DNA of 64,000 bases. Origin: Lysobacter sp. GTDB lineage: Bacteria > Pseudomonadota > Gammaproteobacteria > Xanthomonadales > Xanthomonadaceae. Positions 1 through 64,000 of this stretch are shown here, in pieces. The notes below the pieces were generated by a model. The model was not told the DNA's origin. It made no database searches and saw only the letters and a program-made list of their open reading frames with translations. Made by a program: the position numbers and the translations under genes. The DNA is taken from the NCBI GenBank assembly GCA_011526085.1, contig WYBC01000025.1:62001-126000 (forward strand), written 5' to 3'. How positions within the stretch are numbered: position 1 is the stretch's first letter; every line of letters begins with the position of its first letter.

Positions 1-536
1 GCATGTGGGTGAGGCTGACCACGTACTTGTCGCCGCTGGGCAGCAGCAGCCGGACCGCCAACGCACCCTTTTCGGACGTGGCATCGTCGTCGGTGCGCTC
101 CGAATAGGGCTTCCAGTTGAGGGCCGGCACCGTCGCCGCGGCATCGTCCGGGCTGGGCTGGGTGTCGAACGGAAACCGGCTGAACAGCATCAATCCGCTG
201 TCCTGCGATTTGCCGAAGACTTCGAGCAGGCCCAGCGTGAGCGCCTGGAAGCCGATGGCGAGCGCGACGTAGCCTGCATTGTCGGTGGACGCCAGCGACG
301 ACGCGAAGCCGCGGTCGCCGCCGATGCGCTCGACGTAATGCGGATATTTCGTCTTGAGCCCGGCGACGAATTTCTCGCGGGCGTCTTCGTCGAAGACCTC
401 GTTCAGGCAGACGATATCGAAGTCGCGAGGCGAGGTGTCGATGCGCTTCGCGATCTCTTCGGCGCGCTGTTCATTGTCGACGTTGTCGAAGATCGGGCGG
501 CATTGGACGTTGTAGGTGAGGACACGCAGGTGCATG
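1..536 (-). CDS. Endonuclease/exonuclease/phosphatase (EEP) family protein, C-terminus outside window
   Basis: Reading the minus strand from an ATG at 536 gives an open frame to the window edge (about 178 codons) with no stop. It opens MHLRVLTYNVQ and has the EEP/DNase I-fold landmarks: the N-terminal 'YNVQ' asparagine, 'CLNEVF' with the metal-binding glutamate, and 'DSGLMLFSRFP', the segment typical of neutral sphingomyelinase-like members. The last visible residues 'SLTHM' correspond to the conserved 'xxxTHL' strand. The family cleaves phosphodiesters (nucleic acid or phospholipid) with Mg2+. No signal peptide is seen, so an intracellular or unusual location is possible. Substrate cannot be told from this fragment; the catalytic His/Asp end is missing. 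Confidence 0.8.
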
Positions 537-834
537 GAAATTCCTTCCGTTGAGTGAGTCCGATTCGGATGGCGTGGCCCGATGACGGCATCGGGTCGCA
601 TGGATACGTCCAGGCCGCTGCCCGTCGTCGAACCGACGGCGGAACGGCGCCCGCAGAACACATCGCCACCCCGAACGGGATCGCGGGAACGATCCGGACT
701 TCGGTCGGAAAAAAATTTCTGTCGCCCGGACACGGGCGAAACCGCGCAGGTATCCGCGGCCTGCGATTCATGCTGTCCGAAGTCGAGCGCAAAGCGCGTT
801 TGGCATTCGCGCCGAACGCATGCGCCAGGATTTT

Positions 835-862
835 CGTAGGAGCGACGCAAGTCGCGACGCTC
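835..862. repeat. REP-like repeat (TAGGAGCGACG...)
   Basis: A short near-palindrome, 'TAGGAGCGACG' followed by 'CAAGTCGCGACGCTC', resembles the extragenic repeat common between genes in Xanthomonadales. Function unknown; single copy here. Confidence 0.5.
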
Positions 863-920
863 TTCAGTCGCTACCATGCCGACAGGCAAACGCAAGAAAT
901 CGTTGAAGCCTGCCCGAAAC

Positions 921-948
921 GACAACGGCGCCTCAGGGCGCCGTTGTC
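921..948 (-). terminator. Hairpin downstream of pepQ
   Basis: A perfect 12-bp inverted repeat (GACAACGGCGCC / GGCGCCGTTGTC) with a TCAG loop lies 36 bases beyond the pepQ stop. In the minus direction only a short T-run follows (GTTTC), so it may be a weak intrinsic or factor-assisted terminator. Confidence 0.6.
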
Positions 949-983
949 GCATGCCTCCGGTGCCACCGGGCACACCCGATGGA

Positions 984-2315
984 TCACGCCACCGCGAACC
1001 CTTCCCGCGTCAGATTCACCGAATCGCCTTCCGTGCACACCACATCGTCTTCGATGCGGATGCCGCCGTAGGGTTTGAACTGCGCGACGCGGTCCCAGTT
1101 CACGCTCGGGCCGAGGCCTTTGTTCTTCAGCTCTTCGAGCAGCATGTCGATGAAGTAGATGCCGGGCTCGATGGTGACGACCATGCCGGGTTCGAGGACG
1201 CGGGTGAGACGCAGGTAAGGATGGCCGTCGGGTTTGGCGATGCTGCCGCCGGTGTCGGAGGCGGCGAAGCCGGCGACATCGTGCACCTGCAGTCCGATGC
1301 CGTGGCCGATGCCGTGCGGGAAGAAGGCGCTGCTGACGCCGGTTTCGACCGCGACGTCGGGCGCGACGTGGATCAGCTCGAAATCGCGGAGGATGCGCGC
1401 GAGCGCGAGGTGCGCGTCGAGGTGGATGCGCTTGTAGTCGGTGCCGGCGCGGACCTGCGCGCACATCCCGAGCTGCGCGGCGTCGACCGCGTCGATCATC
1501 GCCTGGAATTCGCCGCCCGGGTCCGCCGCGTAGGTGCGGGTGATGTCGCAGGCGTAGCCGCGATGGCTGCCGCCGGCGTCGATCAGGAAACTGCGCGCCT
1601 GGCGCGGAGCCATGCGGTCGCGGTCGGTGTAGTGCAGCACCGCGCCGTGTTCGTTGAGCGCGATGATGTTGTTGTACGGCAGGTCGTTGGCGTCCTGGCG
1701 CGCGGCCTGGCAATACGCGAGATGGATGCCGAACTCGCTGGCGCCGCTGCGGAACGCGCGCTCGGCGGCGCGATGGCCGCGCACGCCGACGCGGGTGGCC
1801 TCGCGCATCATCGCGATTTCGTACGGCGTCTTGAACGCGCGATGGTAGTGCAGGTAGTCGAGGACCGGCTGCGGATTGTTCGGCGCGAACGCGCCGTACT
1901 GGCCGAGCGCGCTCTGCGCCTCGCCGAGGATGGCGCAGCGCGCGGCGTTCTTGGGCAGATGCTGCTTGGCGTCTTCGGCGTTGCGGATGATGCGGATGTC
2001 GAAATGCTCGACCCATTCGCCGCTCGGCGCTTCCGGCACCACGTGCCAGTAATCGTGCGGCTGCAGGAAGATCAGCTGCGGACGTTCGCCGGGGGTGTAG
2101 ACCAGCCAACTGCCGGGCGCCTGGGTGATCGGCAGCCACGCCTTGAAGTGCGGATTCACCGCATACGGATAATCGCGGTCGTCGAAGACCTGGTAGTGCG
2201 AGGTGCCGCTGGGCGCGACCAGGTGCGCGAAGCCGCCGCGCTCCAGCGCGATGTCGGCGCGGGCGCGCAGGGTGGCGAGATGTTCGGCGTAGAGGCGGGA
2301 CAGATCTGCGGACAT
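984..2315 (-). CDS. pepQ: Xaa-Pro dipeptidase
   Basis: Cytosolic M24B metallopeptidase that splits dipeptides with C-terminal proline; homologues also hydrolyse organophosphates. About 443 residues, normal length for PepQ. Metal-ligand blocks of the pita-bread fold are in order in the C-terminal half: 'LIDAGGS' and 'CDITRTY' (two Asp), 'GIGHGIGLQVHD' (His), 'TIEPGIYF' (Glu) and 'GGIRIEDDV' (Glu). The ATG at 2315 (MSADLSRLY) is chosen over a TTG two codons upstream. It stands alone, 84 bases downstream of the PilZ gene, and is followed by a strong hairpin. Confidence 0.93.
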   Translation of the reverse strand: MSADLSRLYAEHLATLRARADIALERGGFAHLVAPSGTSHYQVFDDRDYPYAVNPHFKAWLPITQAPGSWLVYTPGERPQLIFLQPHDYWHVVPEAPSGEWVEHFDIRIIRNAEDAKQHLPKNAARCAILGEAQSALGQYGAFAPNNPQPVLDYLHYHRAFKTPYEIAMMREATRVGVRGHRAAERAFRSGASEFGIHLAYCQAARQDANDLPYNNIIALNEHGAVLHYTDRDRMAPRQARSFLIDAGGSHRGYACDITRTYAADPGGEFQAMIDAVDAAQLGMCAQVRAGTDYKRIHLDAHLALARILRDFELIHVAPDVAVETGVSSAFFPHGIGHGIGLQVHDVAGFAASDTGGSIAKPDGHPYLRLTRVLEPGMVVTIEPGIYFIDMLLEELKNKGLGPSVNWDRVAQFKPYGGIRIEDDVVCTEGDSVNLTREGFAVA

Positions 2316-2399
2316 GGGCAAGATTCGCTGCGAAGAGTGGGGGAAATCGCCATTCCGCGCCGTCGCCGCACCTGCCGGGCGGCGCGCCGTCGCGGCGGC

Positions 2400-2747
2400 T
2401 CAGTCGTAGTGTGCGCCGGGCGCTTCGACCCAGGCATGAAGGGCCTCGCGGTGGACGTCGGTCATCGCGATGAAGCGGAAGCCCGCCCAGGATTGCCCCG
2501 GCGAACTGGCGCGATCGCTCCACAGCAGGTGCGCGCCGGCTTCGATGTCGGCGCCGTCCACGCCCGGCAGGCGGAAGCGGAACTGGTAGAGCGCGTCTTC
2601 GGTCAGCGGCACGCTCGCCATCAGCAGCATCCCGCCTTCGGACAGATTGCCGATGCGGCCGACGATCTCTTCGGTCATGGTGTCGGCGACGATCACGGTC
2701 TCGGCGACCTTGCGTCGCGGCGAGCGCCGGTGTTCCTTGCTGCTCAT
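2400..2747 (-). CDS. PilZ domain protein
   Basis: 115 residues, a single PilZ domain. The N-terminal 'RRSPRRKV' matches the RxxxR c-di-GMP-binding switch and 'NLSEGGMLL' matches (D/N)xSxxG. It probably senses c-di-GMP and acts by contact with a partner. Its ATG shares one base with the stop of the upstream DUF1631 gene (TGATG junction), so the two are likely translationally coupled and may work together. A GGDEF cyclase gene lies elsewhere in the window (28382-30211), but no functional link can be shown. Confidence 0.88.
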   Translation of the reverse strand: MSSKEHRRSPRRKVAETVIVADTMTEEIVGRIGNLSEGGMLLMASVPLTEDALYQFRFRLPGVDGADIEAGAHLLWSDRASSPGQSWAGFRFIAMTDVHREALHAWVEAPGAHYD

Positions 2748-5545
2748 CAGGCGTTACCTCGCGGCGGCAGCGGCGCGGATTCGTCGCCGATCAGGCCGGG
2801 ATAGGGTTCGGCCGCGGACATGCCGGGCACGGACATGCCGGATGCGGGCACGCTGGGCGCGGAGCGCGCGTCGGCGGCGTCCATCGCGAAATCCTCCAGC
2901 GGCTCGGCGGGCATGGAGCGCACCGCGACATCGACATTCTCATCGTCGCCCTCATGATCGTCGCGACGGCCGGTGAGGCTGCGCAGCGCGTTGAGCGCGG
3001 CGTGCCAGGCGCGGTCGACCAGGCCGGCGCGCTGGGCGGTGACGATGCGCACCTGGTCCTTGGCCATCATCCGCGCGAGGCTGTCGAGCGAATGTTCGCC
3101 GACGCGCTGGCCGCGCTGATTGACGAACAGCGCATTGCCGGTGACCGGGCTGAACCACGACATGCGGCGGCGGACCACGTCGCCCTGCTGGTTGGTGACG
3201 AATTCGATCCAGGTGCCGAACGGCAGCAGGCGCAGTTGTTCGTAGCATTCCTGTTCGTGCGGCGAACGCGACGGCAGGTCGGGCTTGCGCGCCTTCTGGC
3301 TTTCCTCGCCCAGGCGCACGCGCGCCTTGAGCTTCATGGTCAGCTCGGTGCGGGATTCACCGTCCTCGTCGTCGCGCAGGCTGCTCGACAGGCGCCGGGC
3401 GATGACGTCGGCTTCCGCGTCGTGATAACCGACCTGCTTGAGCGCGGCCTCGACGTGCGACTTCAGCGCCGGATGTTCCGCATCGCCGTCGCGATGGGTG
3501 CAGGCGGCCACGACCTGCCGGGTCGCGTCGATCTGCCGGTTCCACTCTTCGGAACCTTCGCCGTGGCGCAGGAAGGTGAGCGTGAGCACATCGGCCCAGG
3601 CCTGGGTCAACAGCGCGCGGGTGAATTTCGGCAGCGGCGCTTCGCCGATGGTTTCGCTGAGCACCTGTTCGGCGCGCAGTTTCGCGGCTTCGAGCTTTTC
3701 CTTGCCGCGGGCGGCTTCGACATGGCGTTTTTCGAGGGTTTCGGCGCGGCGCACCTGGGTGTCGATGTGCGCCTGCAGCTGTTTGTTGCTCTGCTCGAAG
3801 ACCTCGAGGCCGCCGTCGTAGTTCTTGACCGCGTGGGTCACCGCCTGCTGCAGCGGCGCCAGCAGGGCCGGATCGATATCGTCCTCGGCCAGCCATTTCG
3901 CCGCGGTTTCCGAGACCGTGCTGAGCAGTTGCCGCGCGGGATGGTTCGGACGGACGAAGAAGCTGCGGTCCTGCAGCGCGACGCGCAGCAGGGTGAGCTG
4001 CATGCGCTTGACCAGCGCCGCGGCAGGCGCGTCGTCGCGGATCTCGCGCTGCAGGTGGTTGTAGAGCAGCCCGACCAGATCGAAGGTATCGCTGTCGCTG
4101 GGCGCCAGCGCCACCGGCTTGCCGTGCTGCTGCCGCGCCTGCGCCAGCAGCGATTGCTTGATGTCGGCGATGCTGGGGGTGTTGCCGCCCGGCAGGGTCG
4201 GCTCGGCATCCATCCGGCCGAGGGTCTGCAGCAGGTCGCGGGTGGCGATCGAGATTTCGGGCCGCTGCCCGGGCGGAATCGGATTCAGGCGCTCGGTCTG
4301 CGCGCGCCGCTGGGTCAGCAACTGCTGCAGATCGTGGAAGGCCTTCTGTTCGTCCACCGCCGCGGCGGGCAGCGGCTGCCCCATCCACACGGTATGCGGA
4401 CGGTTGGCGTCGTAAGGAAGGGACTCGCCGGCGCGGCCACCCGAGCCGCTGCCGCCTTGCCCAGTGCCGCCGCCGTAGTTGCTGCCGCCACCATGACCAC
4501 CGCTGCGGTAACCGCCGCCGGCATGGCCCTGGCCGCCGCTCTGGCCGCCATCGAAGCCGGACGCCTCGTGTCCGGACTGATCGTTCTGCCCGGAGGGGCC
4601 GAACGGACCGCCGCCGCCGGATGCGCCGGACGGGCCCGGCCCACCGCCGGTCGGCCCCGACGCGCGGGCGCCCGCACCGCCTGCCACGCTCATGCGCCCC
4701 GAACCGCCCGACTGGCCGCCTGACGGCGCAGACCGCGCCGACGGATCCTGTTCGCGCTCGCCCAGTCGACCCGGCGAACCGGCATCGTTGCCTTCCTCGG
4801 CGCCGCCGGAGGCACGGGTGCGCATGGGCACGTAGCTCAGGCCCGGCAGCACGCCTTCTTCCAGCAGCAGCGCATCGAGCTTCTCGCACAGCGGCGCGTA
4901 CAGCGTCATCACCCGGCGATCGAAGATCCGATAGAACAGCAGCCGCGCACCGTGATCGAGCTGCATGGTCTCGGTGGCGTGGCGCACCGCGCGGCACAGC
5001 GCCTGCGGACCGAGCGGGATGCGCTCGCTGTCGAACGCCGGCGCCGCCGCCAGCACCGCGAAACGCTGGCCGAGCAGGTGCAGCACCAGATTGGCGCGCG
5101 ACTCCTGGCGGGAAGCGATTTCGTGCAGTACCGCGCCTTCGTCCATCATCGATTCGTCGACGAGACTGAGGTTGCGGAAATTCACCGACGCCGAAGGTAC
5201 CGGCACCGGACGCGCGGGAATCGACAGGAACGACGGTTTGCGCAGGCCGGCGAGGCCGGCCTCGATCAACTGCATGAAACGCGGCACCAGATCGTGGCGA
5301 TTGAGCCGCACCACGCGCAGCGTGTGCATGTAATCGGTCTTGGCGCCGCCGCCGGTGGTGCCGCCGCGGTCGGCGAGACGGAACAGCTCTTCCTCGAACT
5401 CGGTGACGGCCGAAACGAGATTCTTCTCCAGCTCCTCGCTGAACAAGGTCAGCGCGCGCTCCAGCGTGCGCCGCACCCGTCGCGGCAATCCGGCAGAGGC
5501 CAAAGTCCTTGGCGCGGGGTCCTGGGAGTCGGTGGGCGCAGCCAT
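2747..5545 (-). CDS. DUF1631 family protein with Gly-rich linker
   Basis: About 932 residues from the ATG at 5545 (MAAPTDSQDP), preceded by AGG at a good distance; a GTG at 5596 and an ATG at 5587 in frame lack a ribosome-binding site. It resembles the DUF1631 family (sometimes mislabelled thymidine phosphorylase) found in Xanthomonadales and Pseudomonas, of unknown biochemical role. An N-terminal helical part (to about residue 243) is split from the large C-terminal part by a low-complexity segment at about 244-374 made mostly of Gly/Ser/Gln. The C-terminal part contains charged coiled-coil-like helices and a small beta domain ('PFGTWIEFVTNQQGDVVRRR') that looks PilZ-like. The coupled PilZ gene downstream fits a c-di-GMP-linked role (inference). 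Confidence 0.8.
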   Translation of the reverse strand: MAAPTDSQDPAPRTLASAGLPRRVRRTLERALTLFSEELEKNLVSAVTEFEEELFRLADRGGTTGGGAKTDYMHTLRVVRLNRHDLVPRFMQLIEAGLAGLRKPSFLSIPARPVPVPSASVNFRNLSLVDESMMDEGAVLHEIASRQESRANLVLHLLGQRFAVLAAAPAFDSERIPLGPQALCRAVRHATETMQLDHGARLLFYRIFDRRVMTLYAPLCEKLDALLLEEGVLPGLSYVPMRTRASGGAEEGNDAGSPGRLGEREQDPSARSAPSGGQSGGSGRMSVAGGAGARASGPTGGGPGPSGASGGGGPFGPSGQNDQSGHEASGFDGGQSGGQGHAGGGYRSGGHGGGSNYGGGTGQGGSGSGGRAGESLPYDANRPHTVWMGQPLPAAAVDEQKAFHDLQQLLTQRRAQTERLNPIPPGQRPEISIATRDLLQTLGRMDAEPTLPGGNTPSIADIKQSLLAQARQQHGKPVALAPSDSDTFDLVGLLYNHLQREIRDDAPAAALVKRMQLTLLRVALQDRSFFVRPNHPARQLLSTVSETAAKWLAEDDIDPALLAPLQQAVTHAVKNYDGGLEVFEQSNKQLQAHIDTQVRRAETLEKRHVEAARGKEKLEAAKLRAEQVLSETIGEAPLPKFTRALLTQAWADVLTLTFLRHGEGSEEWNRQIDATRQVVAACTHRDGDAEHPALKSHVEAALKQVGYHDAEADVIARRLSSSLRDDEDGESRTELTMKLKARVRLGEESQKARKPDLPSRSPHEQECYEQLRLLPFGTWIEFVTNQQGDVVRRRMSWFSPVTGNALFVNQRGQRVGEHSLDSLARMMAKDQVRIVTAQRAGLVDRAWHAALNALRSLTGRRDDHEGDDENVDVAVRSMPAEPLEDFAMDAADARSAPSVPASGMSVPGMSAAEPYPGLIGDESAPLPPRGNA

Positions 5546-5650
5546 CTCAGCCTGTCGAAGTGCGACGATAACCGCATTTCTTAACATGTCCGGCACCCGC
5601 GAGCCAATTGCTGCGGCGCAACACGCTTCGATCCCGCGCGCCCGGCAGGC

Positions 5651-6856
5651 TCATGCAGACACCGTCCCGTCGGCATCTTCCCCGGTCAGGAACAGCGAAA
5701 TCGCATCGTTGGCGAAGCGCAGGCCGGCCTCGGTCGGCGCGACGCGATCCCCGGCCACGACCAGCCAGCCGGCGTCGACCGCGCGGGCCAGCGGCGCGGC
5801 GATGGCCGACCGCGGCACGCCGGTGCGGGTCTCGAAGGCGGTCAGGGCGAAGCCCTCGCGCAGGCGCAGGGCGTTCAGCATGAACTCGAACGGCCGCTGC
5901 GCCGGCGGGATCTCGCTGTCGCCGCCGATCGCCGCCACGGTCCCGGCCTGGGCCAGATAGACCGCGGGATGCTTGTGCTTCCAGCGCCGCAGGATCCGGC
6001 CCTCGCCCTCGCCTTCCGCGGCCGGCAGGGTGAGCTTGCCGTGGGCGCCGGCGCCGATCCCGAGGTAGTCGCCGAAGCGCCAGTAGTTCAGGTTGTGGGC
6101 GCACTGCCGGCCCGGGCGCGCGTACGCGCTGATCTCGTACTGCGCGAATCCCGCCGCGGCGAGCCGCGCCTGGCAGTGTTCCTGGATGTCCCAGGCCGCA
6201 TCCTCGTCGGGCAACCCTTCCGGGGGCCGCGCGGCGAACAGGGTGTTCGGTTCCAGCGTCAGCTGATAGTGACTGATGTGGGCCGGCTGCAGCGCGAACG
6301 CGCGTTCCAGATCGCGTTCGGCCATCGCCAGCGTCTGCCCGGGCAGCGCGTACATCAGGTCGAGATTGAGATTGTCGAAACCGGCGTCCTGCGCCAGCTT
6401 CACCGCGGCGTCGGCCTGGCCGCTGTCGTGGATGCGGCCGAGGCGCTGCAGGCAGCCGTCGTCGAAACTCTGGATGCCGAAGGAAATGCGATTGACGCCG
6501 GCGCGCCGGTAATCCTCGAACCGCCCGTGTTCGGCGGTACCGGGATTGGTTTCGAGCGTGATCTCGCAGCCCGGCACGAAGCGCAGGCGCGCGCTCGCGC
6601 CCTGCAGGAAGCGGTCGATCGCCGCCGCCGGAAACAGGCTGGGCGTGCCGCCGCCGAAGAACACGCTGTGCACGCTGCGGCCCCACACCAGCGGCAGGTC
6701 GACATCGAGATCGGCCAGCAGCGCGTCGACGTAGAGCTCGAACGGCGGACCGCCGCGGCCGTCGCGGTATTCATGCGAATTGAAATCGCAGTACGGACAC
6801 TTGCGCACGCACCACGGCAGATGCACGTACAGCGACAGCGGCAACAGACCCAGCAT
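5651..6856 (-). CDS. hemW: Radical SAM heme chaperone HemW
   Basis: 401 residues. The radical-SAM cluster motif CxxxCxxC is at residues 16-23 (C16, C20, C23) followed by 'DFNSH', and 'FFGGGTPS' is the typical SAM-binding strand. It belongs to the HemN-like group now assigned as HemW, which binds heme and hands it to respiratory enzymes, rather than true coproporphyrinogen dehydrogenase. The C-terminal HemN_C domain ('FEFMLNALRLREGF') is present. Its ATG overlaps the rdgB stop (TGATG), so rdgB-hemW are cotranscribed, an order common in gammaproteobacteria. Confidence 0.93.
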   Translation of the reverse strand: MLGLLPLSLYVHLPWCVRKCPYCDFNSHEYRDGRGGPPFELYVDALLADLDVDLPLVWGRSVHSVFFGGGTPSLFPAAAIDRFLQGASARLRFVPGCEITLETNPGTAEHGRFEDYRRAGVNRISFGIQSFDDGCLQRLGRIHDSGQADAAVKLAQDAGFDNLNLDLMYALPGQTLAMAERDLERAFALQPAHISHYQLTLEPNTLFAARPPEGLPDEDAAWDIQEHCQARLAAAGFAQYEISAYARPGRQCAHNLNYWRFGDYLGIGAGAHGKLTLPAAEGEGEGRILRRWKHKHPAVYLAQAGTVAAIGGDSEIPPAQRPFEFMLNALRLREGFALTAFETRTGVPRSAIAAPLARAVDAGWLVVAGDRVAPTEAGLRFANDAISLFLTGEDADGTVSA

Positions 6857-7458
6857 CAGAACCGCCGGACCGCCGCGAGCAGCGCGTCGCGCAGCCGCGC
6901 CAGCGCGATGCCGCGATGGCTGATGCGGTTCTTCAGCGCGGCGTCGAGTTCGGCCGCGCCCATGGCCCGCGCGGGATCGAAGAAGACCGGGTCGTAACCG
7001 AACCCGCCGCTGCCGCGCGGCGCATCGAGGATGCGGCCTTCCCAGACGCCCTCGGCGATCAGCGGCTGTGGATCCTCGGCGTGGCGCAGCACCGCGAGCA
7101 CGCAGACGAAGCGCGCGGTGCGCGCCGCCTCCGGCACGTCGCGCAGCGCGGCGAGCAGTTTCGCGATGTTCGCCGCGCTGTCGCCGTGGCCGCCGGCATA
7201 GCGGGCGCTGTACAGGCCCGGCGCGCCGTCGAGCGCGTCGACGCAGAGGCCGGAATCATCGCCCAGCGCGGGCAGGCCGGTGGCGCGCGCGGCGTGGCGT
7301 GCCTTCAGCAGCGCGTTCTCGACGAAGGTGAGGCCGGTTTCCTCGACATCGGCCACGCCGAATTCGGACTGCGCGTGCAGTTCAATCCGCGCATCGCCGA
7401 GCAGGTCGCGCAGCTCCGCCAGCTTGCCCGCGTTGCTGCTGGCCAGCACCAGCTTCAT
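6856..7458 (-). CDS. rdgB: dITP/XTP pyrophosphatase
   Basis: 200 residues, Ham1/RdgB family. It removes dITP, ITP and XTP from the nucleotide pool by releasing pyrophosphate, preventing base-analogue incorporation. Conserved blocks are visible: '[12 protein letters not shown]' at the N-terminus (nucleotide-binding SxNxxK), '[11 protein letters not shown]', '[13 protein letters not shown]' (catalytic Asp) and 'GFGYDPVF' near the C-terminus. The ATG at 7458 overlaps the stop of the upstream VOC gene (ATGA) and its own stop overlaps hemW. Confidence 0.95.
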
Positions 7459-7847
7459 GCGCGCAGCTCCAGCAGGTCCCACTTGTTGCCGTAGGGATCC
7501 TCGAACACCGCGACGGTGCCGTATGCCTCCTCGCGTGGCGTTTCGAGGAAGCGCACGCCCTTCGCCGACATCGCGGCGTGGTCGCGGCGGAAGTCGTCGG
7601 TGTGCAGGAAGAAACCGACGCGCCCGCCGGTCTGGTCGCCGATGCGCGCACGCTGGACGTCGTTCGCGGCCTGCGCCAGCAGCAGCGCGGTCTCCGCGCC
7701 GTACGGCGCCACCAGCACCCAACGCTTGCCGTCGCCGCGCGGCGAATCTTCGCGCAGTTCGAAACCGAGGGCGCCGGTGTAGAAATCGATGGCGCGATCG
7801 TAGTCGTCGACCACGATCGCGATGCAGCCGAGGTGTCGCCGGTTCAT
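7455..7847 (-). CDS. VOC (glyoxalase/bleomycin-resistance fold) family protein
   Basis: 130 residues from the ATG at 7847 ([15 protein letters not shown]). Two beta-alpha-beta-beta-beta modules are recognisable, ending in '[16 protein letters not shown]', the canonical VOC C-terminal metal-site segment with the final glutamate. The N-terminal metal ligand position reads '[17 protein letters not shown]'. Substrate cannot be predicted; members include glyoxalases, dioxygenases and antibiotic-binding proteins. It overlaps rdgB by four bases and lies 22 bases from rph in the same direction. Confidence 0.88.
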
Positions 7848-7869
7848 GCGTCGCGCGCCGTCGTCCGGA

Positions 7870-8595
7870 TCAACCGGCCAGCGCCGCACGCTGCGCGGCG
7901 AACAGTTCGGCGATGCCGGATTCCGCCAGGTTCAACAGGGCATTGAGTTCGTCGCGGCGGAAGGCATGGCCTTCGGCCGTGCCCTGCACTTCGATGAAGC
8001 CGCCGCCGTCGTTCATCACCACGTTCATGTCGGTGTCGCAGTCGCTGTCTTCGGCGTAATCGAGATCGAGCACCGGCACGCCGCGATACACGCCGACCGA
8101 GACCGCGGCGACCGCGCCGTGGATCGGATCGCGCGCGATGTCCCTGCGCTTCTGCAGCCAGCGCACCGCATCGACCAGCGCGACGTAGGCGCCGGTGATC
8201 GCCGCGGTGCGAGTGCCGCCGTCGGCCTGCAGCACGTCGCAGTCGAGGGTGATGGTGCGTTCGCCCAGCGCGTTGCGATCGACGCAGGCGCGCAGGGCGC
8301 GGCCGATCAGGCGCTGGATCTCCAGCGTGCGCCCGCCCTGCTTGCCGCGGGCGGCTTCGCGGTCGCTGCGCGAATGGGTGGCGCGCGGCAGCATGCCGTA
8401 TTCGGCGGTCACCCAGCCCTCGCCCTTGCCGCGCAGGAATCCGGGCACCTTGTTGTCGACGCTGGCGGTACACAGCACCCGGGTCTCGCCGAAGGACACC
8501 AGCACCGAACCCTCGGCATGACGGGTGTAACCGCGCTGGATCCGGACCTCGCGCAGTTGCTCGGGGGTGCGGCCACTGGGACGGGCGATGCTCAT
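7870..8595 (-). CDS. rph: Ribonuclease PH
   Basis: 241 residues. Phosphorolytic 3'-5' exoribonuclease that trims tRNA 3' ends and works in rRNA turnover. The family signature is seen: '[11 protein letters not shown]' at the N-terminus, '[11 protein letters not shown]' and '[16 protein letters not shown]' (phosphate and RNA binding), '[20 protein letters not shown]' spread over the core, and '[15 protein letters not shown]' (catalytic acidic cluster). It is the first gene of the leftward run rph-VOC-rdgB-hemW and is divergent from yicC, with 176 bases between them. Confidence 0.95.
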
Positions 8596-8771
8596 GCGCG
8601 GGAAACCTTCGGGAAAGCCGGGCAGTCTAGCATCCGCCCCGAACGCGTCCCGGAGGACGCAACCGGGCGCGGTCGGGCGCGGCGACGGGCACGGCGCACA
8701 AGGCCACGCCGATAGCGGACAATGGCGCCCCCGCCGGCACCGGCGGACCCGATCGTTCGAGGACCCGCCAC

Positions 8772-9632
8772 ATGATCCGCAGCATGACCGCCTTCGCCGC
8801 CGGCGAACGCCAGACGCCCTGGGGCACGCTCGGCTGCGAACTGCGCGCCGTGAACCACCGTTTCCTCGAACTCGGCGTGCGCCTGCCCGACGACCTGCGC
8901 GCGGCCGAACCCGCGCTGCGCGAGCGCGTCTCGGCGCGACTCTCGCGCGGCAAGCTCGAACTGGGCTTCCGCCTGCGCGGCGACGATCGCGACGACGCGC
9001 TGCAGCTCAACGCCGCGCGGGTGGCGCAGTTGGCCGCGCTCGGCCGCAACCTGCAGGAGCACTTCCCGGCGATGCGCGTGGAGATGACGGAACTGCTGAA
9101 ATTCCCGGGCGTGCTGCAATCGAACGCGGAAGATCCGGCGGCGCTGCACGCCGAAGCGCTGTCGCTGCTGGACGAGGTGCTGACCCAGTTCGTCGAAGCG
9201 CGCGAACGCGAGGGCGGCAAGCTGGCCGCGGTGATCCTGGAGCGGGTCGATGCGATCGCGAAACACGCCGCGGACGCGCGCACGCTGATGCCGGCGATCC
9301 GCGCGGGACAGAAACAGAAACTCGAGAAGCGGCTCGCCGATCTGCCGCAGCCGCTCGATCCCGGTCGCTTCGAACAGGAACTGGTGCTGGCGCTGCAGAA
9401 ACTCGACGTGGACGAGGAGCTGGATCGGCTCGACAGCCACATCGCCGAACTGCGCCGGGTGCTGAAGCAGAAGGAATCGGCGGGCCGCCGCCTCGATTTC
9501 CTGCTCCAGGAATTCAACCGCGAGGCCAACACTTTCGGTTCCAAGTCGGTCGATGCGCGCACCTCGGCGCTGGCGGTGGAGCTGAAGGTGCTGATCGACC
9601 AGATCCGCGAGCAGGCCCAGAACATCGAGTGA
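8772..9632 (+). CDS. yicC: YicC family endoribonuclease-like protein
   Basis: 286 residues. The N-terminal 'MIRSMTAFA' and '[12 protein letters not shown]' blocks, and the C-terminal DUF1732 segment ending '[12 protein letters not shown]' and '[16 protein letters not shown]', identify YicC/YloC. E. coli YicC has been linked to RNA decay as an endoribonuclease. It is divergent from rph, which matches a common gammaproteobacterial rph/yicC arrangement, and is followed after 100 bases by gmk in the same direction, as in Xanthomonas. Confidence 0.93.
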
Positions 9633-9732
9633 ACCGCGGGTCGAATGCGCCGCGGGCGGGTTACACTCCCCTCCCCCCGAGCGACCGCCCCACACCATCC
9701 GAAGCAGCGAACCCGGAGCAGCGAAGCCAGCC

Positions 9733-10344
9733 ATGCGTGGAACCCTGTTCATCGTCGCGGCGCCGTCCGGCGCCGGCAAATCCAGCATCGTCAACGCCTG
9801 CCTGGCGCGCTTCGCGGACATCGCCCTGTCGATCTCGTTCACCTCGCGCGGCATGCGCCCGGGCGAGCGCCACGCGCAGCACTATCACTTCGTCAGCGTC
9901 GAAGAATTCCAGCGCATGATCGATGCCGGCGATTTCTTCGAGTGGGCCAACGTCCACGGAGACCTGAAAGGCACCGCGCGGCAATCGGTGGAACCGCAGT
10001 TGGCCGCGGGTCGCGACGTGCTGCTGGAGATCGACTGGCAGGGCGCGCAGCAGGTGCGGCGGCACGTGCCGGATGCCGTCGGCATCTTCATCCTGCCGCC
10101 ATCGCGCCAGGCGCTGGAAGAACGCATGCGCAAGCGCGGGCAGGACAGCGAGGAGACCATCGCGCGCCGCCTCGCCGCCGCGCGCGAGGAAATGTCGCAC
10201 TACGGCGAATTCGAGTATGTGATCGTCAACGAAGTCTTCGACACCGCGGTGGACGAGATGTGCGCGATCTTCACCGCCAGCCGCCTGCGTCGCGACGCCC
10301 AGGCGCAGCGCCACGCGACGATGATCGACGAACTGCTGCGCTGA
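9733..10344 (+). CDS. gmk: Guanylate kinase
   Basis: 203 residues, usual length. Phosphorylates GMP to GDP with ATP in the cytosol. The P-loop 'APSGAGKSS' is at residues 10-18; 'FTSRGMRPGE' and 'HYHFVS' form the GMP-binding region and 'LEIDWQGAQQVR' the lid/Mg2+ segment. In Xanthomonas gmk is generally followed by rpoZ and spoT; here the next gene is the oppositely oriented effector-like gene, so that synteny is broken. Confidence 0.96.
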   Translation: MRGTLFIVAAPSGAGKSSIVNACLARFADIALSISFTSRGMRPGERHAQHYHFVSVEEFQRMIDAGDFFEWANVHGDLKGTARQSVEPQLAAGRDVLLEIDWQGAQQVRRHVPDAVGIFILPPSRQALEERMRKRGQDSEETIARRLAAAREEMSHYGEFEYVIVNEVFDTAVDEMCAIFTASRLRRDAQAQRHATMIDELLR

Positions 10345-10414
10345 TCGCGCACGCTCGGCGCGGATAGCGGGGACAAGAGAAGAACAGCCTCTCGACGGCT
10401 CCGCAGCCAAAAAG

Positions 10415-10438
10415 AAGGGCCGTCTCTCGACGGCCCTT
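10415..10438 (-). terminator. Intrinsic terminator of the effector cluster
   Basis: A 10-bp stem (AAGGGCCGTC / GACGGCCCTT) with a TCTC loop. On the minus strand it is followed by TTCTTTTTGG, a good U-tract 25 bases beyond the effector stop; on the plus strand it could also stop gmk transcripts, less efficiently. Confidence 0.8.
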
Positions 10439-10462
10439 CGTCCTCCCCGCCATGGTCGTCGC

Positions 10463-13000
10463 TTACGCGACCAAGGTGCCTCGGGACGGATTCTCGCGCT
10501 GCTGCGTCGTGTCCTGCGCCGGCGCCTGCGGCTGGTTCTGGGTGTTCTGCTGCATCAGCTGCGTGCTCTGCTGCACCGTCTGCTGCACCGCCTGCTCGCG
10601 ATCCACGTACACGCGCTTGTTCGTCGGATCTTCCAGTCCGCCCTGCACCGCGAAGAAACCGGCGTTGTTGCCCCCGGCCTTCACGTGATCGATCTGGCTC
10701 AGGCCCGACACCTTCGCCTCGAACGCGATCGTCGCCGCCGCGTTCTCGCGCTCCTGCGCGTTCTTGAACGTCCCCGCGGGCATCTGTTCCAGGCCCTCCA
10801 TCGCCTGCTGGTACAGCGCATTGTCCGGATGGTTCGGATTCGACAGCTTCGGCGACTGCTCCGCCTTCGACAGCGCCTCCAGCGTCTTCGGACCGGCGAT
10901 CCCGTTCTGATCCATGCCGTTTTCTTTCTCGAACGCCTTCAGCGCGTGCGTCGTCGCCGCATCGAAGGTTCCGTTGGTCGGAATCGGCTGCCCATCCGGG
11001 CCGCGGAAGCCCTGGTTGTTCAACATCGTCTGCAGCTTCGCCACTTCGGGGCCGGTCGAACCCTGCTGCAGGATGCCTTCGCTCGCCGCCACGTTCGCGG
11101 GAATCGTCGCGTTGGGCTGCTGCGGCGCATTCGGCTGCGGCTGCGTGGGCTGCGGTTGCGTCGGCTGGGGCTGGGTCGGGGTATCGGCGCGCGGTTGCGT
11201 CGGCTGCGGCGTGACCTGCTCGGGTTGCGCAGGCGTCGGCGTGGGCGTGTTCGGCTGCGGCTGGGTCGGTTGGGGTTGCGCCGGCGTGTCCGCGCGCGGC
11301 TGCGTGGGCGTGTCCACCCGCGGCTGCGCCGGCGTCTGCGTCTGTTCCTGGCCCGGGAAGATGCCCAGCGACTTCAGCGTGTTCTCGCCGGCCTTGCCGT
11401 CGACTTCCAGACCCTTCTGTTCCTGGTACCTGCGCACCGCGGCTTCGGTCTTGTCGCCGTAGAAACCGGTGGTCGGCAACGGCTGGCCCTGGTCGTCGCG
11501 GATGCCGGCCTTGTTCAACGCTTCCTGCAGGCGCTTCACGTCGGGACCCTGATCGTCATGCACCAGCAGCGTGCGCGGCGGGAATTCGAGGTATTTGCGC
11601 GGATCAACCGCGGTACCGCCGAGCACCACGCCGTTCGAGTTCTCGCGGGTCTCGAAGTGCAGATGGGTGTCGCCGCCGCTCGGGGTGTTGCCGCTGCGCC
11701 CCATCGTGCCGATGCGCGTGTTCTCGGTCACGCGCGCGCCCACGTCCACGCTGCGCGAATCCAGATGTCCGTAGAGGGTCTGCAGGCCGTTGTCGTGCTG
11801 GATCACGACGGTGTTGCCGTAACCGCGCATCGTGCCGCTGAAGATCACGCGGCCCGGGCCGAAGGATTCGATCGGATCACCGACGCGGCCGCTGATGTCG
11901 ATGCCCGCATGATTTCGGCCGCCGCTGCGCTGCGTGCCGAATTCGCCTTCGCCCTCGCCGGGCTTGTCGGCGCGGTTGACGGTGAAGTTGCCGGGCGCCG
12001 GCCATGTGTTGCCGCCGGTCTGCGCCGGCTGCTGCGGTGCGGGCTGCTGTGGCTGCGGCTGCTGCGGGGCCGGTTGCTGCGGCGTGGGCTGGGCCTGCGT
12101 CTGGCCCGGGAAGATGCCCAGCGCCTTCAGCGTGTTCTCGCCGGCCTTGCCGTCGACTTCCAGCCCCTTCTGTTCCTGATACCTGCGCACCGCCGCTTCA
12201 GTCTTGTCGCCGAAATAACCCGTGGTCGGCAGCGGCTGGCCCTGGTCGTCGCGGATGCCGGCATTGTTGAGCGCTTCCTGCAGTCGGCGCACGCCTTCGC
12301 CGCGTTCTTCCTTCAACAGCAGCGTGTCGCGCACGGTACCGCTGTCCGGCGACGCCGGCGTCGCACCGGGCGTGGTGCGGTTCGGCTGGCTGGCATCGAT
12401 CGGTTCGATGCCCTTTTCCGGGATCGCGATGCGGTTGTATTTGGTTTCCCAGTAATTGACGAAGGTCTGCGCGAGATCGCGGTCCGACAGGCCCGAGAGC
12501 TGGTTCCTGCGCACGCCCGTCAACCGTTCGACGTCGTCGCCGATGTTGGCGAGGATGTTGCCGCGGGTGTCGGTGTCGTTGAAGAACCGGTTGAAATTCG
12601 GATCCAGCGCGGCCTGGATCGAACGATAGCCGTAGGCGCCCTGCTGGTGGGCCATGTACAGATCGAAGCCGTTGGGCTGCGCTTCGCCGGACAGATAATC
12701 CCGGCCGGAACGGCCGTGGCTGGCGATGATGTCGTTGCGGTTGTCGATGTACAGCCGCGCGCCGGCATCGGCGTTCGCGATCGGATCGAGCTCGCGCCCG
12801 GCGATGCCGTACTGCCGCGCCGTGTCGGGCATGAACTGGAACAGCCCCTTCGCACCGCTGCTGCGGTTGATCGCGGCTTCGTTGTAGGTGAAGCCGGTTT
12901 CGATCGCGGTGAAGCGCAGGAAATCCTCGCGCGAAATGTTGTGGGTGCGTGCTGCGTTGTCGACGATGTCGAGCACTTCCTGCTTGGAATAATCGCGCAT
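10463..13000 (-). CDS. Modular peptidoglycan hydrolase (SLT + M23) with XVIPCD-like tail; candidate T4SS effector
   Basis: 845 residues, start ATG at 13000 with AGGAG six bases ahead. Domains in order: SLT lytic transglycosylase-like fold at 1-130 ('IETGF' with Glu34, 'GAKGLFQFMPDTARQYG'); peptidoglycan-binding repeat 1 at 228-297; M23 endopeptidase at 360-472 with the full Zn/catalytic set (H364/D368 in 'HAGID', H412 in 'YGHL', H446/H448 in 'HLHFE'); PG-binding repeat 2 at 478-548; a Pro/Thr/Gln linker at 552-636; PG-binding repeat 3 at 642-715; and a tail at 723-845 matching the Xanthomonas VirD4-interacting (XVIPCD) pattern ('HPDNALYQQA', 'AFEAKVSGLSQIDHV', 'FAVQGGLEDPTNKRVYVD', then a Gln-rich end). 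No signal peptide. Known XVIPCD proteins are exported by the bacteria-killing T4SS; export here is inferred. Confidence 0.88.
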   Translation of the reverse strand: MRDYSKQEVLDIVDNAARTHNISREDFLRFTAIETGFTYNEAAINRSSGAKGLFQFMPDTARQYGIAGRELDPIANADAGARLYIDNRNDIIASHGRSGRDYLSGEAQPNGFDLYMAHQQGAYGYRSIQAALDPNFNRFFNDTDTRGNILANIGDDVERLTGVRRNQLSGLSDRDLAQTFVNYWETKYNRIAIPEKGIEPIDASQPNRTTPGATPASPDSGTVRDTLLLKEERGEGVRRLQEALNNAGIRDDQGQPLPTTGYFGDKTEAAVRRYQEQKGLEVDGKAGENTLKALGIFPGQTQAQPTPQQPAPQQPQPQQPAPQQPAQTGGNTWPAPGNFTVNRADKPGEGEGEFGTQRSGGRNHAGIDISGRVGDPIESFGPGRVIFSGTMRGYGNTVVIQHDNGLQTLYGHLDSRSVDVGARVTENTRIGTMGRSGNTPSGGDTHLHFETRENSNGVVLGGTAVDPRKYLEFPPRTLLVHDDQGPDVKRLQEALNKAGIRDDQGQPLPTTGFYGDKTEAAVRRYQEQKGLEVDGKAGENTLKSLGIFPGQEQTQTPAQPRVDTPTQPRADTPAQPQPTQPQPNTPTPTPAQPEQVTPQPTQPRADTPTQPQPTQPQPTQPQPNAPQQPNATIPANVAASEGILQQGSTGPEVAKLQTMLNNQGFRGPDGQPIPTNGTFDAATTHALKAFEKENGMDQNGIAGPKTLEALSKAEQSPKLSNPNHPDNALYQQAMEGLEQMPAGTFKNAQERENAAATIAFEAKVSGLSQIDHVKAGGNNAGFFAVQGGLEDPTNKRVYVDREQAVQQTVQQSTQLMQQNTQNQPQAPAQDTTQQRENPSRGTLVA

Positions 13001-13048
13001 GGGATCTCCTGTCTCGGTCTGCGTGGTCTGGAAGCGTGGGTGTGCGGG

Positions 13049-13981
13049 TTACCGGGCGGTGCTGTCGGCGTACGTCTCGGTAGCCGCGTCGTAACGGTAG
13101 GTTCGGGTATCCGCGGAACCGGCGGGACGGATCGCGCCGTCGTCGCCGCGGGTACTGCCGGTGAAATTCACGGTGATGTCGGGCATGGCGCCGGCGGCGG
13201 GCGCGTCGAAACGCAGACTGCCGCTGTTGCGCACGCATTCGGTGTCGGGCGTGGACGGTCCCTGGCGGCAACTGGCGCTGTAGTCCACGCCGGACTGCAC
13301 GGTGCCGACATGGCGCCATGCGCCGTCCGCGCCGGCGTACAGGAAGATCTCATAGGCGCTGACGCGCACGCCGCCGGTCGCGACCATCGCACTGGGCAAC
13401 GCGAGCAGCGCCTTGTCCGGCGCGACGGTGTAGGTGAGTTCGACGCGTCCGGCATCGGCTTCGGGCGCGCGGCCCATGCCGCCGAAACGACCGATGCCGA
13501 TCTGCGGCGTGCCCGCTTGCCAGGCGCCGTCGCGCAGGGTGTAGGTGATCTGCGCGAGTTCCGCCTGATCTTCCGGCTGCGGCATGCCGTTCTCGCCGGG
13601 AGCGACCGTATCGACGAAGGCGGTGTAACGCGCCTGCCCGCCGGCGCGATACGCATATCCGCGCCAGAAGGCGGCCTGTCGTCCATCGGGCAACGCCGCG
13701 TCGGCCTTCGCGCCGTAGGCGGCGGCGAGCACCGCCTCTGCCGCAGGCGGCGGAACGGTGGTGTCCACGCCGGGCATCCACGCGACCGATGCATCGGCGA
13801 CAGGCGCCGCCGCGGGTGCGTCGACCGTCGCCGCGGGCGACGCGGCCGTCGGCGGCGCGGCGCGGCGGTCGCATGCGACGAGCGTCGCGCACAGCGACAG
13901 CGCGAGGATCGCGGCGCGCGATGCATCGATGCGGCGCGCGGCCGGAAAGGAAGTCGGAATCGGCGTCGTTCGCGGTGTCAT
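13049..13981 (-). CDS. Lipoprotein between the two effector genes; candidate immunity protein
   Basis: 310 residues. The ATG at 13981 is preceded by GAGGA. A lipoprotein signal peptide ends in lipobox LVAC (residues 34-37) with Asp at +2, which in Enterobacteria favours inner-membrane retention. An Ala/Pro/Thr-rich linker (about 40-75) is followed by one globular beta-rich domain with no family I recognise ('QITYTLRDGAWQ', 'ELTYTVAPDKALLAL', 'DITVNFTGSTRGDDG'). Its position, in the same orientation with 137 bases to effector B upstream and 48 to effector A downstream, matches the effector/lipoprotein-immunity pairing known for Xanthomonas T4SS toxins that attack peptidoglycan. The inhibitor role is inference from location and lipobox. 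Confidence 0.75.
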   Translation of the reverse strand: MTPRTTPIPTSFPAARRIDASRAAILALSLCATLVACDRRAAPPTAASPAATVDAPAAAPVADASVAWMPGVDTTVPPPAAEAVLAAAYGAKADAALPDGRQAAFWRGYAYRAGGQARYTAFVDTVAPGENGMPQPEDQAELAQITYTLRDGAWQAGTPQIGIGRFGGMGRAPEADAGRVELTYTVAPDKALLALPSAMVATGGVRVSAYEIFLYAGADGAWRHVGTVQSGVDYSASCRQGPSTPDTECVRNSGSLRFDAPAAGAMPDITVNFTGSTRGDDGAIRPAGSADTRTYRYDAATETYADSTAR

Positions 13982-14118
13982 CGGGTCCTCGTTGGCATGG
14001 CCTGTCCGGTGGAAAACGCCTCGCCCGTCCACAATCCGCGGACACGGAGAAGCCGTCCCTGGCACCATACTCCGGCGTTTCCGAACCGTCATCGCGCATT
14101 CCGTCATCGCATTCGACT

Positions 14119-16599
14119 TCATGCGAGCAACGCGCCCCGCTGCGTGTTTTCGCGCTGCTGCGTCGTGTCCTGCGCCGGCGCCTGCGGCTGGTTCTGGGTG
14201 TTCTGCTGCATCAGCTGCGTGCTCTGCTGCACCGTCTGCTGCACCGCCTGTTCGCGATCCACGTACACGCGCTTGTTCGTCGGATCTTCCAGACCGCCCT
14301 GCACCGCGAAGAAACCGGCGTTGTTGCCCCCGGCCTTCACGTGATCGATCTGGCTCAGGCCCGACACTTTCGCCTCGAACGCGATCGTCGCCGCCGCGTT
14401 CTCGCGCTCCTGCGCGTTCTTGAACGTCCCCGCGGGCATCTGTTCCAGGCCCTTCATCGCCTGCTGGTACAGCCCGTTGTCCGGGTGGTTCGGGCTCGAC
14501 AGCTTCGGCGACTGTTCCGCCTTCGACAGCGCTTCCAGCGTCTTCGGACCGGCGATCCCGTTCGGGTCCATGCCGTTGTCTTTCTCGAACGCCTTCAGCG
14601 CGTGCGTCGTCGCCGCATCGAAGGTCCCGTGGGTCGGAATCGGCTGCCCATCCGGGCCGCGGAAGCCCTGGTTGTTCAACATCGTCTGCAGCTTCGCCAC
14701 TTCGGGGCCGGTCGACCCCTGCTGCAGGATGCCTTCGCTCGCCGCCACGTTCGCGGGAATCGTCGCGTCGGGCTGCTGCGGCGCATTCGGCTGCGGCTGC
14801 GTCGGCTGCGGTTGCGTCGGCTGGGGCTGGGTCGGGGTGTCGGCGCGCGGTTGCGTCGGCTGCGGCGTGACCTGCTCGGGTTGCGCAGGCGTCGGCGTGT
14901 CGGCCTTCGGCTGCGTCGGCGTCTGTTGCTGGCCCGGGAAGATGCCCAGCGCCTTCAGCGTGTTCTCGCCCGCCTTGCCGTCGACTTCCAGCCCCTTCTG
15001 CTCCTGATACCTGCGCACCGCCGCTTCGGTCTTGTCGCCGAAATAGCCCGTGGTCGGCAGCGGCTGGCCGTTCTCGTCGCGGATGCCGGCCTTGTTCAGC
15101 GCGTCCTGCAGTCGGCGCACACCTTCGCCGCGTTCTTCCTTCAACAACAGCGTGTCGCCGATCCCGCCGCTCTGCCCCGGGGTCGCCCCGTTTTCCGTGC
15201 GCGCCGGCGGCGTCTGGCCGCGGTCGAGCGCGCGATGGAACGCCAGCCGTTCGTTGTAATAATCCACGGCCTTGTCGACGGTGTAACCGGCCTGCACCTG
15301 GCCGTAGGGCGAACCCGGCAACGACGCCCATTCCTTGCCGCCGCGTTCGATCGCGGTGCGGATGTCGCCGTTCTGCAGCGGCGCCATCACGCCGCGATAG
15401 TTCATCTTCGCGACCGCGATGCGATCCTGGCTCTCGGGCGAGAAATCGTCGATTTTCCCGTCGTAGCGCTTGCGCATGTCGTCGACATCGACCTGCTTCA
15501 TCTGATAGCGGCCGACGTTGTAGCGCAGTTCGTCGCGCGGCAGGGTGCCGTTGTCGGCGATCGCGGATTCGGGCATCAGGCCGCGACTGCCGGCCACGCC
15601 GTTGCGCTCGCGATAGCCGGCGGGCGAACCGTCGGCGTTGAGCGACTGATGCACTTCCTTCCAGGCCACGAGATCGAGATACGCGCGCACTTCCGGCGAC
15701 TGCGACTTGAGGAATTCGCTGGCGGCGAAGTTCGCCTTCGCGTCCGGGTTGGCCGGCGTCTGCGGCTGCGGCGTCTGTGCTTGCGGGGTCTGCGGCTGGG
15801 GCGTCTGTTGCGGCTGCGGATCGGCGCTCTGCGGACGCGGCGGCTGCGTGCCCTGTTTCAAACCGAGCGCGGTCAGGGTGTCGTTGCCGGCCTTGCCGTC
15901 GACCTCGAGGCCCCTCTGCTCCTGGTACTTCCGTACCGCCGCTTCGGTCTTGTCGCCGAAGTAACCCGTGGTCGGCAGCGGCTGGCCGTTCTCGTCGCGG
16001 ATGCCGGCGCTGTTGAGCGCGGTCTGCAGACGCGTCACCGCATCGCCGCGCTCGCCGTGCTTCAGCACGCCGTCGGCCATCGGATCGGCATTGACCGCGC
16101 CCGTTCCCGGACGCACGGCGCCGTTGGACTGGATGCGGCCGCTGGTGATGTCGTTGATGTAGCGCTCGAACACGGCCGCGGGCGCTTCGACGTGCGCATG
16201 CACCGAGCCCGGGCTGCCGACATCGCCCATGCGTCCCATCGGCTGTCCGTACTCGATCCGGCTGCCGTTCGCCGGCTGGCTACCGCGCGCCATGTGCAGC
16301 GACTGCGCCAGCACCCGGCCGTTGTCGTCGACGATCTGCACCGTGTTCCAGTCGTCGTTGAGCACGCGGATGGTGCCCGACGCCGGCGCCGGAATGGTCG
16401 GCGGGTCGATGATGAAATCCTTCTTGACGTGCGGCTCGGTGCGGTTGCGGGTACGCACCTCTTCCAGCTCACCGTCGATGGTGCGGTATTCGCGCCCCGC
16501 TTCGCGGCCGCTGCTGGGGTGATGCTTTTCCAGATCGCGATAGCTGTTGACCCGCTCGACGCGGTTGCCGACGCTTTCGGTGATGACGTAATTCGGCAT
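14119..16599 (-). CDS. Modular muramidase (lambda R/GH104-like) with XVIPCD-like tail; candidate T4SS effector
   Basis: 826 residues from the ATG at 16599 (MPNYVITESV). Domains: 1-60 charged and unassigned; 62-150 an M23-like beta fold ('PAPASGTIRVLNDDW', 'VHAHVEAP') without the HxxxD ligand pair, so probably inactive; PG-binding repeat 1 at 178-247; a Pro/Gln linker; 288-460 closely follows phage lambda endolysin R (GH104 transglycosylase): 'AYLDLVAWKE' with candidate catalytic Glu315, 'VGRYQ', 'DDFSPESQDRIAVA', 'GDIRTAIERG', 'EWASLPGSPYGQ'; PG-binding repeats 2 (484-555) and 3 (623-695); XVIPCD-like tail at 704-826, nearly identical to that of the gene at 10463. No signal peptide. It would be the promoter-proximal gene of the cluster. 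T4SS export is inferred from the tail. Confidence 0.86.
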   Translation of the reverse strand: MPNYVITESVGNRVERVNSYRDLEKHHPSSGREAGREYRTIDGELEEVRTRNRTEPHVKKDFIIDPPTIPAPASGTIRVLNDDWNTVQIVDDNGRVLAQSLHMARGSQPANGSRIEYGQPMGRMGDVGSPGSVHAHVEAPAAVFERYINDITSGRIQSNGAVRPGTGAVNADPMADGVLKHGERGDAVTRLQTALNSAGIRDENGQPLPTTGYFGDKTEAAVRKYQEQRGLEVDGKAGNDTLTALGLKQGTQPPRPQSADPQPQQTPQPQTPQAQTPQPQTPANPDAKANFAASEFLKSQSPEVRAYLDLVAWKEVHQSLNADGSPAGYRERNGVAGSRGLMPESAIADNGTLPRDELRYNVGRYQMKQVDVDDMRKRYDGKIDDFSPESQDRIAVAKMNYRGVMAPLQNGDIRTAIERGGKEWASLPGSPYGQVQAGYTVDKAVDYYNERLAFHRALDRGQTPPARTENGATPGQSGGIGDTLLLKEERGEGVRRLQDALNKAGIRDENGQPLPTTGYFGDKTEAAVRRYQEQKGLEVDGKAGENTLKALGIFPGQQQTPTQPKADTPTPAQPEQVTPQPTQPRADTPTQPQPTQPQPTQPQPNAPQQPDATIPANVAASEGILQQGSTGPEVAKLQTMLNNQGFRGPDGQPIPTHGTFDAATTHALKAFEKDNGMDPNGIAGPKTLEALSKAEQSPKLSSPNHPDNGLYQQAMKGLEQMPAGTFKNAQERENAAATIAFEAKVSGLSQIDHVKAGGNNAGFFAVQGGLEDPTNKRVYVDREQAVQQTVQQSTQLMQQNTQNQPQAPAQDTTQQRENTQRGALLA

Positions 16600-16875
16600 G
16601 ACGTTCTCTATCCAGGGAAGATGACGGTGCGAACCGGAGGACCGGATCGCGCCTGCGGACACGAATGCTTCGGACGATGGAGCGGAACGGTTTGGAAAAT
16701 ACGGACGCGCGATTCGGGCGGGACGGACGACGCTGGCGACACGGGGGGAATCCGTTTCGCGAGGCGGACGGACCGCACCGCGTCGGCACGGAAGACGGAA
16801 CGATCGCGGTGGCTGTCGGCAGCGCGGCGCATCGAGCGCACGACCGCTGACCGTCGGTCCGCGACCGTCGCGACC

Positions 16876-17295
16876 TCAGTGCGCGACGACGGAAGAATCG
16901 CGGTCCGCGCCCATCGAACCCCTGTCCCGCAGGGCTGCGGCGATCTCCCGCGACACGCACGGCCACGCATCCCCAAGACAACGGGCATGGCGTGCGCGGA
17001 AGCGCCCGGTCCGCGATGGCCGGCGCGGGCGGGGGACGCCGGAGCGCAGCGCTGGACCGACCCGGACGGAAACCGGGTGCGAGGGCTGGGAGGGGTGGGC
17101 GAAAACGTGGGCCGGCGCCTGCGCGCCGGCTGGGCCGCCCATCACGGGCGGCGCGGCCGAGCCACGCGAGCTCGAGCCGTGAAGGCCTGGGGACACAGGT
17201 GCGGCATCCGCCGTCCCGGTGTTCCGGATGCCCGGGGACGGACGCCCCGGGCGATGTTCGGCAGTGGCCACTGCCTGCAGTCTCGTATCAGCCAT
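16876..17295 (-). CDS. Hypothetical protein (uncertain ORF)
   Basis: An ATG at 17295 is preceded by GAGGAAG at good spacing and opens a 139-codon frame ending 277 bases before effector B. The product is rich in Pro, Arg, Ser and Gly, with no signal peptide, no membrane segment and no family I know. The first about 80 residues look more gene-like than the Arg-rich end. It could be a small cluster gene, a decayed one, or a chance frame in GC-rich DNA behind a real translation start. Confidence 0.3.
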   Translation of the reverse strand: MADTRLQAVATAEHRPGRPSPGIRNTGTADAAPVSPGLHGSSSRGSAAPPVMGGPAGAQAPAHVFAHPSQPSHPVSVRVGPALRSGVPRPRRPSRTGRFRARHARCLGDAWPCVSREIAAALRDRGSMGADRDSSVVAH

Positions 17296-17611
17296 GACAG
17301 CTTCCTCGTTGGATACGACTGGGTGAATTGGGTTGTAGGTGCTGCGGTGACGCGGAATCCGTGAACCTGTGTGGCGCGTTCGGCGCCTGTATAGCACGAC
17401 CTCCGCGGAAATGTCGCGGGCCTTCCCCGGACCGCGGATCCGGCACCGCACCGGTGATTTCGGTCGCCGCGACCGCAGGAATGCGCCTCAGACGCTTGAT
17501 TCGCAAGACCGCTCCCGCAGGTCGCCGCCGATGCCTCCCGGTGTCATCGCCATCGCCCGCGATCGACCCGCCTGCGCATCCCATCCGACGGGCGGTCGCG
17601 GGTCCCTGCGG

Positions 17612-17617
17612 TAAAAT
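17612..17617 (+). promoter_or_regulatory. Probable -10 element of the SDR operon
   Basis: TAAAAT lies 29 bases before the SDR ATG in otherwise GC-rich sequence. No clear -35 hexamer is seen, as is common in this order. Confidence 0.4.
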
Positions 17618-17646
17618 CGATCTTTTCGCGCCCAGGGATCGCCCGC

Positions 17647-18417
17647 ATGCAACTCTCCAACGCCCGCGCCATCGTCACCGGTGGCGTCTCCGGCCTCGGC
17701 TTCGCCGTCGCCAGGCACCTCGTCGCCCACGGCGGCAAGGTCGCGCTGTTCGATCTCAACGACGACAAGGGCGTTGCCGCCGTCGCCGAACTCGGCGCGG
17801 CCAACGCCTGCTATTTCCGCACCGACGTCAGCGACGAAGCCGGCGTCGCCGCCAACGTCGCCGCGGCGAAGGATTTCCTCGGCGGCCTGAACGCCGCGAT
17901 CAACTGCGCCGGCATCCTCGGCGCCGGCCGCGTGCTGGGCAAGGACGGCCCGATGGCCCTGTCGCAGTTCCAGACCACGGTGATGGTGAATCTCGTCGGC
18001 AGCTTCAACGTCGCCAAGGCCGCCGCGGACCTCATGCAGCACAACGAGGCCGGCGTCGACGGCGAACGCGGCGTGATCGTCAACACCGCCTCGGTCGCGG
18101 CCTACGAAGGCCAGATCGGCCAGGCCGCGTATTCGGCCAGCAAGGGCGGCGTGGTCGGCATGACCCTGCCGATGGCGCGCGAACTCGCCCGCTTCGGCAT
18201 CCGCGTGATGACCGTCGCCCCGGGCATCTTCTGGACGCCGATGGTCGACGGCATGCCGGAGTCGGTGCAGCAGTCGCTGTCGGCCTCGATCCCGTTCCCG
18301 TCGCGACTGGGCAGGCCGGAGGAATTCGCCGATCTCGTCGCCTATATCCTCGGCAACCCCTATCTCAACGGCGAGACCATCCGCCTCGACGGCGCGACGC
18401 GGCTGGCGCCGAAATGA
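17647..18417 (+). CDS. SDR family dehydrogenase, 3-hydroxyacyl-CoA dehydrogenase type 2-like
   Basis: 256 residues, classical short-chain dehydrogenase. NAD-binding 'TGGVSGLG' is at 11-18, 'DVSDEAG' binds adenine, 'NCAG' is the stabilising motif, and the catalytic Ser-Tyr-Lys triad is in '[23 protein letters not shown]'-type order. The overall pattern ('[23 protein letters not shown]', '[16 protein letters not shown]') matches 17-beta-HSD10/3-hydroxy-2-methylbutyryl-CoA dehydrogenases of fatty-acid and branched-chain amino-acid oxidation. It overlaps the next small gene by four bases (ATGA). Confidence 0.9.
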
Positions 18418-18743
18418 CAAGACCCACTTCCGCCGTGGAGTCCTACCTCCTCGACCGCTTGCGGAAGGGAGCCCACGTCAACCCGCTGCTGGTCGCACTA
18501 AAAGGTGCGATCTTTTTCGGCCTTCCATTGACGTTCGGTGCCGATCTCATGCGCGCGGCCGCCAACGACACCCGTCCGGATTTCGGTTCGTCTGCCATCG
18601 TGTGTGTGCCCGCCGCCGCCCTGCTCGCGTTGGCGGGCCGGTGGATCATCGGCCGCATCCTGCACGCGCACGATCCACGACCCACTCGCGGCACCGAGAA
18701 AACCCTACCACCCATTCCCAACCGCAGCCCGGATTCCCCATGA
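18414..18743 (+). CDS. Small two-helix membrane protein
   Basis: 109 residues. The ATG at 18414 overlaps the SDR stop (ATGA) and its own TGA overlaps the efpL ATG (ATGA), which strongly supports translation. Two hydrophobic segments are visible: about 26-47 ('[22 protein letters not shown]') and about 62-82 ('[22 protein letters not shown]'). The ends are polar, with a Pro/Arg-rich C-terminus. No family is recognised. Coupling with efpL and an SDR enzyme may be incidental. Confidence 0.72.
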
Positions 18744-19306
18744 AGGCTTACGACATCAAGAAAGGCAACGTCGTCGAACACAACGGTACCGTGTACCAGG
18801 TGCGCGACATCGAGCGCAGCTCGCCGCAGGGTCGCGGCGGCAACGTGAAGTACCGCTTCACCATGTACAGCGTGCCCGGCGGCAACAAGTACGACCTCAG
18901 CGTCGGCGCCGAGGACGATCTGAAGGAGGTGGAACTCGCGCGGCGCCAGGCCACGTTCTCGTACAAGGACGGCGACGCCTTCGTATTCCTCGACGATGAG
19001 GACTACACCCCGTACATGCTCGACGCCGACGTGGTCGGCGATGGCGCGGGTTACATCACCGACGGCCTCGCCGGCTGCTACGTGCAGGTGATCGACGACG
19101 CGCCGGTCGCGCTGCAACTGCCGCAGAGCGTGGTGCTGGAAGTCGTGGAAACGCCGCCGGAACTGAAGGGCGGCACCGCGACCAAGCGCCCGAAACCCGC
19201 GCGCCTGAATACCGGCATCGAAATCCAGGTGCCCGAATACATCGCCAACGGCGAGAAGGTCTGGGTGAACACGGTCACTGGGGAATTCGGCGGTCGCGCG
19301 GAATAA
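18740..19306 (+). CDS. efpL: Elongation factor P-like protein (EfpL/YeiP)
   Basis: 188 residues with the three-beta-barrel EF-P layout. The tip loop reads '[14 protein letters not shown]', the extended loop of the YeiP/EfpL branch, instead of the PGKGxA loop whose lysine or arginine is modified in true EF-P; 'GKIDDFS'-type EF-P markers are absent and '[21 protein letters not shown]' is the YeiP form. EfpL rescues ribosomes stalled at proline runs and other sequences without needing modification. A second, genuine efp gene would be expected elsewhere. It is the third gene of an overlapping trio. Confidence 0.9.
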
Positions 19307-19308
19307 GC

Positions 19309-19707
19309 GTGTCGATGCGCGCGCTCGCCGCACTCTGCGCGCTGTGCCTGCTGGGCGGCTGCGCCGCCCGGCCGTTCGCGGCGTTCGAGGATCCGCGCCC
19401 CGAGGGCCGGATGAGCCTGCGCGAGCGTTCGCAGTGCGAGCCGCCGGAAACGCAGCCGGGCTGGTGCGATGTCCCGCACGAAGTCCGTGCCTTCCTCGAA
19501 CGACGCGAAGGCTGCGACCACTTCCGCGGCGAGCCGGTGCCGGACGCCGCCGACGATCCCGGCGGCACGCGCCGCCGCCAGATCGAGACCGCGCTGCGCG
19601 AGCTGTGCACCGGTACGGATGCGGAGCTGGCGCGGCTGCGTACGCGCTATCGCGAGGATGCGTCCGTCGGCGCGGCGCTGGAAGCGTTCGAAAGCGATAT
19701 CGAATAA
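19309..19707 (+). CDS. Small lipoprotein of unknown function
   Basis: 132 residues from a GTG at 19309 (an ATG two codons in is the alternative). A short signal peptide ends in lipobox LGGC, followed by an acidic, Arg- and Cys-containing mature part ('SQCEPPETQPGWCDVP', 'REGCDHFRGEP') that may form disulfides. It lies directly after efpL in the same direction. I do not recognise the family; probably an envelope protein conserved in Xanthomonadales. Confidence 0.7.
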   Translation: MSMRALAALCALCLLGGCAARPFAAFEDPRPEGRMSLRERSQCEPPETQPGWCDVPHEVRAFLERREGCDHFRGEPVPDAADDPGGTRRRQIETALRELCTGTDAELARLRTRYREDASVGAALEAFESDIE

Positions 19708-19735
19708 GCGCTGCGCGATTCGTTCGCTATCACGA

Positions 19736-19756
19736 CCGATGCCGATCAGGCATCGG
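19736..19756. terminator. Hairpin between convergent genes
   Basis: CCGATGCC / GGCATCGG with a five-base loop, between the lipoprotein gene and the NUDIX stop. No T-tract; a bidirectional stop or a small repeat. The same core recurs at 56804. Confidence 0.4.
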
Positions 19757-20332
19757 CTAAGCGTGCCTGCTCACCCATTTCCTCGCCATGCGCACGATCG
19801 ACGGATCGATGCCGGGCTCGGCCGGCAGCGCCTCGATCTCCCGCCACCCCAACGCGTGCGATTCGTCGCTGACCGCGAAGTCTTCGCTGCCGGTCGCGCG
19901 CACGATGTAGCGCACGTCGTAATGCCAGTGCCCGGGCACGTCGCCGCGTTCGGGAATCCAGTGCCGATCGAGATCGAAGATCTCCGGCTCCACCACCAGC
20001 CCGGCCAGTCCCGACTCCTCCTCCGCTTCGCGCAGCGCGACCGCGGCCAGATCGCGGTCACCGTCGGCATGCCCGCCCAGTTGCAGCCAGCGATCGAGTT
20101 TGCGGTGATGGGTCATCAGCAAGCGACGACCCGCAGCCTCGACCAGCCAGGCCGAGGCGGTGAAGTGCCCGGCGAGTCGTTCGCGGCGGAAGGGGTCTTC
20201 GCTGCCGGACCGTTCGACATCGGCGAGCAGCGCGGCGAATTCGACCGCGGCCTCCGCTTCGTCGGGCCAGACCTGCGCATGACGTGCGAAGGCGGCGAGC
20301 AGGGACGATACGGTGGCGTCTGGGAGAGTCAT
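19757..20332 (-). CDS. NUDIX hydrolase
   Basis: 191 residues from the ATG at 20332 (MTLPDATVSS). The NUDIX box is at 'GHADGDRDLAAVALREAEEESGL'-type positions: the REAEEESG core with its three metal-binding glutamates is intact, while the usual upstream glutamate position is replaced (D/R), a variant typical of this subfamily. The N-terminal 60 residues are helical. Substrate is unknown; nucleoside diphosphate derivatives are usual. Convergent with the lipoprotein gene; divergent from the permease. Confidence 0.87.
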   Translation of the reverse strand: MTLPDATVSSLLAAFARHAQVWPDEAEAAVEFAALLADVERSGSEDPFRRERLAGHFTASAWLVEAAGRRLLMTHHRKLDRWLQLGGHADGDRDLAAVALREAEEESGLAGLVVEPEIFDLDRHWIPERGDVPGHWHYDVRYIVRATGSEDFAVSDESHALGWREIEALPAEPGIDPSIVRMARKWVSRHA

Positions 20333-20505
20333 GCTGCGCTGCACCAGCGGAAGGCGGGGGCGGATTATCGCCGGAGTCGCCGTGCGATGCCCGGCCAACC
20401 GCCTCGTCCGCGGCTTGTGCCACGGAGGAGGGCCCGGTATGTTCGCCGGGTTGTCTCGCCGGGCGGTCCCGCCGGCGACCGTCGTGACCACCCGGAGAGT
20501 TCCCG

Positions 20506-22047
20506 ATGCTGTTCCAGCGCAAGAAGCCGCTCGACCTGATTCTCGCCACCGCCGAAAAACGCTCGCTCAAACGCCAGCTCGGCGCCTTCGACCTCACCAT
20601 GCTGGGCATCGGTGCCGTCATCGGTACCGGCATCTTCGTGCTCACCGCGGTGGCGGCCAACAAGGCCGGCCCGGGCATGATGTATTCCTTCATCATCGCC
20701 GGCGTGGTCTGCGCGCTGACCGCGCTGATCTACTCCGAAATCGCGGCGATGGTGCCGGTCTCCGGCTCCGCCTACACCTACTCTTATGCGGTGCTGGGCG
20801 AACTGGTCGCCTGGATGGTCGGCTGGGCGCTGATCCTCGAATACGCGGTCGCCGCCGGCGCGGTCTCGGTCGGATGGTCCGGTTACGCCAACGGCTTCCT
20901 CGCGCATCACGGTGTCGGACTACCCGACTTCCTGACCGCGGGTCCGTTCTATACCCAGCACGTCGACGGCAACACGTCCGTGCACATGGTCGACGGCGTC
21001 ACCCACAAGGGCGGCTTCAACCTCATCGCATTCCTGCTGGCGCTGCTGGTCACCTGGCTGCTGGTGATGGGCACCTCGAAGTCCGCCAAGGTCACCGCGG
21101 TGCTGGTGATGATCAAGATCATCGCGCTCGCGGCCTTCATCGCGCTGGCCTTCCCGGCCGTCGAAAGCGCCAACTTCTCGCCGATGCTGCCCAACGGCTG
21201 GGGCACGCCGCTCTCGGGCGTGGGCGTCCTCGGTGCCGCCGCCTCGATCTTCTTCGCCTACGTCGGTTTCGATGCGGTCTCGACCGCCGCGGAGGAAACC
21301 AAGAACCCGAACCGCAACATCCCGATCGGCCTGATCGGCTCGCTGGGCATCTGCACCGTGTTCTATCTGCTCGTCGCCTATGCGGCGGTCGGCGCGATGG
21401 GTGCGCAGCCCGGCGGCCTGCTGTCGCAGAGCAAGGAGCCGCTGGCCTTCATCCTGCGCGAGATCGGCTGGCCCAAGGTCGGCGATCTGGTCGCCGGCGC
21501 AGCCATCCTCGCGCTGCCGTCGGTGGTGCTGATGATGATGTTCGGCCAGACCCGCATCCTCTTCACCATGTCGCGCGACGGCCTGATGCCGGAGAAATTC
21601 TCGCAGGTGCATCCGAAGTACCACACCCCGCACGTGGTGACGTGGACCACCGGCCTGTTCGTGGCCTTCTTCGCCGCCCTGTTCCCCGTGGACATCCTGG
21701 CCGACATCTCGAACGCCGGCACCCTGTTCGCGTTCTTCATGGTGGCCGCGGGCGTGATGATCCTGCGCAAGACCGAGCCGGGCCGCGCCCGTCCGTTCCG
21801 CACCCCGCTGATCTGGATGGTCGGTCCGCTGGCCATGGGCGGCTGCGTGCTGCTGTTCTTCAGCCTGGGCTGGAACCCCACCATCAAGTTCTTCTGCTTC
21901 TGGGCGGTCATCGGCCTGATCGTGTACTTCCTGTTCGCCCGCAAGCGCAGCCATCTGGCGCCCGGCAACGAAGCCCTGCTGCACGGCGGCGGCGAGAAGC
22001 TGCCGGCCGACCCGCTGGTCCAGGAAGGCCCGAACACCGGCCCCTGA
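20506..22047 (+). CDS. APC-superfamily amino acid permease
   Basis: 513 residues, about 12 to 13 predicted membrane helices. The N-terminal 'MLGIGAVIGTGIFVLTA' is the APC helix-1 substrate-binding break, 'PVSGSAYTYSYAVLGELVAWMVGW' is helix 3, and 'FFAYVGFDAVSTAAEETKNPNRNIPIGL' is the signature of the cationic amino-acid transporter (CAT/YfnA-like) branch. Inner-membrane importer; substrate not deducible. It stands alone with a strong terminator right after. Confidence 0.9.
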   Translation: MLFQRKKPLDLILATAEKRSLKRQLGAFDLTMLGIGAVIGTGIFVLTAVAANKAGPGMMYSFIIAGVVCALTALIYSEIAAMVPVSGSAYTYSYAVLGELVAWMVGWALILEYAVAAGAVSVGWSGYANGFLAHHGVGLPDFLTAGPFYTQHVDGNTSVHMVDGVTHKGGFNLIAFLLALLVTWLLVMGTSKSAKVTAVLVMIKIIALAAFIALAFPAVESANFSPMLPNGWGTPLSGVGVLGAAASIFFAYVGFDAVSTAAEETKNPNRNIPIGLIGSLGICTVFYLLVAYAAVGAMGAQPGGLLSQSKEPLAFILREIGWPKVGDLVAGAAILALPSVVLMMMFGQTRILFTMSRDGLMPEKFSQVHPKYHTPHVVTWTTGLFVAFFAALFPVDILADISNAGTLFAFFMVAAGVMILRKTEPGRARPFRTPLIWMVGPLAMGGCVLLFFSLGWNPTIKFFCFWAVIGLIVYFLFARKRSHLAPGNEALLHGGGEKLPADPLVQEGPNTGP

Positions 22048-22090
22048 TCCCTGGCCCCTGCATGCCGGGGCCATCGCCCCGGCAAACGAA

Positions 22091-22120
22091 AACGGCGCGG
22101 TTTCCCGCGCCGTTTTTTTT
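22091..22120 (+). terminator. Rho-independent terminator of the permease gene
   Basis: Ten-pair stem AACGGCGCGG / CCGCGCCGTT, TTTC loop, then an uninterrupted run of T. Classic intrinsic terminator 43 bases after the stop; the A-rich left side could also serve the convergent HiPIP gene. Confidence 0.92.
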
Positions 22121-22152
22121 CGCCCGCCGGAACGGGGCGTCGGCAGCCTGCC

Positions 22153-22497
22153 TCAGGGTTTCTTGGCCCAGGCGCTGCACCACCCCTTGGACACGACGCT
22201 GTTCTTCGGGAACAGGGTGCAGGGGCCGGTCGCGGCGCCTTTCGCGCCCTTGAAGAAATTGCAGTTGGCGCAGCTGCTGCCGGCCTTGAACGCGGCGTGC
22301 TTCACCTTGGTCGCGTCCTCGGCGTAGGCGAGCGCCTTCGCGGTGGGATCGGTGGCGGCGAGCTTCGGCAGCGGCTTGGCGGCGGCCGGCGCCGGGGCGG
22401 CGGCATTGGCGTCGAGCGAGCGCAGCGCCAGCGGCGCGGACGCCGCGGCGACGACGGCGATGGTCAGGAAACGGCGGCGGGAAGCATCGTGTGACAT
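22153..22497 (-). CDS. High-potential iron-sulfur protein (HiPIP)
   Basis: 114 residues from the ATG at 22497 (MSHDASRRRF). A twin-arginine signal ('SRRRFLTIA') with cleavage after about 'DANA' exports the folded protein. Four cysteines in HiPIP spacing (C76, C79, C93, C107; 'CANCNFF', 'GPCTLF', 'GWCSAW') bind one 4Fe-4S cluster. Periplasmic soluble electron carrier, probably feeding a terminal oxidase or reductase. Convergent with the permease gene. Confidence 0.93.
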   Translation of the reverse strand: MSHDASRRRFLTIAVVAAASAPLALRSLDANAAAPAPAAAKPLPKLAATDPTAKALAYAEDATKVKHAAFKAGSSCANCNFFKGAKGAATGPCTLFPKNSVVSKGWCSAWAKKP

Positions 22498-22704
22498 GGC
22501 GGAGTTCCGTGCGTGGGGTGATGGGAGGAGTATCGGACCCGGTGCGCGCATCGTCCTTGCGCTGGATCAAGCGCGCCAGCGGGATGCGGCTGGCGCAGGG
22601 CGCCGGATGCGCCGCATGCTAGCAATCGTCGGAAAAACAGGGCGAAACGCGAATTGTTCGCATCCCCGTCTGGCGCAGGACCGGGTTCCGCTAAACTTGC
22701 GGCC

Positions 22705-23346
22705 ATGAACGCTCACGCCGCCCCCTTCGACACCGCCCGCCTGCAGGTGCTGGCCGACGACATCATCGCCAACGTCCGCGAGCTGGCCCTCGCCGGCTGG
22801 ACGCCCGCCACCAGCAGCAATTTCTCCCAGCGCCTGGACGACCGCCACGCCGCGATCACCGTCTCCGGCCGCGACAAGGGCCGGCTGACCCGCGACGACA
22901 TCATGGTCGTCGACTTCGACGGCAAGGCGGTCGGCAGCGATCACCGCCCGTCGGCCGAAACCCTGCTCCACACCCAGCTCTACCGGCGGTTCCCCGAAGT
23001 CGGCTGCGTGCTGCACACCCATTCGCACAACCAGACCGTGGCCTCGCGGCTGTACGGCGACGCCGGCAAGGTGCACCTGGCCGGCTACGAACTGCTCAAG
23101 GCCTTCGCCGGCAACCAGACCCACGAGACCGAACTCGATCTGCCGGTGCTGCCGAATACCCAGGACATGCCGGCGCTCGCCGCGCAGGTCGAGGGTCTGC
23201 TCGACGCCGGTCCGCTCTGGGGCTATCTGATCGACGGCCACGGCCTGTACGCCTGGGGTCGGACCATGGCCGAAGCGCGGCGGCATCTGGATGCGTTCGA
23301 GTTTCTGATCGGCTGCGAGCTGGACCTGCTGCGGCTTCGCCGCTGA
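22705..23346 (+). CDS. mtnB: Methylthioribulose-1-phosphate dehydratase
   Basis: 213 residues, class II aldolase/adducin fold. Zinc ligands are in 'HTHSHNQ' and near the C-terminus ('[11 protein letters not shown]'); 'SSNFSQRL' binds phosphate and 'TVSGRDKG' is typical of MtnB. Converts 5-methylthioribulose-1-P to the diketo intermediate in methionine salvage. A TAAACT lies eight bases before the ATG, so the mRNA may be leaderless. First of mtnB-mtnD-mtnC. Confidence 0.93.
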
Positions 23347-23358
23347 TACGCACGCCCT

Positions 23359-23477
23359 GTAGGAGGGGCTTCAGCCCCGATCTCTTCCCTCAGCAAAGCT
23401 CGGGGCTGACGCCCCTCCTGCGAGGCCTCCTGTCTCTCCGCAAAGCTCCGGGGCTGAAGCGAAACCCGTTCCTGCGG
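23359..23477. repeat. Palindromic intergenic repeat (GTAGGAGGGGCTTCAGCCCC type)
   Basis: Inverted arms GTAGGAGGGGCTTCAGCCCC and GGGGCTGACGCCCCTCCTGCG, then a third partial copy (GCAAAGCTCCGGGGCTGAAG), fill the space between mtnB and mtnD. Resembles abundant extragenic palindromes of Xanthomonadales. Transcribed, it would fold into a strong hairpin inside the mtn transcript. Confidence 0.75.
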
Positions 23478-23573
23478 ACGCCCGCGCATCGCGGCATTCC
23501 ATCGCGGAGATTGATCGCCCCCGGGCCCGGCCCCATCATGGCGCGACCCACGTCACCGTCCGGAAACACCGCC

Positions 23574-24131
23574 ATGAGCCGCCTGCGCATCTTCGCCGAC
23601 GACCGCCCCGACGTCCCGCTGTCGGAGACCCGCGACCACGCCACGATGGCCGCCGAACTGGCGAAGCTCGGGGTCGATTTCGAGCAGTGGACCACCACGC
23701 AGTCGATCGCGCCGGGCGACGCGTCGGACACGATCATCGCCGCCTACCGGAGCGACATCGACCGGATCAGCGCCGAGCGCGGCTTCACCACCATCGATGT
23801 CGTCAGCATCGCCCCGGACAATCCCAACCGCGACGCGATGCGCGCGAAATTCCTCGACGAGCATTATCACGTCGAAGACGAGGTCCGCTTCTTCGTCGCC
23901 GGCAGCGGGCTCTTCAGCCTGCACGTCGACGGCAAGGTCTACGAAGTGCTGTGCGAGGCCGGCGACCTGATCTCGGTGCCGGACAAGACCACGCACTGGT
24001 TCGACATGGGGCCGGAACCGAGCTTCGTCGCCATCCGCTTCTTCCAGAAGGCGGACGGCTGGGTCGGACACTTCACCGGCACCGATATCGCGCAGCGGTT
24101 TCCTCGGTATGAAGTGGGTCAGGCGGCGTGA
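23574..24131 (+). CDS. mtnD: Acireductone dioxygenase
   Basis: 185 residues from the ATG at 23574 ([10 protein letters not shown]). Cupin with the full metal set: H97, H99 and E103 in '[10 protein letters not shown]' and H141 in 'TTHWFDMG'. With Fe2+ it yields the 2-keto precursor of methionine plus formate, with Ni2+ an off-pathway CO-releasing reaction. An in-frame upstream extension lacks a ribosome-binding site. Between mtnB and mtnC, separated from both by palindromic repeats. Confidence 0.94.
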
Positions 24132-24150
24132 TGGTTCCAACCTCCATCCG

Positions 24151-24213
24151 CGTAGGCTGGGTCATCGACCCAGCCCAATCCATGCAAATGCTGGGTCGAT
24201 GACCCAGCCTACG
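24151..24213. repeat. Inverted repeat (GTAGGCTGGGTCATCGACCCAGC type)
   Basis: 24-bp perfect arms (24151-24174 and 24190-24213), each also palindromic inside (CTGGGTC...GACCCAG). Family-typical extragenic element between mtnD and mtnC. Confidence 0.8.
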
Positions 24214-24222
24214 GGCTCTGGG

Positions 24223-24310
24223 CGATGTCATCCCGAGCGGAGCGAGGGATCTGCTGTTCGTCATCGTCTACAACACAATCGGGTCCCTCGCTGCGCTCGG
24301 GATGACATCG
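24223..24310. repeat. Inverted repeat (GATGTCATCCCGAGCGGAGCGAGGGATC type)
   Basis: Arms of about 29 bp (24223-24251 and 24281-24310) with few mismatches around a 29-base spacer. A very common bacterial intergenic palindrome. It ends 49 bases before mtnC. Confidence 0.8.
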
Positions 24311-24359
24311 GATCCATGACCGGCATCGGCCAACACGAACTTCGGAAAGCAACGCATTC

Positions 24360-25055
24360 ATGCTGATCCTCACCGACATCGAAGGCACCACCTCCTCCAT
24401 TTCGTTCGTGAAGGACGTGCTGTTCCCGTACGCGCGGCGCGCGCTGCCGGCATTCGTGCGCGCGCGCGGGCAGGAACCCGAGGTGCGGCGCTGGCTGGAC
24501 GCCGTGGCGACCGAGCATGGCGCGATCTGCAGCGACGAGGTCATCGTCGAGATCCTGCAGGGGATGATCGACGAGGACCGCAAACACACCGCGCTCAAGG
24601 CGCTGCAGGGCATGATCTGGAGCGACGGCTACGACAACGCCGACTTCAGCGCCCACATCTATCCCGACGCCGCGGCGCAGTTGCGCGACTGGCACGCCGC
24701 CGGCATTCCGCTGGCGGTGTATTCCTCCGGCTCGGTGCCGGCGCAGAAGCTGTTCTTCGGCCATACCGGCGCCGGCGACCTCACCGCGCTGTTCGAGGGC
24801 TGGTTCGACACCGAGGTCGGCCACAAGCGCGACGCCGGCAGCTATCGCGAAATCGCGCGCCGCCTCGACCGCCCCGCCGGCGACATCCTGTTCCTGTCCG
24901 ACGTGGTCGAGGAACTCGACGCCGCGCGCGAGGCCGGGATGCGCACCGCGCTGATCGACCGCCGCGAGGATTATCCGCAGCCGCGCCTCGGCGACGCGGC
25001 GCACGGCCACGCCCGCGTCGAGCGTTTCGACGCGATCGATACGGAACCTGCCTGA
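24360..25055 (+). CDS. mtnC: Enolase-phosphatase (acireductone synthase)
   Basis: 231 residues, HAD superfamily. '[12 protein letters not shown]' carries the nucleophilic Asp in the MtnC-specific DIEGT form; 'YSSGSV' is motif II, 'KRDAGSY' motif III and '[13 protein letters not shown]' motif IV. It enolises and then dephosphorylates the diketo intermediate to acireductone. Followed after four bases by the C13 protease gene, so the two are probably cotranscribed. Confidence 0.95.
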
Positions 25056-25059
25056 CGCC

Positions 25060-26013
25060 ATGAACGCCCGCCTGCTGCCGTTCGTGTTGACGCTCGCGCT
25101 GGGCCTGTCGCACGTCGGCAGCGCGCTGGCGGCCGAAAAAACCAAGGGCATGGCCGATCCCGGCCTGTACGAGCGCGAGCGCGCGCGGGTCGCGGCCGCG
25201 GTGAACGCGCTGGTGCCGCAGCGCCCGGGCAAGCCCGATCTGTACGTGGTCGGCTTCGGCGGTGACAGCAGCGAGGACGTGTTCCGCAACGAAACGGAAT
25301 ACCTCGAAAAACTGATGTCGCAGCGGTTCCGCACCCAGGGCCGGGTGATCGCGCTGATCAACCACAACGACAGCCTGGTGCGCACGCCGCGCCCGCTGGC
25401 GACCCTGGAGAACCTGCGCGGCGCGCTCGCCGGCATCGGCAAGGTCATGGATCCCGAGCAGGACGTGCTGCTGCTGTTCATGACCCTGCACGGCACGCCC
25501 GATCACCGGTTGTTCGTGCGGATGGCGCCGGCCTATCTCGATCTGATCAGCCCGGAAGAACTGCGCAAGGCGCTCGACGATGCCGGCATCCGCAACCGCG
25601 TGCTGGCGCTGTCGGCCTGTTTTTCCGGCGGTTTCGTGCCGGCGTTGAAGGACGAACACACGCTGATCCTCGCCGCGGCGCACCGCAACCGCACCTCGTT
25701 CGGCTGCGGTCCGGATTCCGACGCCACCTACTTCGGCCGCGCGTGGATGATCGAGGGCCTGAACGAGACCACCGATTTCGTCGCCGCCTTCGAATCCGCG
25801 AAGTCGCGCATCGACGCGCGCGAACGCGCCGAAGGCTTCCGCCCCTCGAAGCCGCAGATCGAGATCGGCGAGGCCATCCTGCCGCGTCTGCAGGCATGGC
25901 GCGATCAGCTCGTGCCGGGGCCTGCGGTGCCTTACGACTATCCCGTACCGGAGCGGACACCGGCGCAGGACACCACCGAGAAAAGCGGCAAGACGGCGGA
26001 CTCGAAGAAGTGA
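25060..26013 (+). CDS. Secreted C13 (legumain-type) cysteine protease
   Basis: 317 residues. Sec signal peptide with cleavage near 'ALAAE' (about residue 25). The caspase-like catalytic pair is visible: H144 in 'FMTLHGTPDHR' and C187 in 'LALSACFSGGF'. This matches the bacterial peptidase C13 family, relatives of legumain and of GPI8 transamidase. Periplasmic or outer-envelope location expected; substrates unknown. The hydrophilic C-terminus is Lys/Thr/Pro-rich. Its coupling to mtnC (4-base gap) is unexplained by methionine salvage. Confidence 0.87.
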   Translation: MNARLLPFVLTLALGLSHVGSALAAEKTKGMADPGLYERERARVAAAVNALVPQRPGKPDLYVVGFGGDSSEDVFRNETEYLEKLMSQRFRTQGRVIALINHNDSLVRTPRPLATLENLRGALAGIGKVMDPEQDVLLLFMTLHGTPDHRLFVRMAPAYLDLISPEELRKALDDAGIRNRVLALSACFSGGFVPALKDEHTLILAAAHRNRTSFGCGPDSDATYFGRAWMIEGLNETTDFVAAFESAKSRIDARERAEGFRPSKPQIEIGEAILPRLQAWRDQLVPGPAVPYDYPVPERTPAQDTTEKSGKTADSKK

Positions 26014-26023
26014 TGCGCCGGCG

Positions 26024-26626
26024 TCAGTGCAGCTTCTCGCCGCGCGCCAGCATCGCCACCAGCGTTTCCACGCGTTTCGCCTTCGTGTCCGGCTTCTTCG
26101 CGGTCTGCACGCGCCAGCACACGGCGTAACGGTTGGTCCTGTCGAGCGTTTCGAAAAACGCGCGCGCTTTCCGGTTCTTCGCCAGCGCCGCGACCAGTTC
26201 GGGCGGCGTCTCCATGTTGCGCGCGCCGTCGTAGGCGGCCTCCCAGCGGCCGTCGGCCTTCGCGGCCTCGATTTCGCGCAGCCCGCCGTCGCGCATGCGG
26301 CCCGCGGCGATCAGGCGTTCGGCGTGACCGATGTTGATCTTCGACCACAGGCCCTTCGGCCGCCGCGGCGTGAACCGCTGCAGGAAATACGCAGCGTCGA
26401 AACCGCGCTTCTGGCCGTCGATCCAGCCGTGGCACAGCGCCACGTCCAGCGCGCCGGCGTAGGTGACGGTGGCGATGCCGGAATCCTTCTTGGCGATCTT
26501 CAGCCACAGCCCTTTCGAGGCCGCGTTCGCGCAGACCCAGGCCTCGAACGCCGCGTCGTCGGCGAACGCCAGCACCGGCAGATCGTCGGGCAGCGATACG
26601 GGCGTGGGTGTGTCGGCCATGCTCAT
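26024..26626 (-). CDS. YdeI/OmpD-associated family protein
   Basis: 200 residues from the ATG at 26626, or 198 from the ATG at 26620, which has better spacing to GGAGG. The first overlaps the upstream stop (ATGA), arguing for coupling. The pattern 'SKGLWLKIAKKDSG', 'VTYAGALDVALCHGWIDGQKRGFD', 'RFTPRRPKGLWSKIN' and 'KKPDTKAKRVETLVAMLARGE' defines the YdeI (bacteriocin-protection) family, whose biochemical function is not established. Cytosolic; cotranscribed with the metallophosphoesterase. Confidence 0.9.
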   Translation of the reverse strand: MSMADTPTPVSLPDDLPVLAFADDAAFEAWVCANAASKGLWLKIAKKDSGIATVTYAGALDVALCHGWIDGQKRGFDAAYFLQRFTPRRPKGLWSKINIGHAERLIAAGRMRDGGLREIEAAKADGRWEAAYDGARNMETPPELVAALAKNRKARAFFETLDRTNRYAVCWRVQTAKKPDTKAKRVETLVAMLARGEKLH

Positions 26627-28257
26627 TCCTCCGCGTCGTCGAGACGATACTTGGTTTCGGCGCGCAGTTCACCGCGCCAGGCATCGAACGCGCGCACCTC
26701 GATGCGATGTTCGCCCGCCGCCAGGTCGGTCGGCAGCGTGCCGCGCCAGAGATGCGACGAGGTCGTCGCTTCCGGCGATCGATCGTAACCGCGCAGCGTC
26801 TCCGCATCGGCGTCGCGCAGATTCTCGCGCAACAGATTCGGGTCGGGCGCGAGCACGCGGCGCATCGGCATCCAGTCGCCGCCGTCGATGCGGAACTCGA
26901 CGCGATCGTCGCGCCGCCCCATGTAGACGTTCGCGTACACGCCGTAGGCCGGATACGCATCGCGCCGCAGGACTTTCGGCGCATGCAGGCCGATCGCCGG
27001 ATCGCCCGCTGCGCGGGCGACGTGCCAGCGCAGCGCATAGGTACCGTCGCGCGCGATGCGCAGGCTGGCGTAGCCGTTCGGCGTGCCGTCGGCCATGGTG
27101 GTGTCGGGAATGCCCGCCGCGTCCTTCGCGCCGGTCCAGAACGCGCCGCAGGCGGCGCCGACGTTGTATTCGTGCAGCGGCGCCGCGCCGTGCCAGCCGC
27201 TGCGCGCATCGTGCGTCCAGTGCTGCTGCGTATGGCTGTGGCCGCTGAGCACCAGCACGTGCGGAAAGTCCTTCACCAGCGCGAACAGGCGCTCGCGATC
27301 GGCATCGCGAAAGGTCTCGCGGCCCTCGATCTCGAACAGCGGAATATGCAGGCCCAGCACCAGCAGGCGATCCTTCGGCACGCGCGGCAGATAGGCTTCG
27401 AGAAACGCGAACTGGTCTTCGCGGAAGCCGCCGATGTACCCGGGCCGCTGGCCGGGCGAACGCGCCGGCCCACTTGCCGGCAGGTAGATCACGTCGTCGA
27501 GGCCGACGAACACCGCCTCGTCTTCTTCCCAGGCGAACGTATCGGGGCCGAACGTGTTGCGATAGGTGAGCAGCGAATCCTCGTCGCGGGCGACATCGAA
27601 ATCGAGATCGTGATTGCCGGCGATGTGCAGCCATGGCACGCCGATGCGGCGGGTCTCGGCGTTGAGCGCCGGATACAGATCCAGCGCATCGTCGACGACA
27701 TCGCCCAGGGTCAGGCCCAGCTCGGGCGCGCCCAGCGTGTCGTCGCGCGCTTCGGCGAGCACGCTGTCGACGATGTCGCGGGCGTAGTAGCCGATCTCCT
27801 TGCGGGTCGCGACCTGCGAGTCGGCGAAGATCCGCACGTCCAGCCGGCCGTCGCCCGGCGGCATCCGGCGCAGGGCGATGTCGAAGCGCGCCGGCGGCGC
27901 GTCGGCGACGATGCCGCCATGCTTCACGGCGGGCGCGTCGGCGGCCGGCACATGTCGCCAGAGGCCGGCGCGGGCCGGATCGTCGCCGGGCAGCCGCCAG
28001 CCGGCCGGCTTGATCGCGAACACCGTCTGCCCGGGCGCCACGGCCAGCCGATAGCGCCCTGCGGCATCGCTGACGGCCAGCGCGCGGCCGTTGGAGACCG
28101 CCACGCCGGGAATGCCCGGTTCGTCGCGATCGCGGCGACCATCGCCGTCGCGGTCGTCGAACACGATGCCGGCGAGCGTGCGCGGCGCGTCGGCGGCGAC
28201 CGCCTGCCCGATGGCGCAACAGCACGACAACAACACAATGACTGCGCGGAATCGCAT
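26623..28257 (-). CDS. Secreted calcineurin-like metallophosphoesterase
   Basis: 544 residues from the ATG at 28257, preceded by GAGG. Sec signal peptide ('VIVLLSCCCAIGQAVAAD'); then an SdrD-B-like/Cna-B-type beta domain with a Ca-binding-style 'DDRDGDGRRDRDEPGIPGV' (about 33-120); then the phosphoesterase core with metal ligands in 'IFADSQV', 'TLGDVVDD', 'AGNHDLDFD', 'LGLHIPLF' and 'LSGHSHTQQH'; then a C-terminal beta domain. This is the N/C-domain-flanked MPE family of periplasmic enzymes; substrate unknown. Divergent from the GGDEF gene (124 bases apart). Confidence 0.9.
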   Translation of the reverse strand: MRFRAVIVLLSCCCAIGQAVAADAPRTLAGIVFDDRDGDGRRDRDEPGIPGVAVSNGRALAVSDAAGRYRLAVAPGQTVFAIKPAGWRLPGDDPARAGLWRHVPAADAPAVKHGGIVADAPPARFDIALRRMPPGDGRLDVRIFADSQVATRKEIGYYARDIVDSVLAEARDDTLGAPELGLTLGDVVDDALDLYPALNAETRRIGVPWLHIAGNHDLDFDVARDEDSLLTYRNTFGPDTFAWEEDEAVFVGLDDVIYLPASGPARSPGQRPGYIGGFREDQFAFLEAYLPRVPKDRLLVLGLHIPLFEIEGRETFRDADRERLFALVKDFPHVLVLSGHSHTQQHWTHDARSGWHGAAPLHEYNVGAACGAFWTGAKDAAGIPDTTMADGTPNGYASLRIARDGTYALRWHVARAAGDPAIGLHAPKVLRRDAYPAYGVYANVYMGRRDDRVEFRIDGGDWMPMRRVLAPDPNLLRENLRDADAETLRGYDRSPEATTSSHLWRGTLPTDLAAGEHRIEVRAFDAWRGELRAETKYRLDDAEE

Positions 28258-28381
28258 CGCCACCTCTATTTCTGGCCGGACCGGTACAGGATTATGCCCG
28301 CGCCCGGCACCCGCGCCGAGACCGCCGGCGAGGTTCAGGTGCAGTAAGATCGGCGCTTGTACCGAGGGCGAGGGGGGAGGC

Positions 28382-30211
28382 ATGCCGTTTCGACGCGTCT
28401 GGCTGCACGCCATCGTGGCCGCGGCCCTGCTGCTGTTCGCGATGTGCTGCCACGCCGCGCCGCCGCCGGCGGCGCTGGACCCGGGCACCGAGTCGATGTC
28501 GCTGACGCCGTACCTCAGCCATTTCCACGACAAGAGCGCCGGCGATTCGCCCGACAACGCCTGGCAACGGCTGGCGCGCGGCGATTTCGAACCCGTTCCC
28601 GACGGCAAGACCGCGTTCGGTTTCCAGCGCGGTGCGTACTGGTTCCATGCGCGCCTGGTCAACCGCAATCCCGCCGAGCCGCACTGGATGCTGGTGCAAC
28701 GGTTCGCGCTGATCGATCGCATCGACATCTACGTGCGCTACCCGGACGGACGCACCGTGCACCAGGCCAGCGGCGACCATCTGCCGTTCTCGGCGCGCAG
28801 CATTTCCTATCGCCATCCGAACTTCCGCATCGACCTGCCGCCGGGCGAGACCGTCGACGTGCTGGTGCGCACCCAGAGCGAAAGCTCGATGCAGGTGCCG
28901 CTGGACCTCTACACACCGGCCGCGTTCACCTCGCTCTCGCGCGACGCCCAGTTCGTGATGGGCGTGTACTACGGCATCCTGCTGGCGCTGTTCGTCTACA
29001 ACCTCGTGCTGTGGTTGACGCTCCGCGACGCGAGCTATTTCTGGTATCTGTTCCACATCTCCGCGTTCGGCCTGGTGCTGTTCACGCTCAACGGCTTCAG
29101 CTTCGAGTATCTGTGGCCGCGCAATCCGTGGCTGGCGAACGTGGCGGTACCGCTGTCGATCTGCTTCGCCATCATCGGCATGCAGCAGTTCGCGCGCACC
29201 TTCCTGGAGCTGCCGAAACGCTTTCCGCGCGGCAACATCGTCAGTTTCGGCTTCATCGGTTTCTGCATCGCGCTGGGCGTCGCGTCGCTGTGGCTGCCCT
29301 ACAGCGCCTCCACGCCCTGGGCCACCCGCGCGGTGATCGTCAGCGTGCTGTGGACGGTGACCGCCGCGATCGTGGTGCTGCGCCGCGGCTACATGCCGGC
29401 GCGGCTGTTCCTGGTGGCGTGGGCGCTGTTCCTGGCCGGCACCGCGATGATCGCCGCCCTCGCCTTCGGCCTGCTGCCGAAGAACATCATCACCGAGTAC
29501 GGCGTGCAGATCGGTTCTGCGCTGGAAATGCTGCTGCTGTCGATCGCGCTGAGCTATCGCTACGCCTCGCTGCGCAACGAGAACGAACGGATCGCCGCGG
29601 AAGCGAACCAGCAGCTGGAACGCAAGGTGGCGCAGCGCACCCAGGAAGTCCGCAGCGCGCTGATGCAGCTGGAGGACGCGCATCGCCGCCTGCGCGATTC
29701 CAGCCGGCGCGACGGCCTCACCGGGCTCTACAACCGCACCCATTTCCACGAGAGCTTCGAGTCGCTGCTGAAGGAAGGCCGCGATCAGGCGCGACCGGTG
29801 TCGCTGCTGATGATCGATCTCGATCACTTCAAGTCGATCAACGACCGCTACGGCCATCTGGTCGGCGACGACTGCCTGCGCTGGGCGGCGCAGCGCATCG
29901 GCCAGGCGCTGCGCGCGCACGAAACCTCGGTGCTGGCGCGTTTCGGCGGCGAGGAATTCGTCGTGGTGCTGCCCGGCCACGATCTGCACAGCGCGGTGAA
30001 CGTGGCCGAGAGCCTGCGTCGCCGACTGGTCGAGGAGCCCTGCGTCAGCGGGCCGCATCGCCTGCGGGTGTCGGCGAGCATCGGGGTGCATACGGTCGAT
30101 GCCGGCAGCGAGACCGATTCCGACGCGGCGCTGTCGGTCGCCGATCAGGCGCTGTACGCGGCGAAGGCGAACGGCCGCGATTGCGTGCGGACGTCGATCA
30201 CGGCGGCGTGA
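28382..30211 (+). CDS. 7TMR-DISM diguanylate cyclase
   Basis: 609 residues from the ATG at 28382, with a GGGGAGG ribosome-binding site. Signal peptide; periplasmic 7TMR-DISMED2 sensory domain (about 35-180); seven membrane helices (about 190-390); a short coiled coil ('NQQLERKVAQRTQEVRSALMQLEDAHRRLRD'-type heptads); GGDEF domain with intact GGEEF at 522-526. The allosteric I-site position reads RxxE (RAHE) instead of RxxD, so product inhibition may be lost. Makes c-di-GMP in response to an extracellular ligand (carbohydrate-like, by family). c-di-GMP could act on the PilZ protein at 2400 (inference). Confidence 0.92.
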   Translation: MPFRRVWLHAIVAAALLLFAMCCHAAPPPAALDPGTESMSLTPYLSHFHDKSAGDSPDNAWQRLARGDFEPVPDGKTAFGFQRGAYWFHARLVNRNPAEPHWMLVQRFALIDRIDIYVRYPDGRTVHQASGDHLPFSARSISYRHPNFRIDLPPGETVDVLVRTQSESSMQVPLDLYTPAAFTSLSRDAQFVMGVYYGILLALFVYNLVLWLTLRDASYFWYLFHISAFGLVLFTLNGFSFEYLWPRNPWLANVAVPLSICFAIIGMQQFARTFLELPKRFPRGNIVSFGFIGFCIALGVASLWLPYSASTPWATRAVIVSVLWTVTAAIVVLRRGYMPARLFLVAWALFLAGTAMIAALAFGLLPKNIITEYGVQIGSALEMLLLSIALSYRYASLRNENERIAAEANQQLERKVAQRTQEVRSALMQLEDAHRRLRDSSRRDGLTGLYNRTHFHESFESLLKEGRDQARPVSLLMIDLDHFKSINDRYGHLVGDDCLRWAAQRIGQALRAHETSVLARFGGEEFVVVLPGHDLHSAVNVAESLRRRLVEEPCVSGPHRLRVSASIGVHTVDAGSETDSDAALSVADQALYAAKANGRDCVRTSITAA

Positions 30212-30297
30212 GGCCGGAGGTTCGCTCGTTGTTCCAACGCTCGGACTTTCGTTGCCGCTTGAAACGCCACAACACTTTCCGCGGCGGCTCATGATGC

Positions 30298-30857
30298 CTT
30301 CGGTAAGGCCTGGAATCTTTTTCGCGCTGGAGCGCGAGTGACTTTCTTTGGCGCAAAGTCACCAAAGAAAACACTCAGGTCCAATTCAAATCTGCCATTT
30401 GAACTTTGGTCGAGATTTTTCGATGAGACATCCCTGTCTCATCGAAAAACGATGCACCTCCTGTGCATCGCCCTCCGGGTCTCCTGCTCAGGAGTGGCTG
30501 CGCCTCGGCGGGGGCATCGATGGGACGAAGGAGTCTTCTGGAGTGGTTGCCCATAAGGAAGAAACTGATTCTGGATGGCGAAGCATAAAATCAGCGCCGA
30601 GCCACACTCATGTCGGCGGCATATCGTCCCAGCGATCGCACAACAACGACGCACGCTCTATTGTCCATAGACCCGGAGGGCGGCGCACAGGAGGTGCGCC
30701 GTTTTTCTACGAGACACGGATGTCTCGTAGAAAAATTCCAGTCATGCTGCAGGCGGCAAATTTGAATTGGACCTGAGTGTTTTCTTTGGTGACTTTCTTT
30801 GCGCCAAAGAAAGTCACCCGCGCTCCAGCGCGGAAAAGATTCCGGGCTTTACCGAAG
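30298..30857. mobile_element. 560-bp foldback (MITE-like) element without transposase
   Basis: Two arms of about 185 bp (30298-30482 and 30669-30857) are inverted copies of each other around a 186-base, lower-GC centre. The outer ends read CTTCGGTAAGG... and ...CTTTACCGAAG. Each arm contains nested hairpins: a TGACTTTCTTTGGCGCAAAG palindrome, a TTTTT-flanked stem around GAGACA/TGTCTC, a second stem CACCTCCTGTG and a CCCTCCGGGTCT end. No ORF of note lies inside. Located between the GGDEF gene and the PH-domain gene. Non-autonomous element or large REP-type structure; no direct repeats verified at the ends. Confidence 0.75.
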
Positions 30858-30947
30858 AAGTCACGAACAGAGAACGCTTCGACATTTCAATCCGCAACGA
30901 CTGCCTGATCGAGCGGAATCCGATCCAACCGATTTCGCGAAACAGAA

Positions 30948-30972
30948 AAAGGGCCCGCGATGCGGGCCCTTT
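30948..30972 (-). terminator. Rho-independent terminator of the PH-domain gene
   Basis: Stem AAAGGGCCCGC / GCGGGCCCTTT with a three-base loop; on the minus strand followed by TTCTG after the T-run. 27 bases past the stop at 30999. Confidence 0.9.
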
Positions 30973-30998
30973 CGTCGTTCGAACCGACAGGATCGGGA

Positions 30999-31646
30999 TC
31001 AACCGCCCGGAATCGGCGGCGGCGCAGACGTGCTGGTGATGTTGTGGATGTACCGCTCGAACACCCGGGTGTAATCGCGAGTGGTGTGGCGGTCCAGCAC
31101 CGCGGCGTTGAGATTGTCCAGCACCGCGTTGTAGTGCGAGACCACCCCGGCTTCGCCGCCGAGATTGTTGAGCTTCAGCATGCCGCCCATCGCGTCGAGC
31201 GTGCGCACCGCGTTCTCGCGCGAGATGTTGTCGCGGACCTGCTGGCGCCCGATCGCGATCAGCGCCTTGTAGATGTCCTTCAGCTGCTCGATGAAATTCT
31301 TGCGGATGTCGATGCTGAAGCCGGTCTCGCCGAGCGAGAACTTCAGCTCAACGTCCATGTCGATGGTGCCGGCGGTTTCGATGGCGACGTAGCCGACGCG
31401 ATAGTTCGCGTACTCGTAGCGCTTGATCATGCGCTTGCTCGACACCGCGGAATCGCCGTCGACGTGGATCAGGGCGAGGTTGGTGAAGCAGTATTCGTCC
31501 TTCTTCGACTTGATCAGGAAGAAGATTTTCTCGCCGTCTTCGTGGAAGAGATAATCGTCGGCGTCGACCTTGTCGTAGTCGGCCGGGGACACGATGACGC
31601 CGATGTCGCTGATGCCGAGGGCTTCTGCGGCGAACTTCTTGAACAC
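30999..31646 (-). CDS. PH domain-containing protein
   Basis: 215 residues from a GTG at 31646 with AAGGAG seven bases ahead. The N-terminal about 120 residues match the bacterial PH-like (bPH_1, YvbH-type) fold: 'EDGEKIFFLIKSKKDEYCFTNLALIHVDG', 'SSKRMIKRYEYANYRVGYVAIETAGTIDMDVELKF'. A helical C-terminal part ends in a Pro/Gly tail. Cytosolic; ligand and role unknown. Follows the his operon in the same direction after 149 bases, with its own ribosome-binding site and terminator. Confidence 0.88.
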   Translation of the reverse strand: MFKKFAAEALGISDIGVIVSPADYDKVDADDYLFHEDGEKIFFLIKSKKDEYCFTNLALIHVDGDSAVSSKRMIKRYEYANYRVGYVAIETAGTIDMDVELKFSLGETGFSIDIRKNFIEQLKDIYKALIAIGRQQVRDNISRENAVRTLDAMGGMLKLNNLGGEAGVVSHYNAVLDNLNAAVLDRHTTRDYTRVFERYIHNITSTSAPPPIPGG

Positions 31647-31795
31647 GCGGATCTCCTTGGGGGATGGCCCGCCGCCGGGACGGCGACGGTCGCGCGAAAT
31701 CTAGCAAAAAGACGCGGCGCGCGATGCCATGACCGATGGCCTATGGAGTCGCCGCATCGCGCCCGCATCTGGCGGCGTTCGCGCGCCCCGCGCGG

Positions 31796-32422
31796 TCACC
31801 CGCGGCGGGTGTCCAGTACCGCGCGGACATCGTCGAGCGACAGCCCGCGCGCCTGCAGCAGCACGATCAGGTGATAGAGCAGATCGGCGGCTTCGCCGAG
31901 CAGCGGCGCATCCTCTTCCACCACCGCGGCCAGCGCGGTTTCGAGGCCTTCCTCGCCGACCTTCTGCGCGATGCGCTTGATGCCGGCGTCGAACAGCTTC
32001 GTGGTGTAGCTGCCGGCCGGCCGCTCGGCGTGGCGCGTGCGGATCAGGGCCTGCAGCGCGCCGAGCGTGTCGCCGGGCGCATCCGGAAAACAGCTGACGC
32101 TGCCGAGATGGCAGGTCGGGCCGTGCGGACGCGCCTGCACCAGCAGGGTGTCGCGGTCGCAGTCGGTGTCGAGCCGCACCAGCGCGAGCACGTGGCCGCT
32201 GCTTTCGCCCTTGGTCCACAGCCGGCCCTTGCTGCGGCTGAAGAACGTCACCTGGCCGGTGTCCAGCGTCTTCGCCAGCGCCTCGCGCGACATGTAGCCG
32301 ACCATCAGCACGCGCAGGGTATCGGCATCCTGCACCACCGCCGGCAGCAGGCCGTCCTGCTTGTCCCAGGCCAGGGTGTCGATGTCGAGCGCAATCGGGT
32401 TCGTTGCCGTCGTTTCGTTCAC
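31796..32422 (-). CDS. hisI: Bifunctional phosphoribosyl-AMP cyclohydrolase / phosphoribosyl-ATP pyrophosphatase
   Basis: 208 residues from a GTG at 32422 overlapping the hisF stop (GTGA). The N-terminal HisI half has '[18 protein letters not shown]' and the zinc cysteines in '[22 protein letters not shown]'; the C-terminal HisE half is the MazG-like '[24 protein letters not shown]' with metal-binding glutamates. Catalyses steps 2 and 3 of histidine synthesis. Last gene of the operon. Confidence 0.95.
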
Positions 32423-33189
32423 AGCCGCACCTCGATGCCCTGCGCGCGCAGAGCGCGCTTGAGTTCCGGAATCGCGATCGCGCCGGAGTGGAAGACGCTG
32501 GCCGCCAGCGCGGCGTCGACATCGGCCTCGCGGAACGCGTCGACGAAATGTTCGACCGCACCGGCGCCGCCGCTGGCCACCAGCGGTACCTCGCAGATCG
32601 CGCGCACCGCCTTCAACTGTTCGAGATCGTAGCCCCTGCGCACGCCATCGCTGTCCATGCAGTTGAGCACGATCTCGCCGGCGCCCAGCGCCTGCGCTTC
32701 GCGCACCCAGTCCAGCGTGGCCTTGCCCGGCGCCCGCGTGCGCTCGGGATCGCCGGTGTAACTGCGCACCCGCCACACCCCGTCGGCGTCGCGGATCGAA
32801 TCGATGCCGACCACCACGCACTGGTTGCCGTAGGCCTCGGCGATCTCGGCGATCAACTGCGGCCGCTCCAGCGCCGGCGTGTTGATCGAGACCTTGTCGG
32901 CGCCGGCGAACAGCACGCGGCGCGCGGTCTCGACACTGCGGATGCCGCCGGCGACGCAGAACGGGATATCGATGACCGAGGCCACACGCTCGACCCAGTC
33001 GACGTCGACCGCGCGCCCGTCCGGACTCGCGCCGATGTCGTAGAACACCAGTTCGTCGGCGCCCTGATCGCGATAGCGGCAGGCGAGTTCGACGATGTCG
33101 CCCATGTCGACGTGATCGCGGAAGCGCACGCCCTTGACCACACGGCCGCCGCGCACGTCGAGGCACGGCACGATGCGCACGCTCAGCAT
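32419..33189 (-). CDS. hisF: Imidazole glycerol phosphate synthase, cyclase subunit
   Basis: 256 residues, (beta-alpha)8 barrel. The N-terminal '[17 protein letters not shown]' has the catalytic Asp11-type residue, 'VAGGIRS' and '[12 protein letters not shown]' bind phosphate, and '[14 protein letters not shown]' has the second catalytic Asp. It makes IGP and AICAR from PRFAR using ammonia from HisH. Start ATG at 33189, inside the 3' end of hisA (7-base overlap). Confidence 0.96.
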
Positions 33190-33926
33190 GCCAGCGCCTC
33201 CTCGACCGTGAGCCGGCCTTCCAGCAGCGCCTTGCCCAGCACCGCGCCGGCGCAGCCCGCGTCGCGCGCCGCGATCACATCGGCGACATCGCGCACGCCG
33301 CCGCTGGCCTGCAGCGCGAAACCGTCGCCGCGCGCGATCACGCGACGGTACAGATCGAGATTCGGCCCGAGCATCATTCCGTCGCGGGCGATGTCGGTGC
33401 ACAGCAGATGCTTCGCGCCGGCGTCGCGGTAAAACGACAGGCAGGCGTCGAGATCGAGCGGCGCGCGCTCGGTCCAGCCGTGGATCGGCAGTTGCCACAC
33501 ACCCGCGTCGTCCTGGCGCGTGTCCAGCGCGATGGTGATGCGCTCGGCGCCATGCCGCCTCAGCCAGTCTTCGACGCGCGCCGGTTCGCGCACCGCCAGC
33601 GAGCCGACGACCACCCGCGACGCGCCCGCGTCGAACAGATCCACGATCGCGGCTTCGTCGCGCACGCCGCCGCCGGTCTGCACGCGCAGGCGACCGTCGT
33701 CGGCGATCCGGCGCAGCAGCGGCGCGAGCGTGTAGCCGCCGGCCCGCGCGGCGTCGAGATCGACCAGATGCAGCCAGCGCGCGCCGGCATCGGCGTAGCG
33801 CATCGCGACCGCGAACGGATCGTCGGCGTAGCGCGTCTCGCGCGCGTAGTCGCCCTGCAGCAGGCGCACGACGCGACCGTCGCGCACATCGATCGCGGGA
33901 TAGGCGGTGAAGGCGGCGTCGTTCAT
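33183..33926 (-). CDS. hisA: ProFAR isomerase
   Basis: 247 residues, (beta-alpha)8 barrel paralogous to HisF. '[19 protein letters not shown]' holds the catalytic Asp, '[10 protein letters not shown]' and '[11 protein letters not shown]' bind phosphate, and '[14 protein letters not shown]' carries the second Asp. Performs the Amadori rearrangement of ProFAR to PRFAR. Overlaps hisH and hisF by a few bases each. Confidence 0.96.
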
Positions 33927-34582
33927 GCGGGAAGCTTCAGGAAATTGTCGAGCAGTTTCAGTCCGGCCGCGGACGAGCGCTCGGGATGGAACTGCGCGCC
34001 GTAGCGCCGCACCTGCCCCACCACCGCGGCGAAGCGCTGGCCATGGTCGGTGTCGGCGAGCACGCAGGCATCGCTTTGCTCATCCGCGAACACCGCATAG
34101 CTGTGCACGAAGTACGCATGCGCGCCGTCGTCGATGCCGTCGAGCAGCGGCGTGGTCCGCCCCTCCGCATCGACACGCTTGCGCAGCCGGTTCCAGCCCA
34201 TGTGCGGCACGCGCAGCCCGGGGCCGCCAGCGAGTTTGCGCACGCGGCCTGGCAGCAGGCCGAGGCACGCGACATCGCCCTCTTCCGAGCGCTCGAACAG
34301 CAACTGCATGCCGACGCAGACGCCCAGCAGCGGCGCGGTGCTCGCCCGCAGCGCCGCGTCGAGTCCGCGCGCGCGCAGCAATGCCATCGACGGCGCCGCG
34401 GCGCCGACGCCCGGGAGGATGATCCGTTCGGGTTCGCCGAACGCATCGGCGTCGCGGACCAGCCGCGGCGCCGCACCGATGCGCTCCAGCGCATAGCGGA
34501 CCGAGCCGAGATTCGCGCCGCCGGCATCGATCAGCGCGAGATCGCCGCCGTTCGGACGGCCGGCACCCGGGCGTGCGTTCAC
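33923..34582 (-). CDS. hisH: Imidazole glycerol phosphate synthase, glutaminase subunit
   Basis: 219 residues from a GTG at 34582 overlapping the hisB stop (GTGA). Class I glutamine amidotransferase: nucleophile Cys in '[12 protein letters not shown]', with the His-Glu pair in 'GAQFHPERS'. The oxyanion strand reads 'ILPGVGAAA' (PGVG motif), as in HisH. Supplies ammonia to HisF through the barrel. The N-terminal about 14 residues before '[14 protein letters not shown]' are longer than usual. Confidence 0.95.
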
Positions 34583-35661
34583 AGCGTCCCCTTGGTGCTC
34601 GGCAGCGCGTCGCCTTCGCGACGGATCGACTGCCGCAGCGCGCGCGCCACCGCCTTGAAGCAGGCTTCGATCTTGTGATGATCGTTGTCGCCCCTCACCG
34701 ACAGATGCAGGTTCAGGCCCGCGGTTTCGCACAGCGAACGGAACACGTGCGGCACCAGTTCGGTGGCGAGGTCGCCGACCTTCTCGCGCCGGAATTCGCC
34801 ATCGAACACGAAATACGGGCGACCCGACCAATCGAGCGTGGCGGACGCCTGCGCTTCGTCCATCGGCAGGGTGAAGCCGTAACGCCCGATGCCCTTCTTG
34901 TCGCCCAGCGCCTGGCGCAGGGCCTGGCCGAGCGCGAGCGCGGAATCCTCGACCGTGTGGTGTTCGTCGATGTGCAGGTCGCCGTCGCAGTGCAGGCGCA
35001 GGGCGAAACCGCCGTGCTTGCCCAACTGCTCCAGCATGTGGTCGTAAAAGCCGAGGCCGGTCTTCACCTCGGGATCGGCCTCGCGGTCGAGATCGACCTC
35101 GACTTCGATTTTCGTTTCCTTGGTCGCGCGCACCACCTTCGCGGTGCGCGGCACGTCGACCAGCGCATGCGCGATCTGCGCCCAGTCCACGCCGTCGCCG
35201 AACTGCGGCGACTTCAGCTTGAAACCGCGGATGCCGAGATTGGCAGCGAATTCGATGTCGGTCTCGCGGTCGCCGACCATCGCCGAGCGCGCCCAGTCGA
35301 TGCCGCGGTCGCGCAGCAGCGGCTGCACGAGTCCCAGCCGCGGCTTGCGCGTGGGCGCGTTCTCGTGCGGAAAGCTGCGGTCGATGAGCGTGTCGCGGAA
35401 GCGGATGCCCTGGCTCTCGAAGATCTGCACCATCAGCGCGTGCGGGCCGTCGAAATTCGCCTGCGGAAAGGCGTCGGTGCCAAGCCCGTCCTGGTTGGTC
35501 ACCATCACGAACTCGTAGCCGGCGTCGCGCAGCCGCAGCATCGCCGGAATCACGCCGTCGACGAGGGCCAGCTTGTCGTAGGCGTCGATCTGGAAGTCCG
35601 CGGGTTCGCGGATCAGGGTGCCGTCGCGGTCGACGAACAGAACGGGTTTCGTCGCGCTCAT
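34579..35661 (-). CDS. hisB: Bifunctional histidinol-phosphatase / imidazoleglycerol-phosphate dehydratase
   Basis: 360 residues, the gammaproteobacterial fusion. The N-terminal HAD phosphatase has 'FVDRDGTLI', 'MVTNQDGLG' and '[13 protein letters not shown]' (about 1-165). The C-terminal dehydratase carries the paired Mn-binding histidine motifs 'DEHHTVED' and 'NDHHKIEA', plus '[14 protein letters not shown]'. Covers two non-consecutive steps of histidine synthesis. Four-base overlaps with hisC and hisH. Confidence 0.96.
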
Positions 35662-36767
35662 GCCGCGGCCTCGACCGGCCGCAGCGCCGCGAACACCACG
35701 TCGTTCTCGTCCGGCGAGCCGATGGTGATGCGCAGCGCGTCGCCCAGTCCCGGCGAGGCGCGCATGTCGCGCACCACCACGCCCGCGGCCAGCAGGCGGC
35801 GATACGCGGTCTCGGCATCGTCGAAGCGCACGAGCAGGAAATTGCCGGCGCTGGGATACACCCGGCGCACACCGGCCAGCGACTGCAGCGCGGCGAACAT
35901 GCGGCCGCGCTCGGCGCGGATCCGCGCGGCGCGTTCGGACGCCTGCGCCAACGCTTCGGGCGACAGCGCCTGCAGCGCCAGCGCGGCGCAGGGCTCGGGC
36001 ACCGGATACGGCGCCTGGCAGCGGCGCAGCACCTCGATCAGCGCCGGATCGGCGAGCAGGCAACCGATCCGCGCGCCGGCGAGCGCATGCAGCTTCGACA
36101 GCGTGCGCAGCACGGCGATGTTGGAATATTCGTCGATCAGCGACGCCGCCGAGGGCGCATCCGCGTATTCGATGTAGGCCTCGTCGACCACCACCAGCGC
36201 GCGACCCACGAGCATCTGCGCCATCGCGCGGATCGCCGCGAGCGGGATGAGTTCGCCGGTGGGATTGCCCGGCGAGCACAGGAACACGATCTTGGCGCGA
36301 CGCGCGGTGGCGAGGTCGCGCATCGCGGCGAGATCGGCGATCCAGCCGTCGGCGTAATCGCGCAATGGCGCTTCGATGATCGGCGCGCCCTGCAGCCGCG
36401 CGCACACCGCGTACATGCCGAACACCGGCGGCGCGATCACCACCGGATCGCGCTCGGCGCGGCACAGCGCGCGCACCAGCAGATCGATGGCCTCGTCGCT
36501 GCCGCGGCCGATCAGCAGTTGTTCCGGACGCACACCATAGACCTCGGCCAGCCGCGCGCGCAGCGCGTCCGGCTGCGGCTGCGGATAGCGCCGCAGCGCA
36601 CCGGCGCCATCGGCCGCGTTGGTCCACGGCGATTCGTTGGCGTTGAGCCAGACCGTGCCCTCGACCTTGTGGCTGCGCGCCGAGGAGTACCCCGCGAACG
36701 CGCGCAGATCCTCGCGCACCAGGTCGAGCACACCCGGCTTCGGATGCGTCGGCGACGGCGTGCTCAT
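35658..36767 (-). CDS. hisC: Histidinol-phosphate aminotransferase
   Basis: 369 residues, fold-type I PLP enzyme. 'LNANESPW' is the N-terminal signature, '[12 protein letters not shown]' binds PLP phosphate/ring, 'VVDEAYIEY' has the Asp to the pyridine N, and '[15 protein letters not shown]' contains the Schiff-base lysine. Converts imidazole acetol phosphate to histidinol phosphate. ATG overlaps hisD stop. Confidence 0.96.
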
Positions 36768-38113
36768 CGTGGGTTGTCCAGCGCCGCGATGCGGATCGAC
36801 ACCGCACTGGCGTGCGCCTGCAGGCCTTCGGCCTCGGCGATCCGCACCGCGCTCGGTCCGATCCGGCGCAGGCCTTCGGCGGTCACGCTCTGCACGCTGA
36901 TCGCGGTCTGGAAGCTGGTGACCGACAGCCCGCTCCACGCGCGCGCCGCGCCGCCGGTGGGCAGCACGTGATTGGTGCCGCTGCAGTAATCGCCCAGCGC
37001 TTCCGCGGCGTAATCGCCGAGGAACACCGAGCCCGCGGCGCGCACCCGGCTCAACCACGCCTCCGGCGCGCGCAGCGCGAGGATCAGGTGCTCGGGGGCG
37101 TAACGGTTGCTGACCTCGAACGCGATTTCGATCGACGGCACCAGGATCAGCCGCGACTGCGCAAGCGCCCTGCGCGCGATGTCGGCGCGGGGCAGGCGCG
37201 CGAGCTGTCCGGCGAGTTCGGCGGCGACGCGCGCCATCAGCGGGCCCGAATCGCACAGCAGGATGACCTGCGAGTCCGGGCCGTGCTCGGCCTGCGACAG
37301 CAGATCAGCGGCGACGAAGGCCGGGGTGGCGCCGCCGTCGGCGATCACCAGCAATTCCGACGGCCCGGCCGGCATGTCGATGGCGGGACCGCCTTCGACC
37401 GTCGACACCTGGCGCTTGGCCTCGGTCACCCAGGCATTGCCGGGGCCGAAGAGTTTGTCGCAGGCCGGCACCGTTTCGGTGCCGATCGCCATCGCGGCGA
37501 TGGCCTGGGCGCCACCGAGCTTGAACACCCGGCTGGCGCCGCAGTGGCGCGCGGCGAACAGCACGGTCGGATCCGCGCTGCCGTCCGGGCGCGGTGGCGT
37601 GCAGACCACGACTTCGTCGCAGCCGGCGATGCGCGCGGGCACGCCCAGCATCAGCATCGTCGACGGCAGCGGCGCGCTGCCCGCGGGGATGTACAGACCC
37701 ACCCGGGCGATCGGTCGCACGATCCGCGCGCAATGCACGCCTTCGGCGGTGTCGACGGCATATTCACGGGCGCCGCTCTCGCGGTGGAAGGCGTCGATGC
37801 GCTCGGCGGCATCGACGATCGCCGCCTTCAGCGACGGATCCAGCGCGGCCTCGGCCGCCTCGAATTCCGCGGCGGAGACTTCGAAATCCTCGATCACGGC
37901 GTGATCGAGCAGGCGGGTGAATTTACGCAGCGCGGCGTCGCCGTCGGCGCGGACGCGGGCGACGATCTTGCCCACGCCCAAGCGCACGGCCGCGGCGGAA
38001 TCCTGGGTCGGGCGGCGCAGCGCCGCGCGCTGTCCGTCCGCGTCCAGGCTGGCCCAGGTCAACAGATTGAGATCGATCCGGTTCGCGAGCGCAGCGCTCT
38101 TCGACGTCGTCAT
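36764..38113 (-). CDS. hisD: Histidinol dehydrogenase
   Basis: 449 residues. '[17 protein letters not shown]', 'IFKLGG'-type '[17 protein letters not shown]', '[14 protein letters not shown]', '[12 protein letters not shown]' (catalytic Glu/His and Zn ligands) and 'YAPEHLIL' are all in place, with C-terminal '[20 protein letters not shown]'. Two NAD-dependent oxidations from histidinol to histidine. Four-base overlaps on both sides (hisG, hisC). Confidence 0.97.
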
Positions 38114-39030
38114 GCCAACATCCTCTCCACGGGCAATACCATCAGGCCGCGCGCACCGGCGCGTTTCAGATCCTCGAGCCGCTGCCAGGTCATCGCGCCA
38201 TGGCACAGCGCCTGCACCGCGACATCGCCGCCGGGCTGGCCGTCGAGCGGGGTGACCGTCGGCGGCTCGGCATCGGGCAGCAGTTGCATCAGGTGCGGGA
38301 GGACCGCGCGCGGAGCTTGCAGCATCAGCAGCTTGCTGTCGCGAATCTTCATCACACCGTCGAGACGCCGCAGCAGCAGTTCGGCGATTCCGGCGCGCAC
38401 GTCGGCGAAGCTGTCGGTCGGGCCGGCCAGCACCGCCTCGCTGTCGAGCACCACTTCGACCGGCTTGAGCTGGTTCGCGGACAGGGTACCGCCGCTGGAG
38501 ACCAGGTCGCAGACCAGATCGGCCTGCCCCAGCCGGGGGGCCAGCTCGACCGAGCCGGACATCAGCACCACGGTCGCATCGATGCCGCGCTGCTGCAGCC
38601 AGCGGCCGAGCAGCGCGGGATAGCTGGTGGCGATGCGCTTGCCGGGCAACTGGACCTCCGGCTGCCAGTCCCAGGCCTCGGGAATGCCGAACATCAGCCG
38701 GCAGCGGCCGAAACCGAGGCCGCGCAGTTCGCGGAACGGCCGCGGCTGCCCGCGGCTTTCGCGCTCGTACTGCTGTTCGATCAGGACGTTGCGGCCGACC
38801 ATGCCGAGGTCGCAGACGCCGTCGGCGATCAGCCCCGGGATGTCGTCGTCGCGAACCAGCAGCAGATCGATCGGCAGCGATTCGCCATAGTAGAACTGCT
38901 TGTCGCGGCTCTCCTGCCAGCTCAGGCCGGCGGCGGCCAGCAGCGCCAGCGCGGGCTCGCTCAGGCGTCCGCTCTTCTGGATCGCGATGCGCAGGCGATC
39001 GCGCTCGGTCGGCGCGGTGGTTCGTTGCAT
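38110..39030 (-). CDS. hisG: ATP phosphoribosyltransferase (long form)
   Basis: 306 residues from the ATG at 39030 with GAGGA ahead. Long HisG with the C-terminal ACT-like regulatory domain ('[28 protein letters not shown]', '[20 protein letters not shown]') that binds histidine for feedback inhibition; the PRPP loop is 'DLVSSGGTL'. First and committed step of the pathway. Ten bases downstream of the TrpR-like regulator gene. Confidence 0.96.
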
Positions 39031-39040
39031 GGTGTTGTCC

Positions 39041-39367
39041 TCAGGCGCCGCGGGGCTTGGGCCGCGGCAGATGTTCGATGGCAAGGGCGTAGCCGCCGCT
39101 GCCGCGTTCGAGCGTGCGCGCGACCCGACCGATGGTGGTCACGCTGACCAGGGTGCGGTCGTGGATTTCGCGGTAGGGCACGCCCTCGATCAGCAGCGGC
39201 ACCACCTTCCAGCGGTCGGCCATGGCTTCCAGCTCGGCCGGCGTGCACAGGTCTTCGAGGAAGGCGCGCACGTGCGCCGGCGTCGTCAGCCCCGCCAGCG
39301 CGCGCGACAGCGCGTCGAGGTCGGCCTCGGCGTCGCGATCCGGAACGGGCTGGGGGCGGTGTTTCAT
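39041..39367 (-). CDS. TrpR-like (YerC/YecD family) repressor heading the his operon
   Basis: 108 residues. All-helical TrpR fold: '[54 protein letters not shown]', the last part being the helix-turn-helix (about 70-92). In TrpR the equivalent pocket binds tryptophan; in the YerC branch the ligand is not firmly known, and this gene's position before hisG suggests histidine or a pathway intermediate (inference). Two overlapping palindromes lie 26-49 bases upstream of its ATG, so autorepression of the whole operon is plausible. Confidence 0.88.
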
Positions 39368-39392
39368 GACGAAAGCGACCGGCGGTACTCAT

Positions 39393-39416
39393 GTATTAAC
39401 GTGCTAATACGTTAGC
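39393..39416 (-). promoter_or_regulatory. Candidate operator of the his operon
   Basis: GTATTA-N6-TAATAC (39393-39410) overlaps GCTAA-N4-TTAGC (39403-39416) in an AT-rich island within GC-rich DNA. The half sites resemble TrpR operator half sites (GTACTAG). On the minus strand TAATAC could also serve as the -10 hexamer, so repressor binding would block the promoter. Confidence 0.6.
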
Positions 39417-39474
39417 GCGCCCGGACATGCCAGGTCAAGCCGGCCAGCGCCGGACCGCGGGCATTGCGAGACGA

Positions 39475-40380
39475 TCAGGGCGCCGGCTTGGGCAGCGCCG
39501 GTGTCGGCGGGGCGCGACGGGCGCGCGCGAGGCGGCGGAATTCGGCTTCGATGGCCGCCGCGCCATGGCGCGCTTCGAGCCGGCGGACGATGAAATGGCC
39601 GCGGGCCATGTTCTGGAAATGATCGGTGAACAGGGCGTTGATGGTCGCCCCGCCGGCCGCGCCGACGATCGGGACCATCTGCGCCGCCGCCTTTTCGGTG
39701 AACACCACGCCCAGGCGCGCGGCCACCGCCTTGACCACCTTGGTCAGCAAGGCGCCGGCCTCGCTGGCGGCGACCGAACGCTTCGCCGCATGCGCGATCA
39801 GCGTCGGCGCGGCGCCTTCGGTCGCGGCCTCGATCATCGCGCGGGTCGCGTAGTAGCCGGTCTCCGCCGCATCGTCCGCAGCACCGGTGCCGCCGAGCGA
39901 GAACACCGCGATGCAGTCCTGCTGCACGCGCGGATCGGACAGCGAAAATCCTTCGCTGCGCGCGACGTCGGCGATCGCCCGCAGCATCACCGTGGTCGAA
40001 GCCGGAATCTCCACCAGCAACCCGGTCCAGCCGAAGAAACCGCCGGCGGCGCCGGTGGCGGCAGCGACCGCCTTGTGCATGCGCGTCGATGCCTTGCGCT
40101 CGGGGGCGTCGTCCATCTTCCACAGCGCGACCTGCGCCGATTTTTCCAGCGCGGCCTCGACCGCCCCGTGGATGCGCCGCGACGCGCCCTTCGGCAGTTT
40201 CGCGAGCAGCTTCTCGACCGGCGTGCCGACCAGCGCGGCGATGCGCACGGTCAGCGACGGCGTGGTCAGCAGCGCGACCGCGCGCTCGAGATCGGCGAGG
40301 TCCTGCTGCGCGAGGGCGTGCCCGGCAATGCCCTGCGGCATCTGCGCGGCGGCCGCGGGAATGACGTCCTGTCCCGACAT
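39475..40380 (-). CDS. EcsC family protein
   Basis: 301 residues from the ATG at 40380 (MSGQDVIPAA). The EcsC signature is clear: 'AAATGAAGGFFGWTGLLVEIPASTTVMLRAIADVARSEGFSLSDP', then 'GYYATRAMIEAATEG', and a C-terminal 'VPIVGAAGGATINALFTDHFQNMARGHFIVRRLE' with hydrophobic stretches suggesting membrane association. Named after B. subtilis EcsC; no biochemical function is established. 16 bases after the HAL-family gene, same direction. Confidence 0.88.
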   Translation of the reverse strand: MSGQDVIPAAAAQMPQGIAGHALAQQDLADLERAVALLTTPSLTVRIAALVGTPVEKLLAKLPKGASRRIHGAVEAALEKSAQVALWKMDDAPERKASTRMHKAVAAATGAAGGFFGWTGLLVEIPASTTVMLRAIADVARSEGFSLSDPRVQQDCIAVFSLGGTGAADDAAETGYYATRAMIEAATEGAAPTLIAHAAKRSVAASEAGALLTKVVKAVAARLGVVFTEKAAAQMVPIVGAAGGATINALFTDHFQNMARGHFIVRRLEARHGAAAIEAEFRRLARARRAPPTPALPKPAP

Positions 40381-40396
40381 CGCGCGGCGCCCGGAC

Positions 40397-42289
40397 TCAG
40401 CGCGCCTGCCGGACCGCCGCGAGCACCCCGCCCTCGCGCACGACCGCGAGCATCGCGGCGAGATCGATGTCCAGCGCGCGGTCGCGCTCGAGGAACGGCA
40501 CGCGCTCGCGGATCGCGGCATGCGCCGCGGCGACCGCGACGCCCGGATGGAATGGTTCGGCGGCGGACAGCTCGGCGCGCAGCGCTTCGACCTCCGCCAG
40601 GAAGGCATCGTGCCCCGGCGTGCCCGGCAGCGGGCCGCCCTGCACCTTCGCGGCGAGCCCGGCGGCATCGGCGCGATCGGCCAGATCGCGCGCGGCGTTG
40701 ATCATGTCGCGACGCAGGTCCAGCGCCTGCGCGGCGGTCATCAGCTCCAGCGCCAGCACCTTGCCCAGGTCCTCGACCATCGCCAGCACGTGGCGCGCTT
40801 CGTTCGCGCCCATCGACACATGGTCCTCGGCGTTCGCACTGGTCGGAATCGAATACACCGATGCCGGATGCGCGCGGCTGGCGAGATCGTTGACGATCGC
40901 GGCCGCGGTGTACTGCACGATCATGAAGCCGGATTCGGTCGCGTCCTCGTTGCCGATCAGGAACGGCGGCAGGCCGTCGCTGGTCGCGGGATCGACGAGC
41001 TTGTTGAGCCGACGCTCGCTGATCGACGCCAGCACCGGGATCGCCGCCTTCACGTAGCTCATCGCCAGCGCCAGCGGCATGCCGTGGAAGTGGCCGGCGG
41101 AAATCACCTGCTGCTCGACGTGCTCGGCGCGCGCGTCCGGGAACACCAGCGGATTGTCGGTGACCGCATTCAATTCGATGTCGAGCACGCGCCGCGCCTG
41201 CGCCGCGGCGTCGCGCACCGCGCCGTGCACCTGCGGGATGCAGCGCAGCGAATAGCTGTCCTGCGGCTGATGTTTCTTGCCGCCGCGGAACGGCTTGAAG
41301 CGGCGATAGAACTTCTCGCGGCCATGGCGCTGATCGGACGGCACCCAGTCCCAACCGATGTCGAAACTCAGCGCCTGTGCTTCGGTGGTGTCCCAGCTCT
41401 TCGGCAGCCACGGCCGGAATTTCGGCACCAGGTGATAGGGAATGTCCGCCAGGGTCGAGCCCTTCAGCAGATCGCGCAGATTCGCGGCGCTGTCGACCTG
41501 GCCCGGATGCGGGCGCAGGGCGTGCACTTCCTCGGCGAAGGCACCGAGGCGTCCGGCGAAGGCGTCGAGGGTCATCGCCGCGGCGAGATCGGCGGTGTCG
41601 AGCATCTCCTCCAGACGATGCAGCGCGAGCACGCCGGTGGCGAGCATCTGCGCGGTGCCGTTGTTCAGCGCGAGGCCTTCCTTGTACGACAGCGAGACCG
41701 GCGCGAGACCGGCGCGCTTCAGGGCCTCGTCGCCGCGCAGGCGTTCGCCCTCGTGAAACGCTTCGCCGCCGCCGAGCAACACGATCGCCAGATGCGACAG
41801 CGGCGCGAGATCGCCCGACGCGCCGACCGAGCCGAGCTGCGGCACCACCGGTACCACGCCGGCGTTGAGCATCGCGGTCAACGCCTGCAGCGTCTCCACG
41901 CGCACGCCGGAATGTCCACGAAGCAGCGTGTTGATGCGGATGCACAGCATCGCGCGCACGACATCGGCGGCGAACGGTTCGCCGACGCAGACCGCATGCG
42001 AAATGATCAGATTGCGCTGCAGTTCCTCGTGCAGCGAACGCCCCGACGGCGATGCGCCCGGCAGCTCGTCGCGCAGCGGGTGGGCGCCCAGCAGCTTGTC
42101 GGCATTGCTGCCGAAACCGGTGGAAACGCCGTAAATGGGTTCCTCGCGGCGCACCTGCTCGGCGAGAAAGGCCGCGGCGTGCGCGACGTTGCGCAGCGCG
42201 GCCTCATCGAGCATCACCTGCGCGCCGTAGGCGACTTCGACCAGCTTGGCGCGGGTCAGGGAACGTCCGTCGAGACGGATGGGTTTCAC
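40397..42289 (-). CDS. HAL/PAL-family aromatic amino acid ammonia-lyase, enlarged
   Basis: 630 residues from a GTG at 42289 with GGAGAG ahead; typical HutH is about 510. The MIO-forming Ala-Ser-Gly is at 157-159 in 'LGSVGASGDLAPLSH'; Tyr52 ('YGVSTGFG') is the conserved lid tyrosine; 'QDSYSLRCIPQVHGA' and 'GNEDATESGF' are present. Between the usual 'NLRDLLKGS' and 'QDSYSLRC' there is an extra stretch at about 280-341, rich in Trp, Lys and Arg ('GWDWVPSDQRHGREKFYRRF'). Likely deaminates histidine or another aromatic amino acid. No hutU, hutI or hutG is nearby; instead it sits between EcsC and hisS genes, just upstream of the his operon. Confidence 0.85.
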   Translation of the reverse strand: MKPIRLDGRSLTRAKLVEVAYGAQVMLDEAALRNVAHAAAFLAEQVRREEPIYGVSTGFGSNADKLLGAHPLRDELPGASPSGRSLHEELQRNLIISHAVCVGEPFAADVVRAMLCIRINTLLRGHSGVRVETLQALTAMLNAGVVPVVPQLGSVGASGDLAPLSHLAIVLLGGGEAFHEGERLRGDEALKRAGLAPVSLSYKEGLALNNGTAQMLATGVLALHRLEEMLDTADLAAAMTLDAFAGRLGAFAEEVHALRPHPGQVDSAANLRDLLKGSTLADIPYHLVPKFRPWLPKSWDTTEAQALSFDIGWDWVPSDQRHGREKFYRRFKPFRGGKKHQPQDSYSLRCIPQVHGAVRDAAAQARRVLDIELNAVTDNPLVFPDARAEHVEQQVISAGHFHGMPLALAMSYVKAAIPVLASISERRLNKLVDPATSDGLPPFLIGNEDATESGFMIVQYTAAAIVNDLASRAHPASVYSIPTSANAEDHVSMGANEARHVLAMVEDLGKVLALELMTAAQALDLRRDMINAARDLADRADAAGLAAKVQGGPLPGTPGHDAFLAEVEALRAELSAAEPFHPGVAVAAAHAAIRERVPFLERDRALDIDLAAMLAVVREGGVLAAVRQAR

Positions 42290-42307
42290 GATCGACTCTC
42301 CACTATC

Positions 42308-42589
42308 TCAATGGCCATGATCGTCGGCGATACCCAACCGGCGATCCGCTTCTTCACGTCTTGCCTTGCTTTCTGCGATCTCGCGACGCAGCACCAGCAT
42401 GTACAGGTACAGCGCCCAGAGCGACAGCCAACCGAAGACGACGCCGAGAAACATCCCGAAACCGAAAAACTCGCCGATCCATCCGCAGATCACGATCAGA
42501 ACGACGATGAAGGCGGCCGCGCGTATCCACGCCAGCACGAAATCGAAAAGAATCGACCTCAGCACTCGCCTCAGCAGAGCGGATTTCAT
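42308..42589 (-). CDS. Small membrane protein
   Basis: 93 residues: a basic N-terminus, two adjacent hydrophobic segments (about 15-37 'FVLAWIRAAAFIVVLIVICGWIG' without strong charges, and 43-66 'GMFLGVVFGWLSLWALYLYMLVL'), then a charged helix 'RREIAESKARREEADRRL'. No family recognised. Lies nine bases after hisS and 18 bases before the lyase, so it is probably part of the hisS transcript. Confidence 0.75.
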   Translation of the reverse strand: MKSALLRRVLRSILFDFVLAWIRAAAFIVVLIVICGWIGEFFGFGMFLGVVFGWLSLWALYLYMLVLRREIAESKARREEADRRLGIADDHGH

Positions 42590-42598
42590 CGCCTGTCG

Positions 42599-43984
42599 TC
42601 AACCGCCCTGCACAGGCAACGCGCGCAGTTGTTCGCGCTCGACCAGCAGGGTGCGCGCAAGGTCGCCCTCGGCGACCTCGAACTGCTCGCCGCGACGCAG
42701 GTCCTTCACCGCGACCACGCCCTTCGCCGCCTCGTCGTCGCCGCGGATCACCACGAAGCGGATGCCGGCGCGGTCGGCGTACTGCATCTGCTTCGCGAGC
42801 TTGCGCGGCTCAAGCTGGGTTTCGACGTTCAGTCCGGCGGCGCGCAGCTTCTGCGACAGCGAGAGCGCGGCTTCGAGGCCGGCGTCGTCCATCAGCGACA
42901 CCAGCACGTCGACCGAACTGTCGGCGGTCTTCACCAGCCCGGCCTCGCGCAACTGCCAGAACAGACGCGTCAGCCCGATGGAAATGCCGACACCCGGCAG
43001 CTTCGACTTCGTGTAGTGGCTGGCGAGATTCTCGTAGCGGCCGCCGGAGCAGATCGAACCGATCTCCGGATGCGCGTTCAGTGTGGTCTCGTAGACGATG
43101 CCGGTGTAGTAGTCGAGGCCGCGGGCGATCGAAAGATTCAGCGCGAAGCGGTCGTCGGCGACGCCCAGCGCGCGCAGCTGGCGCAGCACCTCGCGCAGCT
43201 CGGCCCGGCCTTCTTCGAACAGCGGCGTGCCCGCGCCCAGCGCGTCGAGCGCGGCCTGCGCCGCGTCGTGACCGACGGCGCGCACGCGCGAGAACGCGAG
43301 CAGGGTGTCGGCGACCACGGCCGCGAGGCCGAAGCCCTCGCCCACCAGGGTCGCGCGCACCGCGTCTTCGCCGCGCTTGTCGAGCTTGTCGATCTCGCGC
43401 AGCACCGCGACCTGGCGTTCGCCCTCGCCGATGCCCTGGCCCTCGAAGAAGCCGCGCAGCAGCTTGCGGTGGTTGAACTGGATGGTGAACTCACCGATCG
43501 CCAGCGCCTCGAACACCGAGGCGATCACCGCCGGGATCTCGGCGTCGTGGCGCGTGCTCAACGCATCCTTGCCGATCACGTCGATATCGCACTGGTAGAA
43601 CTCGCGGAAGCGGCCGCGCTGCGCGCGCTCGCCGCGGTACACGCGCTGCATCTGGTAGCGACGGAACGGGAACGCGAGATCGTGCTCGTGCTCGGCCACG
43701 TAGCGGGCCAGCGGCACGGTGAGGTCGAAGCGCAGCGCCATCTCGGGCAAGCCGTCTCCGCCCTTTTCGAGGCTGCCGGTCGACTGCACGAAATACACTT
43801 GGCGCTCGGTTTCGCCGCCGGTCTTGGTCAACAGCACCTCGGACAGCTCCATCACCGGCGTCTCCACCGGCAGGAACCCGTAGCGCTCGAAGGTACGACG
43901 GATGGTGTCCAGCATCCGCTGGAACGCGATCTGGTCGCGCGGCAGCAGTTCGAGGACGCCGGGCGGGGTACGCGGCTTGATCAA
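42599..43984 (-). CDS. hisS: Histidine--tRNA ligase
   Basis: 461 residues, class II synthetase. The TTG at 43984 (read [15 protein letters not shown]) is chosen because GGAG precedes it at six bases and the family starts there; the frame upstream has no ATG. Motif 2 is in '[23 protein letters not shown]', the HisA motif in '[16 protein letters not shown]', motif 3 in '[12 protein letters not shown]', and the anticodon-binding domain is C-terminal. First gene of the leftward run hisS-membrane protein-lyase-EcsC. Confidence 0.95.
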
Positions 43985-44104
43985 GGGGAACTCCGGGGCA
44001 TGCAGCTGAGGGCGCAAGTTTAGCGGCTGGCCGGCCCCGCGGACCGGGCCGGGACGCCCCCACCCCCGGCCATGCCGGCCGGGGCGGCCGTTTGGCGCCC
44101 GGGC

Positions 44105-44134
44105 TTGCCGAACAGGGTGTCGGGTCCTTAGAAT
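44105..44134 (+). promoter_or_regulatory. Promoter of tRNA-Pro
   Basis: TTGCCG and TAGAAT with 18-base spacing, ending 15 bases before the tRNA; a G+C-rich discriminator follows, as expected for stringently controlled stable RNA. Confidence 0.75.
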
Positions 44135-44149
44135 ACGCGGCTCGCATGT

Positions 44150-44226
<77 letters not shown>

Positions 44227-44240
44227 ATCGATGCATCGAA

Positions 44241-44269
44241 AACGCTGGCCGCAAGGCCGGCGTTTTTTG
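44241..44269 (+). terminator. Terminator of tRNA-Pro
   Basis: AACGC-T-GGCC / GGCC-G-GCGTT hairpin with a GCAA tetraloop followed by TTTTTTG, 15 bases past the tRNA. Confidence 0.88.
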
Positions 44270-44280
44270 TTTGCACGCCA

Positions 44281-44349
44281 ATAGGGTGCGCCCCGGCGCA
44301 CCGGCTTTCATCGCGCATCGGTCGATCGGTGCGCCGGGGCGCACCCTAT
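44281..44349. repeat. Inverted repeat (ATAGGGTGCGCCCCGGCGCACC type)
   Basis: Arms ATAGGGTGCGCCCCGGCGCACCG (44281-44303) and its exact complement (44327-44349), each itself palindromic. Family-typical extragenic repeat. The right arm supplies the proA stop codon (TAG at 44346-44348). Confidence 0.85.
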
Positions 44350-45659
44350 GAAACCGGTGCGTGCTTCAGATTCCGCGTCTGCCCTGCCCCGCGCACCACG
44401 AAGCGCTCGATGGTCAGCGATTCCGCGCCCATCGGGCCGTAGGCGTGCAGGCGGGTGGTGGAAATGCCGATTTCGGCGCCGAGGCCGAGTTCGCCGCCGT
44501 CGGAGAAGCGCGAGGACGCGTTGACCATCACCACCGCGCTGCGCAGGGCGTGGACGAAGCGCGCGGCGGCGGCTTCGTCGCGGGTGGCGATGACTTCGGT
44601 GTGATCGGAGCCGTGGCGGCGGATGTGGTCGATGGCGGCATCCAGCGAATCGACCACGCGCACGGCGATCACCAGATCGAGGAATTCGGCGTCCCAGTCG
44701 TCGTCGGTCGCCGGCGCCGCGCCGGGCATGTGCGCGAGCGCGCGCGGATCGGCGCGCAGCTGCACGCCGCGTTCGCGCAGCATCGCCGCGGCGCGCGGCA
44801 GGAAGTCCGCGGCCATTTCGGCGTGCACCAGCAGCGTTTCCAGCGCGTTGCAGGCGCTGGGCCGCGCGACCTTGCCGTCGAGCAGCAGATCGAGCGCGAG
44901 ATCGGGATCGGCGGACGCGTCCACGTACAGATGGCAGACGCCCTTGTAATGCTTGATCACCGGCACCCGCGCATGCTCGGCGACGAAGCGGATCAGGCCT
45001 TCGCCGCCGCGCGGGATCGCGAGGTCGACGATATCGTTGAGTCGCAGCAGTTCGACCATGGTCTCGCGGCGCAGATCCTCCACCAGGGTCAGCGCGGCCG
45101 GCGGAATGCCGTGCGCCTGCAGGGCGCGCTGCAACGCGCCGGCGATCGCCACGTTCGAACGGATCGCCTCCGACCCGCCGCGCAGGATCACGCCGTTGCC
45201 GGCCTTCAGGCACAGCGCCGCGGCGTCCGCGGTCACGTTCGGCCGCGCTTCGTAGATCATCGCGATCACGCCCAGCGGCACGCGCACGCGTTCGATGGCG
45301 ATGCCGTTCGGCCGCGTCTCGCGGCGCGTGACCATGCCGACCGGATCGGGCAAGGCCGCGACTTCGCGCAGCGCGTTCGCGATCCCCGCGAGCCGCGCGG
45401 GGTCGAGCCTCAGCCGGTCGAGCATCGCGCCGCCGGTGCCCTTCGCTTCCGCCGCGCGCAGGTCCTCGGCGTTCGCGGCCAGGATCGCGTCGGCATCGGC
45501 ACCGAGCGCGTCGGCCATCGCGTGCAGCAATGCGTGTTTGGCGCCGGTCGACAGTGCGGCGACCGCCTGCGCGGCGTCGCGGCAGGCGAGCGCGAGCGCG
45601 CGGATGGCCGAGGCGTCCCGGGTGGGATCGTGCGAGGAATGGTGCGTGGCGTCAGACAT
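44346..45659 (-). CDS. proA: Glutamate-5-semialdehyde dehydrogenase
   Basis: 437 residues, aldehyde dehydrogenase superfamily. '[29 protein letters not shown]' is the ProA cofactor region; the catalytic cysteine is in '[14 protein letters not shown]'; '[25 protein letters not shown]' is the C-terminal signature. Reduces gamma-glutamyl phosphate to the semialdehyde (proline synthesis). Overlaps proB by eight bases; its stop lies inside a palindromic repeat, as if the repeat inserted at or reshaped the gene end. Confidence 0.96.
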
Positions 45660-46836
45660 CCTGCGACTCCTGCGCGTTCGCGGCGTGCAGCGAGAGATCG
45701 TCGCGATGGACGATCGTATCGCCGTAGTTGTAGCCGAGCACGCTTTCGATGTCCTGCGAGCGGCGGCGGGCGATGCGGCGGATGTCGGCGGCGGAATACT
45801 GGGTGACGCCGCGCGCGACCGGTGCGGCGTCCGCATCGTCGGCGCGGACGATCTCGACCAGATCGCCACGGCGGAATTCGCCGCGCGCATCGGCGACCCC
45901 GATCGGCAGCAGCGACGCGCCCTTGCCGGTCAGCGCCGCGGCGGCGCCGGCATCGATCACGATCGCCGCGCCGGGCTCGACCGGCGCATGGCGCAGCCAG
46001 TGTTTGCGCGCGGCGATCCGGCTGCGCCCGGCGACCAGCCGCGTGCCGGTGAGCCGGTCCTCGCCGAGCGCGTGCGCGACCGCGGCGCGGGTGCCGTTGA
46101 ACAGCACGGTGTCGATGCCGGCCGCGCCTGCGCGCTGCGCCGCCAGGATCTTGGTGCGCATGCCGCCGGTACCGACCGCGCTGCCTGCGCCGCCGGCCAT
46201 GGCGAGGATGTCGTCGCCGGGCGCGATCACCGTCTGCATCGGCCGCGCATCGACGTGGGCCCGCGGATCGCGGTCGTACAGGCCATCGATGTCGGTGGCG
46301 ATGAACAGCACGTCGGCATCGATCAGCGCGGCGACGGTCGCGCCGAGGGTGTCGTTGTCGCCGAGCTTGAGTTCGTCGACCGAGACGGTGTCGTTCTCGT
46401 TCACGATCGGCAGCGCACCGCAGCGCAACAGCTCCTGCAGGGTTGCGCGCGCGTTGAGATAGCGGCGGCGGTTGCGCACGTCGTCGTGGGTCAGCAGCAC
46501 CTGCGCCACCGGCTGCGCGAACAGGCCCTGCCAGAACGCCATCAGCTTCGCCTGTCCCAGCGCCGCCAGCGCCTGGCGCTCGGCCATCGCCGCGCCCGGC
46601 CGCGGCGTCGCGTGCAGGACGGCCTGCAGAATCCCGCGTCCCGCGGCGACCGCGCCGGAGGACACGATCACCACCTCGCGCCCCTGCGCGCGACAGGCGT
46701 GCACGAACGCCGCGAGATGCACCGCATGCCGCGGCGACAGACCGCCATCGCCGGCGAGCAGACTGCTGCCGATCTTGAGCACCGCGCGCTTCCACGCGGG
46801 CATCGTCTGTTCGGCGAACGCGATGCGGGCGGTCAT
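45652..46836 (-). CDS. proB: Glutamate 5-kinase
   Basis: 394 residues from the ATG at 46836 ([10 protein letters not shown]). Amino-acid kinase domain: '[12 protein letters not shown]', '[11 protein letters not shown]', '[13 protein letters not shown]', '[30 protein letters not shown]' and '[12 protein letters not shown]'. The C-terminal PUA domain starts at about residue 295. First step of proline synthesis, usually feedback-inhibited by proline. Seven bases after argH, continuing the arginine run. Confidence 0.96.
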
Positions 46837-46843
46837 GGCGGTC

Positions 46844-48160
46844 TCAGGTCTCATGCAGTCGCACGGCATGCAGTCGTGCGGCCTGCAGGCGTGCCGCGAG
46901 GGCATCCAGACGCAGATCCGACGCCGCACCGGGCGACACGCGCGCCTGCAGGCTGGCCTCGGGATCGCCCTGCGCCCAGCGCGCCGGATCGGCGGCCTGT
47001 TTGTAGGCCTCGCGGAACGGGAGGCCCTGGCGCGCGAGATCGACCGCGAGATCGGTCGCGTACATCGATGGATCGAGCGCGGCGCGCATCGCGTCGGCCT
47101 TCCATTCGAGGTTGCACAGCAAATCGGGCAACAGTTCCAGCGCGCCGAGGCCGCGGCCGAAGGCGTGGAAGATCGCGCCCTTGCTGAACTGCAGATCCCG
47201 GTGGTACCCCGACGGCAGCGACAGCAGTTGTTCGATTTCGGTGCGCGCGGCGGCGGCGCTGGCGTAACTCGCACGCATCAGTTCGACCACGTCGGGATTG
47301 CGCTTGTTCGGCATGATCGAACTGCCGGTGGTGTACTGCGCCGGCAGCGCGACGAAGCCGAACTCGGCGCTCGTGAACAGGCTCAGGTCCCAGGCGAGGC
47401 GGCGCAGATCGAGCAGCGCCGAGCACAGCGCCTCGATCGCCGCCATCTCGAACTTGCCGCGCGACAGCTGCGCATAGGCCGCGGACACCTGCAGCCGGTC
47501 GAAACCGAGCGCGCGGGTGACGTGATCGCGATCCAGCGGCAGGTTCACGCCATACCCGGCGGCGCTGCCCAGCGGATTGGCGTCCACCCACGCCAGCGTG
47601 TCGCGCGCGCGCTGCGCGTCGTCGATGAAACCTTCGGCCCAGGCCGCCCACCACATGCCCAGCGACGACACCACCGCGCGCTGCAGGTGGGTGTAGCCCG
47701 GCAGCGGCACCGACGCTTCGGCGTTGGCGCGCGCCAGCGCGACCTCGGCGCTTTCGATGCACAGCGCGTGCAGCCGCGTGAGCCGGTCCTTCAGCCACAG
47801 CCGGGTCGCGACCAGGATCTGGTCGTTGCGGCTGCGCCCGGTGTGGATCCTGCGTCCGGCATCGCCGAGGCGTTCGATCAGCCGCGCCTCGATCGCCGAA
47901 TGGCCGTCTTCGAAACGTTCGTCGAGGACGAAATCGCCGTTGCCGAAATCCTCGGCGAGATTCGCCAGCTCGATCTTGATGCCCGCGAACTCGTCGGCGG
48001 CGAGGATGCCGATCCGCAGCAGGCCTTCGGCGTGCGCGAGACTGGCCGCGATGTCGAACGGAAAGAATTCGCGATCGAGGATCACGTCTTCGCCGGCGAG
48101 GAAGCGCTGGATGCGCGCATCGACCTTGACGCCGGGTTTTTGCCAGAGCAGATCGGACAT
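46844..48160 (-). CDS. argH: Argininosuccinate lyase
   Basis: 438 residues, fumarase/aspartase superfamily. The signature loop '[18 protein letters not shown]' carries the catalytic Ser; '[15 protein letters not shown]', '[17 protein letters not shown]' (catalytic His) and '[10 protein letters not shown]' are present. Last step to arginine plus fumarate. 15 bases after argC. Confidence 0.96.
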
Positions 48161-48175
48161 GACGGACTCCGTGGG

Positions 48176-49183
48176 TCAGGCGGCGATGGGTCGGGCGTCG
48201 AGCGGAATACCGGCGGTTTCCGGCAGACCGAACGCGAGATTCAGGTTCTGCAGCGCCTGCGTCGCCGCGCCCTTCAGCAGATTGTCCTCCGTCGACACCA
48301 CGACGAGGCGGCGGCCGTCCTCCGACAGCGCGAAACCGCCGATCTCGACGTGATGCCTGCCGGCGATGCGGCTGACCCACGGCGCCTCGTCGAACACCCG
48401 TACCAGCGGCTCGGCGGCGTAGGCCTCGCGATAGCGCGCACGCACGGCGTCGAGCGTGGTCGCTTCGGCCAGATGCAGGTTGGCGGTGATCGTGAGCCCG
48501 CGGAAATGCGGCGCGACGTGCGGCATGAACTCGACCGGATGGCCGAGCTGGCGAGTCACTTCGCGCTCGTGGATGTGCCCGGTGAGCGCGTACGGCATCA
48601 GATTGTCGCGCAGCTTCTCCGGATCGTTCTTGTCCGACGGCGATGTGCCCGCGCCGGAATAACCGGACACGCCGAAACACTGCACCGGCCCGGCGAGCAG
48701 ACCGCGCATCGGCGCGACCGCGAGCTGCATCGCGGTGGCGTAGCAGCCGGGATTGCTGATCCGGCGCTGGCCGGCGTACGCGGTGCGGGTCAATTCGGGC
48801 AGGCCGTAATACCAGCCATCGTCGAAGCGATAGTCGGCGGACAGATCGACGATGACGGGCTGTACGAAACCGGGCTGTGCGGAAGCGTGATCCGCGTTCG
48901 CGGCATCGAACGCGGCGACGCAGGCCGCGGCCTTGCCGTTCGGCAACGCCAGCACCACCGCATCGGCGCCGAGCGCCGGCAGCGTCTCGTTCGCCGGCGA
49001 CGAATAGCGCAGTTCGCCGCGATAAGTGTCGATGTGATCGGCGAGGCGCTGGCCATCGAGCTCGCGCGAGCCGACGTAGGCCAGCGCGAAGCGCGGGTGC
49101 GCGGCGATCAGGCGGACGAGTTCCGCGCCGACGTGGCCGCGGGCGCCGACGATGCCGACGCGGATCGGAGTGGATTCATGCAT
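48176..49183 (-). CDS. argC: N-acetyl-gamma-glutamyl-phosphate reductase
   Basis: 335 residues. NAD(P)-binding '[18 protein letters not shown]' replaces the usual GxTGYxG with GARGHVG; catalytic Cys in '[19 protein letters not shown]'; 'GVSGYSGAG' and '[17 protein letters not shown]' carry the active-site His. Reduces acetylglutamyl phosphate to the semialdehyde. The start overlaps the GNAT gene by eight bases. Confidence 0.94.
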
Positions 49184-49793
49184 GGTCTGGGATGTCCGGC
49201 TTGCTGTCCAGCTTGCGGCGCAGCGCATCGGCGATCGCCGGCCATTCGTCGCGGAGGATCGAGAACACGTGGGTATCGCGCAGGGTGCCGTCGCGATGGC
49301 GCATGTGCGCGCGCAGCACGCCGTCGCGCTTAGCGCCCAGGCGCAGGATCGCCGCCTGCGAGCGCAGGTTCTCGTGACTGGTTTCGAGCGTCACCGACGC
49401 GCACTCCCAACGCTCGAAGGCATGGCCGATCAGCAGCAGTTTCGCTTCGGTGTTCAGGCCGGTGCGCTGCGCGCGGCGCGCGTACCAGGTATAACCGAGC
49501 TTGACCCGCGGCACGCTGCGGTCGATGTCGTAGAAGCGCGTGCTGCCGACGAGGTCGCCATCGGCATCGAACACCGCGAACGGTAGCGCCGTACCGGCAT
49601 CGCGCTGCGCCAGCGCGGCATCGATGTAGGCTTCGGCGTCGCCCGGCTGCGGGCCGGGCACGCTGGTGTAACGCAGCGTCCACAGTTCGCCGTCGGCCGC
49701 GGCGCCGCGCAGCGCATCGACCTGCGCGGCCTGCAGCGGCGCCAGCCGCACGTGGCGGCCGGTCAGCGTCGGCGTGGTCCAGATATCGCGCAT
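49176..49793 (-). CDS. GNAT family N-acetyltransferase
   Basis: 205 residues of the RimJ/RimL-like branch: N-terminal '[12 protein letters not shown]', '[19 protein letters not shown]', '[33 protein letters not shown]' (acetyl-CoA pyrophosphate region, degenerate) and '[31 protein letters not shown]'. Embedded between argAB and argC with 2-base and overlap junctions, so part of the arginine transcript. The substrate may be an arginine-pathway metabolite or a protein; unproven. Confidence 0.85.
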
Positions 49794-49795
49794 GG

Positions 49796-51163
49796 TCAGT
49801 CCATCAGCGTCGCCGGGCGCTGCCGGCAGTGTTCGAGACAGGCCTTGATCGTCGCCGCACCGTCGCCGTCGAGATCGCCCAGCCCGTACCAGTAACTACG
49901 CCAGCGCGCCTGTTTCACGCTGCCGTCGGCCTCGGCGTCGTAGAACGCGTTGACCGGATTGCCGTGCCGCGAACGCCAGAACAGCCGCGGCTCGGCCTCG
50001 CGCATCAGTTGCCACACCGCGCGCCCCAGACCTTCGCCCTGGGCGTCGTCGAGCACCGCGAACTTGTCGAGGTAAGGCACGCCGCCCTCTTCGGTGAGGA
50101 TCACCGCGGCGCGGTAGTTCTCGCTGACCCAGGCGCGATGCAGCGCGGTGCGCTCGAAGTAATCCGCGACCAGCGTGCGGCCGAAGGCGGATTCGATCAG
50201 CCCGCGCAGGCGCTCGGTGTCGATCTCGTCCCAGCGCGCCGCCTGCAGCACGCGCTCGCCGCGGCGCACAAGCGTGCCGGAGCCCTTGTGGGTGAACAGC
50301 TCCTTCGCCAGCTCGTCGGGACGCGTGATCGACACCGACGACGACAGCGGCAGATGATCGAGCAGTTGCTTGATCTGCTCGATCTTCACGCGCATGCCGC
50401 CGTTGATCCACGGCTGCGCCATCAGCGCGTCGTACTCGGTGGACAGGTTGATCGAGTCGATCACCTTGCCGTCGCCGTCGAGCAGGCCGCCGGTGCCGGT
50501 GAGGAACACGATCTTGTACGGTTGCAGCACCTGCACCAGTTCGTTGGCGGCGAAGTCCGCATTGACGTTGAGGATCTGGCCGCCGACGGTCTCGCCGAGA
50601 CTGGCGATGACCGGGATCGAGCCGGCCTGCAGGCTGGCGTGGATCGGCGCGAGATCGACCCGCCGCACTTCGCCGACCAGGCCGTAGGTGTCGCGATCGA
50701 GATACTCGGCCTCGAACACGCCGCTGACGATGGAGGTCGCGCGCGCGTCCTGCGCCTGCAGCGCTTCGACCAGCTTGAGGTTCTGCGCATGGAACACGCG
50801 GCGGACGATGGCGAGGGCTTCGGGCGTGGTCACGCGCAGGCCGTTGACGGTCTGCTTGACGATGCCCGCGGCCGACAGTTCCTCGTCGAGCTGCGGACCG
50901 GCACCATGGATCACGATCGGCGTGAGACCCACGTCCTGCAGGAACGCCAGCGACGAGGTCAGCGCGTCGAGATCGTCGCGCAGCACCGCGCCACCGACCT
51001 TGACCACGGCGAAACGCGCGGCGTCGAGCTGCGAGAACCGCTTCAGATATTGCGAGATTTCCTTCGCGCCGCTCATGCCGGACAACAGGCGGACGATGGT
51101 CTGGCGGGTCTGCGGGTCGTGGACCTTGTGGTCGAGACCGGCGTGCTTGAGGATGGGCGTCAT
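49796..51163 (-). CDS. argB: Bifunctional N-acetylglutamate synthase/kinase
   Basis: 455 residues. N-terminal amino-acid kinase domain ('[13 protein letters not shown]', '[14 protein letters not shown]', '[15 protein letters not shown]', '[17 protein letters not shown]', '[14 protein letters not shown]') and C-terminal vertebrate-like NAT domain ('[38 protein letters not shown]', '[21 protein letters not shown]'). This is the Xanthomonad NAGS/K fusion that makes and phosphorylates acetylglutamate and is inhibited by arginine. Its ATG overlaps the argE' stop (ATGA). Confidence 0.95.
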
Positions 51164-52260
51164 TGCGGCGGTGTCCCGTCGAGCATGCGGACGATCGACG
51201 CGGCGTAGCGTTCGAGCTGGTCGAGCGCGACCCATTCGTCGGCGGTGTGGGCCTGGGCGATGTCGCCGGGCCCGTAGACGATGGCATCGAGGCCGCCCGC
51301 GGAAAACAGCGAGGCCTCGGTCCAGAAATCCACGGCGTTGCCGATCGGCAGGCCGAGTCCGTCGGCGAGATCGCGCGCGGCCAGACGGCGGTTTTCGGCA
51401 TCGGCGACATCGCCCGCGGGCAGCGGCGGGCCGCGGAAAGTCTCCTGGTAACGCTCCAGACTGCCGGCCGCGGCGCAGGTGCCGAAACGCGCATGCAGTT
51501 CGTCGATGTCGTGCGACGGCAGCGGCCGGAAACCGAAGCGCACTTCGGCGCTGGGCGCGATCACGTTGGCCTTGATCCCGCCCTCGACCTTGCCGATGTT
51601 GAAGCGCAGGCCGGTGAGCCCGCCGAAACGACGATGCGATTCGCCCTCGACCAGATCCAGCGCCTTCGCGCCCCAGCGCATCGCGTGATGCAGTGCGTTG
51701 CAGTGCATCGCGTTGGCGCCGGAGGCGTGACCGGCAGCGCCGCGGAACTTCAGCAGCACCGAGCTGATGCCGCGATGCGCGAGCACCGCCTCGCACTGCG
51801 TCGGCTCGGCGACGATGGCCTCGCGGAAACCATGATCGGACGCGAGGAACGCGGCGATGCAGCGCGCATCGTTGGCTTCCTCGTCGGTGGTGAACAGGAA
51901 CGCGGCATCGCCGGTGGTGCGCCGAGCGGCGACGATCAAGCCCGCGGCGGCGCCCTTGATGTCGCAGGCGCCGAGCCCGATCGCGCGGCCGTCGGCCACG
52001 CGCAGGATCAGCGGATCGGCGCTCCAGGCTTCCGACGAGGGCACGGTGTCGAGATGCACGTTGAACACGCGCGTGGGCCGGCCACGCACGGCGAGCAGCG
52101 AGACCGCGCCGTCGCCGTGATCGGTGACCGTGCAGACGAAGCCGGGCAACTGCGCGCGCAGATAATCGAAGATGCCGCCGACCGGCGGGATCGCCCGCGG
52201 CGGGTTGCGGGTGTCGAAGGCCACCAGCGCTTCGAGATGTTGGAGGATGTCGTTGAGCAT
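51160..52260 (-). CDS. argE': N-acetyl-L-citrulline deacetylase
   Basis: 366 residues, M20 family. Metal sites: 'NVHLDTVP', '[13 protein letters not shown]', 'FTTDEEAND' and the C-terminal '[18 protein letters not shown]' with its His. Neighbouring AOTCase and the start '[15 protein letters not shown]' place it with the Xanthomonad enzyme that removes acetyl from acetylcitrulline (rather than acetylornithine). 19 bases after argG. Confidence 0.94.
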
Positions 52261-52279
52261 GACGATCAGCGGGCCCGGT

Positions 52280-53482
52280 TCATTTCGACGCGTTCACTTC
52301 GGCCCACAGCGTACTGCTCATGCCGAACAGCTTGATGAAGCCTTCGGCCTCCTCCACGCCCCAGTCGGCGGACTGCGCATAGGTCGCGCCCTTGGCGTTG
52401 AGCAGGTGCGGCGAACGCACGGCGACGGCATCGACGCGACCGCCGCGGGTTTCCAGGACGACCTCGCCGTTGACCATCGCCTGCGACGACGCGAGGAAGG
52501 CTTCGAGATCGGTCTTCAGCGGGTCGTGCCAGAAGCCCTCGTAGACCAGCTCCACCCACTTGCGCGCCACCTCCGGCTTGAAGCGGTTCTGCTGCTTGGT
52601 CAGCACCGCTTCCTCCAGCGCGCGATGCGCGGCGAGCAGCGCGGTCAGGCCCGGCGCTTCGTACACGATGCGACCCTTCAGGCCGATGGTGGTATCGCCG
52701 GTGTACATGCCGCGACCCACGCCGTAGGGCGCGAACAGCGCGTTGAGTTTCGCCAGCAGCTGCGCGCCGGGCAGGTCGGTGCCGTCGAGCGCGACCGCCT
52801 CGCCGTTCACGAAGCGCAGCGTCGTGCGCAGCGGCGCCTCCGGCCATTCGCCGCGCGGCGCGCACCAGCCGCGCGCGCCTTCGCCCGGGGCTTCCCACTT
52901 GTCGATCTCGCCGCCAGACATCGTCAGTCCGAGCAGGTTTTCGTTGATGGTGTAGGCCTTCTGCTTGGCACGCACGCCGAAGCCGCGTTCTTCCAGATAC
53001 GCCTGCTCGTAGGCGCGGGTCTGGGTGTGTTCCTTCTGGATCTCGCGGATCGGCGCGACGATGCGGTAATCGCCGCTGGCCTTCACCGCCAGATCGAAAC
53101 GGACCTGATCGTTGCCCATGCCGGTGCAGCCGTGGGCGATGGCGTTGGTGCCCAGCGCCCGGGCGCGCGCCAGCGAGGCGTCGACGATCAGATAGCGGTC
53201 GGAAACCAGCAGCGGATACTGGCCCTGATAGGCCTCGCCGGCGCGCACGAACGGCTTCACGAAACCGTCCCACAGCGCCGGGCCGCCGTCGATGGTGAGA
53301 TGGGAAGCGACGCCCAGTTCCCCGGCGCGTGCTTCGATGAAGGCGCGCTCTTCGGCATCGACGCCGCCGGTGTCGGCGAAGACGGTATGCACGTTCCAGC
53401 CGCACTCCTTCAGATAGGGCACGCAGAAACTGGTATCGAGGCCGCCGGAAAAGGCGAGGACGATGTCTTTGGACTGGTTCAT
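52280..53482 (-). CDS. argG: Argininosuccinate synthase
   Basis: 400 residues. PP-loop '[16 protein letters not shown]' at 9-24, '[13 protein letters not shown]' binds citrulline/aspartate, and '[23 protein letters not shown]' in the C-terminal half. Condenses citrulline and aspartate with ATP. The 118 bases before it (to argF') are taken up by palindromic repeats, which may uncouple translation there. Confidence 0.96.
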
Positions 53483-53503
53483 GGGGTGTTCTCTTGATTG
53501 ACT

Positions 53504-53595
53504 CCCTCCCCCGCTTGCGGGGGAGGACTGGGTGGGGGCATCGGGACGGCGTTCGCCGCCCTCCCGACCTTCTCCCGCGCTGCGGGAGAAGCAGG
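53504..53595. repeat. Double palindromic repeat between argF' and argG
   Basis: Two hairpins: CCTCCCCCGC...GCGGGGGAGG-type (53505-53526) and CTTCTCCCGC / GCGGGAGAAG (53569-53591), with ACTGGGTGGGGGCATCGGGA between. A frequent extragenic element in this order. Within the arginine transcript it could act as an RNA-stability or partial termination site. Confidence 0.8.
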
Positions 53596-53600
53596 AAAAA

Positions 53601-54629
53601 TCACTGGTTGGCCAGCGTGGCCATCACCGCCTTCTGCACGTGCAGGCGGTTCTCGGCCTCGTTCACGGCGATGCAGTACGGCGCGTCCATCACCGCGTCG
53701 GTGGCCTTGATGTTCCGGCGCAGCGGCAGGCAATGCGAGAACACGCCGTTGTTGGTCAGCGCCATCTTCCGTTCGTCGACGATGAAGTGCCTGTACTGGT
53801 CGCGGATGGGTTTTTCGGGCTCCCAGTTGCCGAAAAACGGCAGCGCGCCCCAGCTCTTCGCGTAGACCACGTCGGCGCCGGCGTAGGCGCTGTCGATGTC
53901 GTGGCTGACCTGCAGCGAACCGCCGTTTTCGGCGACGTTCTGCGCCGCCCAGCCCATGTAGCGCTCATCGAGGATGTAATCGGCCGTCGGGCACAGCAGG
54001 GTCACGTCCATGCCCATGCGCGTGGCGATGGTCAGCGCCGAGTTCGCGACCGCGGTGTTCAGCGCCTTCGGGTGGTAAGTCCAGGTCAGCACGTATTTCT
54101 TCCCGCGCAGATCGGTGGTGCCGAAATGTTCCTGCAGCGCCAGCGCGTGCGCCAGCTCCTGGCAGGGATGGGTGATCGTTTCCATGTTGATCACCGGCAC
54201 GGTCGCGTACTTCGCGAATCCCTTGAGGACCTTGTCTTCGCGGTCGCTCGCCCAGTCGACGAACTTCGGGAACGCGCGCACGCCGATCAGGTCGACATAG
54301 CGGCTCAGCACCTGCGCGACTTCGGCGATGTGCTCTTCGGTGTCGCCGTCCATGACCGTGCCGAGGTCGAACTCGATCGGCCAGGCGTCCTTCCCCGGGG
54401 CCAGCACCACGGCATGGCCGCCGAGCTGGAAAGCGCCGAGCTCGAAGCTGGTGCGGGTGCGCATCGACGGGTTGAAGAACACCAGGGCGATGGAGCGCCC
54501 CTCGAACGGCCGCCCCTTGAGCAGTTCTCCCAGGCGGTTCTTCTGGTCGAGCTTCATGTGCCTGGCTTGCGCAAGAACGGCATCCAGCTCGGTGCGGCTC
54601 CAGTCCTGGGTATTCAGGAAATGCTTCAT
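53601..54629 (-). CDS. argF': N-acetylornithine carbamoyltransferase
   Basis: 342 residues. Carbamoyl-phosphate loop '[13 protein letters not shown]' at 51-63; '[15 protein letters not shown]', '[13 protein letters not shown]', 'VLTWTYHPK', and 'HCLPLRRN' near the C-terminus follow the structurally studied Xanthomonas campestris enzyme, which uses N-acetylornithine, not ornithine. Yields acetylcitrulline for ArgE'. First structural gene of the arginine run; a terminator-like hairpin and a small Arg-codon ORF lie in its leader. Confidence 0.97.
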
Positions 54630-54680
54630 GGCGGGTCTCGTTGGGGAGGTGGGGTCGGAAGGGGATGCGCGGAAAAGAAA

Positions 54681-54702
54681 AGGCCCGGCGGGAGCCGGGC
54701 CT
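54681..54702 (-). terminator. Terminator/attenuator-like hairpin in the argF' leader
   Basis: AGGCCCGGC / GCCGGGCCT, four-base loop. On the minus strand it is followed by TTTTCTTTTCC, an intrinsic terminator pattern, 52 bases before the argF' ATG and 184 bases after the stop of the upstream gene. It either ends that gene or conditionally stops arg transcription. Confidence 0.75.
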
Positions 54703-54744
54703 GATCTTGGAGTCTGTGTCGTTGCGAAACGACGACGGTCCGGA

Positions 54745-54792
54745 TCACCCAGCTGGCGTGTGGGGTTCCGGTCGGCGCGCGCGCGAGGTCAT
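54745..54792 (-). CDS. Candidate Arg-containing leader peptide
   Basis: A 15-codon frame (MTSRARRPEPHTPAG) with three Arg in four residues, or 19 and 24 codons from ATGs at 54804 and 54819 in frame. It ends 12 bases before a GTCGTT-N4-AACGAC stem (54718-54733), which precedes the terminator hairpin. No clear ribosome-binding site. Arrangement resembles ribosome-mediated attenuation, but is unproven. Confidence 0.3.
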   Translation of the reverse strand: MTSRARRPEPHTPAG

Positions 54793-54885
54793 GCCGGAGG
54801 CCATCCGGGCACTGGACATCGACAGGGGCTGCGGGGTCGTCATGAGGTCGGCATGCTCGCATGCGGACCCGGCCGGCGCAAGCGG

Positions 54886-55299
54886 CTAGCGCCTTTCCCC
54901 GGGCGGCATATCCGGCGTCACCGTGATCCGCACCCGCAGGCGTTTGCCGGGGTCCATGGGCAGCCGCGAGCGGTATTTCACGCCCCCGTGGATGTAATCG
55001 ACGTCATAGGCCACCGGACGCTGGAACTGCCGCTCCACCCGCACCGGGCGGCAATCGCGATTGGTCGGAGCGACGCCCGTCGCTTCGGCGGGATGGTCGC
55101 AGCGCTGTTCCACCGCCTGGGCCCGCAGGGTCTGGTAGACCGGCTCCACCCGCAGCACCTGCGCATATTCGGTGCGCACGTTCGGGGTCTGTCCGCTGGC
55201 GTTCTGGGCCCGCACCGATGAAATCGTCGTCATGCACAGGACCGCCGCGAAGAGCGGCAGGCAGATGGCGCGTCGGCGGAAGGCGTTGGGTGCGGGCAT
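54886..55299 (-). CDS. Hypothetical exported protein
   Basis: 137 residues. Sec signal peptide ('ICLPLFAAVLCMTTISSVRAQ', cleaved about residue 31). Mature part 'TEYAQVLRVEPVYQTLRAQAVEQRCDHP', 'RDCRPVRVERQFQRPVAYDVDYIHGGVKYRSRLPMDPGKRLRVRI' resembles the first half of YcfJ-type envelope proteins (two cysteines that may pair) but lacks the glycine-zipper half. Periplasmic or surface protein of unknown role. Divergent from cysS. Confidence 0.75.
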   Translation of the reverse strand: MPAPNAFRRRAICLPLFAAVLCMTTISSVRAQNASGQTPNVRTEYAQVLRVEPVYQTLRAQAVEQRCDHPAEATGVAPTNRDCRPVRVERQFQRPVAYDVDYIHGGVKYRSRLPMDPGKRLRVRITVTPDMPPGERR

Positions 55300-55370
55300 C
55301 GGCCGGCCAGTGTAGGTGCCCCCGACGAAAGCTGGCTGAACCCACGCTGTCGTAAGGATGGCGAGACGGC

Positions 55371-55376
55371 TAGAAT
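55371..55376 (+). promoter_or_regulatory. Probable -10 element of cysS
   Basis: TAGAAT 28 bases before the cysS ATG, in the cysS/exported-protein divergent space. No good -35. Confidence 0.4.
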
Positions 55377-55403
55377 CGGGTCATTCCCCCATATCGATGA
55401 AAC

Positions 55404-56804
55404 ATGGACCTTCATCTCTACAACAGCCTGACCCGCAAGGTCGAGGCCTTCGAGCCGCTCGACGCCATCGCTGGACCGACGATGTACGTCTGCGGGCCCA
55501 CCGTCTACAACTATGTGCACATGGGCAACGCGCGCGGCCCGGTGGTCTTCGGCGTGCTGGCCGCATTGCTGCGCCGCCGCTACGGCAAGCTGCGTTATGC
55601 GCGCAACATCACCGACGTCGACGACAAGATCAACGCCGCAGCCAAGGCGCTGGGCGTGCCGATCTCGACGATCACAGACAAATACGCCGCGGCCTACCGC
55701 GAGGACATGGCCGCGCTGGGCGTCTCCGGCGATTTCGCGCCGGACATCGAGCCGGCCGCGACCGCGCACATCCCGCAGATGATCGCGATGATCCAGCGCC
55801 TCATCGACCTGGGCCACGCCTACGCCGCCGAAGGCCACGTGCTGTTCGCGGTGGACACGTTCGCGGAGTACGGCAAGCTCTCCGGCCGCGATCCCGACGA
55901 AATGCTGGCCGGCGCGCGCGTCGAAGTCGCGCCCTACAAGCGCAACCCGGGCGATTTCGTGCTGTGGAAGCCGTCCACCGACGATCTGCCGGGCTGGGAG
56001 TCGCCGTGGGGCGTGGGCCGTCCGGGCTGGCACATCGAATGCTCGGCGATGGCCGAAACCCACCTGGGCGAGACCATCGACATCCATGCCGGCGGCGGCG
56101 ATCTGCAGTTCCCGCATCACGAGAACGAAGTCGCGCAGAGCGAATGCAGCCACAAGCACGCCGACGGCAGCCACCGGCTGTTCTCGCGCTGGTGGGTGCA
56201 CAACGGCATGCTCACGCTCAACGGCGGCAAGATGTCGAAATCCGAGGGCCGCCTGCGCCTCGTGCGCGAGGAACTGGCCGAGCATCCGCCGGAAGCCCTG
56301 CGCTATGCTCTGCTGTCCGCGCATTACCGCCAGCCGCTGGAGTGGTCGGACGCGCTGATCGACCAGTCCGTGCGCACCCTCGACCGCCTCTACGGCACGC
56401 TGCGCGATCTGGCCGACATCGACGCGCTGCCGCGGATTCCCGCCAGCGTCGAAGCGGCGCTGCTGGACGACGTCAACACGCCGCAGGCACTGGCCGAACT
56501 GTCGCGCATCGCCGGCGAAGCGCGCCGCAGCGACAATCACGAAGAACGCGCGCGCCTGAAATCCGAACTGCTCGGCGCGGGCGTCGCATTGGGTCTGCTG
56601 CGACAGGCCTCCGCGAGCTGGTTCGCGCGCGGCGTGTCGGGCGACGACGATGCGCGCATCCAGTCGCTGGTCGACGAGCGCAACGCGGCGAAGCAGGCCA
56701 GGGACTTCGGCCGCGCCGACGCCATCCGCAAGCAACTCGCGGACGAAGGCATCCTGCTGGAAGACACGCCGCAGGGCGTGCGCTGGGTGAGGAAGCGCGT
56801 CTAG
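55404..56804 (+). CDS. cysS: Cysteine--tRNA ligase
   Basis: 466 residues, class I synthetase. HIGH-type motif in '[15 protein letters not shown]', KMSKS in '[10 protein letters not shown]' (about 275). Zinc ligands are C29 ('[10 protein letters not shown]'), Cys in 'WHIECSAM', and His/Glu of '[12 protein letters not shown]'. Normal length. Its stop lies inside a hairpin. Confidence 0.96.
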
Positions 56805-56827
56805 CCGATGCCCTGTCGGCATCGGCT
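56803..56827 (+). terminator. Hairpin at the end of cysS
   Basis: AGCCGATGCC / GGCATCGGCT around CTGTC; starts within the TAG stop. No T-run. A second stem (GAACGCCCGG / CCGGGCGTTC, 56836-56870) follows. The CCGATGCC core matches the hairpin at 19736. Confidence 0.45.
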
Positions 56828-57002
56828 GCGCCTCCGAACGCCCGGCCGCGGATGGCCGGGCCGGGCGTTCCGCAAGCCTGCGATGTTGCGCCAAGGACGG
56901 CAGCGAGGGCATGTCATTTCCGAATGCCATGCATGAATCGCCCTGTGAGCTGCAGACGCGCTTTCCGGAATCCTTTGCGACTTTAATTCAAAGAAACGAC
57001 AG

Positions 57003-57446
57003 ATGTCCAGCTTCCCGCTCGAACCCACCGCCGCCGAAGCCCAGGATGCGATCCGCGATGAATTCGCGTTCTTCGGCGACTGGTCCGAGCGCTATCAGTA
57101 CCTGATCGATCTGGGCCGCAAACTGCCGCCGATGGACGATGCGCTGAAGACCGAGGCGAACCGTCTGCTCGGCTGCCAATCGATGGTCTGGATCGTGGCC
57201 TCGGGCGACGCCGACCGGCTCGATTTCGCCGCCGCCAGCGACTCGGCCATCGTCTCCGGGCTGATCCAGCTCGCGCTGCGGGTCTATTCCGGGCGCAGCG
57301 CCGACGAGATCCTCGCCACCGAAACGCGCTACATCGCCGACATCGGCCTGGCGAAGCATCTGTCGCCCACCCGCAACAACGGCCTGGCGGCGCTGCTGGC
57401 CTTCATCCGCGCCACCGCGCAGCGCGCGGTCGACGCCCGGACGTGA
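57003..57446 (+). CDS. sufE: SufE family cysteine-desulfurase sulfur acceptor
   Basis: 147 residues. The sulfur-accepting cysteine is in 'RLLGCQSMVWI', with 'FAFFGDWSERYQYLIDLGRKLPPM' at the N-terminus and 'HLSPTRNNGLAALLAFIRATA' at the C-terminus. Takes persulfide from SufS for Fe-S assembly. Overlaps the MFS gene (GTGA). A standalone SufE away from the suf operon. Confidence 0.93.
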   Translation: MSSFPLEPTAAEAQDAIRDEFAFFGDWSERYQYLIDLGRKLPPMDDALKTEANRLLGCQSMVWIVASGDADRLDFAAASDSAIVSGLIQLALRVYSGRSADEILATETRYIADIGLAKHLSPTRNNGLAALLAFIRATAQRAVDART

Positions 57447-58744
57447 GCGCGAACGACGTCGACGCGGCCGCATCGGTGGCGCCGCTGCGCAACCGCAGCT
57501 TCGTCGCGCTGATGAGTTACCGGCTGCTCACGATCCTCTCGTACCAGATCGTGGCGGTCGCCGCGGGCTGGCATGTGTACGAACTCACCGGCGACCCCTG
57601 GAAACTGGGGCTGCTCGGACTCGCCGAAGTGATTCCGTTCTTCTGCGTGGCGCCGTTCGCGGGCTATCTGGTCGATCACCTCCCCAAGCGTCGCCTCGGC
57701 ATCGTCGCCTGCATCGGACTCGCGCTGACGCCGCTGATCCTGATCGCGGTCGCCATGGGCGGGGTGTTCGCCGCGCCCGGCGAAGGCGGCGCGAAACTGT
57801 GGCTGATGTATGCCGCGATCATGTTCACCGGCGGCGTGCGATCGTTCCTCGGTCCGGTCCACAACACGCTGTTCGCGTGCATCCTGCCGCGCGAACAATT
57901 CACCCGCGCCTCGGGCATCGGCAGCGTGGTGTTCCAGTCCGCGCTGGTGCTCGGCCCGGCGATCGGCGGCGGCCTGATCGGCCTGGTGGCGCGCCTCGGC
58001 GATTTCCCCGAGGGCGCGACGGTGCCGGCCGGGCCGGCCTATGCGCTCGGCGTGGTGTGCGCGCTGGGCGCCGCGCTCGCGCTCGCGGTCCTGCGCACCA
58101 CCGAACCCGCGCTGTCGCACGAACGCCAGCCGATCTTCGCCAGCATCGGCGAGGGCCTGCGCTTCGTCTTGCGCACGCCGGTGATGCTGGGCGCGATGGC
58201 GCTGGACATGTTCGCGGTGCTGTTCGGCGGCGCGGTGTCGCTGGCGCCGGCCTTCATCAAGGACGTGCTGCATGCCGGCCCGGAAGCGCTGGGCCTGCTG
58301 CGCAGCGCGCCCGCGGTCGGCGCGGTGCTGGTCGGCCTGTGGCTGGCCCGCCACCCGATCCAGCGCCATGCGGGACGTTTCCTGCTCGGCGCGGTCGCGG
58401 GTTTCGGCGCCTGCATCATCGGCTTCGGGCTGTCGGAGACGCTGTGGCTGTCGGTGGCCTTCATGTTCCTGTCCGGCGCCTTCGACGGCATCTCGGTGGT
58501 GCTGCGCTCGACCATCCTGCAGCTGGCCACGCCCGACCACATGCGCGGCCGGGTGTCGTCGATCAACAGCATCTTCATCAGTTCGTCGAACGAACTCGGC
58601 GCGTTCTACGCCGGTTCGATGGCGCGCCTGCTCGGTCTGGCCCACGCGGTGGTCCTCGGCGGCTGCGTCACCCTGGCGGTGGTCGCGTTCACGGCGCTGA
58701 AGTCGCCGACGGTGCGGCGCCTGGATCTGCGCGATCTCCACTGA
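57443..58744 (+). CDS. MFS transporter
   Basis: 433 residues from a GTG overlapping the sufE stop. Twelve hydrophobic segments; the motif A-like loop 'GYLVDHLPKRRLGI' follows TM2, and the fold fits the MFS_3 (EntS-type) exporter group ('LILIAVAMGGVF', 'RSFLGPVHNTLFACILPREQFTRASG', 'LLRSAPAVGAVL'). Inner-membrane efflux of an unknown small molecule. Cotranscription with sufE is likely. Confidence 0.9.
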   Translation: MSANDVDAAASVAPLRNRSFVALMSYRLLTILSYQIVAVAAGWHVYELTGDPWKLGLLGLAEVIPFFCVAPFAGYLVDHLPKRRLGIVACIGLALTPLILIAVAMGGVFAAPGEGGAKLWLMYAAIMFTGGVRSFLGPVHNTLFACILPREQFTRASGIGSVVFQSALVLGPAIGGGLIGLVARLGDFPEGATVPAGPAYALGVVCALGAALALAVLRTTEPALSHERQPIFASIGEGLRFVLRTPVMLGAMALDMFAVLFGGAVSLAPAFIKDVLHAGPEALGLLRSAPAVGAVLVGLWLARHPIQRHAGRFLLGAVAGFGACIIGFGLSETLWLSVAFMFLSGAFDGISVVLRSTILQLATPDHMRGRVSSINSIFISSSNELGAFYAGSMARLLGLAHAVVLGGCVTLAVVAFTALKSPTVRRLDLRDLH

Positions 58745-58851
58745 GCGGATGATTTTCGATCGCCGGCCGAGCGACCCGAGGCGACGAAAGACGCGGCCAT
58801 CGGCGTAGACTCGACGTGCCCGACTGGGCGGGCGCGCACCGGGAGCGGATC

Positions 58852-59493
58852 ATGGGCAAGGAAACCGTAAGCGGCAGGGACGTCGTGATCCACTTCGACG
58901 GACAACGCTGCATCCACGCCCGCAACTGCGTACTCGGGCATCCGGATGTCTTCGTGCCGAACGTGGACGGCGAATGGATCCATCCGGACGCGGTCTCCGC
59001 CGAGGAAGTCGCGCTGACGGCGCGGCAATGTCCGTCGGGCGCGATCCAGTACGAGCGCCTCGACGGCCAGCGTGGAGAGCCCGCGCCGGTGGTCAATACC
59101 GTACGCCTCCGCGAGAACGGGCCGCTCGCGCTCAACGCGCCGCTGACCGTCGCCGGCGAAGCCATCGGCTACCGCGCGACGCTGTGCCGCTGCGGCCTGT
59201 CCAAGCGCAAACCCTATTGCGACAACAGCCATGCCGAAGGCGGCTTCATCGCCAGCGGCGAAACCGCGCCGAAAGAATCGCAGCCGCTCGCGGCCCGCGA
59301 CGGCGCACTGGCGATCGAACCGCAGAAGGACGGCCCGCTGAAGGTCGTCGGCAATCTCGAAATCGTCACCGGCACCGGCCACACCGTCGACCGCTGCACC
59401 CAGACCTGGCTGTGCCGCTGCGGGCAGTCGGGAAACAAGCCGTACTGCGACGGTTCGCACCGCAAGGCGGGGTTCGAGGCGGAGGGCACCTGA
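58852..59493 (+). CDS. Fer4_19-like ferredoxin fused to two CDGSH iron-sulfur domains
   Basis: 213 residues from the ATG at 58852 with GGGAG ahead. N-terminal divergent ferredoxin-like domain (about 8-65) with 'CIHARNC' and 'ARQCPSGAIQY'; then two CDGSH zinc-finger-type 2Fe-2S motifs: 'CRCGLSKRKPYCDNSH' (about 112-127) and 'CRCGQSGNKPYCDGSH' (about 187-202), both with the Cys3-His ligand set. Cytosolic redox or cluster-transfer protein of unknown partner. Followed directly by a small membrane-protein gene. Confidence 0.9.
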   Translation: MGKETVSGRDVVIHFDGQRCIHARNCVLGHPDVFVPNVDGEWIHPDAVSAEEVALTARQCPSGAIQYERLDGQRGEPAPVVNTVRLRENGPLALNAPLTVAGEAIGYRATLCRCGLSKRKPYCDNSHAEGGFIASGETAPKESQPLAARDGALAIEPQKDGPLKVVGNLEIVTGTGHTVDRCTQTWLCRCGQSGNKPYCDGSHRKAGFEAEGT

Positions 59494-60024
59494 ATGTTGG
59501 GCGAGGACAAGCGGTTCGAGCTGCTCATCCACGAAAGCAGCCAGATGCACGAGAACATCCAACGCTGTCTGGATGAGATGAACAAACTGGTCGGATATGT
59601 ATTCCCGGCATTGACGGGGTTGTTCGTCGTCGTTTCCGAAGGCAATTGGATCAGCAAAGAACAGGACGCTTATGCACTGCTTTCCGGGGTGTCCGGCCTC
59701 ATCCTGATCGTGTTCAACGTGACCTGGATGCAGATGATTTCGTTCGCCGATTACAAATACGCCCAAATCCTTCCGCGCCTTTACGAAATCACGCAACGGC
59801 AAGGCGAAAATTTCGGCGAATACAGCCTCCGAGGAGGCATCGCGAGACCGACGCTGGGGGTTCTGGTCCTGCAGATCGTGCCAGCTGTGATTTGCGTCGC
59901 GTCTCTTCATGCGGGTCGCACATCGACGTTTTTCGGGCCATGCTTGGCGGCGGCCGTCATCGCTCTTTTCACGGCGATCGCCAGCTGGCTGTATTTCCTG
60001 AAAGTCGGCGGGAAAGTCAGATAG
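59494..60024 (+). CDS. Four-helix membrane protein of unknown function
   Basis: 176 residues, starting immediately after the CDGSH gene stop (TGAATG). The N-terminal amphipathic part 'FELLIHESSQMHENIQRCLDEMNKLV' is followed by two TM pairs (about 33-50 and 62-82; about 121-137 and 145-167). No family I know. Its base composition is visibly less GC-rich than its neighbours, suggesting a later arrival. Ends in a bidirectional terminator. Confidence 0.78.
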   Translation: MLGEDKRFELLIHESSQMHENIQRCLDEMNKLVGYVFPALTGLFVVVSEGNWISKEQDAYALLSGVSGLILIVFNVTWMQMISFADYKYAQILPRLYEITQRQGENFGEYSLRGGIARPTLGVLVLQIVPAVICVASLHAGRTSTFFGPCLAAAVIALFTAIASWLYFLKVGGKVR

Positions 60025-60032
60025 CGAAAACA

Positions 60033-60060
60033 GAAAAGCCCCGCCGAAGCGGGGCTTTTC
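60033..60060. terminator. Bidirectional intrinsic terminator
   Basis: GAAAAGCCCCGC / GCGGGGCTTTTC, CGAA loop, with A and T runs on both sides, between convergent genes. Confidence 0.92.
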
Positions 60061-60086
60061 GTCGGGATCCGCAACGACGGCCGGGC

Positions 60087-61175
60087 TCAATCGCCCTGCT
60101 GCTTCTGCAGGTGCTCCCAGCGTTCCTGCTCGTCGATCGTGCGCTCCGCGGTGAGGCGGGCTTCGAGGCGATGCAGGCCGATCTCTTCGCCGGAATCCAC
60201 GCTGTAGCCGTATTCGCCGGCTTCCAGGCGCTTGAGCGTGCTGTCGATCTTGCCGATCAGCTTGCGGTAGCGGTCGCGGGTGCGCAGTTCCAGCGAGTTC
60301 TCCGTTTCGCGGGTGGCGCGTTCGGCATCGTCGCCGACGTCGCGCACTTCGTCCTTGAGGTTCTCGATGGTCTGCTTCGACTCTTCGATCAGGTCCGCGC
60401 GCCACTGCAGCAGGCGCTGGCGGAAGTACTCGAGCTGCAGGGTGCTCATGTACTCCTCGTCGACGCTGGGCTTGTAGCCGTCGGGCAGGATCGGGCGGCC
60501 GGTGGCTTCGTCGGTCTTGTAGGGCACGACCTTGATCTGGGCCTTGGGCGCCGGCGCGGCGGGACGCGAGGTCACGGCGACCGCGACCTTGCCGGCGGCC
60601 GGGCGCGGGGCGACCGCAACCGGCTTGGCGGCGGCCTTCGGCGGATCGTTCGGGTTCGGCAGCGGGCCGGGCACCAGGGGCTTGGGCGGCTTCGGCGGCT
60701 TGGGCGTCGGCTGCGGGGTCGGCGGCGGCGCGGGCGTCGGGTTGGGCGTCGGGTTGGGCGTCGGGGCCGGGGCCGGGGCCGGCTTCGCGGCGGCCTTGGG
60801 CTCGACCTTGGCCGGCGGCTTGGGCGCGGGGGCCTTCGCGGCAGGCGCCTTCGCAGCCGGCGCCTTGGCCGGCGCAGCCTTGATGTCCGCCTTCGGAGCG
60901 GGCTTGGCGACCGGCGTCGACCTGGCGGCGGGCTTCGCGGCCTGCTTGGCGACCGGCGTCTTCGCGACCGGCTTGGCGGCCGGCTTCTTGGCCACGGGCT
61001 TGGCGGCCGGCTTCGCGACCGCCTTCTTGGCGACAGGTTTGGCGGGGGCCTTCTTGGCGACCGGCTTCGCGGCGGGTTTGGCGGCCGACTTGGCCGCAGG
61101 CTTCTTGGCGGCCGCTTTCGCGGGTTGCTTGGCGGCCGGCTTCGCGGCCTTCTTTGCGGGTTTCTTTACTGCCAC
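60087..61175 (-). CDS. DksA/TraR-family protein with long Lys/Ala/Pro-rich N-terminus and no zinc cysteines
   Basis: 362 residues from a GTG at 61175 with GAGGA ahead. Residues 1-130 are histone H1-like KPA/KPAAK repeats, 130-210 are Pro/Thr/Ala-rich, and about 225-362 is the DksA core: coiled coil '[31 protein letters not shown]', tip '[10 protein letters not shown]' (D282/E285 where E. coli has D71/D74), and '[24 protein letters not shown]'. The four zinc cysteines are replaced by S325, S328, T346 and E349. Probably binds RNA polymerase in its secondary channel; the basic tail may bind DNA (inference). Divergent from yidD. Confidence 0.9.
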
Positions 61176-61300
61176 GTCCGAGAATCCTCGTATCTTCCCT
61201 TGAGGCGGGAAAGCGGGCTGTTATACCCTGCAAAGACTGCAGCGGCAACCTCGCATTTCAGCGGGTCCCGTACGCTGCAATCCCCCGCAGGACCTCCTCC

Positions 61301-61543
61301 TTGATCGACCGCCTGCTGATCGCCGCACTCCGCTTCTACAAACGCTGGGTGAGCCCCATGCTGGGCCAGCGCTGCCGCTTCGTGCCGACCTGCTCGGAGT
61401 ACTCGATGGAGGCCATCCAGCGCTTCGGCGCGGTCCGCGGCAGCTGGCTGACCGCCCGTCGGCTGGCCCGCTGCCACCCGTTCTGCCCGGGCGGCCACGA
61501 CCCGGTTCCGCCCGCCACCGACCGAACGAGGCCTCCCGAATGA
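61301..61543 (+). CDS. yidD: Membrane protein insertion efficiency factor YidD
   Basis: 80 residues, TTG start at 61301 where family members begin ([19 protein letters not shown]). Conserved '[20 protein letters not shown]' and '[14 protein letters not shown]' with the four family cysteines. Small amphipathic inner-membrane-associated helper of YidC-type insertion. It is usually next to rnpA/yidC near the origin; here it precedes pyrC, overlapping it (ATGA). Confidence 0.9.
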
Positions 61544-62901
61544 ACGACTCCGCCCCCCTGCCGACCCTGATCGTCAACGCCCGCCTGGTCAACGAGGGCC
61601 GCGAGTTCGACGCCGACCTGCGCATGGCCGGTGGCCGCATCGAGGCCATCGGCGGCGGCCTGGCCGCCCGCCCCGGCGAGACCGTGATCGACGCCGGCGG
61701 CCGCCGGCTGCTGCCCGGGATGATCGACGACCAAGTGCATTTCCGCGAGCCCGGACTGGAGTACAAGGGCGACATCGCCACCGAATCGGCGGCGGCGGCG
61801 GCCGGCGGTCTCACCAGCTTCATGGAGATGCCCAACACCAGCCCCCCGACCCTGGACAGCATGGCGCTGGAAGACAAATACCACCGCGCCGCGGGCCGCG
61901 CCTGGAGCAATTACGCCTTCTACCTCGGCACCAGCACCGGCAACATCGAGGCGATCCGCGCGCTGGACCCGAAGACCGCGCCAGGCGTGAAGGTGTTCAT
62001 GGGCGCCTCCACCGGCAACATGCTGGTGGACGATCCGGAGGTGCTGGACGCGGTGTTCCGCGACGCGCCGACGCCGATCATCACCCACTGCGAGGACACG
62101 CCGACCATCGACGCCGAACTGGCGAAGTACCGCGAGAAGTACGGCGACGCGATTCCGGTGGAATACCACGGCGAGATCCGCTCGCGCGAGGCCTGCATCA
62201 AATCGACGCGGCTCGCGATCGAACTCGCCCGCCGCCACGATGCCCGCCTGCACGTGCTGCACATCTCCACCGCCGACGAACTGGCCCTGTTCGAACGCGG
62301 GCCGCTGATCCGCGCCGACGGCAGCCGCAAGCGCATCACCGCCGAGACCTGCGTGCATTTCCTGCGCTTCGACAGCCGCGACTACGCCACCCGCGGCAAC
62401 TTCATCAAATGCAATCCGGCGATCAAGGACAGCGACGACCGCGAGGCGCTGATCGCCGCGCTGGCCGGCGATGTCATCGACGTGCTCGCGACCGACCACG
62501 CGCCGCACACGCTGGAAGAAAAGCAGAACGGCTATCTGCGCGCACCCAGCGGCCTGCCGCTGGTGCAGTTCGCGCTGCCGGCGGCGCTGGAATGCGTGCA
62601 CGAAGGCCGGCTGACCACCGCGCAGGTCGTGCAGAAGTTCGCGCACGCGCCGGCGCAGTTGTTCGACGTCAGGGAGCGCGGCTTCCTGCGCGAGGGCTAT
62701 CGCGCCGACCTCGTGCTGATCGACGACACGCCGTTCACGGTCGAGCGTTCGCAGGTGCTGTCGAAATGCGGCTGGTCGCCGTTCGAGGGCACGACCTTCC
62801 GTTCGCGCGTCGCGTCGACCTGGGTCAACGGTCATCTCGTCTGGGACGGACGCGCACTGGTCGGCGGCCCGCGCGGCCAGCGCCTGGAATTCGACCGTTG
62901 A
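61540..62901 (+). CDS. pyrC: Dihydroorotase (class I)
   Basis: 453 residues, amidohydrolase. Metal ligands: '[10 protein letters not shown]' (HxxR-type, two ligands region), '[11 protein letters not shown]' (bridging Lys), 'ITHCEDTP', 'LHVLHIST' and 'LATDHAPHT' (Asp). The C-terminal '[28 protein letters not shown]' is typical. Cyclises carbamoyl aspartate for pyrimidines; class I form as in Xanthomonas. Overlaps the next gene at its stop (TTGA). Confidence 0.93.
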
Positions 62902-63794
62902 AACGCACGGCGACAGTGCGTGCCGTCGTCATCGCAATGCTGACGATGGCGTTGTCGGCCTGCGGCGGCACGACCGTCGTTCGCGAGCCATCGTCACCGC
63001 CCACCCCTGGCGGCGCGGTCCCCGTGCACGCGACAGTACTGCCCGCATCGGTGCAGCAGGGCACGCTGGTCATCGGCAGCACCGACCCCGGCGCCATCGT
63101 CGAATACGCCGGACGCACGGTGCGGGTGTCGCCGTCCGGGCGCTTCGCCTTCGGCGTCGGTCGCGATGCCGTCGGCCCGTTGGCGGTGAATGTCCGATCG
63201 CCCGCGACCGGCACGATCGCGCATCGCATCGAGGTGACGCCGAGGGATTGGCCGATCGAACGCATCGACGGCGTCCCGCCGGCGACGGTGAATCCGCCGC
63301 CCGACATCGCCGAGCGCATCGCCCGCGAGCAGGCGCAGGTCGCCGCCGCGCGCACCCGCGACGATGCCCGCGAGGATTTCGCGCAGCGTTTCATCTGGCC
63401 GGTGGAAGGCCGCATCAGTGGCCGCTTCGGCAATCAGCGGGTCTACAACGGAGAGGCGAAAGCGCCGCACTCGGGCATGGACATCGCCGCCGCGCAGGGC
63501 ACGCCGGTGAAGGCGCCGGCAGCGGGCATCGTCACCTTCGCCGCGCCGGATCTGTACCTCACCGGCGGCACCGTGCTGATCGACCACGGTGCCGGCGTCA
63601 GCTCGAATTTCCTGCATCTGTCGCGCATCGACGTGCAGGTGGGCGATCGCGTCGAGCAGGGCCAGGTCTTCGCCGCGGTGGGTTCGACCGGGAGATCGAC
63701 GGGACCGCATCTGCATTGGGGGATGAACTGGTTCGAGATCCGCGTCGATCCTTTGCTGGTGCTGGAGCGTGACACGGCGACGCAGTCGCCGTAG
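62898..63794 (+). CDS. Lipoprotein M23 (LytM/NlpD-like) peptidase
   Basis: 298 residues from a TTG at 62898 overlapping the pyrC stop; a GTG at 62916 is the alternative. Lipobox LSAC at about 19-22, then a beta domain (about 45-110), a short coiled coil ('ERIAREQAQVAAARTRDDAREDF'-type) and an M23 domain with H195/D199-type 'HSGMD', 'FLHLS' and 'PHLHWGM'. All metal and catalytic residues are present, so it should cut peptidoglycan cross-links in the periplasm. Cotranscribed with yidD-pyrC. Confidence 0.92.
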   Translation: MKRTATVRAVVIAMLTMALSACGGTTVVREPSSPPTPGGAVPVHATVLPASVQQGTLVIGSTDPGAIVEYAGRTVRVSPSGRFAFGVGRDAVGPLAVNVRSPATGTIAHRIEVTPRDWPIERIDGVPPATVNPPPDIAERIAREQAQVAAARTRDDAREDFAQRFIWPVEGRISGRFGNQRVYNGEAKAPHSGMDIAAAQGTPVKAPAAGIVTFAAPDLYLTGGTVLIDHGAGVSSNFLHLSRIDVQVGDRVEQGQVFAAVGSTGRSTGPHLHWGMNWFEIRVDPLLVLERDTATQSP

Positions 63795-63825
63795 TTCGCC
63801 GTCGCAACGCGAGACCACTATTCCG

Positions 63826-64000
63826 CTAGCGCGCGCGCCGGCGCCACGGCCGCGCATGCGTGATCGCGCCCCACGCCACGCAGCCGATGAGCAGCGGCCA
63901 CCAGGGTGCCTCGACCACCGCCCGCACGCCCGGCGTCTCCAACACCACCATCAGGGCATCGCTATAGACGTACGCGGCGGTGGCGACACAACCGCCATAG
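63826..64000 (-). CDS. C-terminal end of a membrane protein, N-terminus outside window
   Basis: The minus frame from the window edge to a TAG at 63826 reads 'CVATAAYVYSDALMVVLETPGVRAVVEAPWWPLLIGCVAWGAITHARPWRRRAR', with one hydrophobic helix and a basic C-terminus. No family can be assigned from 57 residues. Convergent with the M23 gene. Confidence 0.5.
   Translation of the reverse strand, partial: YGGCVATAAYVYSDALMVVLETPGVRAVVEAPWWPLLIGCVAWGAITHARPWRRRAR

Follow-up and report, generated by a model that had tools for sequence, protein, structure and literature searches.

The window analysed here, 64,000 nucleotides of a Lysobacter sp. genome, carries three genes on the minus strand at positions 10463-16599, those of effector B, a lipoprotein (lipA) and effector A, with the coordinates, order and shared orientation that a sequence-only reading had described. 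Genes were called using a simple coding score made for this analysis. The genes and their parts are as follows.

14119..16599, minus strand: effector B, 826 aa, with an M23-like domain, a PG-binding domain, a lambda-lysozyme-like (GH104) domain, two PG-binding domains and an XVIPCD
16105..16599, minus strand: M23-like domain of effector B, residues 1-165, with HxxxD at 57 and HxH at 134
15205..15732, minus strand: lambda-lysozyme-like domain of effector B, residues 290-465, matching 1am7
14203..14496, minus strand: XVIPCD of effector B, residues 702-799 (PF20410, E 5.2e-28)
14119..15153, minus strand: homogenised tail of effector B, residues 483-826, as compared with the tail of A
13049..13981, minus strand: lipA, a 310-aa lipoprotein with lipobox Cys37, putative X-Tfi of effector A
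10463..13000, minus strand: effector A, 845 aa, with an SLT domain, a PG-binding domain, an M23 domain, two PG-binding domains and an XVIPCD
12401..13000, minus strand: SLT-like domain of effector A, residues 1-200, with Glu34 invariant in 12 aligned members
11633..11914, minus strand: Peptidase_M23 of effector A, residues 363-456, with HxxxD at 364 and HLHF at 446
10547..10840, minus strand: XVIPCD of effector A, residues 721-818 (PF20410, E 3.2e-28)
10463..11572, minus strand: homogenised tail of effector A, residues 477-845, as compared with the tail of B
10414..10439, minus strand: terminator-like hairpin just 3' of effector A (the region has 6 such sites, against a chance expectation of 5.8)

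The intergenic gaps measure 137 bp between B and lipA and 48 bp between lipA and A with no called gene in either, and a sigma-70 scan found no promoter-like site across B-lipA-A. The single strand, the short gaps and the lack of a promoter-like site fit co-transcription of B, lipA and A, an arrangement compatible with lipA being an antidote to both effectors. In lipA a hydrophobic stretch closes with LVAC at Cys37, a lipobox by pattern only, and the gene lies directly upstream of A, in the X-Tfi position that the sequence-only reading had given it. That reading had also taken A and B for hydrolases that start in the cytoplasm without a signal peptide, in agreement with a simple hydrophobicity score, by which neither has a strongly hydrophobic N-terminus.

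The XVIPCD-like tails proposed for both effectors were recovered by the Pfam profile PF20410 with 98.7 bits for A and 98 bits for B against a cut-off of 24.9 bits. Pfam further matched Peptidase_M23 (E 1.2e-26) and three copies of PG_binding_1 in A, whose SLT match (E 3.1e-4, 20.8 bits) falls just below the 21.3-bit cut-off; the same region also matches a solved lytic transglycosylase at E 3.4e-4. Effector B likewise has three PG_binding_1 matches, together with a weak match to Peptidase_M23 (E 0.013), and its residues 290-465 match lambda lysozyme (1am7, E 5.7e-14) and a phage hub protein (8kea, E 4.8e-24). Glu315 of B aligns with a Glu of 1am7 that we take to be the catalytic Glu, and this residue and the HxxxD and HxH motifs of the M23-like domain are presumably the catalytic residues of B. 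We assign the lambda-lysozyme-like domain to GH104 by name. Each effector has two distinct putative wall-cutting domains, SLT and M23 in A and M23-like and lambda-lysozyme-like in B, and the same holds for a third effector of this genome, C, which has an M23-like and an endolysin-like domain. The Pfam matches, with no signal peptide seen, support the assignment of A and B as putative X-Tfe-type effectors.

The genome is a 4.2 Mb draft in 48 contigs and contains 23 XVIPCD matches, all above the cut-off, in 22 called proteins. Pfam profiles identified VirD4, VirB1, two VirB2, VirB3, VirB4 and VirB6 on contig C36, where VirB5 is assigned by position and size only. On contig C31 VirB10 was found by profile, and VirB7 (a 143-aa lipoprotein), VirB8, VirB9 and VirB11 are placed around it by position and size only. 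The earlier statement that the window lacks T4SS genes holds for its called genes, but the notion of an orphan island is rejected by the vir genes on C36 and C31 and by the 23 XVIPCD matches. With both XVIPCD matches and virB/virD4 genes found in the genome, the outcome favours the X-Tfe reading, and the profile matches place the island among the many effector sites dispersed through a genome with an X-T4SS. Parts of two reports on such systems describe the effector genes as scattered, with the antidote gene usually upstream (PMC6536674, PMC6759196).

Relatives of lipA are present in 69 of 297 genomes of the family at E <=1e-3 (57 of 297 at E <1e-10). The loci scanned, window included, hold 29 lipA copies that come from 20 fetched lipA neighbourhoods and from loci fetched for other reasons. 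An SLT effector is the next gene for 25 of the 29 copies and a B-type effector for 0 of the 29, in counts where related genomes are not independent events; among the remaining four, three copies head a tandem pair and one (L091) has no SLT effector next to it. Viewed from the effector side, lipA lies within 700 bp upstream in 71 of 74 named A-type SLT loci, a set of Lysobacter, Luteimonas, Pseudoxanthomonas, Xanthomonas and Stenotrophomonas records that overlaps the 297 genomes. Of the three A-type loci without lipA, one sits at a contig start, one is from Neisseriaceae and one is a weak match in Rhizobium. A and lipA are thus one putative X-Tfe/X-Tfi pair by descent, and the neighbourhoods suggest that lipA would protect against A only and not against B. 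The sequence-only reading was right about two different hydrolase architectures; its grouping of the two around a single immunity candidate as one unit was not supported, since lipA relatives track A-type SLT effectors. As to the M23 domain of A, no separate half for M23 was seen in lipA.

A second lipoprotein, lipBC, is present once in the genome, at C10:81355, beside effector C. We surveyed this family by fetching 60 of 64 match rows and searching their six-frame translations with profiles of the two lipBC halves and of the two catalytic domains of C. This gave 60 lipBC-half groups, in 49 of which the next gene, within 1 kb, encodes such an effector; the other 11 have none beside them. The N-half alone stands with the endolysin-like domain alone in 20 of the 49, the C-half alone with the M23-type domain alone in 10, and both halves with both domains in 14. 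The five off-diagonal cases comprise both halves with M23 only (L085; L128, at a contig end; L129, a fragment) and the N-half with both domains (L168 and L170). The 44 matched pairs out of 49 were reached in 0 of 100,000 permutations, the highest being 33. Because the profile seeds came from seven of the 14 fused cases, the clean test lies in the split ones. Here the endolysin domain is present in 22/22 N-half-only groups vs 0/10 C-half-only groups (Fisher 1.6e-8, with related genomes not independent); leaving out four weak C-half matches gave 2.7e-6, and one case per genus and state gave 1e-3. Both split pairs are found within each of two genomes, G292 and G156.

The M23-like domain of B gave a similar picture when the search was started from the effector. 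Among the 297 genomes it has 13 other matches at E <1e-27, and lipBC or part of it lies upstream of 13/13, at 34-115 bp in 12 and at 729 bp in one. This threshold was chosen after looking, and the next matches (E 7.5e-23 and weaker) had no match in the lipBC search. When 12 of the next 13 were fetched, a short C-half relative was found upstream in 10 of the 12 (6 at E <=1e-3, 4 at 0.002-0.035), and the N-half and the endolysin domain in 0 of 12; L277 and L283 are the two that also lack the C-half relative. lipBC therefore looks bipartite, its N-half pairing with endolysin-type and its C-half with M23-type effectors. The split cases fit two putative immunity functions, one per domain, for C and lipBC; no such inhibitor pair was seen for A or B. 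Neither lipA nor lipBC has a match in Pfam, NCBIfam or PDB beyond weak Pfam matches in single members only. As to a known fold for lipA, such as that of the XAC2610, PliI and Tsi1 inhibitors, sequence and profile searches gave no PDB match above chance. A common origin of lipA and lipBC was considered and rejected, as only the signal peptide aligns in a profile comparison.

The second catalytic part of B has another history. GH104 relatives at 84-86% identity were found only in three other genomes of the genus, G013, G089 and G061, among the 297 genomes, and the other GH104 matches, in 18 further genomes of 22, are at 31-41% identity and mostly in short frames. In G013, G061 and G089 the GH104 domain has another N-terminal domain (X_N) joined to it and lies behind a further lipoprotein, lipG. 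These lipG-X_N-GH104 loci share one chromosomal position, flanked by an SDR gene and gmk, which in relatives holds X-lipA-A-lipBC-C (G172) or X-lipBC-C (G115, G137). The M23 part and the GH104 part thus each follow other lipoproteins in relatives, so that B joins two effector lines. B of the window is an apparent chimera that took its M23-like domain from one effector line and its lambda-lysozyme-like domain from another, and, as judged by these neighbourhoods, is a second X-Tfe that is not the partner of lipA by descent.

Neither expected partner adjoins B. No lipBC lies upstream of it, tblastn of 16600-17700 for a lipBC or lipG remnant gave E >=0.25 only, and no lipoprotein-like reading frame was found upstream. 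The lipG family also occurs beside X_N genes that lack GH104, and after effector C in G089. Its presence beside X_N without GH104 leaves lipG as no more than a candidate GH104 antidote. The only lipG-family copy in the genome (C10:83366-83923) has no lipoprotein signal or signal peptide, which leaves cover for the lysozyme-like domain of B unaccounted for. Its dN/dS is 0.45-0.51 against relatives, with 0.32 between intact copies.

Sequence comparison shows the domains, their layout, which lipoprotein goes with which effectors (lipA with A-type, lipBC with B/C-type), the chimera and the near-identical tails described below. What A, B, lipA and lipBC would do, from recruitment and injection to enzyme activity and each inhibition, we infer from these. 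VirD4 would pick up A and B through their XVIPCD tails and the T4SS would inject them into rival Gram-negative cells, where A, like B, would cleave both glycan and peptide bonds in the wall of the target. In the producer, periplasmic lipA would block A, most likely at its SLT domain, and the C-terminal half of lipBC, encoded on C10, would most likely guard the M23 part of B in trans. Our main reading, to which we give a probability of about 0.72, is therefore that of a scattered X-T4SS site in which A and lipA form a pair and B is a chimeric X-Tfe with no partner beside it, its M23 part being covered in trans by lipBC. A missing antidote for B would matter, since in X. citri an X-Tfi is described, in part of one report, as guarding the cell chiefly against leakage of its own effector into the periplasm (PMC10933484).

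B could also do its own host little or no harm, as a new chimera, a poor enzyme or one that meets a tolerated wall chemistry, and would then need no antidote. The lack of both expected partners beside B agrees with this, as does the observation that 13 of 17 aligned M23-like domains of the B line lack the first zinc-ligand His, so that some of them may be inactive. B itself, however, keeps HxxxD, HxH and the lysozyme Glu in an intact frame, and both of its catalytic parts show purifying divergence from their relatives (dN 0.08-0.10, dS 0.40-0.75), although this constraint may predate the fusion. We regard a harmless B as unlikely, about one chance in five.

It is less probable still that lipA neutralises both A and B. 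The location of lipA between B and A on the same strand would suit a shared antidote, as would the lack of another lipoprotein-like reading frame upstream of B and of its expected partners beside it, and the related folds of SLT and lambda-lysozyme domains might explain how one antidote could serve both. Yet the lipA family follows A-type SLT effectors and has in none of its scanned copies a B-type effector as next gene, whereas GH104 relatives follow a different lipoprotein and the M23 line follows lipBC, to which lipA is unrelated outside the signal peptide. An assembly artefact that mis-joined near-identical repeats is very improbable. Speaking for it are the draft state of the genome, with its many contigs, identical runs reaching 101 bp among the tails of A, B and C, and a 44-bp repeat inside B. 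Against it, none of the other loci fetched from the genome has an exact match of >=28 bp to residues 165-300, the M23-lysozyme junction, and at the thresholds used the genome has no second copy of either B part except the distant M23 of C.

The preferred reading, with A and lipA as a pair and B as a chimera covered in trans, can be placed beside known systems. X-Tfe/X-Tfi pairs such as XAC2609/XAC2610 of X. citri and Smlt3024/Smlt3025 of Stenotrophomonas share, in the parts of the reports that describe them, a C-terminal XVIPCD, peptidoglycan-hydrolase N-termini with no signal peptide seen, a lipoprotein gene directly upstream of the effector and effector genes away from the vir locus (PMC6536674, PMC6759196). 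The present locus differs by having two catalytic domains per effector, by a B that no expected partner adjoins and by lipoproteins, lipA and lipBC, without database matches. These pairs have so far been described as one effector and one upstream antidote. If our reading is correct, domain shuffling can cost an effector its antidote adjacency, and the need for adjacency becomes testable.

Effectors with two toxic domains that each need their own protection are known from the T6SS, where partial accounts of the WHIX "double-blade" effector Awe1 describe two separate immunity genes, AwiU and AwiD, flanking it (PMC12135965). Here, in a T4SS setting, the counterparts would be apparent halves of one lipoprotein, lipBC; unlike the separate AwiU and AwiD, they occur joined or apart in step with the effector domains. 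TseP, also of the T6SS, is a dual peptidoglycan hydrolase (amidase and lysozyme) with one immunity protein, TsiP, reported in part of its description to inhibit both activities (PMC11893102), whereas the split cases found here point to one half per domain. No T4SS version of a dual effector with domain-matched antidotes was found in the literature as judged by titles and abstract openings. If the two-domain lipBC is what it seems, its natural N-half-only and C-half-only versions offer a ready test of domain-matched immunity, and a function could be predicted for lipA and lipBC, both without annotation at present, across many genomes of the Xanthomonadales.

The recruitment tails tell a different story from the catalytic domains. 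The tails of A and B are 92.6% identical in amino acids and 93.3% in nucleotides over 339 codons, and whole tails of A, B and C are 91-93% identical within the genome. Their XVIPCDs are closer still, with 95.9% amino acid and 95.6% DNA identity and a dS of 0.13 for A-B and 95.8% and a dS of 0.15 for A-C. Identity drops to 42-49% when each of the three XVIPCDs is compared with that of its counterpart in the genus. The catalytic domains are 87-88% identical for B to G061 and C to G013 (88% for B), with the XVIPCD at 46% for B and 49% for C; for A to G172 the values are 58% and 42%. In a tree of 23 XVIPCDs, AU tests with groups fixed by catalytic domain rejected holding the A-type tails together (p 8e-6) and likewise the B/C-type tails (p 1e-10). 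The A, B and C tails of this genome cluster with full support, to the exclusion of the X335 tail from the same genome. The simplest account is gene conversion, or the copying of tails from one locus to another.

A wider picture, which we offer tentatively and hold at somewhat below even odds, would be that the toxins are exchangeable wall-cutting modules on tails copied between loci and hence evolving in concert inside a lineage, that their antidotes are modular with one half per domain, joined or separate as the toxin domains are, and that hybrids like B, with their antidotes scattered, need protection in trans. Near-identical tails on different toxins would then be a natural source of chimeras and a route for renewal of the T4SS arsenal. 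Bartonella Bep effectors likewise combine a conserved C-terminal T4SS recruitment domain (BID) with exchangeable N-terminal parts; unlike X-Tfes they act on animal host cells and have no immunity proteins.

A change in VirD4 as the driver of tail replacement was not supported, as VirD4 is 88-92% identical in seven other full-length copies and its stretch 201 to 320, which we take to be the all-alpha domain, is no more divergent in G000. When every genome was treated as a separate group, a test for lineage on the XVIPCD tree was weak, giving 20 changes vs a shuffled mean of 23.6. The count of a stronger lineage test is descriptive, its groups having been named after the tree was seen and eight rows left out, seven of them long-branch X or G228 rows and one other.

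The two catalytic parts of effector B (window 14119-16599, minus strand; lambda-lysozyme-like and M23-like) matched separate regions of a single phage hub protein, PDB 8kea, at residues 102-261 (E 5e-24) and residues 751-897 (E 0.002). The sequence similarity hints that they may have come from a phage. Alignment of 17 M23-like domains of the B/C line, which also includes the effectors that join an M23-like to an endolysin-like domain (C-type), showed that the first His of HxxxD is absent and HxH is kept in 13 of them, and that this His is present in all four B-type domains. An example of the line is:

L028:6530-9226, C-type effector

At a locus of Neisseriaceae bacterium JH1-16 (L258), an M23-like match of the B/C type lies immediately upstream of an SLT effector and lipA, the lipoprotein found upstream of such effectors, is absent, a possible M23-SLT combination beyond the family. 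In Xanthomonas-type genomes two lipA copies in tandem precede the SLT effector (L075, L082 and other g7 loci). Three proteins corresponding to the C-half of lipBC, the lipoprotein upstream of B/C-type effectors, stand in tandem at L179 (G118 C6) with no matching effector adjoining, as if antidotes had been retained in the absence of the toxin; L182, L183 and L186 each carry a single such protein, likewise without a matching effector alongside.

The genome containing the window (G000) encodes further proteins with the XVIPCD recruitment domain:

L034:4457-6442 (C34:128956-130941), GH-E nuclease-domain effector, 661 aa
L033:1488-9215 (C17), 2575-aa protein with XVIPCD at its end

The GH-E effector carries a tandem pair of XVIPCDs within its single frame. 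After the 2575-aa protein, on the opposite strand, lie two lipoproteins of 172 and 273 aa that are related to each other. The T4SS genes of this genome, among which are two virB2 copies, are divided between contigs C36 (virB1-6 and virD4) and C31 (virB7-11), and near the latter lies a 165-aa protein that is hardly more than an XVIPCD.
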